Source: Chloroflexota bacterium (GTDB lineage: Bacteria > Chloroflexota > Dormibacteria > Dormibacterales > Dormibacteraceae). From it: a stretch of 46,593 nucleotides of DNA. The translations under genes and the position numbers were made by a program. This document shows, in pieces, positions 1 through 46,593 of this stretch (the stretch's first letter is position 1; every line of letters starts with the position of its first letter). The stretch covers positions 1-46,593 of the forward strand of contig VBDR01000057.1 of NCBI GenBank assembly GCA_005882135.1, given 5' to 3'. The notes below the pieces were generated by a model. The model searched no databases, was not told where the DNA came from, and saw only the letters and a program-made list of their open reading frames with translations.

Positions 1-254
1 GGTTCGCCAAGCTCGACCCCGCTCAGGATGCGGAGGTCGGTGTATTTCGCGCGGCATCGCTCGATCGAGTCCAGGTAGCCGAGGATGTCGACGCAGTACT
101 GGTCGGCGTGGACCTTCACGAAGTCCGCGTGGTCGGTGAAAGCAATTGCCGGCAGGCCCAGCTCCAGCGCACGCTCGCAGCTCCGCTCCATCGATCCCCG
201 GGGGCCGTCGTAAGACCACTCGGTGTGCACGTGGAGGTCCGGAGGGAGCGACAC
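1..254 (-). CDS. PHP-domain phosphoesterase (histidinol-phosphatase-like), 5' part only
   Basis: The minus strand reads a PHP-superfamily N-terminus: DLHVHTEWSYDG a few residues after the start (the HxH metal-binding motif), then AIAFTDHADF (a second metal-ligand motif), then ILSGVELGE at the window edge. PHP enzymes hydrolyse phosphate esters such as histidinol phosphate with a polynuclear metal centre; which substrate is used here cannot be told from about 84 residues. The start is GTG at 254, because an in-frame TAG lies at 264-266. A TAGCCT hexamer ends 6 nt before the GTG, which suggests a leaderless -10 element rather than a Shine-Dalgarno start. The C-terminus lies outside the window. 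Confidence 0.8.
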   Translation of the reverse strand, partial: MSLPPDLHVHTEWSYDGPRGSMERSCERALELGLPAIAFTDHADFVKVHADQYCVDILGYLDSIERCRAKYTDLRILSGVELGE

Positions 255-347
255 CAGACAAGGCTAGCTGGCAGGCGATCATCCCCTCCCGCTCTCCGAG
301 CCGCCTCGCCGCGGGCCGGGGAGGAGACTTGACTAGAATCCCAAGCC

Positions 348-680
348 GTGGGGTACGTGGCCGAGGGTGTGGCCTATGTTTCCGGCATCTTTTTAATCGG
401 CGCCGGGCTGTACCTGATCATTCGCGGCAGGTTCCCCGCGTGGTGGGAGAGGCGACTTCTGTGGCCCCTGGTCCAGGTCACGCCCAGGGTCGCCCATCTC
501 CAGGGTTTGGCCGCGCTTGGGCTTGGGGCTTCGATCCTGGCGATCGCGTTCTCGCCGGTCGTTCCGCAGGACGCCGGCGCGATTCTGGTCCTGGTCGCGC
601 TGGCCGCCTATGTAGTCTGCGTGGCTCTCTTCCTCTTCAGCACCTGGCTGTCCCGCCGGCCGCCACCCAGCAGCGCCTAG
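348..680 (+). CDS. Small hydrophobic membrane protein, unknown function
   Basis: A 110-residue protein with about three hydrophobic segments: one near residues 5-25 ([15 protein letters not shown]), one near 50-70 and one near 75-100. The ends are basic or polar (SRRPPPSSA at the C-terminus). The start is GTG at 348; TAGAAT at 334-339, 8 nt upstream, is a plausible -10 box. It converges on gatB and the two stop codons overlap by a few bases (677-680). I do not recognise a family. Its coding status rests on the coherent hydrophobic pattern and the lack of any better frame here. Confidence 0.6.
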
Positions 681-2143
681 GCCAGCAGTCTCAGGAGCAG
701 CTCGCTGGCGACCCTGGGATTGGCCTGCGGAGCCCTCTTGCGCAGGTCCGCCATCAGGGCTTGCATCGCCTGTTTCTTCCCGGCCCGGTAGTCCGTGGCC
801 GCCTGGGGATTCGCGTCGATGACCGCCTCGGCGATCACGCGCAGCTCGGACTCGTCGCTCACCTGCGCGTAGCCGTGCTCGGCGACGATCTCAGCCGGTG
901 TCCGGCCCGTCTCGACCGCTTCGAGGTAAGCCTCCCGCGCCTGATCTCGCGTCACGCTGCCGTCGTGCATCAGCTTCATCAGCTCGGCGAGGGATTCTGG
1001 CGACAACAGCTTGCCGCTTGGCGCCACCTCGTTGACTATCCAATTCGCGGTCGATGCCGGCGGCGCCCCACGCGCGACGGCCGTCTCGTAGAGGTCAGCC
1101 AGCTCTCTGTCTGCGCCGATGATGGCCACGTGCGTCGCGGGGAGCTGTTCCAGAAGCCGCGCGCGGCGAACGCTCGGAAGCTCTGGCAGCGCGGCCCGAA
1201 GCTCTTCGACCCACGCTCGGTCCAGCTCCAGGGGAGGCAGGTCTGGCTCGGGGAAGTACCGGTAGTCCTCGGCGAACTCTTTGCTGCGCTGCGAGAACGT
1301 TCGTTGTTCCGCCTCTGACCAGCCCCGGGTCTCCTGAACGACGGCGCCGCCCGACTCCACGACCTGTCTTTGGCGGTCGACCTCATAAAGGATCGCGCGA
1401 TGCAGGGCCCGGAACGAGTTGATGTTCTTCAGCTCGGTCTTGACGCCAAGCTCATCGGCTCCGGCGCGGCGGATCGAGATGTTCGGCTCTGCCCGCAGCT
1501 GGCCTTTCTCCATATCGGCCTCCGACGCGCCGATCGTGCGCAGCAGCGTACGAAGCTCCATGGCGTAGTCGCGCGCCTCGTCGGCGGAGCGGAGGTCTGG
1601 TTCGCTCACGATCTCCATCAAGGGCACGCCAGCGCGATTGAGGTCGACGAACGACTCCCACGCCCTGTGCAGCTTGTCGCCCGCATGGATGAGCTTGCCC
1701 GTGTCCTCTTCCAGGTGCACGCGGCGAATGCGCACCTTGCGCGTCCCGACCTCCAGGAAGCCATTGATGCTCATGGGCAGGTCGTACTGGCTGATCTGGT
1801 AGCCCTTGGGCAGGTCCGGATACATGTAGTTCTTGCGGTCGAACTTGGTGTGCCGCGGGATCTCGCAGTTGAGAGCCAGGGCGGTCTTGAGGCACGCCTC
1901 GACGGCGGCGCGGTTCGGCACCGGCAGAACACCGGGCAGGCCCAGGCACACCTCGCACACGTGTGTGTTCGGCGGTGCGTTCAGCGGAGCCACCCCGCAG
2001 CCGCAAAACATCTTGGTCAGCGTCTTCGGCTGGACGTGCACCTCCACGCCGATCACGACTTCCCATTCACCTCCCCACTCGCCGGGGGCCGCGCCCCCGC
2101 GGGGCACGGAGGGGGTGGGGGCGTTGTCTTGCCCACTAGACAA
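677..2143 (-). CDS. gatB: Asp-tRNA(Asn)/Glu-tRNA(Gln) amidotransferase subunit B
   Basis: GatB binds misacylated Glu-tRNA(Gln) or Asp-tRNA(Asn), phosphorylates the acyl group with ATP and transamidates it with ammonia channelled from GatA. Visible family features are [10 protein letters not shown], the zinc-site cysteines in KMFCGCG and [11 protein letters not shown], the DFNRAGVPL-like stretch here reading [17 protein letters not shown], and a C-terminal helical YqeY-like tail ending in SELLLRLLA. It is the last gene of the pcrA-ligA-gatCAB operon and overlaps gatA by 8 bases. The open frame starts at TTG 2143, giving about 28 residues ([16 protein letters not shown]...) before the usual GatB start. 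That extension is encoded by a GC-rich palindromic repeat. A GTG near 2056, a short way downstream of GGAGGTG, is an alternative start. Confidence 0.96.
2070..2130. repeat. GC-rich palindromic repeat inside the 5' end of gatB
   Basis: Between the gatA stop and the conserved start of GatB lies a C/G-rich block with a GGGGGC-CGC-GCCCCC hairpin flanked by CACCTCCCCAC and GGGGGTGGGGG arms. It resembles the CACCTCCCCA/TGGGGAGG repeat units at about 39960-40008. It is translated in frame as a Pro/Gly-rich leader ([17 protein letters not shown]) absent from typical GatB. Insertion of a small palindromic element at a gene junction is the simplest reading. Confidence 0.55.
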
Positions 2144-3602
2144 CCGACGCCACCTCAGCTCTCATCTCGCTTGCCGCTTCGTATGCGCGAGCCACCCGCA
2201 GCACGACGCTCTCGCCCCACTGCGGCCCGAGCACCTGGAGACCAACCGGCAGCCCCTCCGACGTGCCGCACGGAACACTGATCCCCGGCAAACCCGCCAG
2301 GTTGCCGCCGAGCGTGAGCACGTCGCACAGGTACATGGAGAGCGGATCCTGCGTCTTGGCGCCGATCGGAAACGCGACCGTCGGCGAGGTGGCGCTCACG
2401 ATCGCGTCGCACTTCTTGAACGCGTCGTCGAAGTCGCGCTTGATCAATGTGCGCACCTTCTGCGCCTTGAGGTAGTAGGCGTCGTAGTAACCGCTCGACA
2501 GCGCGTATGTGCCGAGCATCACGCGACGCCGGACCTCGGTTCCGAATCCCTTGCGGCGAGTCTGCAGGTACTCGTCGGTGATGTTGGGCGCGTCGACCTC
2601 TGAGAGCCCGTACCGCACACCATCGAACCGGGCGAGGTTCGATGAGCATTCCGCCGGCGCGATGATGTAGTAAGCGGCGAGCCCGTAGTCCGTGTGCGGG
2701 AGTGAGATGTCGACGATCTCGGCCCCCTCCCTGCGCAGGATGAACAGCGCCGCATCGATCGCCGCCTTGACGCCGGGCTCGATTCCCTTGACGTCGTAGT
2801 ACTCGCGCGGGACGCCAAGCCGCATGCCCTTGACGCCGCCTTCTGAGTTGTTCAGCACCTCCATGCCCGGACGGTCCGACGACGTCGCGTCCAGGGGGTC
2901 GTAGCCGCTCATCAGGGCCAGCGTGATCGCCGCGTCATCGACGCTGCGTGCGAACGGGCCGACCTGGTCGAGGCTGGAGGCGAACGCGATCAGCCCGTAA
3001 CGGCTGACGCGGCCGTACGTCGGCTTCATGCCGACCACCCCGCACAGCGCGGCCGGCTGGCGGATCGATCCGCCGGTGTCTGTGCCGAGCGCGATCATCG
3101 CCTCGCCCGCGGCGACCGCAGCCGCGCTGCCTCCGGAGCTGCCGCCGGGCACGCGCTCCAGGTCCCACGGGTTGCGGGTCGGGAAGTAACCCGAGTTCTC
3201 TGTCGAGCTGCCCATGGCAAACTCGTCGCAGTTCGTCACCCCGAGCATCACCGCGCCTGCCTCGAACAGGCGACCCACCGCGGTCCCGGTGTACGGCGGC
3301 CGGAAGCCCTTGAGGATCTGCGAACCCGCGGTTGTCTCCACCCCGCGCACGCAGAGGACGTCCTTGACGGCGAGCGGAATGCCCGCGAGAGGCGGCGCGT
3401 CTCCCTGGCGGATCTTGCGATCCGCCTCGTCCGCCTGCTTCTCCCAGAGCTCGGGCGTGAAGCGCAGGTATGCCTTGACATGCGGGTCGACGCGTTCGAT
3501 CCGCTCGACGTGAGCGGCCACCAGGTCGGCGGCGGAGATCGTGCCCAGCCGGAGCAGGCGGGACGCGTCCTTGATCGTCAGTGCGGTGAGGTCGTCACTC
3601 AT
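2136..3602 (-). CDS. gatA: Asp-tRNA(Asn)/Glu-tRNA(Gln) amidotransferase subunit A
   Basis: GatA is the amidase-signature glutaminase of the GatCAB complex; it releases ammonia from glutamine for transamidation on GatB. The catalytic Ser-cisSer-Lys triad is visible as Lys80 ([10 protein letters not shown]), cis-Ser155 ([16 protein letters not shown]) and the nucleophile Ser179 ([13 protein letters not shown]). The following [20 protein letters not shown] is typical of GatA rather than of general amidases. At 488 residues it has the usual length. The ATG at 3602 overlaps the gatC stop by 4 bases and its own end overlaps gatB, so translational coupling across gatC-gatA-gatB is likely. Confidence 0.97.
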
Positions 3603-3892
3603 GTCTCTTCCTGGATCGCGGGCACGCGGAAGAATCCGTCGACCGACGCCGGCGCGTTCGCGAGCGCTTCCTCCTGCGTCAGGCTGGGGCGCGGCTCGTC
3701 GTCGCGCAGCCTGCTCGCAATCTCCACCACCTGCGCGGTCGGTGGAATGTCGTCGGTGTCCACCTGCTGCAGACGGTCGATGTGCTCGAGGATGCCGCTC
3801 AGCTGATCGGCGTAGAAGTCCTCGTCGCCTGGCTCGAGGCCGAGGCGCGCGAGCATGGCGACATGGCGGACTTCGTCTTTCGAGAGCGGCAT
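3599..3892 (-). CDS. gatC: Asp-tRNA(Asn)/Glu-tRNA(Gln) amidotransferase subunit C
   Basis: A 97-residue GatC, the small subunit that wraps around GatA and GatB and stabilises the amidotransferase. The family pattern is clear: MPLSKDEVRHVAMLARLGL at the N-terminus, a helical stretch ending LSGILEHIDRLQQVDT, then a proline-rich extended tail with RDDEPRPSLTQEEALANAP and DGFFRVPAI. It begins at ATG 3892, 13 bases after the upstream membrane-protein gene, and overlaps gatA by 4 bases. Confidence 0.95.
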   Translation of the reverse strand: MPLSKDEVRHVAMLARLGLEPGDEDFYADQLSGILEHIDRLQQVDTDDIPPTAQVVEIASRLRDDEPRPSLTQEEALANAPASVDGFFRVPAIQEET

Positions 3893-3905
3893 GAGGCTTT
3901 GAAAG

Positions 3906-4223
3906 CTAGCTTAGTCGGCGGCTTGCGATGACTCCGACCAGGGCGGGCACGCCGGCGATCGCGCCCACGATGGTGAGGCTCATGAAAACCGACGCAACGA
4001 TCGCGATCCTCCACGCCCACTGCGTGCGCGCGACGAGGGCGCCCGCCGCGATCACCCCGAGGAGCCCAGCCGCGATGGAACCGGCGCCGATCAACAGCAG
4101 CGCGGCCCACACCCCGCCCACCGCCGAAGGCTCGGTGAGAAAACCGAGCACGTACCAGCCCCAGACGAAAAGGACGACGGCGCCCACGAGCAGCGTCCAC
4201 CACACCCACCTCGGGCTTCTCAC
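3906..4223 (-). CDS. Small membrane protein embedded in the ligA-gatCAB operon
   Basis: A 105-residue protein with three or so transmembrane segments: WWTLLVGAVVLFVWGWYVL near residues 8-27, WAALLLIGAGSIAAGLLGVIAAGALVA near 38-66, and IAIVASVFMSLTIVGAIAGVPALVGVIA near 73-101. There is no signal for catalysis or metal binding. Its GTG start at 4223 overlaps the ligA stop by 4 bases (GTGA), and gatC begins 13 bases after its end. It is therefore co-transcribed with DNA-ligase and tRNA-amidation genes, though no functional link is evident. Family not recognised. Confidence 0.75.
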   Translation of the reverse strand: MRSPRWVWWTLLVGAVVLFVWGWYVLGFLTEPSAVGGVWAALLLIGAGSIAAGLLGVIAAGALVARTQWAWRIAIVASVFMSLTIVGAIAGVPALVGVIASRRLS

Positions 4224-6211
4224 GTGGGGAGCAGGGCTTTGAATTGCTCTTCGTCGAGGATGTTCAGCTTCAGCTTCTGCGCCCTTTCGAGCTTCGAGCC
4301 CGCGCCCGGGCCCGCGACGACATAGTCCGTCTTCGAGCTGACGCTTCCGGCCGCCTTGCCGCCGAGCTTGCGGACGAGCGCCTCGGCGTCGGGCCGGCTC
4401 ATCGTCTCCAGCGTGCCGGTGAACACAAAGGTCTTGCCGGTGAATGGACCGTCACCGACCACCTCGACAGCCTGCGGCTCGACACCCGCGGCCAGGAGCT
4501 TCTCGACCAGCTCACCTCCGGGTCCCTGGAAATACATGTGAACCTCGCGCGCCATGTTGGGACCGACACCCTCCACGCGCCGCAGGTCCTCTTCGCCCGC
4601 ACCGCGCAGGTTCTCGATGCTTCCGAAATCAGCGGCGAGCAGCTCGGCGGTGGCTTCGCCAACCTGCGGAATGCCGAGCGAGTAGAGGAAGCGGCCCAGG
4701 GACGGCCGCCTGCTCTCTGCGATGCGGTCGACAAGGTTCTGAGCCGACTTGTCGGCGAAGCCCTCGAGCTCGACGGCCTGCTCCTTGCTCATCCGAAAGA
4801 GGTCGCTGGGATCCTCGACGATGCCGCGCTCGATGACCTGCCCCAGCGTGGCGTAGCCGAGCCCCTCGATGTTCATCGCGCCGCGGCTGGCAAAATGCCG
4901 CAGCCGCTCGAGGCGCTGCGCGGCGCAGAACGGATTGATGCAGCGGTGCGCGATGTAGGGCTCCTCACGCACGACGTCGCCCCCGCACACCGGGCAGTTC
5001 GCCGGCATCTTCCAGCCTGGCTTGGGCTTCTTGACGCTGACGATCTCGGGGATCACATCGCCGGCGCGATGGATGGTGACGCGCGCGCCGACGTACACGC
5101 CTTTCTCGTTGACCTGCGCCTCGTTGTGCATGGTGACGTTGCGGATGGTCACGCCGCCGACCACCACCGGGTTCACGTGGGCGACGGGCGTGAGCACGCC
5201 GGTGCGGCCGACGTAGCAGGCGATCTCCTCCACCTCCGTCTCGGCCTGCTCCGGCGCGTATTTGAACGCGATCGCCCAGCGCGGCGAGCGGGCCACAAAC
5301 CCCAGCTCGAGCTGCTGCGGGAAGCCGTCGACCTTGACCACCATCCCGTCGATCTCGTACGGGAGGTCGTGCCGGCGCCGCTGCCACTCGGCGTGGTACT
5401 CGATGACCTCGTCGATGGAGTTGAGCCGGCGCCGGTTCTTGTTCACGCGAAAGCCCATCGATTCGAGGGCGTTGAGCACGTCCCACTGCGACTTGGCCGG
5501 GCCCGCCGGGTCGAGCGTGTACATGAAGGTCTGCAGGTCGCGGCTGGCGGTGACGTTGGGATCGATCTGGCGCACGCTGCCCGCCGCGGTGTTGCGCGGA
5601 TTGACGAAGCGAGCCTTGCCGGCCCCCTCCATCTCGCGATTCAATTTCTCGAAGCCGGCGATCGGGAAGTAGACCTCGCCCCGCACCTCGAACAGGTCGG
5701 GCAGGCCTTTGGCCGGGGTCACCGCCAGCGGCACGCTTCGGATCGTGCGCACGTTGGCGGTGACGTCTTCGCCGATGGTGCCGTCGCCACGCGTGGCCGC
5801 GCGCTGGAGGCGCCCCTTCGCGTAGGAGAGGCTGATGGCCAGGCCATCGATCTTGAGCTCGGCGCAGTACACGATCTTGTCGCCGACCGCGGCGCGGACG
5901 CGCTTGTCGAAGCCTCGGATCTCGGCCTCGTCGAAAGCGTTCTGCAAGCTGAGCATCGGCGACCGGTGGCGGACCTTGGCGAACTGGTCGGAGGCCTCGC
6001 CGCTCACGCGCTGGGTCGGCGAGTCCGGCGTCAGCAGGTCCGGCCGCTCGTCCTCGATGCGGCGCAGCTCCAGGAACAGCGCGTCGTACTCGCCGTCCGA
6101 GACCTCAGGCGCGTCGAGTACGTAGTAGGCGTGCTCGTGCCGCCGGATGAGCTCGCGCAACTCCTCCACGCGGACCGCCGGGTCGACCGCGGCCTTCTTG
6201 CGCTTCGTCAT
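4220..6211 (-). CDS. ligA: NAD-dependent DNA ligase
   Basis: LigA seals nicks in duplex DNA using NAD+. The 663-residue protein has the full family layout: Ia domain with HAYYVLDAPEVSDGEYDAL, adenylation domain with the AMP-accepting Lys120 in CAELKIDGLAISLSY, an OB fold, a four-Cys zinc finger (CPVCGGDVV and HRCINPFCAAQ, about residues 405-430), helix-hairpin-helix repeats (GIPQVGEATAELLAADFG, VEGVGPNMAREV) and a C-terminal BRCT domain from about residue 585 (FTGKTFVFTGTLETMSRPD, ending EEQFKALLPT). Length and motifs are complete. The ATG at 6211 overlaps the pcrA stop by 4 bases. Confidence 0.97.
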   Translation of the reverse strand: MTKRKKAAVDPAVRVEELRELIRRHEHAYYVLDAPEVSDGEYDALFLELRRIEDERPDLLTPDSPTQRVSGEASDQFAKVRHRSPMLSLQNAFDEAEIRGFDKRVRAAVGDKIVYCAELKIDGLAISLSYAKGRLQRAATRGDGTIGEDVTANVRTIRSVPLAVTPAKGLPDLFEVRGEVYFPIAGFEKLNREMEGAGKARFVNPRNTAAGSVRQIDPNVTASRDLQTFMYTLDPAGPAKSQWDVLNALESMGFRVNKNRRRLNSIDEVIEYHAEWQRRRHDLPYEIDGMVVKVDGFPQQLELGFVARSPRWAIAFKYAPEQAETEVEEIACYVGRTGVLTPVAHVNPVVVGGVTIRNVTMHNEAQVNEKGVYVGARVTIHRAGDVIPEIVSVKKPKPGWKMPANCPVCGGDVVREEPYIAHRCINPFCAAQRLERLRHFASRGAMNIEGLGYATLGQVIERGIVEDPSDLFRMSKEQAVELEGFADKSAQNLVDRIAESRRPSLGRFLYSLGIPQVGEATAELLAADFGSIENLRGAGEEDLRRVEGVGPNMAREVHMYFQGPGGELVEKLLAAGVEPQAVEVVGDGPFTGKTFVFTGTLETMSRPDAEALVRKLGGKAAGSVSSKTDYVVAGPGAGSKLERAQKLKLNILDEEQFKALLPT

Positions 6212-8430
6212 TTAGTCAACGGTGCCAACATCCCGCTCAGGATCTTCAGGCCGACCTTGTCGAACTTGATCACCAGCTCCTCGTCGGTGCGCGTCAGCGT
6301 GCTCTTGACGACCGTGCCCGCGCCGAATGCAGGATGGCTGACGCGGTCGCCGCTCGCAAACCGCTGCACCGGCGGCGGCGCGGGCGCCGCCTCCACCTGC
6401 CGCTCCAGGTAGCGCTCCTTGTAACCCTGGCGCGGCGGTGCGACCGGCGCGCTTCCCCGCGGCGCTGCAAGCATCGACTGGGGGATGTCGGTCAGGAACC
6501 GGCTCGGGAAGGCCGGCTGCGAGCGGCCGTAAAGGTGGCGACGAAACGCGCAGCTCAGGTAGAGGCGGTCCTTCGCGCGCGTCATTCCTACGTATGCGAG
6601 CCGCCGCTCTTCCGCCATCTCGGTCGACGCGCCGACCAGCGACGGATTCTCCTCGCGCTCATCGAGGGCCCGCTGGTGCGGCAGCAGCCCCTCCTCCATG
6701 CCGACCATGAAAACGACGGGAAACTCGAGGCCCTTGACCATGTGCAGCGTGATCAACGTGACGCCCTCGCCGTTCTCGTCGTAGGCGTCGACATCCGAGA
6801 CCAGCGCAACCTCGGCCAGGAAATCCTCCAGGCCTTGAGCAGGATCGCGGTCGTCGAAGCTTTCGGCGAGCCCGCGAAGCTCGTTCAGGTTCTCCATGCG
6901 CGCCTCGCCCTGTGGCGTGCCGTCAAGGTAGTGCCGGCGCAAGTCCATGACCTCGATCACCTGGTCGATCAGCTCGCTCGGCCTGAGCACTCCCATGGTC
7001 GCGCGGACCGACTCGATCTGGGCCCGGAATCCCTGCAGGGGGGCGACCGCGGTCTTGGGCACGCCGGGCACGCGGCCGGGATCGACAAGGATCGCCATGA
7101 TGTCCGCTTCGCTGTCCCGCGCGAATGAGTTGACCGCGTCGACCGTGACGTTGCCGATCTTGCGTGACGGCACGGAGACGATGCGCGAGAAGCTGAGCGC
7201 GTCGCGCGGGTTGAAGCAGAAGCGCATGTACGCGACCAGGTCTTTGACCTCGCGCCGCTCCCAGAAGCGGATCCCGCCCACAAGGCGATACGGGATTCGG
7301 CGCCGCGCGAGCACGTCCTCAAAGGCTCGTGACTGGGCGTTGGTTCGGTACAGCGCGGCGAAGTCGGAGTAGCCGCGGGTCTCGGTCTTCCTCAGCCGCT
7401 CGATCTCGTCAGCGACGAACTCGGCCTCTTCGACCTCGTTGTAGGCCTGCGTCGCCATGACCTTCTCGCCGCCCGCGCGATCGGTCCACAGGCGCTTCTC
7501 GGCTCGCTCCGGGTTGCTGCGGATGACGCTGTACGCGGCGTCGAGGATGGCCTGGCTCGAGCGGTAGTTCTGCTCCAGGTGCACGACATGCGCGTCCGGA
7601 TAGTCCTTGCGGAAGTCGAGGATGTTGCGGATGTCGGCGCCGCGGAAGCGGTAGATCGACTGGTCGTCGTCCCCCACCACCGCCACGTTGCGGTGCTCTG
7701 ACGCGAGCAGGTTCACGAGCACGTACTGGGCCCGGTTGGTGTCCTGGTACTCGTCCACCAGCACGTGCCGGAAGCGGTCACGCCACTTCGCGAGCGCCTC
7801 CGCATCGGTGCTGTAGAGCTCGACGAGTTTCATGATCAGGTCGTCGAAGTCGAGCCCGCCGGATCGCCGCAGCACCTCCTGGTAGGACTCGTAGACGCGG
7901 CGCAGGATCTCGTCCTGGTAGCTGCGGTTCGGGATGTCCTCCGGCCGCCTGAGCTCGCTCTTCGCCTGCGAGATCCCATGACTCAAGGCGCCGATGGGGT
8001 AGCGCTTGGGGTCGAGCCGGAGCTCGTCCAGGACTCGCCTCAGCGCCGCCCGCGTGTCGTCGTCGTCGAAGATGACAAAGCTGGGCACAATGCCGATCCG
8101 CTGCGCCTCCCGGCGCAGGATCTTGACGGCGGTCGAATGAAAAGTGCCGACCCACATCTTCTCCGCCCGCTCGCCGACCAGAGATTCCACCCGGCTGCGC
8201 ATCTCGCGCGCCGCCTTGTTGGTGAAGGTGACGGCCAACAGGCGGTCCGGCCAGACCCGTCGCGAGGCGATCAGGTATGCGATCCGGGCGGTCAGCACCC
8301 GGGTCTTGCCGCTGCCGGCGCCGGCGAAGATCAGCAGCGGCCCGTCGCCGTGCGTGACCGCCTCCTGCTGGGGCGGGTTCAGGCGCGCGAGCAAGGCTTC
8401 GACTTCGGGTTGGGGCGACTCGGCTACCAC
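6208..8430 (-). CDS. pcrA: UvrD/Rep-family ATP-dependent DNA helicase (PcrA-like)
   Basis: A superfamily 1A 3'-5' helicase of 740 residues that acts in nucleotide-excision and mismatch repair and in clearing proteins from DNA. Motifs in order are the Q motif LNPPQQEAV, Walker A GAGSGKT (residues 37-43), VTFTNKAAREM (Ia), VDEYQDTN (II), GDDDQSIYRFRGA (III), LEQNYRS (IV), ITLHMVKGLEFPVVF (V) and EERRLAYVGMTRAK (VI). The C-terminal tail (QRFASGDRVSHPAFGAGTV) is the Tudor-like domain of PcrA that binds RNA polymerase. It is the first gene of the ligA-gatCAB operon; the GTG start at 8430 leaves 93 bases to the divergent cyclase-like gene. Confidence 0.94.
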   Translation of the reverse strand: MVAESPQPEVEALLARLNPPQQEAVTHGDGPLLIFAGAGSGKTRVLTARIAYLIASRRVWPDRLLAVTFTNKAAREMRSRVESLVGERAEKMWVGTFHSTAVKILRREAQRIGIVPSFVIFDDDDTRAALRRVLDELRLDPKRYPIGALSHGISQAKSELRRPEDIPNRSYQDEILRRVYESYQEVLRRSGGLDFDDLIMKLVELYSTDAEALAKWRDRFRHVLVDEYQDTNRAQYVLVNLLASEHRNVAVVGDDDQSIYRFRGADIRNILDFRKDYPDAHVVHLEQNYRSSQAILDAAYSVIRSNPERAEKRLWTDRAGGEKVMATQAYNEVEEAEFVADEIERLRKTETRGYSDFAALYRTNAQSRAFEDVLARRRIPYRLVGGIRFWERREVKDLVAYMRFCFNPRDALSFSRIVSVPSRKIGNVTVDAVNSFARDSEADIMAILVDPGRVPGVPKTAVAPLQGFRAQIESVRATMGVLRPSELIDQVIEVMDLRRHYLDGTPQGEARMENLNELRGLAESFDDRDPAQGLEDFLAEVALVSDVDAYDENGEGVTLITLHMVKGLEFPVVFMVGMEEGLLPHQRALDEREENPSLVGASTEMAEERRLAYVGMTRAKDRLYLSCAFRRHLYGRSQPAFPSRFLTDIPQSMLAAPRGSAPVAPPRQGYKERYLERQVEAAPAPPPVQRFASGDRVSHPAFGAGTVVKSTLTRTDEELVIKFDKVGLKILSGMLAPLTK

Positions 8431-8523
8431 GGGGATTCGAGTTTACCCAGGGCCCGATGCCGGCAATCCGCGGCCCCTCCTCCCCATGTCCTTAGACAGA
8501 CAGAAAAACCGAGATCGGCCGTT

Positions 8524-9717
8524 ATGCTCGTCGTGCCCTTGACGCAGCAAGTCGATCTCGGTACGCGTGACCACCTGCTCTATGAGCTCGCGCGCGATCT
8601 CAGCTCCACCCTGGATCTGGACGTCGTGCTCGAAAAGGTGATGGACCGCGTGATCACCCTGATGCAGGCCTCGCGTGGCTTCATCGTGCTGATCGACCCG
8701 ATCGACAGCAGCCTCTCGGTCCAGATGTCGAGCGGCGAGGCCGATCCCGAAAAGACGCGCCAGTTCCTTGGCTCACGGACGGTCATCGAGCACGTGGTGA
8801 CGACGGGCCAGGCGGTCGTGTCGACCGACGCCAGCCTCGACGACCGCTTCAAGGGCCAGCAATCGGTGATCCTTCAGAACCTGCGCTCGATCATCGCGGT
8901 GCCGCTTGTGACCAAGGGTAAGGTCATCGGCGCCGTCTACGTCGACAACCCCTTCCGCGCCTCGATCTTCGAGGAGAAGGACAAGGAGTTCCTGCAGGCG
9001 ATCGCCGACCTGGCGGCCATTGCGATCGACAACGCCCGCCAGTACGAGCGCTCCGAGTTCCTGCGCCAGCTCTTCGAGGCGCACGTCAACAAGCAGGTCA
9101 CGGACTACGTGCTCACCCGCTCAGGCCGGACGCTGAGGTTCCTCCCGGGCGAGCGGCGCGAGGTGACGATGCTGAACTCCGACATCGCCGGGTTCTCGGC
9201 CCTGTCCCAGAGCATGGAGGCCGAGGAGCTGGTCCTGTTCCTCAACGACTACTTCCAGCGCATGATCCGGGTCGTCCTCGACCACGGCGGCAACATCGAC
9301 AAGTTCCAGGGCGACGGGATGCTGGTCGTTTTCGGCGCCCCCAACCCGATGCACGACCACGCCGAGCGAGCCTTGAACGCGGCGCTGGCGATGGTGCGCG
9401 AGGTCGACCGCTTCAACCGCGAGCTGATCGAATCTGGCCGGCCGGCGATCGCGGTCGGCATGGGCCTCGACACCGGGGAGGTCGTCGCCGGCCACGTCGG
9501 GTCGGGCGAGCGCATGGAGTTCACCCTGATCGGCGTGCCGGTCAACAACAGCGCGTACCTGTCCAAGGTGAGGCCGGCCCGGGTCCTGATGTCGGAGACG
9601 ACGCGCGAACGTGTGCCCCACGGCTTCCACGTCGCAACCTACGAACCGATGCAGCTCAAAGGCGCAAAGGGACCCCAGCCGATCTACGAGCTAGCAATCT
9701 CACTCATCGCGGACTAA
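8524..9717 (+). CDS. GAF domain plus class III nucleotidyl-cyclase-like protein
   Basis: A cytoplasmic signalling protein of 397 residues. Residues about 20-175 form a GAF sensor domain (SRGFIVLIDP, RSIIAVPLVTKGKVIGAVYVDN). Residues about 210-395 form a class III cyclase fold. Both metal-binding aspartates are present (Asp220 in NSDIAGFS, Asp264 in FQGDGMLVVFG), as are the base-contacting Lys260 and Thr334 (MEFTLIG) and the transition-state Asn341. The expected catalytic Arg four residues later is Tyr345 (VNNSAYL against the usual VNxAxRL), so activity is uncertain. The ATG at 8524 was chosen because homology begins there; the frame stays open upstream only as a shadow of pcrA. It is monocistronic and followed by a palindromic repeat. 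Confidence 0.88.
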   Translation: MLVVPLTQQVDLGTRDHLLYELARDLSSTLDLDVVLEKVMDRVITLMQASRGFIVLIDPIDSSLSVQMSSGEADPEKTRQFLGSRTVIEHVVTTGQAVVSTDASLDDRFKGQQSVILQNLRSIIAVPLVTKGKVIGAVYVDNPFRASIFEEKDKEFLQAIADLAAIAIDNARQYERSEFLRQLFEAHVNKQVTDYVLTRSGRTLRFLPGERREVTMLNSDIAGFSALSQSMEAEELVLFLNDYFQRMIRVVLDHGGNIDKFQGDGMLVVFGAPNPMHDHAERALNAALAMVREVDRFNRELIESGRPAIAVGMGLDTGEVVAGHVGSGERMEFTLIGVPVNNSAYLSKVRPARVLMSETTRERVPHGFHVATYEPMQLKGAKGPQPIYELAISLIAD

Positions 9718-9724
9718 GAAAGAT

Positions 9725-9766
9725 CCCCTCTCCCCCCAAGGGGAGAGGGTCAGGGAGAGGGGCGTG
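9725..9766. repeat. Dispersed GC-rich hairpin repeat, copy 1
   Basis: A 10-bp perfect stem (CCCTCTCCCC / GGGGAGAGGG, 9726-9735 with 9740-9749) is followed by the conserved tail TCAGGGAGAGGGGCGTG. It sits between the converging ends of the cyclase-like gene and the wall-hydrolase gene. Near-identical copies lie at 17024-17066 and 28564-28606. Its position suggests it can act as a bidirectional terminator. Confidence 0.75.
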
Positions 9767-9772
9767 AAATCG

Positions 9773-10357
9773 CTATCCCTGACACACCCAACGCCCGGGC
9801 CCGTAATGCGAGTACAGCCAAGCCGCGGCAAACGCGTTCGCTCGCGGGTCGAACGGCGATTGGCTGGCGTAGGGCGTCCCCGACCAGGTGCTCGGCAGAA
9901 ACTGGAACAGCCCCGACGCGCCGCTGTCGGAGTTGACCGAGTTCGGGTGGTACCGCGACTCGCAGTAGGCGACGTTGATCGCCCACTGCACCGCGGCGGG
10001 CCCGAGGGGACTGAACGCGTCAGTGATGTCCATGGCGATCTCGGGCGGCGGCGCCGGGTGGTTGCTCCGGGCCGCGATCTGGGCGGCCTGAGCCTGCGCC
10101 GCAGCCTCGGCGATCTGCTTCGCCTGGTACTCGGCGAGGCCCTGCTTCAGCTCTTTCGACCAGGACTGGACCTGGGCCATGTGCGCCGCCTGCACGCGCT
10201 GGTTCTTGGTTTGCTGCACGACCGAGCTGCGGTCGAAGGAGCTGAGCTGGGTGACGGCGATCGAGACCGACTGCTGGGCGGGCGGCGCCAGGCGTGGCAG
10301 GACCACGCTGACCAGGATCACCACCCACACGAGTACCGCACGAAATAGCGGCAGCAA
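9773..10357 (-). CDS. Membrane-anchored lysozyme-like (transglycosylase) wall hydrolase
   Basis: A 194-residue protein with an N-terminal hydrophobic anchor or signal (FRAVLVWVVILVSVVLPRL), a helical Ala/Gln-rich linker (about residues 55-97) and a C-terminal lysozyme-like domain. The core shows a putative catalytic Glu133 in VAYCESRYHPNSVN, then GASGLFQFLPSTW and FDPRANAFAAAWLYSHYG, the arrangement of SLT-type transglycosylase and resuscitation-factor-like domains that cleave peptidoglycan glycan strands. The start is TTG at 10357, preceded by GGAAGGAG and GGAAAGGGG. A leader of about 160 nt with strong hairpin potential precedes it. The precise cleavage specificity is not determined. Confidence 0.85.
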   Translation of the reverse strand: MLPLFRAVLVWVVILVSVVLPRLAPPAQQSVSIAVTQLSSFDRSSVVQQTKNQRVQAAHMAQVQSWSKELKQGLAEYQAKQIAEAAAQAQAAQIAARSNHPAPPPEIAMDITDAFSPLGPAAVQWAINVAYCESRYHPNSVNSDSGASGLFQFLPSTWSGTPYASQSPFDPRANAFAAAWLYSHYGPGRWVCQG

Positions 10358-10520
10358 ACCCCTTTCCGCTCCTTCCTTGGACTCGCCCTACCCCTGGGGC
10401 GGTGTCAGGCCTGAGCGCTCGGAGCGAGGACGTGGAGGAGACGTGCTCAGGAATTCGCGAAGGTGCCACCTTACCACACGGTCGGCGACCCTCAGTAGCC
10501 GTACGCCCCGGATCCGAAAA
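10358..10520 (-). other. Structured leader of the wall-hydrolase gene, possible cis-regulatory RNA
   Basis: Read on the minus strand, this gap can form a 7-bp stem CCTGAGC/GCTCAGG (10445-10451 with 10410-10416) enclosing smaller hairpins, then a CGCCC/GGGCG stem, followed by AAGGAAGGAG before the TTG start. Wall-hydrolase genes in Actinobacteria often carry ydaO-type cyclic-di-AMP riboswitches. I cannot match the consensus confidently by eye, so this records folding potential only. Confidence 0.25.
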
Positions 10521-13500
10521 CTACCCCGGAGCGGCCGCCAACACCCCCGTCGTCACCTTGAAAGCGACCACCGGCGAATCAAATCCCTTCAGCGCCAGCT
10601 CCACCCTTTCGGCCTGCATCCGCTGCGCCTCGAGCCAGCCGCTGACGCGGCGGTACACCTCCTCGGTCAGCATCACCTCGCCGGCGCCGGCCTGTGCCTG
10701 CAGCCGCGAGGCCAGGTTGGTCACCTCGCCAAGCACGCTGACATTGGCCGACTCGGCGAGGTTGCCGACGACCGCAGGACCGACCGCCACGCCGGCGCCC
10801 ATAGGCAGCTCCGCGAGGGCGGCCTTGTCGATGATCGCGATCGCGGCGCGGAGCGCTTGCAGTGCGTGGTCGACGCTCTGCCCGGAGACGTTGAACGTCG
10901 CCATGACGGCGTCGCCGGCGAACTTGTCGACGATGCCGTGGCGGCGTTCGACCTCATGCGTCGCCCACCTCTGCAGCGAGGCGATCCTGTCGGCAAGCTC
11001 CGCCGGAGCCGTCTCGCCCGCAAGCCGAGAGTAGCCACGAACGTCGGCGAAGAGTATCGAGACCATGCGCTCTCCCGGTGCGACGCGGGTCGAGGGCACG
11101 CCTTCAGCCGGCCGTTCGCGAGCCGCCTCTATCTCCACACCCAGTCGGGACGCGGTCTCACGCGCGACGCGCGCGGCGAGGAGCGCCGACGCAGCCTGCG
11201 CGTCGGCAGCGATCCGCCGCAGCCGGTTCCTGGCCACGTCCGCCTGGCCGGAGCTAAATTCGGCATCGGCGAGCGCCGATCCGACATGCCAGGCATCCAG
11301 CTGGAAACTACCGGTCTCGAATGCGTCCACAGCGGAGCTCAGCGCCTGACATGCGTCGTCGAACCGTCCCTCGTAAAGAGCCAGGCGTCCTCGCGCGGCG
11401 GCGATACGTGGTGAGCCCAGAACCTCTCCCTGTGCCGGAATCTTGGCGATGAACTCGCGCAACCACTTGGCATCGCGTGTGCCTTCCGCCACGGCGTCGA
11501 GAGGCGAACCGTGCTCGCAGCCTTCGGGCCGAACCAGCCTCACCTCCCGCTCGGCTCCCGCAAAGTCGCCTGCCGCAAGGCAGCAGCGCACGCGCGGCAT
11601 CGCGTCGTAGGTGACATCCTGCTGATCGACGCGACTCGACACCGGCGGCATGAGGTTCGAAGCCTCGTCCGCGCGAAGGTTCTCTGCCAGCGCGTGGGCA
11701 AGAAGTACGTGTGCGCGCCAGGCCATCTTTTCGTGGCCGCCCTCGCGAGCCTTCTGGACTGCTGCCTGAGCAAACCGAATCGCCTCACCGATCTGGCCAC
11801 GCTCCAGCGCTATGAAGGCGCTGGCGTAGGTCGGCCAGGGTTCGAATCCGATCTGCGGCATGACCGAGATTCGCTCCTTCCATTTCGCGACCTCGTCCCC
11901 GCGGCCGAGATGCACGGCAAGCCAGATCGCGTTGTAGACGGCGTTTCCGACCTGGAAGTCATATCCCCCGGCCAGCGCGCCCTGGTAGCTCTGATCCAAG
12001 TGGGCGAAACCGGCGTCCACCTCACCCAGACCAACCTCGGAGAGTCCCAGGAAGTTCAGCGACCACACGCTCGGCAAGTTCGCGCCGGCGAGCTCGGCCG
12101 TCTTCGCCGCTTTCCGTGCGAACTCAATCGCTGTGCGGTGGTCCGCATTGAACGTCGATAGGCTGGCAATGCGGATGTACAAGTTGGCCAGCGCTTCGCT
12201 CGGACCGTTCGGTTCGAGCACTGCGCGTGCTTGCTCGAACTGCTCGCGGGCAAGGTCGCTCCGCATCAGCTCCCACAGCGACCGCCCGAGTGTGATCCGG
12301 TGAATCGCGCCTTCGACCGCGAAACCGGCTCTTTCAAGGCCTGGAATTGCCGCCTCGAGAAGGCGCCGGGCGCTCTGCGACTCGGCGTTGTAGTGATACG
12401 CCTCGCCGGCGCGACACAGCATGCGCGCGCGCTCGGCCTCGTCTGAGACATAAGGTGCGGCGCGCTCGAGCAGCTCGGCGGCGTCGCGATAGGCGCGGCC
12501 CTGCAGGGCACTGTCTGCAGCCGCGATCGACATCGCGACGGCGTCTTGATTCCTACCGGCCATGAACAGTTGGTTCGCCTGGTCGACCGGCTCGCGGTCG
12601 TGCCTCGAGTCCATGACGTCGGCCAAGCGCGAGTGCAATCGCTGCCGGCGGGGCGCGACAAGGTCTTCATAAATTGCCTCACGCGTGAGCGCGTGCCGGA
12701 ACCGATAGCCCCCCGAACGTCGGTCTTCCTCCTCTATCAACTGAGCCGCGACGCTGGCTTCGAGCGCCGACAGGACTGCGGTCCCGTCTACTTGTGCCAC
12801 CTCCGCGAGCGACTCGACATCAAACGACCGGCCCATCACCGACGCGGCAGAAAGTACGGCAACGTCTTCCCGGCTCAGCCGTTCCAGGCGCTGAAGGATT
12901 GTGTCGCGAACGTTGGGCGGGATGCGGATCTCGGCCACGGCCTTGCGATCCCACCCCGTCTCCGTGCGGAAGACGTCACCGCGGTCGATCGCGTCGCGAA
13001 GCATTTCTTCGAGCACGAACGGATTGCCCTCGCTGCGCTCATGCAGGAAGTCTCGGAACTCGTCGCTGATCGAGCGCTCCTCGAAGATCGCGCACACCAT
13101 GGAGGCGACCTGTTGCGGGGTCAAAGGACGCAGGTCGACGAGCTCGACCTGACCGCTGCGCCTCCACCCTTGAATGGTCGGCAGCAGCGCGTGCTTGCGG
13201 TGCATCTCGTCGGTGCGGTAGGTGGCGACGATCAAGACGTTTGTCGAGCGCAGACGGCGGGTCGCGTAGTCCAGCAGCTCACGCGTCGCCGGGTCGGCCC
13301 ACTGCAAGTCTTCGAGGATGACGAGCAGCGCCCGGTGGCCGGCGGCGTCACGAAGCAGAATCAGGATCGACTCGAAGAGCCGCAGCTTCGCCTGGACCGA
13401 GTCGGTGGACGATCCGGACGGAGCGCCGAGTTGGGGGAACAGCTGCGCCAGCTCGCCCGCCGCTGGACCAAGGCGCTGACCGAGGTCGCCCGCGTCAGCG

Positions 13501-13772
13501 GTCGTGAGGTAGTTGCCGATTGCCTCGAGGAACGGCAGGTAGGGCAGGGACAGCTCCGCCTCGCTGCAGCCGCCGGCGACCACGACGCAACCTAGCGTCC
13601 GCGCCCGGCTCGCAAGGGTGTTGACGAGACGCGTCTTCCCCATCCCGGCCTCGCCGCCGACGATCACGACTCCGCCGTCGCCGCGGAGCGCGGAGAGCAG
13701 GGCATCCTCCAGTGTCGACAGCTCGGAGTCGCGGCCGATCAGGGTGGGGCAAAGGACGCGAGAAAGCACCAT
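10521..13772 (-). CDS. AAA/STAND ATPase - TPR - class III nucleotidyl cyclase fusion
   Basis: A 1083-residue cytoplasmic regulator. The N-terminal AAA_16-type ATPase has Walker A GGEAGMGKTR (39-48) and Walker B LLVILEDLQWAD (about 158-170). A long helical region with TPR-like Ala-rich repeats follows (about 400-850). The C-terminal cyclase domain starts near 903: metal Asp910 (LFADVRGYS) and Asp954 (FAGDAVM), Lys950, and the transition-state pair Asn1019/Arg1023 (EVTNLASRL), so it should be catalytically competent. Ser replaces the usual Asp/Thr base-contact residue. Many soil bacteria have this architecture; what it senses is unknown. ATG 13772 directly follows the plsC-like stop, so the two genes are probably one transcript. 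Confidence 0.9.
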   Translation of the reverse strand: MVLSRVLCPTLIGRDSELSTLEDALLSALRGDGGVVIVGGEAGMGKTRLVNTLASRARTLGCVVVAGGCSEAELSLPYLPFLEAIGNYLTTADAGDLGQRLGPAAGELAQLFPQLGAPSGSSTDSVQAKLRLFESILILLRDAAGHRALLVILEDLQWADPATRELLDYATRRLRSTNVLIVATYRTDEMHRKHALLPTIQGWRRSGQVELVDLRPLTPQQVASMVCAIFEERSISDEFRDFLHERSEGNPFVLEEMLRDAIDRGDVFRTETGWDRKAVAEIRIPPNVRDTILQRLERLSREDVAVLSAASVMGRSFDVESLAEVAQVDGTAVLSALEASVAAQLIEEEDRRSGGYRFRHALTREAIYEDLVAPRRQRLHSRLADVMDSRHDREPVDQANQLFMAGRNQDAVAMSIAAADSALQGRAYRDAAELLERAAPYVSDEAERARMLCRAGEAYHYNAESQSARRLLEAAIPGLERAGFAVEGAIHRITLGRSLWELMRSDLAREQFEQARAVLEPNGPSEALANLYIRIASLSTFNADHRTAIEFARKAAKTAELAGANLPSVWSLNFLGLSEVGLGEVDAGFAHLDQSYQGALAGGYDFQVGNAVYNAIWLAVHLGRGDEVAKWKERISVMPQIGFEPWPTYASAFIALERGQIGEAIRFAQAAVQKAREGGHEKMAWRAHVLLAHALAENLRADEASNLMPPVSSRVDQQDVTYDAMPRVRCCLAAGDFAGAEREVRLVRPEGCEHGSPLDAVAEGTRDAKWLREFIAKIPAQGEVLGSPRIAAARGRLALYEGRFDDACQALSSAVDAFETGSFQLDAWHVGSALADAEFSSGQADVARNRLRRIAADAQAASALLAARVARETASRLGVEIEAARERPAEGVPSTRVAPGERMVSILFADVRGYSRLAGETAPAELADRIASLQRWATHEVERRHGIVDKFAGDAVMATFNVSGQSVDHALQALRAAIAIIDKAALAELPMGAGVAVGPAVVGNLAESANVSVLGEVTNLASRLQAQAGAGEVMLTEEVYRRVSGWLEAQRMQAERVELALKGFDSPVVAFKVTTGVLAAAPG

Positions 13773-13773
13773 C

Positions 13774-14472
13774 TCAGAACAGGTGGGTCAGCTTATTCCT
13801 TAGCAGCTTGCGGCCGGGCGGCTCCGAGTATTCCGGCAGCATCGCCTTCATCCTCGCAAAGGCAAGCTCGGTCAGCGCCGCCGGTTCTTGCCCGGACGTG
13901 GGGATGGCCTCGCCGATCACGACCCGGATCGGCTTGCGGAGCCACAGGTCCTTGGTGCCGGAGAGGGCGACGGGAATGACCGGCACACCGGCCTTGATCG
14001 CGAAGTGGGCGAAGCCTTTGTGGAAGGGCAAGAGCTCGCCCTCCTTCGGACCGTAGTTGGCCTCGGGAAAGATCGCCACCGCACCCCCCAGCTCCAGGCA
14101 GCGATCGACGTGGCGGAACAGGGCCCGGTCGCCGTGCCGCTCGCGGACCACGGGCACGTACCCGCCGGTGGTGCGGACCAGCCACCACTGGAACTTCCGC
14201 GTCACCAAAATCGTCGGGTCGGCGAGGAAATGGAGCCGTGGCTCGAGCGGCAACAGAAAGAGCAGGACGAACTCGTCCAGCCAGTTCAGGTGGTTGGCGA
14301 TGACGACGTAGTTGCCCGAGCGAGGAATGTTCGCGCGGCCCTGGACATCGAAGCGGAAGCACAGCCGAAGCAGGGGAATTCCGATCAGACGCACCAGGCG
14401 ATACGGAAGGTTGGCGCGAGGACTGACGGTCAGGAGGTCGGCGGCGGGCAGGGCAGCGCCGGCGGTCGCCAC
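13774..14472 (-). CDS. 1-acyl-sn-glycerol-3-phosphate acyltransferase-like protein (PlsC family)
   Basis: A 232-residue PlsC-family acyltransferase, which transfers a fatty acyl chain to lysophosphatidic acid or a related acceptor at the membrane. The catalytic HX4D box is VIANHLNWLDEF; the substrate-binding FPEANYGPKEG motif and the later VPVIPVALSGTKDLW follow in the expected order. An N-terminal hydrophobic stretch (LVRLIGIPLLRLCFRF) would hold it at the membrane. The start is GTG at 14472, and TAGACT 10 nt upstream is a possible -10 box. The next gene downstream is the AAA-cyclase fusion, within 2 bases. Confidence 0.87.
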   Translation of the reverse strand: MATAGAALPAADLLTVSPRANLPYRLVRLIGIPLLRLCFRFDVQGRANIPRSGNYVVIANHLNWLDEFVLLFLLPLEPRLHFLADPTILVTRKFQWWLVRTTGGYVPVVRERHGDRALFRHVDRCLELGGAVAIFPEANYGPKEGELLPFHKGFAHFAIKAGVPVIPVALSGTKDLWLRKPIRVVIGEAIPTSGQEPAALTELAFARMKAMLPEYSEPPGRKLLRNKLTHLF

Positions 14473-14485
14473 GGTGGGGCGAAGT

Positions 14486-16192
14486 CTAAGCGCCTAGAGG
14501 CCACCACTCCAGAAAGCGGTTGTAGGTTCCGAGCGAGCCCTTGATGGCATGGACCGCGTTCCGCAACGTGCTCGCCTCGTCAGCTGAAACCTGGCCGGTG
14601 TTGACGTAAGCCTGCAGCTCGTTGAGGAAGGCGTTCAGCTGGTTGTTGGACGCCTTGGTGTCGCCCCGGGCCGCTGACGCCGAGGCTGCGTTCAGCTTCG
14701 CGGTCAGGCTGTTCTTCTGGCCGGCGTTGAGCGAGGTGTGGGTCTGCACCTCATTGGCGATCCAGCTCAGCGCCTGCGCCGTCGTCAGTACCTGGACCGT
14801 CGTGGTCGCCTTGCCCACCCCGCCGTCGTCATCGGTCACTGTCACTGTGACCGTGTAGGTCCCCGCGGCGGCATAGGCGTGGGAGGCTGAAAATTGCGCC
14901 GTCCTGCTCGGGCCAAAGCTCGCCATGGCGGTCGACCCGTCTCCGAAGTTCCAGGTCGCGATGTGGGAGTCGAGGGCGCCGGCGTCGGAGAAGCTGCCCG
15001 AGAAGGTCAGCGACTCCTGGGCAGCGATCAGGGGCGCCGTCCTGGTGAAGCCGCTGATTGCCGCCTGGGGCGCCACGTTGGTGCCGATGATCGTCATCGA
15101 GTCGGTGCCCGCCATGCTTCCGTCATCCGTGGCCCGGAACGTGACGACATAGGTCCCTTCATCGTCTGGCGTGAAGGTGAATGACGCCGTCGATCCGGTC
15201 GCGTACGCGCTGCCGTTCTTGGTCACGGTCCAGGCATAGGTGAAGCCGGCCGCGTTGTCAGCCTCAGCCGGGCTCGACGCCGCGCCGGTGAACGTCTCGG
15301 GTGCGCCTTCTGGAATCGAAGGCGGGTCGGTGACGATCCGCGCGCTTGGAGCTACCGCCGTGACCGTGCTCGTGAACGACGTGGCGGTCGAGTGGCCCTG
15401 GCCGTCGTTGGCGGTGATCGTCACGGCCTGGCTGGACGCTTCGTCCGAGGAGGCCGCCGTCCACGACCACGTGCCTGTGCTCGTGCCCGTCTTGGTCACG
15501 GTGCCTGACGAGGCCGTGATGGCGACTGTGTCGCCGTCAGGGTCGGAATAGGTTCCTGTGTTCGCCGGCGCGGAGCCCTCAGGGATAGTGACGGCAGTGT
15601 TGTCGGCGGCCGCCGTCGGGGCCTGGTTGACGCTGGTGGCGACCCATGTCTGGAAGGCGAAGTCCTGCCCCCAGGAGGCGCCGGTCAGCCATGCGCAACC
15701 GGAGCAGGCGACGTAGAGCTGGCCGCCCGCGTACCCGTCGACGACCGAGCTGTTGTACCACGTGAAGGATCCGGCCAGGACCCGGACCACGATCGCGTAC
15801 CGGGTACCGGCCGTGATCGAGATGGCCGGGTTGAAAGCAAAGCTGTGGAACTGCCTGCAGCAAGTCACAGATCCCGAGAAGGCGGACGTCCCAAGCGGAG
15901 TCCCGCTGGGGGCGAGGATCGAAGAGACGCTCTGGATGCTGACGCTGATGTTGGCAAAACCGGTCGTGGTGTCGGAGGCGAGCGACACGCGGTCGAGCTG
16001 GCCGGTCGCCCCGGCGGTGAAGGTCTGCGCCATCAGGGCGATCCCGCGCTGAAAGCTCAGGGTCAGGGTTTGGGATTGGTCGAGGGCGTCAGCCGTCGCC
16101 TGAGCAGGAACCACCGAGGCGAGCGAAAGCACCGCCGCGACGGCCGCCGCCATCGAACCCCGACCGACATCTCTCCGAAACGAACTCTTCAC
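14486..16192 (-). CDS. Secreted multidomain protein with PKD and cadherin-like repeats
   Basis: A 568-residue exported protein. It has a Sec signal (MAAAVAAVLSLASVVPAQATADA), a jelly-roll-like N-terminal domain (about 38-190) with LSFQRGIALMAQTFTAG and several cysteines (VTCCRQF, VACSGCAW), and three Ig-like/PKD-type beta domains (about 195-455) showing EGTYVVTFRATDDGS and AAAGTYTVTVTVTDDDGG. A C-terminal helical region follows (ALSWIANEVQTH, NNQLNAFLNELQAYVN) that resembles the FIMAH-type domain found after such repeats. No catalytic motif is visible; adhesion or surface binding is plausible but inferred. It ends without a sortase motif. The start is GTG at 16192. Confidence 0.82.
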   Translation of the reverse strand: MKSSFRRDVGRGSMAAAVAAVLSLASVVPAQATADALDQSQTLTLSFQRGIALMAQTFTAGATGQLDRVSLASDTTTGFANISVSIQSVSSILAPSGTPLGTSAFSGSVTCCRQFHSFAFNPAISITAGTRYAIVVRVLAGSFTWYNSSVVDGYAGGQLYVACSGCAWLTGASWGQDFAFQTWVATSVNQAPTAAADNTAVTIPEGSAPANTGTYSDPDGDTVAITASSGTVTKTGTSTGTWSWTAASSDEASSQAVTITANDGQGHSTATSFTSTVTAVAPSARIVTDPPSIPEGAPETFTGAASSPAEADNAAGFTYAWTVTKNGSAYATGSTASFTFTPDDEGTYVVTFRATDDGSMAGTDSMTIIGTNVAPQAAISGFTRTAPLIAAQESLTFSGSFSDAGALDSHIATWNFGDGSTAMASFGPSRTAQFSASHAYAAAGTYTVTVTVTDDDGGVGKATTTVQVLTTAQALSWIANEVQTHTSLNAGQKNSLTAKLNAASASAARGDTKASNNQLNAFLNELQAYVNTGQVSADEASTLRNAVHAIKGSLGTYNRFLEWWPLGA

Positions 16193-16231
16193 CTGACCGT
16201 AGTGACGAAGGTGAAGTCGTTTCCCTGCGTG

Positions 16232-16972
16232 TCATGCGTTCGCCGACGAAGGCACCGGGTGGGACCGGAATCCGTCGCGGTTTTCGGCCGGACTTTCGAG
16301 CACCCAGAGCGCCCATCCCAAGCCCAGGACCCAGAGGCTGTAGCTCGCGGCTGCGACCACACCCACCACCCTCCGGAGCTCGGCCAGGTCCGTCCAGGTC
16401 ATGAGCGTGATGGCAATGAACGCCGCGCCTGTCAGCAGGCCGAGGGAATCGATGATCGGACCAAAGGGCCGAGCTCCGAAACCGGTCGCCGAGGCGACGA
16501 GAAACCAGACGCCGATCAAAGCCAGGGGCCACGCCGCCCACCAGGTGTACGACGCGCCGCCAAGGACGCCGGCGACCGCCAAGGCCTGGATCACGACCAG
16601 CCACAGCACTCCGACGACGCCCCAGAATCCGACGAACAGCCCCCATGCCGGACGACGCATCGGATGTGAGGAACACCCGATTGCGACCGCCAGGAGCAGG
16701 GCCGACCAGATGAGGAGACACCAGTCACGAGCCGCCGTCGCGCCCGCAACCTGCGCAGCGACCGCACCCAGCAGGGCCGCCACAGATAGATAGGAAAGGA
16801 CGGTCGACCATCGCACCTCGTGCCGAGTCATCAACCCGATGACCAGGGCGACCGGAAGCACGAGCACGATCAGCAACAGCGTCACCCACCACGCCCAATC
16901 GGCCAGCGAGTGCAGAAAGAGCGTCAGCACGGCCACGACCGCGAGGTACATGAACAAGCCTGTCCATCGCAT
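16232..16972 (-). CDS. Polytopic membrane protein, unknown function
   Basis: A 246-residue, very hydrophobic protein with seven or eight predicted membrane spans, beginning MRWTGLFMYLAVVAVLTLFL and including WWVTLLLIVLVLPVALVIGLM and LFVGFWGVVGVLWLVVIQAL, with a soluble tail rich in Pro, Ser and Arg. No transporter or enzyme signature is recognised. ATG 16972 is preceded 10 nt upstream by TACCCT, a possible -10 box. It could be transcribed together with the PKD protein, whose GTG lies 39 bases downstream. Confidence 0.75.
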   Translation of the reverse strand: MRWTGLFMYLAVVAVLTLFLHSLADWAWWVTLLLIVLVLPVALVIGLMTRHEVRWSTVLSYLSVAALLGAVAAQVAGATAARDWCLLIWSALLLAVAIGCSSHPMRRPAWGLFVGFWGVVGVLWLVVIQALAVAGVLGGASYTWWAAWPLALIGVWFLVASATGFGARPFGPIIDSLGLLTGAAFIAITLMTWTDLAELRRVVGVVAAASYSLWVLGLGWALWVLESPAENRDGFRSHPVPSSANA

Positions 16973-17295
16973 CCCAGCCCGGAGGGTATCGCATGACCAT
17001 GCGCGGGAGTGTCTTATAGAACCCCCCTCTCCCCACAGGGGAGAGGGTCGGGGAGAGGGGCGTGGAAGAGCACCGACTCGTCAGCTAGCTCCTGAGCTTG
17101 TTGTCCAGCGGGTCCTCATGCGACCCACGCCTTGGTCGTGCTTCAGCCGAATCAGCACGTGGATTCATGCCCATCTCCCTCATGCGCGAGAGTGTCACGC
17201 ATCAACCGAAGTAGCTGTAGCGCATCAGTCGAAGGTGTGTACCCATCAGCCGAATGCCTTTTGACGCCCCCAGCCGAACTTGCACAAAAAATTCG
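16973..17295. other. Gene-free stretch with a hairpin repeat and short degenerate iterons
   Basis: About 320 bases without a convincing gene. It holds copy 2 of the dispersed hairpin repeat (17024-17066). From 17143 to 17278 it also holds five copies of a TCAGCCGAA-like motif (17143, 17202, 17225, 17246 and about 17270), the last four spaced 21-24 bases apart. The repeated motif recalls the multiple terminal repeats of some insertion sequences, but no transposase is nearby. Confidence 0.5.
17024..17066. repeat. Dispersed GC-rich hairpin repeat, copy 2
   Basis: Same structure as the copy at 9725: CCCTCTCCCC, short loop, GGGGAGAGGG, then TCGGGGAGAGGGGCGTGG. It lies upstream of the polytopic membrane protein gene and downstream of the minus-strand tRNA. 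Confidence 0.75.
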
Positions 17296-17370
17296 TGCCG
17301 GCGCAGGGATTCGAACCCTGGACCATCGGTTTAAAAGACCGCTGCTCTAACCAAGCTGAGCTACGCCGGC
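17296..17370 (-). tRNA. tRNA-Lys (anticodon UUU)
   Basis: A 75-nt cloverleaf on the minus strand. The acceptor stem GCCGGCG/CGCCGGC pairs perfectly, the D stem is GCTC/GAGC, the anticodon loop is CTTTTAA (UUU, lysine) and the T arm is CAGGG-TTCGAAT-CCCTG; the discriminator base is A. The outermost anticodon-stem pair is a G-A mismatch. CCA is not encoded. A TTTTTT run follows the 3' end on the transcribed strand. Confidence 0.97.
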
Positions 17371-17440
17371 TAACACGATTTTGAATTGAAATGATGCCCC
17401 GGCGGGGGAGCGCAAACCGTCAAACCAGGCGGCTGACGGA

Positions 17441-17977
17441 CTAACTGACGGACAAACCGCCCACGAGTTCGGCGATTCGATTCACCAACCAGGCGGTGTC
17501 GCCACGGACTGCCGCGCTGTTCAGCATCATGCACACAGCGTAGATGGCGGCATCCTGAGCTTCCCAACCCAGGTACGTCCACCATGGCGTTGCGGCGAAA
17601 TGGCCCGCCGCCACGGCCCCGACGACGAACACCAGCGGGCCGCCTAGCGCGAAGATGGCGAAGAACGTGATGAATGCCGACTGGAACCACGTTCTGCCGA
17701 GACGAAGCACCACGAGAGAGCCGGGGTCGGCCGATCGAGTCGTGACCTGGGCGACAACCCATGGTCTGCGGAGATGCCACCACGACTCCCGAAAGACTGT
17801 GAGCGAGCGAGCAATCAGCACTTTCCCAAGCGATCCCTTTAAGAAGCCGCTTGCATTAGCAATGGCAGTTCGCGCCGCCTCAGCGTCCATCGGGCTGTGG
17901 ATCTCGCGGGTCTCACTCCACCACGGGTTCAACCAGTCGGGTAGACGAGGCTGCGCGCCCGCCATCGCGCCTAACAC
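17441..17977 (-). CDS. Hypothetical membrane protein
   Basis: A 178-residue protein of unknown family. A soluble N-terminal half (LPDWLNPWWSETREIHSPMDAE) is followed by one or two membrane spans (AFITFFAIFALGGPLVFVVGAVAAGHFAA) and an amphipathic C-terminus (WLVNRIAELVGGLSVS). The start is GTG 17977, or ATG four codons later; the preceding gene stops only 2 bases upstream, so the two membrane-protein genes are likely coupled. Nothing indicates function. Confidence 0.65.
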   Translation of the reverse strand: MLGAMAGAQPRLPDWLNPWWSETREIHSPMDAEAARTAIANASGFLKGSLGKVLIARSLTVFRESWWHLRRPWVVAQVTTRSADPGSLVVLRLGRTWFQSAFITFFAIFALGGPLVFVVGAVAAGHFAATPWWTYLGWEAQDAAIYAVCMMLNSAAVRGDTAWLVNRIAELVGGLSVS

Positions 17978-17979
17978 AA

Positions 17980-18201
17980 CTAAGTTCGCCTAAACCGAAC
18001 CGCGATCACCGGTGTCAACCAACGGTTGGCGGCCCACCCCATCGGGAACCACAGCACGGCGAAGATCGGCCCGACGATGAACAAGTAGACGACCCGCGAG
18101 TACGCGATTCCCACGAGTCCGTAGGCGACTGGCGCGATAAGAACCGCGATGGCCAACATCCAGAGAAAGAGTCTCAGCCGCGGACCAAGGCGCACCCGCA
18201 T
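17980..18201 (-). CDS. Small two-span membrane protein
   Basis: A 73-residue protein with basic ends and two hydrophobic segments (LWMLAIAVLIAPVAYGLVGIAY and VVYLFIVGPIFAVLWFPMGW). It starts at ATG 18201 and is followed within 2 bases by the next membrane-protein gene. Family not recognised. Confidence 0.6.
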   Translation of the reverse strand: MRVRLGPRLRLFLWMLAIAVLIAPVAYGLVGIAYSRVVYLFIVGPIFAVLWFPMGWAANRWLTPVIAVRFRRT

Positions 18202-18228
18202 CTGACCCGGAATTCTATGCGTGCCGTA

Positions 18229-18531
18229 TCAATATCCAGCCGCTACAGGGCTACCGAAACGTATATCGACCGAGGTTCCGAGCGCCTTGGCTACTCGTTC
18301 GAGCGTTGAGATGCTGGGCTTGCTCCCTCCCCCCTCAATGCGAGCGATCACCGATTGGGTCGTGTGCATCCGTTCGGCAAGCTCGCGCTGGCTAATCCCC
18401 CGAGCTTCACGAAGTTCTCGAACTTGACGCCCGAGCTCATACGCCAGCTGGGCGTGTTGGTAGCCAGCTCGGGCAGCCGGCTTCTCAAGTCGCCGCTGAC
18501 GCAGCTCGCCCCAGGTCTTCCGCTTGCTCAT
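18229..18531 (-). CDS. Xre-family antitoxin (HigA-like)
   Basis: A 100-residue DNA-binding protein starting at ATG 18531 behind a GGAGGAC ribosome site. The Cro/C1 helix-turn-helix is clear: LREARGISQRELAERMHTTQ, then SVIARIEGGGSKPSISTLER, then VAKALGTSVDIRFG. The layout of a basic N-terminal helix followed by HTH and a short tail matches antitoxins of HigBA/Gp49-type modules that repress their own operon. It overlaps by four bases (ATGA) the end of a broken toxin reading frame upstream, so it appears to be an orphan antitoxin. A general Xre regulator is the alternative. Confidence 0.85.
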   Translation of the reverse strand: MSKRKTWGELRQRRLEKPAARAGYQHAQLAYELGRQVRELREARGISQRELAERMHTTQSVIARIEGGGSKPSISTLERVAKALGTSVDIRFGSPVAAGY

Positions 18532-18644
18532 GAGTCCTCCTCCGGTGTGTGTCCTTCTACCATGCACCGACGCATTGCGGCTTCTGCGCGGTCGATCTCG
18601 GCTTCCTCACGCTGACGAGTCTTGCGGAAGACCTGTACCCCAAG
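18528..18644 (-). pseudogene. 3' remnant of a HigB/Gp49-type toxin gene
   Basis: On the minus strand, a frame of about 38 codons ends with TGA overlapping the antitoxin ATG. It reads VQVFRKTRQREEAEIDRAE then AAMRRCMVEG. This resembles the C-terminal F-K-K-T-x-K-T-P-x-x-E-I-x-x-A stretch of phage Gp49-like/HigB mRNA interferases, though the usual TP is not kept. An in-frame stop at 18645-18647 and the lack of any start codon mean only the tail survives. The toxin-before-antitoxin order and the ATGA overlap fit a former toxin-antitoxin operon. Confidence 0.55.
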
Positions 18645-18723
18645 TCATCGCATTTTTGCTATGGGGTGCCCTCGCCGGTCAGCAGCTGATCCAGCCGCGC
18701 AGCCGGCATGCGTTGCTACGAAT

Positions 18724-20775
18724 TTAGGCGTTCGGTCGTCGCAGGCGCAGCGTGAACACGCTCCCCGCGTCCGGGCTCGAGCGCTCCAGCAGCAGCTGTC
18801 CGCCATGGCGCTCGGCCAGGCGCCGGCCGATGTACAGACCGAGGCCTGTTCCGGCGGGATACCCAAAATCGACATCGTCGACGCGGTAGAACTGGTCGAA
18901 GATTCGCTCTTTCGCGGCCTCCGGAATTCCAATACCTTGATCAGAGACCCGTATCTCAGGCGATTCACCACCGGCAACCTTGACGCTCACCTGCGCCGGG
19001 CCGCGGCTGTACGTCATCGCGTTGTTCAGTAGGTTGTCGACGATGATGCCGATGTCCCTCGCGCTTCCTTCCGCGACAACGGGAACCGCCGGAATATTGA
19101 TTTCGATCGCCGCGCCGATGAGGGCCGCGCGATCTTTGGCCCGGACCACCGCTTCACGCACAACGACGCCAAGATCAGCTGTGGCATCCGAATCCACAGC
19201 CTGCGGCGACACTCCCGCCTCCAGCCGCGAGGCGATGAGCAGCTGGTCCACGCGTTCGGCCAGGTCGGCCGCCGTGGCGCGGATGGCGTCCATCGGCCCG
19301 CGCTGCTCGCTGGTCAACCGGCCCAACGTCTCGTCGGCGATCATGTCGACATAGCCCCGGATGACCGCGATCGGCGTACCGAACTCGTGCGCGGCGAGGT
19401 TGATGAAGTTGCTCTTGGCGCGACTTGATGATTCCGCGTCTGCCAGCAGGCGCGAGTTTCGAATCACCAGTGCGGCGATCGCACCCAGCTCCGCGAGCTG
19501 GTCGACATCGGCTTCGGTGAAAGGCCGGTGCGTGCGACGGCCGACGATCAAAACACCGTCTACGGTGCCGCCCCGAACCAGCGGCATGACCACGCTGCGC
19601 AGGATTCCGGCATGCCCTTCCTCCGCATCGCTGTCGAGGCCGATGACACGGTAGGAGCCAAGCACGATCGGCCGCTGCCGCTCGACCGCCTCGCTGACCA
19701 CCTTGCGTTTGCCGGCAACGACCGAGTCGAGACTCAGCACCACGCCGACGTTCGCGCTCCGGCCTTGTCGGTCCACGCTGTGCTCGACTACGAAACCTTC
19801 TGGCACCAGCCTCAGCATCGTCACCCGATCTGCGGTCAGGGCATCGATGACGCCGTTCAGCAAGCGGTCGACAACGGGCATCGGATCGGTTTCACGGGCC
19901 ATCGCCTTGGCGATGTCGAGGCCGATCCGCCGCCGCTCCGAGGCCATCGCAACCGCTGAGGCGGCGCTTCGCTCAGCGAGCACGGAAGCCGAGTAGAGCC
20001 ACAGCTGGCCTGCAAGCAGCGCCGCGAACGGAAGCAGGGCGAGGACGTGGTCCGCGTACCACGACGGTGTGTATCGGGCGTGCAGGTACAGCAGCGAGAT
20101 GGAGTTCAGCGCGGTGAAGGTCAGGGCGCCGAGCACGCCACCAGCGATGCGCTCATCCCCGTGCAGGCCGACTGAGTAGGCGAGGAGTCCGAGCAGGCCG
20201 AGGATGAGTCCAGCGACGCCGACCGGCGCGTCGAACTCGAGAAACTCGCCGGCCGGCGACACCGTCTGAAGGTTTGGACCCACCGCGACCGACACAGCGA
20301 TCACGAGCAGTCCGAGGAGCACGCCGGCGGTGACGGCGCCGACGATGAAAGCTCGCGGCCGTGCCAGCGCGCCACCCCGCTGCAGCAATGCCACTGACAA
20401 CATGAGAGGCATTAGCAGATTGATGGTGAGAAACAGGGTTGACGTGGCCTGGTTGAACCGCTGACCGGCCAGCGCCGGGACGTCGCCGGGAAAAACCGCG
20501 AAGTGTCCGGCCCACATGACCGCCGTCGAGCACGCGACGAAGACGATCGGAAGCGAGCGCCAGTTCTGTCGCAGCTCCGCGTCGAGGGAGCCCAGCAGCG
20601 CCACCACCACCATGCACACGAACGCGACGCCGTCGCACAGGGCGACGAACCACTGCAGCTCGGGCGTCGTCTTCGTCAGCACGCCCCAGAGAAGAATCGG
20701 CAGCCCGATCACGAGCGCCGCCGCCGATCCCAACCAGACCGCCGGCCGTGACCTGGCCGCTGTTCTTGCTTGCAT
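18724..20775 (-). CDS. Membrane sensor histidine kinase with GAF domain
   Basis: A 683-residue kinase. The N-terminal region (about 10-265) carries seven or eight membrane spans. A GAF domain follows (about 285-445; DRVTMLRLVPEGFVVEHS). Next is the HisKA H-box with phosphoacceptor His463 (NLAAHEFGTPIAVIRGYV). The HATPase domain has the N-box IVDNLLNNAMTYSRG, G1 VSDQGIGIPE, F-box IFDQFYRVD and G2 GTGLGLYIGRRLAERHGG. Glu-Phe-Gly follows the His where Glu-Leu-Arg is usual. No response regulator lies nearby, so it is an orphan. ATG 20775 was chosen over a longer frame because the extra 66 residues are basic, low-complexity and unlike a membrane sensor start. It is divergent from peptide-binding lipoprotein 1. 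Confidence 0.88.
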   Translation of the reverse strand: MQARTAARSRPAVWLGSAAALVIGLPILLWGVLTKTTPELQWFVALCDGVAFVCMVVVALLGSLDAELRQNWRSLPIVFVACSTAVMWAGHFAVFPGDVPALAGQRFNQATSTLFLTINLLMPLMLSVALLQRGGALARPRAFIVGAVTAGVLLGLLVIAVSVAVGPNLQTVSPAGEFLEFDAPVGVAGLILGLLGLLAYSVGLHGDERIAGGVLGALTFTALNSISLLYLHARYTPSWYADHVLALLPFAALLAGQLWLYSASVLAERSAASAVAMASERRRIGLDIAKAMARETDPMPVVDRLLNGVIDALTADRVTMLRLVPEGFVVEHSVDRQGRSANVGVVLSLDSVVAGKRKVVSEAVERQRPIVLGSYRVIGLDSDAEEGHAGILRSVVMPLVRGGTVDGVLIVGRRTHRPFTEADVDQLAELGAIAALVIRNSRLLADAESSSRAKSNFINLAAHEFGTPIAVIRGYVDMIADETLGRLTSEQRGPMDAIRATAADLAERVDQLLIASRLEAGVSPQAVDSDATADLGVVVREAVVRAKDRAALIGAAIEINIPAVPVVAEGSARDIGIIVDNLLNNAMTYSRGPAQVSVKVAGGESPEIRVSDQGIGIPEAAKERIFDQFYRVDDVDFGYPAGTGLGLYIGRRLAERHGGQLLLERSSPDAGSVFTLRLRRPNA

Positions 20776-20990
20776 CAGGCGGTGAACCCCGCTAGTAAAA
20801 CGAAACCAGATCCGAGCGCGAACGTAAAGCGAGAGGCCAATCGGTGCCCCATAACAGAACACCAATTTCGCCTCGTTGTATCCAACCGCGCTTATCGAGC
20901 GCCGGAATTCGGCTCGTTTGGCGTCAGCGGTGCCTTGAGCGCGCCGCGGACACGTGGCACAGCATCGCGTCACTGGTTAGCCTTCGCCGG

Positions 20991-22631
20991 GTGCGTTTGA
21001 GCGCTCGACTGGGTCTCCTCGCCATGGCGATCGCGGCCTGCAACCCCACCGGCAGCCCCGCCCCCTCGCCCGAACCCCTGGCGTCCGACCAGACATTGAG
21101 CTTTCCGATCGCCCAGGACGTCGCCGACTTCGACCCCGCCCTGATCTCCAGCGCGGCCGACGTCGACATTCTCCGCAACGTGTTCTCAGGGCTCTACAAG
21201 TTCGACCAGCAGCTGCGAGAGGTGCCCGACCTGGCGACCGGCCAACCCATCGTGTCGGCGGACGGCCTTACCTACACGTTTCACATCCGGACCGACGGCC
21301 GGTTCTCCAACGGAGACCCGATCACGGCCGGCGACTTCATCTACAGCTGGAACCGCGCCGCGAGCAAGCAGGGCGACTACGCGGGCCTCTTCGCCGTGAT
21401 CGCGGGCTACCAGGAGGTGGCCTCGGGCAAGGCGACCCAGATGAGCGGACTGGCCAAAGCCGACGACCACACGCTGAACGTCACCCTCAGCAAGCGAGCG
21501 GGCTACTTCCTGACCGAGGTTGGCCTCTGGCCGTTCTGGGCCGTCGATCAAAAGGTCATCGCGGCGGCGGGCGAGGACGCCTGGTTCACGAAGGCGGATG
21601 CGCTGGTCGGCAGCGGGCCTTTTCGCTTGACGGCGAGGACGCCCGGGCAAAGCATGGACTTCGAACCCGTGCCCGCATGGTACGGAGGCAAGACAGGCGC
21701 CCTGACTCACGTGCATGTCGAGGTGATGCCCGACACCTTGGCCCAGGTCACGCAGTACGAAGCCGGGGTCTTCAGCCTGATCGGCTTCGGGCGTCAGGGC
21801 CTCGCGCCGGTTGCGGCGATCCGTTACACGAGCGACGCGAAGCTCCGGAGTCAGCTTGCGCTGGTCCCTCTCGGGATCACGTTCTGGATCGGGTTCAACC
21901 TCAAGTCGGGGCCGTTCGCGGGCATCGACGAAGGCCGCGCCGGGCGTCACGCCTTCAGCACCGCCATCGACCGCAAAGCCCTCGTGGCCGCGGTTTGCAA
22001 CCAGCAGACGACCTGCATTCAAGCCACCGGTGGCGTCATCAGCAAGGGCTTGCAGGGCTACCTCGGCGATGGCGCGGACCACGGGGTGAAGTTCGACGCG
22101 GCCGCGGCCAAAGCCGAATACCACGCGTGGGACCCCGATGGGGCGAAGGTGAAGGGCCTCAACTACACCTACGACTCCAACGCTTTCAACAAGGCGGTGT
22201 GCGACAACCTCGCCGCGCAGTGGAAGAAAAACCTCGGCGTGACGGTCGGATGCGTGGAGAAGGACCGCAAGACGTTCTTCGACCAGCGCGACGGCGCCTG
22301 CGCTTATCCGATATTCCGGCAGAGCTGGGCCGCCGACTACGACCACCCTCAGGACTGGTTCGACTACCTGTTTGTCACTGGCGCGAGCTCGTCGGGGTCC
22401 TGCTACTCAAACCCAAGCCTCGACAAGATCGTGGCCACAGCTGACGCGGCCACCCCGGGCTCGGGGATCGCCGACTACAAGGTCGCCGGCTCCCTGCTGG
22501 CCAACACCTCAGTCTTCGGTGGCCTGCTCTATGGGGTGCAGCAGTACCTGGTGCATCCGTACGTGAAGGGTGCGGGCGGCAACGCGCTTTACGACCACTA
22601 CTGGACGGGCCTTCGGATCCTGAAGCACTAG
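20991..22631 (+). CDS. Peptide/solute-binding lipoprotein (SBP family 5), paralogue 1
   Basis: A 546-residue DppA/OppA-like receptor, lipid-anchored outside the cell, that delivers peptides or similar solutes to an ABC transporter. The start GTG 20991 gives a textbook lipoprotein signal (RLSARLGLLAMAIAAC). The family-5 core follows: DQTLSFPIAQDVADFDPALI, FSGLYKFDQQL, YTFHIRTDGRFSNGDPITAGD and, late in the protein, ADYDHPQDWFDYLF. A TAGCCT hexamer ends 7 nt before the GTG, suggesting a leaderless promoter. It shares strong sequence signatures with the receptors at 22871 and 28645. A 24-bp palindrome follows its stop. Confidence 0.93.
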   Translation: MRLSARLGLLAMAIAACNPTGSPAPSPEPLASDQTLSFPIAQDVADFDPALISSAADVDILRNVFSGLYKFDQQLREVPDLATGQPIVSADGLTYTFHIRTDGRFSNGDPITAGDFIYSWNRAASKQGDYAGLFAVIAGYQEVASGKATQMSGLAKADDHTLNVTLSKRAGYFLTEVGLWPFWAVDQKVIAAAGEDAWFTKADALVGSGPFRLTARTPGQSMDFEPVPAWYGGKTGALTHVHVEVMPDTLAQVTQYEAGVFSLIGFGRQGLAPVAAIRYTSDAKLRSQLALVPLGITFWIGFNLKSGPFAGIDEGRAGRHAFSTAIDRKALVAAVCNQQTTCIQATGGVISKGLQGYLGDGADHGVKFDAAAAKAEYHAWDPDGAKVKGLNYTYDSNAFNKAVCDNLAAQWKKNLGVTVGCVEKDRKTFFDQRDGACAYPIFRQSWAADYDHPQDWFDYLFVTGASSSGSCYSNPSLDKIVATADAATPGSGIADYKVAGSLLANTSVFGGLLYGVQQYLVHPYVKGAGGNALYDHYWTGLRILKH

Positions 22632-22654
22632 CCCAGGAAGCCGTTTGGGGCCTG

Positions 22655-22678
22655 ATTTGGCCCTCCGGAGGGCCAAAT
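22655..22678. terminator. 24-bp perfect palindrome after binding protein 1
   Basis: ATTTGGCCCTCC followed directly by its reverse complement, 24 bp without mismatch, 24 bases after the stop of binding protein 1. A hairpin here would stall transcription, although only a weak T-run follows. Confidence 0.6.
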
Positions 22679-22735
22679 TCGCTCTAAAACTTGACTTCGG
22701 TGAAGCAAAGTTCAAAACTGACGATGGAGTAGCGG

Positions 22736-22753
22736 GGCCATCGGAAGATGGCC
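22736..22753 (+). promoter_or_regulatory. GNRA-type hairpin in the leader of binding protein 2
   Basis: GGCCATC-GGAA-GATGGCC forms a perfect 7-bp stem closed by a GGAA tetraloop about 118 nt before the ATG of binding protein 2. It has no T-run, so an mRNA-stability or regulatory role is more likely than termination. This is inference from structure only. Confidence 0.35.
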
Positions 22754-22870
22754 ACGATCCGTCGCCGGCGCACTCTCGCCCCGGGCAACCGGGAAGAGGG
22801 CGATGGATTCGGGGAAGGCGAAGTTCCTTATGTGCGCGCCCTCCTCGAGCCGTGTTTCGTAGGAGGTGGT

Positions 22871-24583
22871 ATGACGCGAAGCGCTTTGTTCCGTTCCCTC
22901 GCCGGCGCGCTGGGAGCAGTCTCGTTGGTCGCGGCCTGCGGCGGCGGAGGTGGCACGACCTCTGAGACCCTTGCCGCCGACCAGACCCTGAGGTTCGCCA
23001 TCATCGACTACCCGACGAGCCTCGACCCGGCGCACGTAGACTCCGCGGTCGACATCACATTCCTGTCCGAGGTCTTCACCGGCCTGTACAAGTTCGACAA
23101 CAACCTGAAGATCATCTCGGACGGAACCACTGGCATGCCGGACATCTCGGCAGACGGCAAGACCTGGACCTTCAAGCTCCGCAAGGACATGCAGTTCTCG
23201 AACGGTGACAAGATCACCGCCAAGGACTGGATCTGGAGCTGGACGCGAACCTTGCGTCTCAACGACGCTTATGCCAGCAACCTTTACGCGATCACCGGCG
23301 CACAGGACGTCTCCGACGGCAAGACCAAGACGATCTCGGGCCTGTCCGCCCCGGACGACTACACCCTGGTCGCGAAGCTGGACGCACCGGCCGGCTACTG
23401 GCTGACTCAGCTGGCGATGCCAACCGCAAGCGAGGTCCTCGACCAGAAAGTCATCGAGGCCGCCGGTGACGAGCACTGGACCGAAAAGGCTGAGACTTAC
23501 ATCGGCAGCGGTCCTTTCAAGGTCAGCGCTTACTCGGCCAAGGAATCCATCGATTTCGAGGCCGTCAAGAACTGGTGGGGCGGTGACACCGGGAAGATCA
23601 CCAAGGTGCACACCGATTTCCACGTCGACGCCGCAACGCAGGTCAAGAAATTCGAGTCAGGCGGCTACGACCTCCAGGGAATGGCCAACTCACCCGCCGG
23701 ACCGGATGACGTTCTCCGCTACAAGAACGACCCCACCAAGTCGAAGCTCCTGACCATCTATCCGGGAGCACGTTCGACCGCGGTTGGATTCAACTTCGTC
23801 ACCGGGCCTTTCGCTGCCAAACCCGGTGCCAAGCCTGGTGACCCGACCAACAGCGGGAGCAGCACCAGCGACCCTGGACTCGACGGTCGCCGCGCCTTCT
23901 CGATGGCGATCGACCGCAACCAGCTCGCCGACATCGCGTGCGCGCACGCGATCACTTGCCAGCCGGCCTTTGGCGGCCCGATTGTCAAGGGCTTCAAGGG
24001 ATACCTCGGCGACAACGGCGACCCCTACGCCAAGTTCGACGCCAAGGCTGCCAAGGACCTGTACAAGAAGTGGGACCCGGACGGCAGCAAGGTGAAGAAC
24101 CTGGAATACCGCTACAACACGAGCCCTTCCAACGACAAGCGCGCCCAGAACCTACAGGCGCAGTGGAAGGAGAACCTCGGCATCGACGTCAAGCTGGTCC
24201 CGTCCGACTTCCCGACCCTTCAGAGAGACCGCAAGAAGAAGATCGTGATCCTCGGCCGTGAGAGCTGGGGCATCGACTACGACCACCCTCAGGACTGGTT
24301 TGACAACCTCTTCAACTGCGCCCAGGCGCCGATTGGGCGTGGCAACGACGAGGCGTACTGCAACCCCGACCAAGACGCGATCACCAACGCCGCCAACGCT
24401 AAGCCAGTCGAGCAGGCTGTGCCTGACTACGTCAAGGCGCAGAAGATGCTCGTCAACAACGTCGTCTGGATGACCATCGACTACGGCACCCAGCCCTACC
24501 TGGTCCAGCCATACGTCAGAGGCGCGGGCTACAACGGGCTGTACGACTACGGCTGGCAGGGCATCAAGCTTCTGCAGCACTAG
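22871..24583 (+). CDS. Peptide/solute-binding lipoprotein (SBP family 5), paralogue 2
   Basis: A 570-residue extracytoplasmic receptor. ATG 22871 sits behind AGGAGGTGG, a strong ribosome site, and opens a lipoprotein signal ending LVAAC followed by GGGGGTTSE. Family-5 motifs are DQTLRFAIIDYPTSLDPAHV, FTGLYKFDNNL, WTFKLRKDMQFSNGDKITAKD and IDYDHPQDWFDNLF. A Gly/Pro/Ser-rich insert near residues 315-340 (KPGAKPGDPTNSGSSTSD) is absent from paralogue 1. It heads the transporter genes but is separated from them by a strong terminator-like hairpin, so it can be expressed in excess over the permeases, as is common for ABC receptors. Confidence 0.94.
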   Translation: MTRSALFRSLAGALGAVSLVAACGGGGGTTSETLAADQTLRFAIIDYPTSLDPAHVDSAVDITFLSEVFTGLYKFDNNLKIISDGTTGMPDISADGKTWTFKLRKDMQFSNGDKITAKDWIWSWTRTLRLNDAYASNLYAITGAQDVSDGKTKTISGLSAPDDYTLVAKLDAPAGYWLTQLAMPTASEVLDQKVIEAAGDEHWTEKAETYIGSGPFKVSAYSAKESIDFEAVKNWWGGDTGKITKVHTDFHVDAATQVKKFESGGYDLQGMANSPAGPDDVLRYKNDPTKSKLLTIYPGARSTAVGFNFVTGPFAAKPGAKPGDPTNSGSSTSDPGLDGRRAFSMAIDRNQLADIACAHAITCQPAFGGPIVKGFKGYLGDNGDPYAKFDAKAAKDLYKKWDPDGSKVKNLEYRYNTSPSNDKRAQNLQAQWKENLGIDVKLVPSDFPTLQRDRKKKIVILGRESWGIDYDHPQDWFDNLFNCAQAPIGRGNDEAYCNPDQDAITNAANAKPVEQAVPDYVKAQKMLVNNVVWMTIDYGTQPYLVQPYVRGAGYNGLYDYGWQGIKLLQH

Positions 24584-24607
24584 ACCGTCTTTCCGACAGG
24601 CAGCTGA

Positions 24608-24640
24608 GGGGGTCCGCGGTGTGCGGACCCCCCTTCTGCT
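24608..24640 (+). terminator. Rho-independent-like terminator between binding protein 2 and permease genes
   Basis: A 10-bp stem GGGGGTCCGC / GCGGACCCCC with a 5-nt loop (GGTGT), followed by CTTCTGCT, lies 24 nt after the binding-protein stop. It probably attenuates read-through into the permease genes. TATCGT about 12 nt before the permease GTG may serve as an internal promoter. Confidence 0.75.
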
Positions 24641-24658
24641 GTATCGTTCAAAACAACC

Positions 24659-25603
24659 GTGAGCCGGGGAACGCTGGTCTATGCAGCGCAGCGGCTGGTG
24701 CTCATCACAGTGACCGCTGTCGTCGTGTCTTCCATCGTTTTCATCGGGATCCACCAGCTGCCGGGCAACGCGCTTGCCAGCGAGCGCCGCAACAACCCGG
24801 CGACCGAAGCGGCGCTGCTCCATCACTACAACCTCGACCTTCCGTGGCCGCAGCAGTACGTGCTCTGGGTTCAGGGCCTGGCGCATGGCGACATGGGAGA
24901 GTCCCTGGTCAACATGGGCGTGCAGATCACCCCCTTGCTGCTGCGGGAGGCCAGGGTGAGCGTGACGCTCGGGCTGGCCGCGGTCCTGATCACGATTGGC
25001 GTCGGCTTGACACTCGGAACCATCGCGGCGATCAGGCAGAACACATGGGTCGACTACGTCGCCTCGACCTCGGCAGTGGTCGGCTACAGCGTGCCCAGCT
25101 TTGTCTGGGCGTTTCTGTTGATACTGCTCACCGTCTCCGGCTTCTATGCGTGGACAGGTGGTCTTGTCTATGAAAACATCGGCTGGGGCAAGATCGAGCA
25201 GATCCCCGTCCCGGCGCTGGCACTGGGCCTGCCGTACGCGGCCATCGTCGCCAGACTTACGCGTGCCAGCATGCTGGAGGTGATCCGCCAGGACTATGTC
25301 CGCACGGCATGGGCTAAGGGGCTGAAGGCGCGAGTCGTGATCCTTCGCCACTCTCTGCGCAACGCCCTGATACCCGTGATCAGCATCCTGGGCCCACTCG
25401 TCACCGGCATCATCACGGGCTCGGTGGTGATCGAGTACATATTCGGCATCCCGGGACTCGGCCAGGAGTTCGTATCCAGCATCCTGAGTCGGGACTACAA
25501 CATTGTGATTGGCGTCTTCACGTTTTACGCCGTCCTTATCGGCCTCGCCAACCTTGCGGTTGACCTCATCTATCCGGTGCTTGATCCAAGGATTCGTTAC
25601 TGA
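24659..25603 (+). CDS. Peptide ABC transporter permease, DppB/OppB type
   Basis: A 314-residue inner-membrane permease that forms half of the translocation pore of a peptide importer. It has the N-terminal anchor typical of DppB (LVYAAQRLVLITVTAVVVSS, then IHQLPGNAL), about six spans, and the EAA loop YVRTAWAKGLKARVVILRHS that contacts the ATPases. GSVVIEYIFGIPGLGQEFV and the C-terminal YPVLDPRIRY are family hallmarks. The start is GTG 24659. Its TGA overlaps the ATG of the next permease by 1 base. Confidence 0.95.
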   Translation: MSRGTLVYAAQRLVLITVTAVVVSSIVFIGIHQLPGNALASERRNNPATEAALLHHYNLDLPWPQQYVLWVQGLAHGDMGESLVNMGVQITPLLLREARVSVTLGLAAVLITIGVGLTLGTIAAIRQNTWVDYVASTSAVVGYSVPSFVWAFLLILLTVSGFYAWTGGLVYENIGWGKIEQIPVPALALGLPYAAIVARLTRASMLEVIRQDYVRTAWAKGLKARVVILRHSLRNALIPVISILGPLVTGIITGSVVIEYIFGIPGLGQEFVSSILSRDYNIVIGVFTFYAVLIGLANLAVDLIYPVLDPRIRY

Positions 25604-26508
25604 TGGCAGCAGTTCCTTCAACCGTCGAAGCTTCTCAGGAGTTCCTTATCAGCGAGCTGCCGGAGCAGAGCTCGCTCGGACAGGATGCCTGGCGCCGGCT
25701 CAAACGGAACCGACTCGCCGTCGTCGGCCTGGTCATCATCGCAATCTTTTTTGTGACGGCGCTCATATCCATCGTATGGACGCCCTACCCGACCTGGCGG
25801 CAAGCCCTCGGCACGACGTATGCGGGCCCTTCTCTCCTGCATCCCCTTGGCCTCGACGACTACGGCCGCGACATCCTGAGCCGGGTCATGGGAGGAGCTG
25901 CCATCGCGCTTGGCGTGGGTGTCGGCGCGAGCTTCCTTGCATCCCTGACCGGCATCATTCTCGGGATGCTCGCCGGCTTCTTCAAAGGCAAGGTCGACGC
26001 GCTCATCTCGCTGACCATCAATATCTTTTACGGCGTTCCCGACCTGCTCGTCGCCCTGATCCTGGTGGTGCTCATAGGGCGCGGCCTCTTCAACATCATC
26101 CTGGCGATCGCCCTCACTGGCTGGCTTGGGATGGCGCGCCTGGTGCGCGGCCAGACGCTGAGCATTCGAGAAAGGGAATATGTCGAGGCCGCCCGCACGA
26201 TCGGCACCCCCAACCTGATGATCCTTTCGCGCCACATCCTGCCGAACGCCCTCGGGCCGATCATCGTCCAGGCCACCTACCTCGTCCCGGCCGCGATCAT
26301 CTTCGAGGCGTTCCTGAGCCTTCTCGGCCTCGGCATCCCGCCGCCGTCGCCGAGCTGGGGCCGCATGGCGAGCGAAGGTTACAAGGCGCTGCAGATCGCC
26401 CCCCACATCGTGCTCGCGCCCTGCGCCGCGCTGTCGCTGACGGTCCTCGCCTTCAACTGGTTGGGCGATGGGCTCCGCGATGCAATCGACCCACGCATGA
26501 GGCGTTAG
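25603..26508 (+). CDS. Peptide ABC transporter permease, DppC/OppC type
   Basis: A 301-residue partner permease. The N-terminal cytoplasmic segment (QDAWRRLKRNRLAVVGLVII) is the OppC_N feature, followed by LGLDDYGRDILSRVMGGA, which is diagnostic for DppC/OppC. The EAA loop is EYVEAARTIGTPNLMILSRH, followed by a loop with PPSPSWGRMASEG. It ends at FNWLGDGLRDAIDPRMRR as in other family members. ATG 25603 shares one base with the DppB stop, indicating coupling. Confidence 0.95.
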   Translation: MAAVPSTVEASQEFLISELPEQSSLGQDAWRRLKRNRLAVVGLVIIAIFFVTALISIVWTPYPTWRQALGTTYAGPSLLHPLGLDDYGRDILSRVMGGAAIALGVGVGASFLASLTGIILGMLAGFFKGKVDALISLTINIFYGVPDLLVALILVVLIGRGLFNIILAIALTGWLGMARLVRGQTLSIREREYVEAARTIGTPNLMILSRHILPNALGPIIVQATYLVPAAIIFEAFLSLLGLGIPPPSPSWGRMASEGYKALQIAPHIVLAPCAALSLTVLAFNWLGDGLRDAIDPRMRR

Positions 26509-26523
26509 GGAGAGTGTCCTAGC

Positions 26524-27516
26524 CTGGCCGCGCTCCTGCGTATTCAGGACCTGCACGTCCAGTTTCCGACGTCTGCCGGGCTGGTGCGGGCGGTGGACGG
26601 AATCAGCTTCGACGTCGACCGCGGCGAGATCGTGGGCGTCGTCGGGGAGTCCGGTTCAGGCAAGACCATGACGGCGCTCTCCCTCTTGCGCCTCGTGCCC
26701 GAGCCGGGAAAGATCACCGGCCGGATCCTTTACGGCGAGAACGATGTGCTCGAGATGACTGACGACGAGATCCGGGAGTTCCGCGGCAACGAGGTGGCGA
26801 TGATCTTCCAGGACCCCATGACCTCGATGAACCCGGTGCTTCGTGTCGGGTTTCAGATCGAGGAGGCGATGGCGGCTCACAGGCGTTTCACCGGCCAGCA
26901 AGCCCGCGATCGGGTGGTGCCGATGCTGCAGCGCGTGCGGATCCCGGCCGCCAAGGAGCGCATCAAAGACTTCCCGCATCAGTTCTCCGGGGGCATGCGG
27001 CAGCGCGCGATGATCGCGATGGGGGTCTCCAACGAACCCTCGCTGCTCATCGCGGACGAGCCGACCACCGCGCTCGACGTGACGGTCCAGGCGTCGATCA
27101 TCGAGCTGTTGCGCGATATCAGCCGTGAGCTCCGCGCTGCGGTGATCCTGATCACCCACAACATGGCGCTGGTGGCGAGCCTGTGCAACCGGGTCATCGT
27201 CATGTACGCCGGCAGGATCGTCGAGCAAGGCCCGACGCGCGCCATCTTCAAGAATCCGCAGCACCCTTACACGTGGTCGCTCCTGCGGTCGATGCCCCGG
27301 ATGGACGAGGTCGGCAAGGAGCGGCTGGTGTCCATCAGAGGCGTCCCGCCTGACCTGGGCAAGCTTCCGACCGGCTGCAAGTTCCATCCTCGCTGTCGGT
27401 TCAAGGTCGATCGGTGCCTCACCGAGGAGCCGCCGCTGGCCGAGGTGGATCCCGAGCAGCTGGCACGCTGCTGGGTGCTGATGAAGAACGTCCCGAACCC
27501 TGAAATGCAGAGTTGA
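26524..27516 (+). CDS. Peptide ABC transporter ATP-binding protein, DppD/OppD type (probable CTG start)
   Basis: An ATPase subunit of about 330 residues. Walker A GESGSGKT, the Q-loop [11 protein letters not shown], signature QFSGGMRQR and Walker [13 protein letters not shown] are intact; the C-terminal oligopeptide domain has [14 protein letters not shown]. The first standard in-frame start is GTG 26584, but that would delete strand 1 ([13 protein letters not shown]), which is conserved and encoded upstream. No ATG, GTG or TTG occurs between the in-frame stop at 26506 and 26584. CTG 26524, 9 nt after GGGAGAG, restores a full-length protein and is my preferred start. The end overlaps dppF by 1 base. 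Confidence 0.9.
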
Positions 27517-28526
27517 TGCAGCAGTCCGCGGTGACGCCGGCGACCGATCCGACGATCAAGTCGCCGCTGCTGCGGGTGGAGAACGTGGTCAAGCACTTTC
27601 CGACGGGCGGGGCATTCGGGCGCGCTGTGGTACACGCGGTGGACGATGTGAGCCTGGCGATCCAGCAAGGCGAGACCCTCGGGCTCGTCGGCGAGTCAGG
27701 TTGCGGTAAGTCGACTCTCGGTCGGGTGATCGTCCAGCTGCAGCCGGCGACCTCAGGGCATATTTACTTCAAGGACACCGATCTGACCAAGCTGCGGGGC
27801 GAAAAGCTTCGGCGCATGCGGCAGCAGGTCCAGATGATCTTCCAGGACCCGTACGCATCGTTGAACCCGCGGATGACGGTCGGCGACATAGTTTCCGAAC
27901 CGCTCCGAAATTTCAGGGTTGCGCGGGGACGCAAGGCCGAGCAGAAGGTGCAGGAGGTGATGCGGGTGGTCGGGCTCAATCCCGGCTTTGTGAACCGCTA
28001 TCCTCACGAGTTCTCGGGCGGCCAGCGCCAACGCATCGGAATTGCGCGAGCCCTGGTGCTAAACCCGACCTTTATGGTCGCGGACGAGCCGGTGTCCGCC
28101 CTTGACGTTTCGATCCAAGCCCAGATCGTCAACCTGATGGAAGACCTACAAACGCAGTTCAACCTGACGTACCTTTTCATCGCGCACGAGCTGGCTGTGG
28201 TGCGTCACATCAGCGATCGGATCGCAGTGATGTACCTCGGCAAGATCGTCGAGATCGGGCCGAGCGACGCGATTCGAGACCGGCCCCTGCACCCCTACAC
28301 CAAGGTGCTGGAGAGCTCGGTGCCGGTCCCGGATCCCGACCTCGAAGCCGCCCGGAAACCAATCCTCCTGAAGGGCGAGATACCTTCCCCGGTCAATCCG
28401 CCGCCGGCCTGCCGGTTCCACACGCGCTGCCCGATCGCACAGAAGATCTGCTCCGAGGTGGAGCCACCGCTGGAGATGAAGGAAAGCGGCCGCTTCGCCG
28501 CCTGCCACTTCGCAGGCCAGCTCTAG
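27516..28526 (+). CDS. Peptide ABC transporter ATP-binding protein, DppF/OppF type
   Basis: A 336-residue second ATPase of the importer; DppD/DppF heterodimers power uptake. Walker [10 protein letters not shown]-loop [19 protein letters not shown], signature [16 protein letters not shown], Walker [13 protein letters not shown] and the switch His in FIAHELAVV are present, with the C-terminal Cys-rich tail [19 protein letters not shown] 27516 overlaps the DppD stop. The last codons and stop are repeated in a 33-bp direct duplication just downstream. Confidence 0.95.
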
Positions 28527-28574
28527 ATCCCCTCTCCCTGGCACTTCGCAGGCCAGCTCTAGATCCCCTCTCCC
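28506..28574. repeat. 33-bp tandem duplication covering the 3' end of dppF
   Basis: Positions 28506-28538 and 28542-28574 are identical direct copies (period 36) containing the last codons and TAG of dppF plus the first arm of the adjacent hairpin repeat. It looks like slippage or recombination at the palindrome during or after its insertion. Confidence 0.9.
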
Positions 28575-28606
28575 CTCAGGGGAGAGGGTCAGGGAGAGGG
28601 GCGTGG
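28564..28606. repeat. Dispersed GC-rich hairpin repeat, copy 3
   Basis: CCCTCTCCCC-TCA-GGGGAGAGGG with the tail TCAGGGAGAGGGGCGTGG, between the converging ends of dppF and binding protein 3. A degenerate partial copy (CCTCCCCCAGGTGAGAGGGG) lies at about 28619-28640. Confidence 0.8.
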
Positions 28607-28644
28607 ACTGGTTTTTCCCTCCCCCAGGTGAGAGGGGCGTGAGA

Positions 28645-30381
28645 CTAGTGCGCGGTCAGCTGGATCTGATCCCAGTAGTAGTCGAACATGTTGTTGGAGC
28701 CGGCGCCCAGCACGTAGGGCTTGAATAGAAACGCGTCCACCGTATAGAAGAGCGGGATGTAGACGACGTCGTTGATCAGCTGCCGGCTGAGCGACTTGTA
28801 GTCGAGAATCGCCGCCGTCACCGGCTCCCCGTCCGCCCTGGCCAGCAGCTGGTCATAGGCGCGGGTCGCATAGCCGCTGGAACAGCTCGCATCCGGACAC
28901 CCGGCGACGCTGCCCCACAGGTTGTCGAACCAGTCCTGCGGATGGTTGTAATCGGCTGCCCAACCATCCCGCGACAGCACATACAAGCCCTTCAACCGCT
29001 CGGTGATGAATCGCGTGTGCGGTACGGCCTGCAGCTTCACGGTCACCCCAAGGTTCGTCAGCCACTGCGACTGCAGAAACTTCGCCACCGGCTCGTTGAA
29101 AGCATTTTCCGGATCGTATGTGTAGGTGAGGTCTTTGCTCTTGCCGCCGTTGGGATCAGCGGCCAGCAGAAGGGTCCTCGCCCTCACGGGGTCGAAGGCC
29201 GCCAGCGGGTCGGAGTTGTCACCGAGGTAACCCAACAGTCCCTTGGGGATCACCCCGCCGGTGGCCGGGACGCAAGTGACGTCGGAGCAGACGTCCTTGG
29301 CCAGCTTGGCCCGATCGACCGACAGGGCAAACGCAAGCCGCCGGTCGTGCGAAGCCTTGCCCTGGTCGAGCGTGAACGGCCCGCCCACCGGCCGCGTGGC
29401 GTCGGCAACCATGTTGAAGCTCACGAAGTAGGTCTTGTTCGTCACCTCGAGGAGCACCTGTGCCTTCTCGGCGGGCTTCGCCTGGATGCCCGCGACATCG
29501 GTCGCGGGCGGCGGATATCCGCCATAGCCGAAGATGTCAAAGGAGCCCTGCCGGTATTTCGCCATCGCGGCCGCGGCATCGGTCACGACCTCGATGTGGA
29601 CCTTGCTCAGGGTCGGCTTCGGCCGTCCCCACCAGCTCGGAATCGCAACGAAGTCGAGCGACTGGTTGGCGGCGCGCGCGGACATCTTGAAGGCGCCGGT
29701 GCCGACAAGGGTCTCCGGCTTGCTCCACCAACCGTCGAAGTTGGTTTTGACGACCTGCCGATCCACGATCATGCCGGCAGCCGAAGGCTGCGCGATCGCC
29801 GACTCGAACCAGCCCGCCGCGCTCGTCAACTTTGCGATTACGGTGGTGTCGTCCGGCGCGCTCAAGCCGCTCATGGTGACCGCCGGGTCGTTCTTCTCGA
29901 GCAGGGCTTGCAGCGCCGCGCCCGCGGCTTGGTTGGTGGCGACGTGGTCGTAGCCGGCGATCGCGGACAGGTTCGTGGCGAATGGTCCCTGCATCGCGGT
30001 CGCGCGGTTCCACGAATAGAGCACGTCCTTCGAGGTGACTGGGTCCCCATTGGAGAAAGTCACGTCGGGGCGCAGCTTGAAGGTGTAGGTCAGGCCGTCG
30101 GGGGAGATGGTGGGCACGCTTGCCGCGATATCGGGGACGACGTTCGTGTTGCCGTCGAACTTGAGCAGGCCGTCGAAGACGTTGTGGGCGAGCTCGGCTT
30201 CGGTTTCGCTGTCGATCATCGCCGGATCCAGGGTGCTGACGTCGTGCTGGATCGGAAAACGGAGCGTCTGATCGCTCGCGAGACTCGTGGGGGTGGCGTT
30301 GCCCACAGGCCCGTTCGAACACGCCAGGAAGGTCAGGCAAATGAGCGCGGCCAACAGCGGCGACCGGCTCGTGGGTAGCAT
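28645..30381 (-). CDS. Peptide/solute-binding lipoprotein (SBP family 5), paralogue 3
   Basis: A 578-residue receptor transcribed toward the Dpp genes from the opposite strand. ATG 30381 gives a lipoprotein signal, RSPLLAALICLTFLAC. Family motifs are DQTLRFPIQHDVSTLDPAMI, VFDGLLKFDGNTNVV, YTFKLRPDVTFSNGDPVTSKD and ADYNHPQDWFDNLWGSV. It is clearly paralogous to the receptors at 20991 and 22871. The start lies only 9 bp from the divergent molybdoenzyme start, so its promoter must lie within that gene's 5' end; TACGCT 12 nt upstream is a candidate leaderless -10. The frame stays open further upstream, but that part is a shadow. Confidence 0.92.
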   Translation of the reverse strand: MLPTSRSPLLAALICLTFLACSNGPVGNATPTSLASDQTLRFPIQHDVSTLDPAMIDSETEAELAHNVFDGLLKFDGNTNVVPDIAASVPTISPDGLTYTFKLRPDVTFSNGDPVTSKDVLYSWNRATAMQGPFATNLSAIAGYDHVATNQAAGAALQALLEKNDPAVTMSGLSAPDDTTVIAKLTSAAGWFESAIAQPSAAGMIVDRQVVKTNFDGWWSKPETLVGTGAFKMSARAANQSLDFVAIPSWWGRPKPTLSKVHIEVVTDAAAAMAKYRQGSFDIFGYGGYPPPATDVAGIQAKPAEKAQVLLEVTNKTYFVSFNMVADATRPVGGPFTLDQGKASHDRRLAFALSVDRAKLAKDVCSDVTCVPATGGVIPKGLLGYLGDNSDPLAAFDPVRARTLLLAADPNGGKSKDLTYTYDPENAFNEPVAKFLQSQWLTNLGVTVKLQAVPHTRFITERLKGLYVLSRDGWAADYNHPQDWFDNLWGSVAGCPDASCSSGYATRAYDQLLARADGEPVTAAILDYKSLSRQLINDVVYIPLFYTVDAFLFKPYVLGAGSNNMFDYYWDQIQLTAH

Positions 30382-30390
30382 CTTCGGTTG

Positions 30391-32661
30391 ATGAGCGTAC
30401 CCGCCAGGGGTAGCCGCCGGCAGGAAGGGCGCGAAAAGGTCACCGGGGCGACCCGCTTCACCGCGGACCTCGAGCACGCGGGCCTCCTTCATGTCCATCT
30501 GGTGCTTGCCCACACGGCCAGCGCGCGCATCCGCGGCATCGAGACAGGCCGCGCTCGCTCGTCGCCCGGCGTCGTCGATGTGGTCACGGCGCGCGACCTG
30601 CCCGAGCTGGACAGCGCGGGCCCGGATCTGCCGCTGGCCCTGGAGCGCGTGTTTTACGTCGGCCAGCCGGTGGTCGCGGTCGTGGCCGAGACCGAAGCGG
30701 CGGCGGCGGACGCAGCCCTGCTGGTCGAGGTCGATTACGAGGACGCGCCGCCGGTCGTCGATGCCTCGCTCGCGATGACCGACCAATCACCGCTCGTGCT
30801 CGGAGAACACGAGGCGGCCGACGACGAGGACGCTTCGATTCACGGCGCCTCGGCGGCGGCTGACGATGCGCCAGAGGAGCGTCCGCGCAACGTCACCGGC
30901 GTGGCCCACCTCAGGCGCGGCGACGCAGAGCGCGCACTGGAGCAGGCCGACGTCGTGATCAGAGAGACCTACCGGTTTGCGGGCGCGCATCACTCTTTCA
31001 TGGAGCCGCATGTCGCGGTCGTGCGTCCCGAGCCCGACGGCGGGCTCACCATCTGGTCCTCCACGCAGGGACCTTTCGTCATCCGCGACAGCGTGGCCGC
31101 GCTCGTCGATCTGCCGCCGCACAAGGTGCGCGTTGTCCCGATGGCGGTCGGCGGCGGCTTCGGCGGCAAGATCGAGCTCCTCGAGCCGCTGCTGGCGCTG
31201 CTCGCCCTTCGACTGCGCCGGCCGGTTCGACTGTCGCTGGTGCGATCCCACGAGTTCGTGGTCGGGCATCCGGCTCCGGCGGCCCAGTTCGCGCTCGAGC
31301 TGGGCGCGCGCCAGGATGGGACGCTGGTCGCCCTCCGCGCCCGGTACCACTACGACAACGGCGCGACGGCGGGCTGGCACGCGGGGCTGACCGCAAACTT
31401 CCTGGGCGGGACCTATCGCATTCCAAGCTTCGACATCCGCGGCCTCGAGGTGGCGACCAACAAGACGCCCGCCGACGCGTACCGCGCGCCCGGCGCGACG
31501 CAGGCCTATTTCGCCCTCGAGTCGGCGATCGACGAGCTGGCCGTCAGGCTGCAGATCGACCCCATCGAGCTGCGGCTGCGCAACGTCTCCCATGAAGGCG
31601 ACCTGGCGGCTGACGGCAGCCGCTGGCCGCAGATCGCGTCGGTCGAGGTGCTGGAGGAGGCGAAGCGGCATCCGCTGTACACCACGCCACTTGGTCCGGA
31701 CGAGGCCATCGGCATCGCCCTCGGCGCCTGGGGCGGCGCGCGGACGCCGTCGGCGGCAGGGTGCCGCGTCGAGCCTGACGGCACCGTGGCCGTGACGGTG
31801 GGCTCGCCCGACATCAGCGGCACCGCCACCGGCCTGGCCCTGATCGCCGCCGAGGCGTTCGGGGTCGAGCCCGAGCGGGTGAGGGTCGACGTCGCCGACA
31901 CCGTGAACGCGCCCTTCGGCGCGACCTCGAGCGGCAGCCAGGTCACGTACAGCCTCGGCGGGGCCGTGTACGAGGCAGCCCAGGAGGCGCGCCGGCAGCT
32001 GCTCGAGATCGCCACCGAGGAGCTCGAGGCGGCGCCCGAGGACCTCGACATCGTCGACGGGCGGGTCGCCGTCAAGGGCGCCCCGAACCGGTCGGTCGAG
32101 ATCACGCACCTGGTCAAGCTGAGCACGGATTTCATGGGCCGCTACAAGCCGATCCAGGCCAGCGGCCGGTCGGCCGTGCAGGAAGCCTCGCCGATGTTCA
32201 CCGTGCACATCGCGCGGGTCCGCTTCGACCCCGAGACCGGCGCCTACCACCTCACCGGCCACGCGGCGATCCAGGACGTCGGCCACGCCATCAACCCGCC
32301 CGAGATCGAGGGCCAGATCCACGGCGGCGCCACCCAGGCGCTCGGGCGCGCCCTGGGGGAGCAGCTCGTCTACGACGGCGACGGCCAGCTGCGCACCGGC
32401 TCCTTCCTCGACTACGAGGTGCCCGCCGCCGACCAGATCCCGAACATCGACGTCAAGCTCATCGAGATGCCGTCGCCAGTTGGACCGCTGGGCGCCAAAG
32501 GAGTCGGCGAGCCGCCCGCAATCCCCGCCACCGCTGCGCTTGCCAACGCCGTCTCCCGCGCAGCGGGCGTGCGAGTGCGATCGGTCCCCATCGATCGCTC
32601 GCTGCTGGCCGGACCCCACCGCCCGAATGACGGGGAAGGGGCTCCCAAAAACGGACGGTAG
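30391..32661 (+). CDS. Xanthine dehydrogenase/CO dehydrogenase-family molybdopterin-binding subunit
   Basis: A 756-residue large subunit of a molybdenum hydroxylase, which oxidises aldehydes, N-heterocycles or related substrates using water. Family features in order are the N-terminal a/b domain (KVTGATRFTADLEHAGLLH, YVGQPVVAVVAET), HSFMEPHVAVV, the cofactor motif AVGGGFGGK, AYRAPGATQAYFALESAIDE, GATSSGSQVTY and the catalytic-Glu segment LGAKGVGEPPAIPA. The active-site loop is not the AYXCSFR of true form I CO dehydrogenase, so CO oxidation is unlikely. Unusually, no FAD (CoxM-like) or 2Fe-2S (CoxS-like) subunit gene lies alongside. The start is ATG 30391 with TAGCAT 9 nt upstream. Confidence 0.9.
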   Translation: MSVPARGSRRQEGREKVTGATRFTADLEHAGLLHVHLVLAHTASARIRGIETGRARSSPGVVDVVTARDLPELDSAGPDLPLALERVFYVGQPVVAVVAETEAAAADAALLVEVDYEDAPPVVDASLAMTDQSPLVLGEHEAADDEDASIHGASAAADDAPEERPRNVTGVAHLRRGDAERALEQADVVIRETYRFAGAHHSFMEPHVAVVRPEPDGGLTIWSSTQGPFVIRDSVAALVDLPPHKVRVVPMAVGGGFGGKIELLEPLLALLALRLRRPVRLSLVRSHEFVVGHPAPAAQFALELGARQDGTLVALRARYHYDNGATAGWHAGLTANFLGGTYRIPSFDIRGLEVATNKTPADAYRAPGATQAYFALESAIDELAVRLQIDPIELRLRNVSHEGDLAADGSRWPQIASVEVLEEAKRHPLYTTPLGPDEAIGIALGAWGGARTPSAAGCRVEPDGTVAVTVGSPDISGTATGLALIAAEAFGVEPERVRVDVADTVNAPFGATSSGSQVTYSLGGAVYEAAQEARRQLLEIATEELEAAPEDLDIVDGRVAVKGAPNRSVEITHLVKLSTDFMGRYKPIQASGRSAVQEASPMFTVHIARVRFDPETGAYHLTGHAAIQDVGHAINPPEIEGQIHGGATQALGRALGEQLVYDGDGQLRTGSFLDYEVPAADQIPNIDVKLIEMPSPVGPLGAKGVGEPPAIPATAALANAVSRAAGVRVRSVPIDRSLLAGPHRPNDGEGAPKNGR

Positions 32662-34168
32662 CCTCCGGGGCTACGTCGGCCGAACGTTGCCCGGCCGGTC
32701 GGCGATCCTCGTCAGCAACCGCGGACCGTCCGATCCCCGCGACGACGGCACGTTCAGGCGCGGTGCGGGAGGCGTGGTCACCGGCCTGCTGACCCTGGCC
32801 GAAGCCACCGGCGCGGACTGGGTCGCGTGCGCGCGCACCGACGCGGAGCGGAATCTGGTCGAGCGCGACGGCCAGGGACTCAAGGTGCCTCTCGCGCGCG
32901 CGCAGGGTCGCCTCTATTACGCGACCCCGACACGCGAGCAGTACGAGATGTACTACGGCGTGATCGCCAACCCGGTGCTCTGGTTCATCCAGCACTACCT
33001 GTGGGATCTCGGCAATGAGCCCGTGATTGACGACCGCATCCACCAGGCCTGGACCGATGGCTATGTGCAGGTCAACCTGCAGATGGCGGAGAAGGTGATC
33101 GAGATCGCCAACGCCGCGCCCAACCCGCCGCTGGTCCTGGTCCATGACTACCAGCTCTACCTCGTCCCGCGCCTGGTCAGGCAGGCGGTTCCAGACGCAC
33201 TCATCCAGCACTTCGTCCACGTGCCCTGGCCGACCCCGCAGTACTGGAAGGTGCTGCCCAAGCACATGCGCGACCCCATCCTCGAAGGCTTGCTCGGCTG
33301 CGATATCGTCGGCTTTCAGTCAAGCCTCGACGTTCGCAATTTCCTGCTGACGTGCGAGGAGAACCTCGGCCTGCAGGTCGACGAGCACGAGCGGGCTGTG
33401 GTCTCGGGCGGCCGGATCGTCTACGCGCGCCACTACCCGATCTCGGTCGACGTCGGCTCGATCGTGCGGCTCGCCTCGTCGCGTGGCGTCAACCGCCAGG
33501 AAGAGGACATCGCGTCGTGGCGACCGCCCCACCTGATCGCGCGCATCGACCGCACCGACCCGTCCAAGAACATCGTTCGTGGATTCATCTCTTACGAGAA
33601 GATGCTGCGCTACCATCCCGAGCTCCGCGGACAGGTCCAGTTCTGGGCTTTCCTCCAGCCTTCGCGCCAGGACGTGGCGGCTTATGTTCGCTACCTGAGA
33701 CAGATCAAGCAGACCGCCGCGCGGATCAACATCGAGCTGGGCACGCCGGACTGGCAGCCGATCCGGCTCGAGGTCGGAGAGAGCGAGCGCAAGGCGATCG
33801 CGGCGCTGAAGAATTTCGACGTGCTGCTCGTCAACCCGGTCTACGACGGTCTCAACCTGGTCGCCAAGGAAGGCGCGCTCCTGAACCAGAAGGGCGGCCT
33901 GATCGTGCTGTCGGAGAATGCCGGTGCGCATGAGGAGCTGCGAGAACACGTGCTTTCGGTCAACCCGTTCGACGTCGAGGCGACCGCGGCGGCATTGTAT
34001 GAGGGGCTCACCATCGGAGCAGAAGACAGAAAGCGGATGAACGACGGCGCGCGCAACGTCGTGCGTACAAACGACATCGCGAGGTGGATCAGCAACCAGG
34101 TACAAGACCTGCGCGAGCTTGGACCGGTATCGCCCCAGCCCGTGTCCACGGCGGGCGCCACCCGGTGA
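32627..34168 (+). CDS. otsA: Trehalose-6-phosphate synthase (GT20 family)
   Basis: OtsA joins UDP-glucose and glucose-6-phosphate to trehalose-6-phosphate, used for osmotic and desiccation protection. The 513-residue GT-B enzyme shows SAILVSNRGP and GAGGVVTGL (N-terminal donor loop), HDYQLYLVPRLVR, VHVPWPTPQYWKVLP, RIDRTDPSKNIVRG and NPVYDGLNLVAKEG followed by VLSENAGAHEEL. ATG 32627 overlaps the molybdoenzyme by 35 bases; TTG near 32687 is an alternative. A related glucosylglycerol-phosphate synthase is possible, but an OtsB gene next door favours trehalose. It ends 12 bases from the converging otsB. Confidence 0.88.
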   Translation: MTGKGLPKTDGSLRGYVGRTLPGRSAILVSNRGPSDPRDDGTFRRGAGGVVTGLLTLAEATGADWVACARTDAERNLVERDGQGLKVPLARAQGRLYYATPTREQYEMYYGVIANPVLWFIQHYLWDLGNEPVIDDRIHQAWTDGYVQVNLQMAEKVIEIANAAPNPPLVLVHDYQLYLVPRLVRQAVPDALIQHFVHVPWPTPQYWKVLPKHMRDPILEGLLGCDIVGFQSSLDVRNFLLTCEENLGLQVDEHERAVVSGGRIVYARHYPISVDVGSIVRLASSRGVNRQEEDIASWRPPHLIARIDRTDPSKNIVRGFISYEKMLRYHPELRGQVQFWAFLQPSRQDVAAYVRYLRQIKQTAARINIELGTPDWQPIRLEVGESERKAIAALKNFDVLLVNPVYDGLNLVAKEGALLNQKGGLIVLSENAGAHEELREHVLSVNPFDVEATAAALYEGLTIGAEDRKRMNDGARNVVRTNDIARWISNQVQDLRELGPVSPQPVSTAGATR

Positions 34169-34180
34169 ACGCGAAAAGAC

Positions 34181-34954
34181 TCAGGCCGGCTGCTTAGCCC
34201 ACTCCACGATTTCCTGCAGGACCGCGGTGGCGCCGACCGGGCCGGGCACGACCAGGTCGCAGCGGTCGAACAGATCCACAGGAGCCTCGGGTGACCAGAC
34301 CCCAACGCACATGTGGGGGATTTCGAGCGTGCTGATGTACTCGAACATCGAGCGGTCGTTTTCATCGTCACCGAAGCACACGACCCCGCCTGGATCCTCA
34401 CCTGGAAGCAGCGCCGCCAGGGCGCTCCCCTTCCCCGCCTTGGGCGCGTGCACCTCGATGACCTTGCGTCCCAGCGCCGCCCCCAGACGCGCTCCGTCGA
34501 GCAGCGACCTGAGCAGCGCGAGCATCTGCTCGCCGGTCTTGTCGGTGTTGCGAAAGTGAATCGCGGTGCTCGCCGGCTTGACCTCGAGCCATGAGCCGGG
34601 GATGGGTTCGAGCAACCTGCTCGCATCGGCGTTGAAGCGATCCAATGCTTCCTTCTGCGCCTTCCGTGGGATTGCGAGGCCGCTGTCGCCGATGAGCCTC
34701 ACGCCGGAAACGGGGACGAGTCTTTCGAGCTGCGCCGGCGGCCGGCTGCTCAGCACGATGACGTCCGCCAGCAAGGGCACCAGCTCCTGCAGCGCGTCCA
34801 GCGCCTCGGGCCGGGCGCCAGCGGCTGCTGGATCCTGAACGATCTCGGCCAGGGTACCGTCGAAGTCGGTAACCAGTATTAGTTCGCCTGGCGGTACCCG
34901 TGCCAGCCGCGACCGGTTCCAGGCATAGGTGATCTCATCGGTTTCTTGAATCAT
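34181..34954 (-). CDS. otsB: Trehalose-6-phosphate phosphatase
   Basis: A HAD-superfamily phosphatase of about 257 residues that completes trehalose synthesis by removing phosphate from the OtsA product. HAD motif I is ILVTDFDGTLAEI (nucleophile and acid/base Asp), motif II LADVIVLSSR, motif III Lys lies in LGRKVIEVHAPKAGKG, and motif IV is VVCFGDDENDRSMF. It follows the AidB-like gene at once; ATG 34954 was chosen, and an in-frame TTG at 34960 directly behind the upstream stop is possible. OtsA and OtsB genes are tail to tail rather than in one operon, so they answer to different promoters. Confidence 0.9.
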   Translation of the reverse strand: MIQETDEITYAWNRSRLARVPPGELILVTDFDGTLAEIVQDPAAAGARPEALDALQELVPLLADVIVLSSRPPAQLERLVPVSGVRLIGDSGLAIPRKAQKEALDRFNADASRLLEPIPGSWLEVKPASTAIHFRNTDKTGEQMLALLRSLLDGARLGAALGRKVIEVHAPKAGKGSALAALLPGEDPGGVVCFGDDENDRSMFEYISTLEIPHMCVGVWSPEAPVDLFDRCDLVVPGPVGATAVLQEIVEWAKQPA

Positions 34955-34960
34955 CCCCAA

Positions 34961-36567
34961 TTACAAACGCGGTCGGTGACGCTCGATCACCAATTTGAGT
35001 TCCGGGCCGCCGTTGAGGGTGCCGAACGTATGTCCCCACTCGCGATCGAGGCGCGAATTCACGAACAGTTCGGCCACCGCTGGTTCGCCATGGCGCAGCA
35101 ACAGGGACGCTTGAAGGGTGAGGGCCATCAACTCGACGATACGCCGGACGCGTGACTCGCCGTCGTTTGAGTTCGCCAGCTCGCGCTTCAAATCGTCGAT
35201 CGCCCGATCGAAGCGGGGATGCGCACCGCGCGCCAGCTCCACCTCTTCCAGGTAGGCGGCGAGGGATTCGGGCTCGCGCTGCATGGCGCGCAGCACGTCG
35301 AGCGCGTTGACGTTCCCCGAGCCTTCCCAGATCGAGTTGAGCGGCGCCTCGCGGTAGAGGCGCGGCAGGATCGACTCCTCGACATAGCCATTGCCGCCAT
35401 GGCACTCGAGGGCCTCGGCCACGAGCGCGATCGCGCGCTTGCACGTCCAGAACTTCGCGATGGCGACGCCGATGCGCCGAAAATGCGCCTCCGCCGGATC
35501 GGCCGCACGGTCGAACGCGCCGGCCAGACGCATCATCAGGATCGTCGTCGCTTCGGACTCGACCGCGAGGTCCGCGAGGACATTCACCATCAGCGGCTGC
35601 TCGCTGAGCATTTTGCCGAACGCGCTGCGGTGCGCCGTGTGATGCGTCGCCTGCGCGACCGCCTGCCGCATGAGTGACGCCGACCCGATGACGCAGTCGA
35701 GGCGGGTGTGGTTGACCATCTCGATGATGGTGCGCACGCCTCTCCCCTCCTCCCCGACCATCACCGCCCACGCGCCATCGAGCGCGATCTCCGACGAAGC
35801 ATTCGAACGGTTGCCGAGCTTGTCCTTGAGACGCTCGATGTGAAACGCGTTGCGCGTGCCGTCAGGCAAGACGCGAGGCAGCAGGAAACATGAGAGTCCG
35901 CCCGGCGCCTGGGCCAGGACGAGAAACGCGTCGCACATGGGCGCCGAGCAAAACCACTTGTGGCCCGTGAGCAGGTGCTCGCCGTTGGCGCCGGCGGACA
36001 CCGCTCGCGTGGTGTTGGCCCGGACATCGGAGCCGCCCTGCCGCTCGGTCATCGCCATGCCGAAGAGCACGCCCTTCTTGTTCGAATGGTGCCGCAGGCC
36101 CGGGTCGTAGTCGAGGCTGGTCATGAGCGGCTCCCACTCCGCCGCGAGCGCGGGCGACTTGCGCAGAGCCGGCACCGCCGCGTAGGTCATCGAGACCGGA
36201 CAGCCGTGGCCGCCCTCGACCTGCGACCAGACGTAGAACGCGGCGGCGCGGGCCGCGTGCGCGCCAGGGCGCGATTCGCGCCACGGCAATGCGTGCAGGC
36301 CGTGACCGATCGCGACCTTCATCAGCTCGTGCCACGCGGGATGAAACTCGACCTCATCGATGCGCTCGCCGAACCGGTCGTGTGTGCGCAGGCGCGGTGG
36401 GTTGGCGTTGGCCTGGAAGCCCCAGTCGATGGCCTGCTGCGTGCCGGCGAGCTCGCCCAGCTGGTGCACGAGGCCGTGTGCCCATGAGGCACCCTCACGC
36501 TCCAGCGACTCGCGCAACGGCGCGTCGGCCTCGAACAGGTTGTAGTCGACGAGCGGCGGCGGCTCGT

Positions 36568-36571
<4 letters not shown>
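34961..36571 (-). CDS. aidB: AidB-like acyl-CoA dehydrogenase family flavoprotein
   Basis: A 536-residue protein matching E. coli AidB, an FAD protein of the acyl-CoA dehydrogenase fold that protects DNA during the adaptive response to alkylation. Matching stretches are NANPPRLRTHDRFGERIDEV, EFHPAWHELM, GCPVSMTYAAVPALRK, GMAMTERQGGSDVRANTTRA, GHKWFCSAPMCDAFLVLAQ and ECHGGNGYVEESILPRLYRE. The C-terminal domain that follows the dehydrogenase core in AidB is also present. The start overlaps the oxidoreductase gene by 4 bases and otsB follows within 10 bases, so it sits mid-operon. Confidence 0.92.
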
Positions 36572-37605
<1,034 letters not shown>

Positions 37606-37636
37606 AACTGCACCCTGCGGCTATCCTGACACGGCC

Positions 37637-37861
37637 ATGCCGGTGGGTTGGAATCTGTCGTCGATCCTGCTGGGAGTCGTCATCGCCACGGGCGTCCTCT
37701 CGATCCTCATGGCGCTGGTCGCGGGCCGGAAGGCACGGGCCCAGCTTCGCGCTCACCTGCCGGCATCGCCCTTACAGATCCTCGATCAGCGCCTGGCGTC
37801 CGGCGAGATCTCGGTTGAGGAATATCGGTACGAACGCTACGTGCTGGAGAAAGGCGAGTAG
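37637..37861 (+). CDS. Small membrane protein with SHOCT domain
   Basis: A 74-residue protein with one N-terminal membrane span (LSSILLGVVIATGVLSILMALVA) and a C-terminal SHOCT-type motif (LQILDQRLASGEISVEEYRY), a short helical oligomerisation element often attached to membrane anchors. ATG 37637 lies 9 nt after TATCCT, a good leaderless -10. The stop abuts the end of the converging Nramp gene. Confidence 0.85.
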   Translation: MPVGWNLSSILLGVVIATGVLSILMALVAGRKARAQLRAHLPASPLQILDQRLASGEISVEEYRYERYVLEKGE

Positions 37862-39110
37862 CTACGACGCCTTGAAGATGGTCTGGTACAGAAGAAAGAC
37901 GTTCAGGGTGATGATCAGCGCCGCGACCCCGTAGGCGGCGAAGTTCGTCCACCGGCTGTTCACCAGGGTGCCCATCAACTTCCTGTTGCGCGTGAACATG
38001 ACCAGCGGGATCATCGCGAACGGGATGCCGAAGGAGAGGAAGACCTGGCTCAGCACCAGGGCTCGCGAGGGGTCGAAGTGGATGCCGATCACGATCAGCC
38101 ACGGACGACGACGAGATGCCCGACGCAAGCAGGGCGATGCCAAAGATGACGCCGCTGTGGGCGCCCAGGTAATGTTCCAGGCCGTTGTAGACCTGGCCGA
38201 GGTCGGTGCCGACGCCGAGCAAACCTCGCGAGTTGAAGACGGCGGCGGCCGTCGTGAGCATGGCCAGGTTGATGAGGCCGGCGATGCCCATCGCGATCAC
38301 GACGTCCACCATCTCGAAGTGAAAGATCTTTCGCCTTGCCTCCTGGTTCGCGCCGACGATCCGCTTCTGGGTCAGCGCCGAGTGCAGGTAGATCACGTGC
38401 GGCATCACCGTGGCGCCCAGGATGCCCGCGGCGAGCAGGACGGACTCGCTGCCATCCAGGTGCGGGACGAAGGCGTTGCCCGCCACCGAGCTCCATGAAG
38501 GATCGGCCCTGAAGACCTCGAGGCCGAACGCCGCCACGATCAGGCCCACCAGGCCGGTGATCGTCGCCTCGAGCCGCCGGAAGCCAGAGGCCTGGAGACC
38601 GAGGATGACGAAGGCGGCGACGCCGGTCAGCAGAGCCGCGATGAAAAGCGGCATGCCGAACAGGAGGTTCAGGCCCAGCGCGGCGCCGACGAACTCGGCG
38701 AGGTCGGTGGCCATCGCGATCAGCTCGGCCTGGACCCACAAGAAAAAGACGACGGGACGTGGGAAGCGATCGCGGCACACCTCGGGCAGGCTGCGCCCGG
38801 TGGCGATGCCGAGCTTGGCGCTCATCGACTGGATGAGCATCGCCATCAGGTTGGCCGCGAGCACGACCCACAGGAGCATGTAGCCGAAGCGAGAACCGCC
38901 GGCCATGTTGGTCGCGAAGTTGCCCGGGTCGACGTAGGCGACCGCGGCGATGAAGGCGGGTCCGAGAAAGGGCATAACCGCCCGGAGGCCACGGCGCTCC
39001 CCGTTGAGTGATCGCTCGGCCGCGCGCAGAACCCGGAGCTCGCCGGGTAGCGCCTTCTCGGGGCCGATGACCATCGGCGGCGCCAGCACCGCCTTGACGA
39101 GCTGCGCCAT
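37862..39110 (-). pseudogene. mntH: Nramp-type Mn2+/Fe2+ transporter gene with internal deletion and frameshift
   Basis: The first part reads as a normal Nramp (FLGPAFIAAVAYVDPGNFATN with the DPGN motif, LGATVMPHVIYLHSALTQKR with the MPH motif) until IALLASGISSSSV near 38100. The next base then resumes in another frame at LIVIGIHFDPSRALVLSQ and continues to ALNVFLLYQ-like ending ITLNVFLLYQTIFKAS. Compared with E. coli MntH, about 30 residues are missing at the junction, including the conserved GQVVMxGF segment, and the phase is wrong. In the first frame translation would run on as a scrambled tail to 37707. A genuine disruption or an assembly error must be separated by reads. The ATG at 39110 directly follows the mntR-like stop (TAAATG). 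Confidence 0.9.
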
Positions 39111-39815
39111 TTAGTTGATGTGCTGCGGCGTGGGCGGCGCCTCGGCGACGAAGATGGCCCGAGCCAGACCGAGCGGGACGCTCTCCCGGCGGCCTTTGAT
39201 CCTGACCTCGATCGGACCCTCGAACTCGCTGCCCGCGACCACGGCGATGCGGGTGCCGGGCATCAGGCCGCGGCGCTCGAGCTCACGCAGCTTTTGCGGA
39301 TCATCGTCGGAGACGCCCTGGACCACGAGCTTTTCGCCCGCCCGGCTCTCGCCCAGCGAGCGGTGGCTCACCGGCCGGACCTTGCCGGCGAGGGTCGGGA
39401 TGACGTGTCCATGCGGATCGAGCCGTGGACGGCCGAGGAGGTCGAAGATGCGCTGCTCCATGCGCTCGGAGATCACGTGCTCGAGGCGTTCGGCCTCGTC
39501 GTGGACTTCGTCCCAGCGGTAGCCCAGGACCTGGACCAGGAACATCTCCAGCAGCCGGTGGTGGCGGACCAGCTCGAGGGCGATCTTGCGGCCCTCGCGC
39601 GTTAGCTGCTGCCCGCGGTAGCGGTCATGCTCGACCAGGCCCTGCGCCGAGAGGCGGGTGACCATCTCGCTCACGCTCGGCGACGAGATCCCCAGGCGCT
39701 GAGCGAGGTCGCGGGTCGGCACCGGACGCTCATCGCCGCCGAGCAGGTACAGCGCTTTCAGATAGTCCTGCTGGGCTCGGGTGAACACGCCGCGGCGCTC
39801 TAGCTGCTCGACCAT
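39111..39815 (-). CDS. mntR: DtxR/MntR-family metal-dependent repressor
   Basis: A 234-residue iron- or manganese-responsive regulator. The winged helix is clear (QQDYLKALYLLGGDERPVPT, LAQRLGISSPSVSEMVTRLS), the dimerisation domain with metal ligands follows (LVRHHRLLEMFLVQVLGY, DEAERLEHVISERMEQRI, with His/Glu ligands), and a C-terminal SH3/FeoA-like domain (about 165-225; GLMPGTRIAVVAGSEFEGP) is of the longer DtxR/IdeR kind. It is followed directly by mntH, so Mn is the more likely co-repressor; DtxR/IdeR-type iron control is the alternative. AT-rich inverted repeats upstream suggest autoregulation. Confidence 0.9.
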   Translation of the reverse strand: MVEQLERRGVFTRAQQDYLKALYLLGGDERPVPTRDLAQRLGISSPSVSEMVTRLSAQGLVEHDRYRGQQLTREGRKIALELVRHHRLLEMFLVQVLGYRWDEVHDEAERLEHVISERMEQRIFDLLGRPRLDPHGHVIPTLAGKVRPVSHRSLGESRAGEKLVVQGVSDDDPQKLRELERRGLMPGTRIAVVAGSEFEGPIEVRIKGRRESVPLGLARAIFVAEAPPTPQHIN

Positions 39816-39820
39816 TTCGC

Positions 39821-39880
39821 CTAGGTTTCCCTAATCCAGACTGCGGGCATGCCTATCATCAAAGATAGGATAACCTAACT
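39821..39880 (-). promoter_or_regulatory. Probable metal-repressor operator/promoter of the mntR-mntH operon
   Basis: This AT-rich patch contains the inverted repeat CCTATC-ATCAAA-GATAGG (39852-39869), an overlapping TTAGGTTATCCTA element (minus strand, about 39866-39878) and a TTAGGGAAACCTAG palindrome (39821-39834) next to the start codon. The TTAGG...CCTAA pattern resembles DtxR/IdeR-type boxes. TATCCT within it can serve as the -10. Autoregulation is inferred. Confidence 0.55.
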
Positions 39881-39912
39881 TTACGGAAATTAATTCAGTT
39901 TAGTGGTGATTG

Positions 39913-40008
39913 AGTCTCCCCTCCGGCCCTGCCCCTCCGGCGCTGCCCCTCCGGCGCTTCGCGCCACCTCCCCATGAATGGGGAGGAGCCACCTCCCCAC
40001 TGGGGAGG
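39913..40008. repeat. GC-rich compound repeat with small tandem and inverted units
   Basis: Three tandem CCCTCCGGC(G/C)CTGC-like units are followed by GGCGCTTCGCGCC and two hairpins, CCTCCCCATGAATGGGGAGG and CCTCCCCACTGGGGAGG. It lies past the end of the coiled-coil protein gene and can act as its terminator. The units resemble the block inside gatB. Confidence 0.75.
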
Positions 40009-40761
40009 TTAAGCGCAGGCGCCTGTGGCGGAGGTGGCTGGGTTGTACGTGACGCTCACGTTGGGCGTGACCGTGATCGCCGACGCCGATGTGAACACGG
40101 ACACGTAGTCGGCGCAGCCCTCACCCAGGTGAAAGTCGTAGTTCACGCTCGTCACGCTCAGCCAGCTCATCGCGGTGCCCGAGTGGTGCATGCACCAATG
40201 CGTGCTGCCGCCGCCGTTGTCGACGCACTGGATCGCCTTCGCCCACTGCTCCAGGGTCAGGACGCTCACCGACATCGGGCCGGTCGACGTCGCCTTCAGG
40301 TGGTAGGTGAAGGTGTCCGGGATGCCGCCCGCGAGGTACCAGGTCGGCCCCTTCAGCTGCTGCTGGACGTTCCAGATCGTCAGGTGCGGGTGCTCGAGCG
40401 CCGCCTTCGTCGTCGCCAGCTCGCCCAGCGAGGCGGTGAGGTTCGCCTGCGTCTTGTTGAGCTGGTCCTGGAGGATCTGGTTCCGGCCGGTCAGCGACTC
40501 GTTTTGGGTGGTCATGGAGCGAATCGAAGCCTGGTTGTTCGAGTCGTCGACGTAAAGCACGCCGATGCCGAAGGCCGTGACGAGCAGGGTGGCGGCCAGG
40601 GCGATCGTCCACCAGCGCCGCTCCCGCGACTGGAACAAGGGGACCCATGCCGAGGGCCGGCTCGACGATCGCGTCGCCGGGGGCGGCGAATAGGGTTCGG
40701 CCGGCTGGAGGCTGGTGGAGTCTGCCTCGGTCGTGATCTGGTCCACAGGGGTCGGCGTCAT
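40009..40761 (-). CDS. Single-span membrane protein with coiled coil, unknown function
   Basis: A 250-residue protein: a proline/serine-rich cytoplasmic N-terminus (about 1-45), one membrane span (WWTIALAATLLVTAFGIGVL), an external coiled coil (MTTQNESLTGRNQILQDQLN to about residue 120), then a beta-rich domain with cysteines (AIQCVDNGGGSTHWCMHH, LGEGCADYVSV, final TGACA). I recognise no family. The gene lies 25 bases downstream of the propeller-like lipoprotein gene and probably forms a two-gene surface-protein unit with it. Confidence 0.75.
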   Translation of the reverse strand: MTPTPVDQITTEADSTSLQPAEPYSPPPATRSSSRPSAWVPLFQSRERRWWTIALAATLLVTAFGIGVLYVDDSNNQASIRSMTTQNESLTGRNQILQDQLNKTQANLTASLGELATTKAALEHPHLTIWNVQQQLKGPTWYLAGGIPDTFTYHLKATSTGPMSVSVLTLEQWAKAIQCVDNGGGSTHWCMHHSGTAMSWLSVTSVNYDFHLGEGCADYVSVFTSASAITVTPNVSVTYNPATSATGACA

Positions 40762-40786
40762 GATCGCACCCCGAGCTCCTCAGTCG

Positions 40787-42004
40787 TCATGTTTGGCCGG
40801 GCCGCGGCCAGGCGCCATAGACGGCGCCTATCCTCGAGCTGGTTTCGGCCTGCGAGGCGATGTCATAGGTGAACGTCTTGCCGTCGGGTTGCCAGGCCGG
40901 GCCGACGCCGCAGCTCGGCGAGCATGCCGCCTCCTCGACCTCGAAGAAGGTCGTGGAGTTCAGCCAGGCCGGCGAGGACCGCACCTGGGGCACCTGGCCG
41001 CCCCCACGACCGCCATGGCCGTACAACCAGACATGGGGCGTTCCCGACGAGTCGCGAACCGTGTAGGCGAGGTTGTCGTCTCCGGCGTCCGCTCGGGGAC
41101 GGATCCAGGTCACCTGGGCGATCGCCTGCGACACTCCGGCGGCGGAATCCCAGGCCTGGACCGTGCTGGCGCTCGGCGCTCGGTAGTAGAGACGGCTGCC
41201 GGTGCTGCTCCAGGTCGCCATCGTGGCCCTGGACAGGCTGAAGGCGAGGCTGCCGTCGATGGTCCGTCTGACCTGGAGCTGGTCGCCTGAGCCCGTCAGG
41301 GTCTGGACCAGGGCGAAGTAGGCGCCGTCGGGCGAGAAGGCAAGGTAGGAGTCGTCCTCATTGGGGTTGAAGCCGCGGCCCGGCACGGCGCCCATGGTCG
41401 CGACCACGCGATCGCCCCCGCCGCTCAGGAGATGCAGCGTGACCGCGCTCGGGTCGGAGACCACGTAGGCGAGGAAGCCGCGGTCCGGGCTCCAGGCATG
41501 CAGGCCGTCCATGAAGCTGCCCCCCGACCAGTTGGCCACGACCGTCGAGGTGCCCGTGAAGAGGTCCAGGAATGCGATCACGCTGGTGCCGGCGTTGCTG
41601 GGGCTGCCCTGGGTCGCGTACCAGGAGATCGTGGTCTGGGTCACGAGCTGGGGCTGGAAGTTGCCGCCGCTGATGCCGCACAGCGTCTGCGGGGCCTTGG
41701 CGTTGGAGACGTCGGCCAGGACGGGGCTGGAGCTGCCCTGGAGGACCAGGACCGCCTCCTGCGGTGCGGGCTGGTTGACGCAATGCGCTTGCAGGGCGGC
41801 CCAGGCCGGGACGGCGACCGGCCTTGGCGGGGCGCTGGGGGAAGCGGACGGGCTGGGGCTTTCGACCGGGGTCGGGGTCGGGCTCGCCGAAGGCGTCGGC
41901 GTGTGCCGGACAGCCGAGGGGTTGGAAGCTGGAGCCAGGGGGCCGTTCGCGGTGCAGCCTGCGATGGCCGCGACTGACAGGAGGAGAACTACCCCTTTCC
42001 TCAC
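40787..42004 (-). CDS. Lipoprotein with beta-propeller-like repeats
   Basis: A 405-residue exported protein. GTG 42004 was chosen because it gives a compact lipoprotein signal, RKGVVLLLSVAAIAGC; the open frame reaches 42061. A Pro/Ser/Thr-rich linker follows (TPTPSASPTPTPVESPSPSA), then repeats of the TolB/WD40 kind such as DGLHAWSPDRGFLAYVV, DDSYLAFSPDGAYFALVQ and VGPAWQPDGKTFTYDIA. Two Cys pairs may form disulphides. The ligand and role are unknown; surface protein-protein contact is the usual use of such folds. Confidence 0.78.
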   Translation of the reverse strand: MRKGVVLLLSVAAIAGCTANGPLAPASNPSAVRHTPTPSASPTPTPVESPSPSASPSAPPRPVAVPAWAALQAHCVNQPAPQEAVLVLQGSSSPVLADVSNAKAPQTLCGISGGNFQPQLVTQTTISWYATQGSPSNAGTSVIAFLDLFTGTSTVVANWSGGSFMDGLHAWSPDRGFLAYVVSDPSAVTLHLLSGGGDRVVATMGAVPGRGFNPNEDDSYLAFSPDGAYFALVQTLTGSGDQLQVRRTIDGSLAFSLSRATMATWSSTGSRLYYRAPSASTVQAWDSAAGVSQAIAQVTWIRPRADAGDDNLAYTVRDSSGTPHVWLYGHGGRGGGQVPQVRSSPAWLNSTTFFEVEEAACSPSCGVGPAWQPDGKTFTYDIASQAETSSRIGAVYGAWPRPGQT

Positions 42005-42158
42005 GGGAGCTTGAAACGAACATGGGTATGGGTGGGTTACGGGCCTCCGCTCGTGGCGCAAGTCGCCCAGAATACCGCTTGGTCGTCCAGCGATGAGTTA
42101 AGGATCGACGCAGGTGTGGGACGAGACGGTCTCGGCGACCTGATCCGGCCGCGCCCTC

Positions 42159-42497
42159 TTATGTTGCCTTGCGCTCGAAGACCAGGTCGCCGAAGGTCAC
42201 CGTCGGCTCCTCGGGCTGGAACGCATCGGCGCGCTGGTTGTAGTCCTTGAAGCCCGGGTCCTCGTCATGCTCGTGATGCGCGTGCTCGTCGGCGGTCACG
42301 ACCTGCAGCACATAGTCCTGGACGCCCTCCGGCTGGAGGGCGCTGTACCGGCAGCGGATGAGGCGAGCCTCGACGAAGCGCCCGCGCGCCGTGTAGTCCT
42401 CCCAGCGCTTGAGCTCGTCGCTCTCGAATAACTCTTCGAACTCCTTGGTGCGGTCAGCGGCAATGTGCAGAACGATGGTCGTGTACTCGCGCGCCAC
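42159..42497 (-). CDS. Small protein, possibly a dimeric alpha/beta-barrel, downstream of beta-galactosidase
   Basis: A 112-residue soluble protein (AREYTTIVLHIAADRTKEFE, FESDELKRWEDYTARGRFVE, DYVLQVVTADEHAHHEHDED). The alternating strand-helix pattern resembles antibiotic-monooxygenase-like dimeric barrels, but no catalytic residues can be assigned; the His/Glu/Asp-rich HAHHEHDED loop could bind metal. GTG 42497 lies just inside the intergenic junction with the galactosidase stop (42500), so it is the last gene of the sugar operon. Confidence 0.7.
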   Translation of the reverse strand: MAREYTTIVLHIAADRTKEFEELFESDELKRWEDYTARGRFVEARLIRCRYSALQPEGVQDYVLQVVTADEHAHHEHDEDPGFKDYNQRADAFQPEEPTVTFGDLVFERKAT

Positions 42498-42499
42498 AG

Positions 42500-44521
42500 C
42501 TACCAGCCCTCCCGGATCACCGCGACTCCCCGTGGCCCCAGGGGCATCAATCCAGGGTGCACCGGGCTGCCGTCGACCAGGTTCGTGCCCGCTTCGGCGA
42601 CGGGAACATCCACCGCCACATCGCGGTGGTTGAGCAGGAACAGGATGGACTTGCCGCGGCCTGAACGCCGCACCGCCTCCACCCCGCCCGGCACCGTGGC
42701 CGCCGGCTCGACGCCCGCGCTCGCGCACGCCATCTCGAGCACCCGCGCCATCGTTTTGGGATCAGGCCGCGTGCCCAGGTAAAAGGCGGTGCCCTGGCCG
42801 GCGCGGTGCCTGGTGATGGCCGGACGTCCGGCCAGGTGCGAGGTCGAGAACGTGGCCACGACCTCGGCTCCGTGCAGGCGGATGTCCTCGCTCCAGACCT
42901 CACCGCGCGCGAGCGGGCCGTCGGCGAGGCGCAGCCCGATGTCCCGCTCATAGCTCAGAGGATGGAAGTCGATCACGTGGATGCCCAAAAGGTCCTGGAA
43001 GGGCTTGGGGTATCCGCCCAGCCGGATGTGCTCCGCCGGATCCACGATGCCGCTGAAGAACGACATCACGAGCGTCCCGCCGGCTTCGACGAAGCCGGCC
43101 AGGCTGGCCGCCGCCTCATCGGAGACCAGGTAGAGGTTCGGCGCCAGCACGAGTCGATAGCGCGACAGATCGTCGCCAGGGCGCGCCAGGTCGACCGTCA
43201 CGTTGGCGTCGAAGAGGGCCTGGTAGTAGGCCTCGACCTGCTCCATCTGGTGGATGCGATTGGAGGGCTTGGAGGGGAGCTCGAGCGCCCACCACGACTC
43301 CCAGTCGAAGAGCATGGCGACGTCGGCCTGGCTCTGCGAGCCACATACCGCATCGAGGCCCGCGAGCTCGCGACCAAGTGTCACCACCTCATTCCATGTC
43401 GGCGACACGTCGAGCGGTCCGTGCGGAACCATCGCGCTGTGATGCTTCTCGGCGCCGGCCCGCGACTGCCGCCACTGGAAGAACATGACCCCGTCCGCCC
43501 CTCTCGCCAGCGCCTGGTAGCTCCACAGCCGCATCTGCCCCGGCTCCTTGGCGACGTTCACGTCCCGCCAGTTGACCCGGTTGGCGGTCTGTTCCATGAG
43601 AATCCACGGCCGCCCGCGCCCGAGCGACCGCATGAGATCACCGGCCAGCGCAGCGCGCATACCGGATCGCGAGTCGGCCGGATCTGGGTACGAGTCGTTG
43701 CTGACGATGTCTTCCCGCGTCGCCCACTTCCAGTAATCCAGCGGCTTGAAGAAGCTCATGAAGTTGGTGGTCACGGGAATGTCCGGTGAGAGACGGGCCA
43801 GGACCTCGCGCTCGCCCTCATAGCATTCGAGCAGCGCGTCGGACGAGAAGCGCATGAAGTCCAGCTGCTGGCTCGGATTGGGCCAGGTCGGGGTCCGGCG
43901 CGGGGGCAGGATCTCGTCCCAGGACGAGTAGCGCTGAGACCAGAAATCGGTTCCCCACGCGTCATTCAGCCCGTCGACGGATCCGTAGCGATCACGCAGC
44001 CAGGCGCGGAAGGCGGCGGCCGAGGCGTCGCACCAGCACGCCGGCACGTGGCATCCGAACTCGTTCCCGACATGCCACATGGCCAGCGCCGGATGTCCCG
44101 CGTAGCGCTGGGCCATCGCCTCGACCAGGCTGCGCGCGGCGGAACGGTAGGCCTCGCTGCTCGGGCAGTAATGCTGGCGCGCGCCGGGCCAGAGCTTCAC
44201 GCCGTCGGCCAGCACAGGCAGCATCTCGGGATGCTGATGCGACAGCCACGGCGGCGGTGACGCGGTCGCGGTGGCCAGGTCGACCCGAATGCCTCCTTCA
44301 TGCAGGAGGTCCATCACGCGATCGAACCAATCGAAATCGAAGTTGCCCTCGGCCGGCTCCAGCCGCGACCAGGAGAAGATGCCCAGCGAGACGAGGTTGA
44401 CGCCCGCCTCCTGCATCAGGCGGACGTCCTCGTGCCATACCGATTCAGGCCACTGGTCGGGGTTGTAGTCGCCGCCGTAGGCGATGTGCGGAAGCCGGTC
44501 GCCGAGGATGGGCTCGCTCAG
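42500..44521 (-). CDS. GH42 beta-galactosidase (probable CTG start)
   Basis: A GH42 enzyme of about 673 residues that releases galactose from beta-galactosides. The acid/base Glu is in MWHVGNEFGCH (about Glu154) and the nucleophile in WILMEQTANRVNW (about Glu310), matching the spacing of known GH42 enzymes. Cysteines in HYCPSS and GCHVPACWC match the zinc cluster of the family. The first ATG (44416) would remove the conserved IAYGGDYNPDQWPESVWHED start; no ATG, GTG or TTG exists further up in frame, so CTG 44521, directly after the permease stop, is the likely start. Context with sugar permeases implies intracellular hydrolysis of an imported oligosaccharide. Confidence 0.9.
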   Translation of the reverse strand: MSEPILGDRLPHIAYGGDYNPDQWPESVWHEDVRLMQEAGVNLVSLGIFSWSRLEPAEGNFDFDWFDRVMDLLHEGGIRVDLATATASPPPWLSHQHPEMLPVLADGVKLWPGARQHYCPSSEAYRSAARSLVEAMAQRYAGHPALAMWHVGNEFGCHVPACWCDASAAAFRAWLRDRYGSVDGLNDAWGTDFWSQRYSSWDEILPPRRTPTWPNPSQQLDFMRFSSDALLECYEGEREVLARLSPDIPVTTNFMSFFKPLDYWKWATREDIVSNDSYPDPADSRSGMRAALAGDLMRSLGRGRPWILMEQTANRVNWRDVNVAKEPGQMRLWSYQALARGADGVMFFQWRQSRAGAEKHHSAMVPHGPLDVSPTWNEVVTLGRELAGLDAVCGSQSQADVAMLFDWESWWALELPSKPSNRIHQMEQVEAYYQALFDANVTVDLARPGDDLSRYRLVLAPNLYLVSDEAAASLAGFVEAGGTLVMSFFSGIVDPAEHIRLGGYPKPFQDLLGIHVIDFHPLSYERDIGLRLADGPLARGEVWSEDIRLHGAEVVATFSTSHLAGRPAITRHRAGQGTAFYLGTRPDPKTMARVLEMACASAGVEPAATVPGGVEAVRRSGRGKSILFLLNHRDVAVDVPVAEAGTNLVDGSPVHPGLMPLGPRGVAVIREGW

Positions 44522-44522
44522 G

Positions 44523-45473
44523 TCAGCCCTTGGTCGAACCGAGCGTGAGGCCGGCGATGAACTGTTTCTGCAGGAAGATGTAGACCAGGATCGGAGGGAT
44601 GGCGACCAGCATCGCGCCGGCCGCGATCAGGTTGTTGTTGACGAAGAACTCGCCCTGCAGGTTGTTCAGCGCGCTCGTGATCGGGCGCTTGTCGCCGGTC
44701 TTCATCAGGATCAAGGCCCAGAAGAAGTCGTTGTAGATGAAGGTGAAGAGCAGGGTGGCCATGGCGGCGAGCGCAGGCCGGCACAGCGGCAGCACGATGT
44801 TCCACCAGATCCTCAGCACGTGCGCCCCGTCCACAATCGCCGACTCGGTGATCTCCTTGGAGATCGTCTTCATGTAGTTGCTCAGCACGAACGTGGCGAA
44901 GCCGGTCTGGAAGACGATGTGGATGAGCATGATCCCGATGTACTGGTCGTACAGCAGCGTGTTGTCGGTGAACAGCGGGAACGAGAACTTGCCGATGTCG
45001 ATCGACCCCAGCATCGGCAGCGGTGTGTTGAGATAGATGCGGTAGAGCGGGACGATGATGACCTGTGGGGGTAGCAGGTTGCCGGCCGTGAAGATCATCA
45101 GCGTCACCAGGTTGAAGCGCCAGCTGAACTGCGTGCAGGCAAAGGCGACCATCGAGGCCAGGACCAGGGTCAGGATCACCGCCGGGACCGCGATCACCAG
45201 CGTGTTCACGTAGTAGTAGGGCAGGTCGGCCTGGGTCCAGACCGTCTGGTAGTTGGCGAGGCTCAGGCCGCCGCTGGGCCAGGAAAGATAGCCGTGTAGA
45301 ACGGTGTCACTGATCGGTCGCAGCGAGGAGTAGACGGCCCAGAAGAGCGGGAACAGCCAGACCCCCGACATGACGATCAGGAACGCGTGGAGGGCGACGC
45401 GTCCGGGCCGGATCCCGCGCGCTGCCACCGTCGGAGCGGCGCTGCGGCGAGTGGCGGCGGCGATCACGCTCAC
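44523..45473 (-). CDS. Sugar ABC transporter permease (MalG/CUT1 type)
   Basis: A 316-residue inner-membrane permease of the CUT1 carbohydrate importer class. An N-terminal span (LHAFLIVMSGVWLFPLFWAVY) is followed by about five more, with the EAA loop KEITESAIVDGAHVLRIWWN and IVLPLCRPAL that engages the ATPase. The C-terminus KQFIAGLTLGSTKG is the standard MalG-type ending. Its start overlaps the previous permease stop by 4 bases. A dedicated ATPase is not encoded in the window; CUT1 systems often share one encoded elsewhere. Confidence 0.94.
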   Translation of the reverse strand: MSVIAAATRRSAAPTVAARGIRPGRVALHAFLIVMSGVWLFPLFWAVYSSLRPISDTVLHGYLSWPSGGLSLANYQTVWTQADLPYYYVNTLVIAVPAVILTLVLASMVAFACTQFSWRFNLVTLMIFTAGNLLPPQVIIVPLYRIYLNTPLPMLGSIDIGKFSFPLFTDNTLLYDQYIGIMLIHIVFQTGFATFVLSNYMKTISKEITESAIVDGAHVLRIWWNIVLPLCRPALAAMATLLFTFIYNDFFWALILMKTGDKRPITSALNNLQGEFFVNNNLIAAGAMLVAIPPILVYIFLQKQFIAGLTLGSTKG

Positions 45474-46429
45474 GACGTGGTCCTCATCACCCGCGAGAGG
45501 AACACGATGATCGGCCCGAGCGAGATCAGCAACAGGATGACGGCGATCGCGGATCCAAAGCCGACGAGGCTTGCCTCGCTGATGCTGTTGTTGGTGATCA
45601 GGATCGACAGCAGCTCGAGCCCGTTCTTGCCCTGGTTGACGATGAACGCGATGTCGAAGGCGCGGAGCGCCTCGATCGCGGTGATCACCGCGATCACGAC
45701 GTTGATCGGCGCCATGACGGGAAACACGACCCGGAAGAAGGTTCGGATCTCGTTGGCGCCGTCGACTTTGGCCGCCTCACGCAGGGTCGGATCGACGCTT
45801 TTCAAACCCGCGAGGTAGATGACCATGACGTAGCCGACGTGGCGCCAGCTGGCGGCGATGAGGATCGAGTACAGGTTGATCCGCGGGTTGCCAAGCCAGT
45901 CGATGAGCTTGCCCGACTTGACCAGCCCGAAGGCGTTGTTGATGAAGCCTTCGGTGGGGCTGAACTGAAGCTCCCAGATGAAGCCGACCACGACCAGGGA
46001 CAGCACGACGGGGAGGAAGAACACGCTCTGATAGAACCCGGTGCCGCTCATCTCGCGATCGAGAAGCACGGCGAAGAAGATGCCCAGCGGCGTGGCGATG
46101 AGGGCCAGCCACGCGAGCCAGATGATGTTGTGAAGGAACGCCGGCCAGAACAGCGTGTAGCCGGAGAACATGAACTGGTAGTTCTTGAGGCCGATGAAAT
46201 TCTGTGCGGTCACCGCTCCGACGCCGTCCCAGTTCGTGAAGGAAAGAAAGATCGAGGACGCCGTCGGCCACCAGATGAGCAGCACGTCGAGGAGCAGCGG
46301 AATGCCGACCATCAACATCAGCACGCGCCGGTCGAAACGGGTCAGAACGTGGTAGCGGCCACGTCTGGTGGCCACGAGCTCCCCCGCCTCGGGCGAGTCC
46401 TCCCGGGCGGGGGTGATGCTCGTCGCCAC
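45470..46429 (-). CDS. Sugar ABC transporter permease (MalF/CUT1 type)
   Basis: A 319-residue partner permease. After a polar N-terminus comes the first span (VLMLMVGIPLLLDVLLIWWP) and the family signature SSIFLSFTNWDG, then about five spans and the EAA loop PTLREAAKVDGANEIRTFFR with VVFPVMAPIN. It lies 22 bases after the binding-protein gene and overlaps the MalG-type gene by 4 bases. The start is GTG 46429. Confidence 0.94.
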   Translation of the reverse strand: MATSITPAREDSPEAGELVATRRGRYHVLTRFDRRVLMLMVGIPLLLDVLLIWWPTASSIFLSFTNWDGVGAVTAQNFIGLKNYQFMFSGYTLFWPAFLHNIIWLAWLALIATPLGIFFAVLLDREMSGTGFYQSVFFLPVVLSLVVVGFIWELQFSPTEGFINNAFGLVKSGKLIDWLGNPRINLYSILIAASWRHVGYVMVIYLAGLKSVDPTLREAAKVDGANEIRTFFRVVFPVMAPINVVIAVITAIEALRAFDIAFIVNQGKNGLELLSILITNNSISEASLVGFGSAIAVILLLISLGPIIVFLSRVMRTTS

Positions 46430-46451
46430 GGCTCAGATCATATGGCCAGGT

Positions 46452-46593
46452 TTACTCAGGGGGCAGCGCGTCCCAGAAGCTCTGCATCTGGCCCTGCAGG
46501 GTTCCGGTGTCCCCCTTGGGGTTCGACAGGTACTTGAGCAAAAACCCCTGCATCGAGTTCGGGCCCGAGAAGTCGGGGCGTGAGTCGCGGTCG
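46452..46593 (-). CDS. Sugar ABC transporter binding protein, C-terminal fragment (cut by window edge)
   Basis: The last 46 or so codons of a reading frame ending at TAA 46452 read SRPDFSGPNSMQGFLLKYLS and end MQSFWDALPPE. The ending, with a helix followed by MQSFWD and an acidic tail, and its place just before two CUT1 permease genes, fit the extracellular sugar-binding lipoprotein of the same operon. The body of the gene lies outside the window. Confidence 0.7.
   Translation of the reverse strand, partial: DRDSRPDFSGPNSMQGFLLKYLSNPKGDTGTLQGQMQSFWDALPPE

Follow-up and report, generated by a model that had tools for sequence, protein, structure and literature searches.

Does a manganese transporter gene interrupted by a clean, out-of-frame gap in a draft genome reflect gene loss in the organism, or DNA that went missing during assembly? 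This question is raised by mntH in the window, i.e., the whole stretch of DNA analyzed here, which makes up one entire contig (C4, 46,593 bp) of an 85%-complete draft genome (2.71 Mb, 91 contigs) whose nearest relatives are soil metagenome-assembled genomes labeled Chloroflexi or Candidatus Dormiibacterota. mntH starts at 39110 of the minus strand, directly downstream of a DtxR/MntR-like regulator gene (39815-39111). The locus comprises the following features:

39866..39878, minus strand: operator-like box TTAGGTTATCCTA, present as TTAGGNTANCCTA in 16/16 relatives printed (by eye)
39822..39834, minus strand: operator-like box TTAGGGAAACCTA, TTAGG-N4-CCTA in 11/12 relatives whose printed stretch reaches it (by eye)
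39111..39815, minus strand: intact gene of the DtxR/MntR-like regulator (HTH, metal-binding and FeoA domains), adjoining mntH on its upstream side
38100..39110, minus strand: first part of mntH in its native frame, 337 codons, with the DPGN and MPH motifs
38098..38099, minus strand: junction at which 89 bases are absent relative to 16/16 aligned relatives
37862..38098, minus strand: last part of mntH, from LIVIGIHFDPS... to the stop, read in a native frame that differs from that of the first part
37707..39110, minus strand: present-state ORF of 467 aa, consisting of the 337 native codons and an out-of-frame tail

The original prediction placed a break in mntH near 38060-38140, with a second frame resuming behind it, and attributed it to a deletion of non-triplet length rather than a single-base error. 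Both points were borne out by comparison with mntH in related genomes, as all 16 aligned relatives (14 of the same genus and two of the same family) have 89 more bases (30 codons minus one base) at 38098/38099, and whole-gene alignments with same-genus relatives gave an equal difference (e.g., 1229 vs. 1318 bases). The native frame extends to ...SGISSSSV (codons TCG TCG TCG TCC GTG), with the last base of V337 at 38100; it is followed by the single base 38099, after which the downstream native frame runs from 38098 (LIVIGIHFDPSRALV) to a stop at 37862 on the minus strand. Since 89 is not a multiple of 3, the second half of mntH is out of frame. A codon-phase HMM based on codon usage, which is blind to in-frame deletions, was run over the whole window and switched frame at 38098/38099, matching the alignment break; its remaining same-strand switches lie at ORF start/stop boundaries, leaving this as the only in-gene switch of the window.

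No direct repeat longer than ~2-3 bases was seen to frame the junction, as judged by eye on the alignments with the relatives, which stand in for the strain's own lost sequence, and the repeats present in the window around the junction are short and do not frame it. A search of the genome with an intact relative's MntH as query yielded the two C4 pieces and two NRMT-like genes, and neither a second copy nor the missing piece. The last part of mntH is also contained in a downstream 93-aa ORF that starts with TTG. In addition, a SHOCT-like small gene (37637-37861, plus strand; Pfam score slightly below the cut-off) ends one base short of the mntH stop, and is overlapped by the out-of-frame tail of the broken mntH ORF.

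The missing codons carry GQVVMQGF in the relatives, in agreement with the earlier expectation that about 30 codons including a GQVVMxGF motif had been lost. One frame matches positions 1-273 of the Pfam Nramp profile and the other positions 296-357, so that no single frame of the window mntH holds the whole Nramp fold, and the gene scores 417.3 bits against NF001923 (cut-off 430), compared to 562.2 bits for an intact relative (L036). It keeps the TM1 DPGN (VAYVDPGNFATN) and the TM6 MPH (GATVMPHVIYLHS), metal-site motifs of MntH/Nramp (PF01566, NF001923), the role of whose residues is treated in passages of PMC10185341 and PMC8806188. The intact relative L036 aligns with DraNramp of Deinococcus radiodurans (PDB 8E5S, 8E6H, 6C3I, 5KTE; L036 query residues 39-442, E 1.1e-131), and its match to chain 8E6H was used for mapping, with an offset of 9 that was checked on Asp56 and Met230 in the numbering given in a passage of PMC10185341. 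By this mapping, the equivalent of DraNramp residues about 331-360 is absent from the window mntH. According to the same source passage, TM10 starts at Asp369, and Gln378 of TM10 belongs to the metal-site network; the equivalents of both residues are downstream of the gap and out of frame. With its C-terminal helices absent, the window mntH is predicted to lose Mn2+/Fe2+ transport.

Differences were counted on each side of the gap against nine intact relatives. Pairwise omega of the window mntH was 0.09-0.17 upstream and 0.11-0.29 downstream, compared with 0.08-0.15 and 0.10-0.28 respectively among the relatives themselves (L037 vs. the other eight). When three-way distances were taken between the window, L036 and L037, less amino-acid change fell to the window alone than to either relative, upstream and downstream of the gap alike. 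The flanks on both sides of the gap are thus under constraint, with no excess amino-acid change or decay on either side relative to the nine intact relatives, as had been proposed from the sequence alone, and the gap is therefore either very young or not real. The choice initially offered, between a recent loss and a segment dropped by the assembly, holds.

The gene next to mntH had been described as an intact MntR-type regulator. It is intact and MntR-like, with matches above the cut-offs to Fe_dep_repress HTH (63.4 bits, cut-off 26) and Fe_dep_repr_C (104.5 bits, cut-off 27); a manganese-specific identity is not established, since its best subfamily model, MntR of Thermus (NF047407), gave 207.3 bits against a cut-off of 350, and DtxR (NF053665) gave 117.4 bits against a cut-off of 290. 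5ZR4, 8PVT and ScaR are among the solved chains closest to it. DR2539 of D. radiodurans is a Mn- and Fe-dependent repressor of mntH, according to PMC3327659. Similar to members of this DtxR/MntR family (the Thermus MntR model NF047407 and DR2539), the window regulator has HTH, metal-binding/dimerization and FeoA domains, lies directly upstream of mntH, and has two TTAGG-N4-CCTA boxes before its own start, differing in that it reaches 207 of the 350 bits set for NF047407. The two palindromic boxes upstream of the regulator start in the window DNA compare with 0 in 100 shuffles. The stricter exact pattern TTAGGNTANCCTA occurs a single time in the genome, before the regulator, and no further regulator targets were found with this exact pattern across the genome. 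The regulator therefore looks self-regulating and local.

A search for a second Nramp or Mn ABC system, as suggested with the original prediction, gave a mixed answer, i.e., two further Nramp genes (G000:C48 and G000:C49) and one ZnuA-type ABC system were found, but both Nramp proteins are NRMT-like and lack the MPH methionine. Their nearest solved relative is EleNRMT (7QIA; E 3.9e-67 and 4.5e-55 respectively), whereas the best MntH-named chains reach E 4.7e-19 and 1.9e-14. The MPH position reads TPY in C48 and APW in C49, and the DPGN position DPSG and DAGG. In EleNRMT, a magnesium transporter, the metal-site Met and Asn are replaced by Ala and Gly, as described in a passage of PMC8806188; C48 and C49 likewise have both residues replaced, with Thr instead of Ala standing for Met in C48. 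The two genes thus resemble the NRMT (Mg2+) branch, and are putative Mg2+ transporters. On G000:C49 (L197), two genes lie at 1216-2940 and 2870-4207: the NRMT-like gene, which has a long C-terminal extension, overlaps the end of its upstream gene, which resembles MgtE/CBS-type proteins (by eye), and the two are perhaps a magnesium transport pair. This leaves mntH as the only Mn/Fe-type Nramp found in the 85%-complete draft genome, and its loss would therefore probably cost something. The ZnuA-type binding protein (G000:C2:28984-29760) adjoins an ABC ATPase and a divergent Fur-family gene. The models that fit it best are MntC of Deinococcus (Mn; 61.7 bits, cut-off 400) and AztC (Zn; 61.2 bits, cut-off 350), scores so far below the cut-offs that they speak neither for nor against a Mn role.

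Among 31 mntH copies of the family compared at the DNA level (30 loci plus G031, with a second copy in G035 (C83) left out), four have in-contig frame-breaking gaps, of 89 bp in the window genome (G000), 124 bp in G001, 19 bp in G024 and 152 bp in G031. The gaps differ in size and position, and none of the relatives among these 31 copies has a conserved break at the position of the window's gap. Outside the family, mntH has a frame change in L094 and one stop each in L051 and L092. Other Nramp genes have a frame-breaking gap in G048:C151 and likely one in G021:C105 (a weak match), and the Nramp gene of G017:C135 is shorter, yet in one frame. Six control genes of the same family were broken in 2 of ~129 copies, with denominators counted by hand from tables:

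rpoB: 1/20 broken
gyrA: 0/23 broken
secY: 1/22 broken
amt: 0/21 broken
AidB-like gene: 0/25 broken
regulator: 0/18 broken (search over 55/114 loci)

The difference between 4/31 and 2/~129 (Fisher p = 0.013; p = 0.047 without the window, which was left out of the second test since it was chosen for its gap) indicates that mntH is somewhat enriched in gaps, which speaks for biology. Adding control copies from outside the family gave smaller p values, and we relied on the family-only test. A large part of the control copies is partial. For these, 20 contigs were inspected and the further partial copies were judged from tables; 18 of the 20 hold a partial match, and the partial matches on these 18 contigs all end at the contig end or at most ~40 bases away, with the exception of the amt of G017, which lacks the first 24 residues. 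The excess of mntH gaps is weakened by breaks that fall outside the six-gene count, i.e., a split gene of unknown function beside the operon in G005, and amt splits in the non-family genomes G046 and G049. In the window genome, no second break was found in rpoB, gyrA, secY, amt or the rest of the window.

The two broken controls bear directly on the origin of such gaps. In secY of G008 (L214, G008:C42:25000-27500), 136 bp are missing, out of frame, inside a 35-kb contig, and rpoB of G006 (L202, G006:C129:6800-11800) falls into two parts in different frames, with a stretch between them that matches poorly and a net loss of ~14 bp. SecY and RpoB are essential, and comparable gaps in these drafts thus very probably arise without gene loss. 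A weak second SecY-like match (38 bits) is present in G008, as in some relatives, which makes loss of SecY there very unlikely rather than impossible; its secY gap can serve as a positive control for assembly gaps. Many relatives have scaffold names that presumably follow the sample style of a grassland soil study. Its samples were assembled with IDBA-UD, or for some samples with MEGAHIT and the IDBA-UD scaffolder, and scaffolding errors were corrected, according to a passage of PMC6784897. Spurious pseudogenes are an assembly artefact described in a passage of PMC11017572; mntH resembles the cases given there in that a draft-genome gene under constraint is broken just once, and in that essential genes in sister genomes are gapped in a similar way, and differs from them in the size of its gap (89 bp vs. 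a one-base slip). DNA blocks identical between species were considered as a cause and are not supported, as the four mntH gaps tested fall in such stretches no more often than expected by chance placement.

Taken together, we consider the 89-base gap to be probably an assembly dropout, with some reservation, and favor this reading over a very recent deletion. The organism would then carry an ordinary intact regulator-mntH operon, the 89 bases would have been dropped in metagenome assembly or scaffolding or would belong to a minority variant, and the window would display a false pseudogene whose gap may share its technical origin with the gaps in the sister genomes. This reading is favored because essential secY (G008) and rpoB (G006) of the same genus have in-contig frame-breaking gaps, because there is no excess amino-acid change beside the gap, because the regulator and the operator boxes are intact and conserved, and because mntH is the sole Mn/Fe-type Nramp found. 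Real deletions of ~89-bp size commonly use a direct repeat, and the lack of one framing the junction also favors a dropout. A purely random artefact would, however, not favor one gene, and the excess of mntH gaps over the controls, their lack of preference for interspecies-identical stretches, and the absence of a second break in rpoB, gyrA, secY and amt of this genome and in the rest of the window all count against a dropout. The lack of another in-gene break in the window, together with the Fisher tests, the variation of the four gaps in size and place (as independent events would give) and the single genomic occurrence of the exact box before the regulator, is consistent with a real and very recent 89-bp deletion in the strain or the sample's dominant strain, which would leave a dead transporter without TM9 onwards and a regulator that binds its own promoter and has little else to control. 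We regard such a deletion as possible but the less probable account, as constraint is not relaxed on either gap side, the junction has no framing repeat, essential genes of sister genomes have gaps of this kind too, and no other Mn/Fe-type Nramp was found as a replacement, though the ZnuA-type ABC system is present. The proposal of a strain with a dead transporter under a manganese repressor is accordingly not established, given the sister secY and rpoB. If the deletion is real, the sole Mn/Fe-type Nramp found in the strain's draft genome would have been lost while the regulator was kept, and the surplus of mntH gaps across the family would merit examination at read level.

Read as biology across the family, the four gaps might mean that mntH is repeatedly lost in these soil bacteria, with independent, fresh and differently placed deletions in 4 of 31 species and the regulator intact, which we consider unlikely; it is similarly unlikely that, as part of such repeated loss, mntH behaves as if under fluctuating selection, with the regulator kept for another task. 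Continued use of mntH, either by recoding or by pairing the product of the 467-aa ORF with that of the downstream 93-aa ORF as a split protein, would agree with the codon usage and constraint retained by both pieces and with the TTG start of the latter. It is nevertheless highly improbable, since ~30 residues (DraNramp 331-360) are wholly absent, so that a ribosomal frame change alone cannot rebuild the fold, and the break is not conserved at this position among the 31 family copies. The assembly dropout that we favor carries a caution, i.e., that a clean and isolated out-of-frame gap in a metagenome draft should not be taken as gene loss when secY and rpoB of sister genomes are gapped alike. 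Whichever explanation applies, none of the gene family, the operon and the lesion is of a new kind; among the literature titles listed on mntH pseudogenes or frameshifts and on manganese or MntH in Dormibacterota, none reported the present case.

Two minor observations concern sequences outside mntH. Contigs of five genomes of the same genus (G001:C58, G005:C309, G007:C196, G009:C107 and G014:C194) end inside the AidB-like gene (the orthologue of window 34961-36571), and these ends may mark a hard-to-assemble stretch near mntH. Further away, positions 10521-13772 of the window encode a protein of 1083 aa that combines an AAA_16 domain with a C-terminal adenylate/guanylate cyclase domain.
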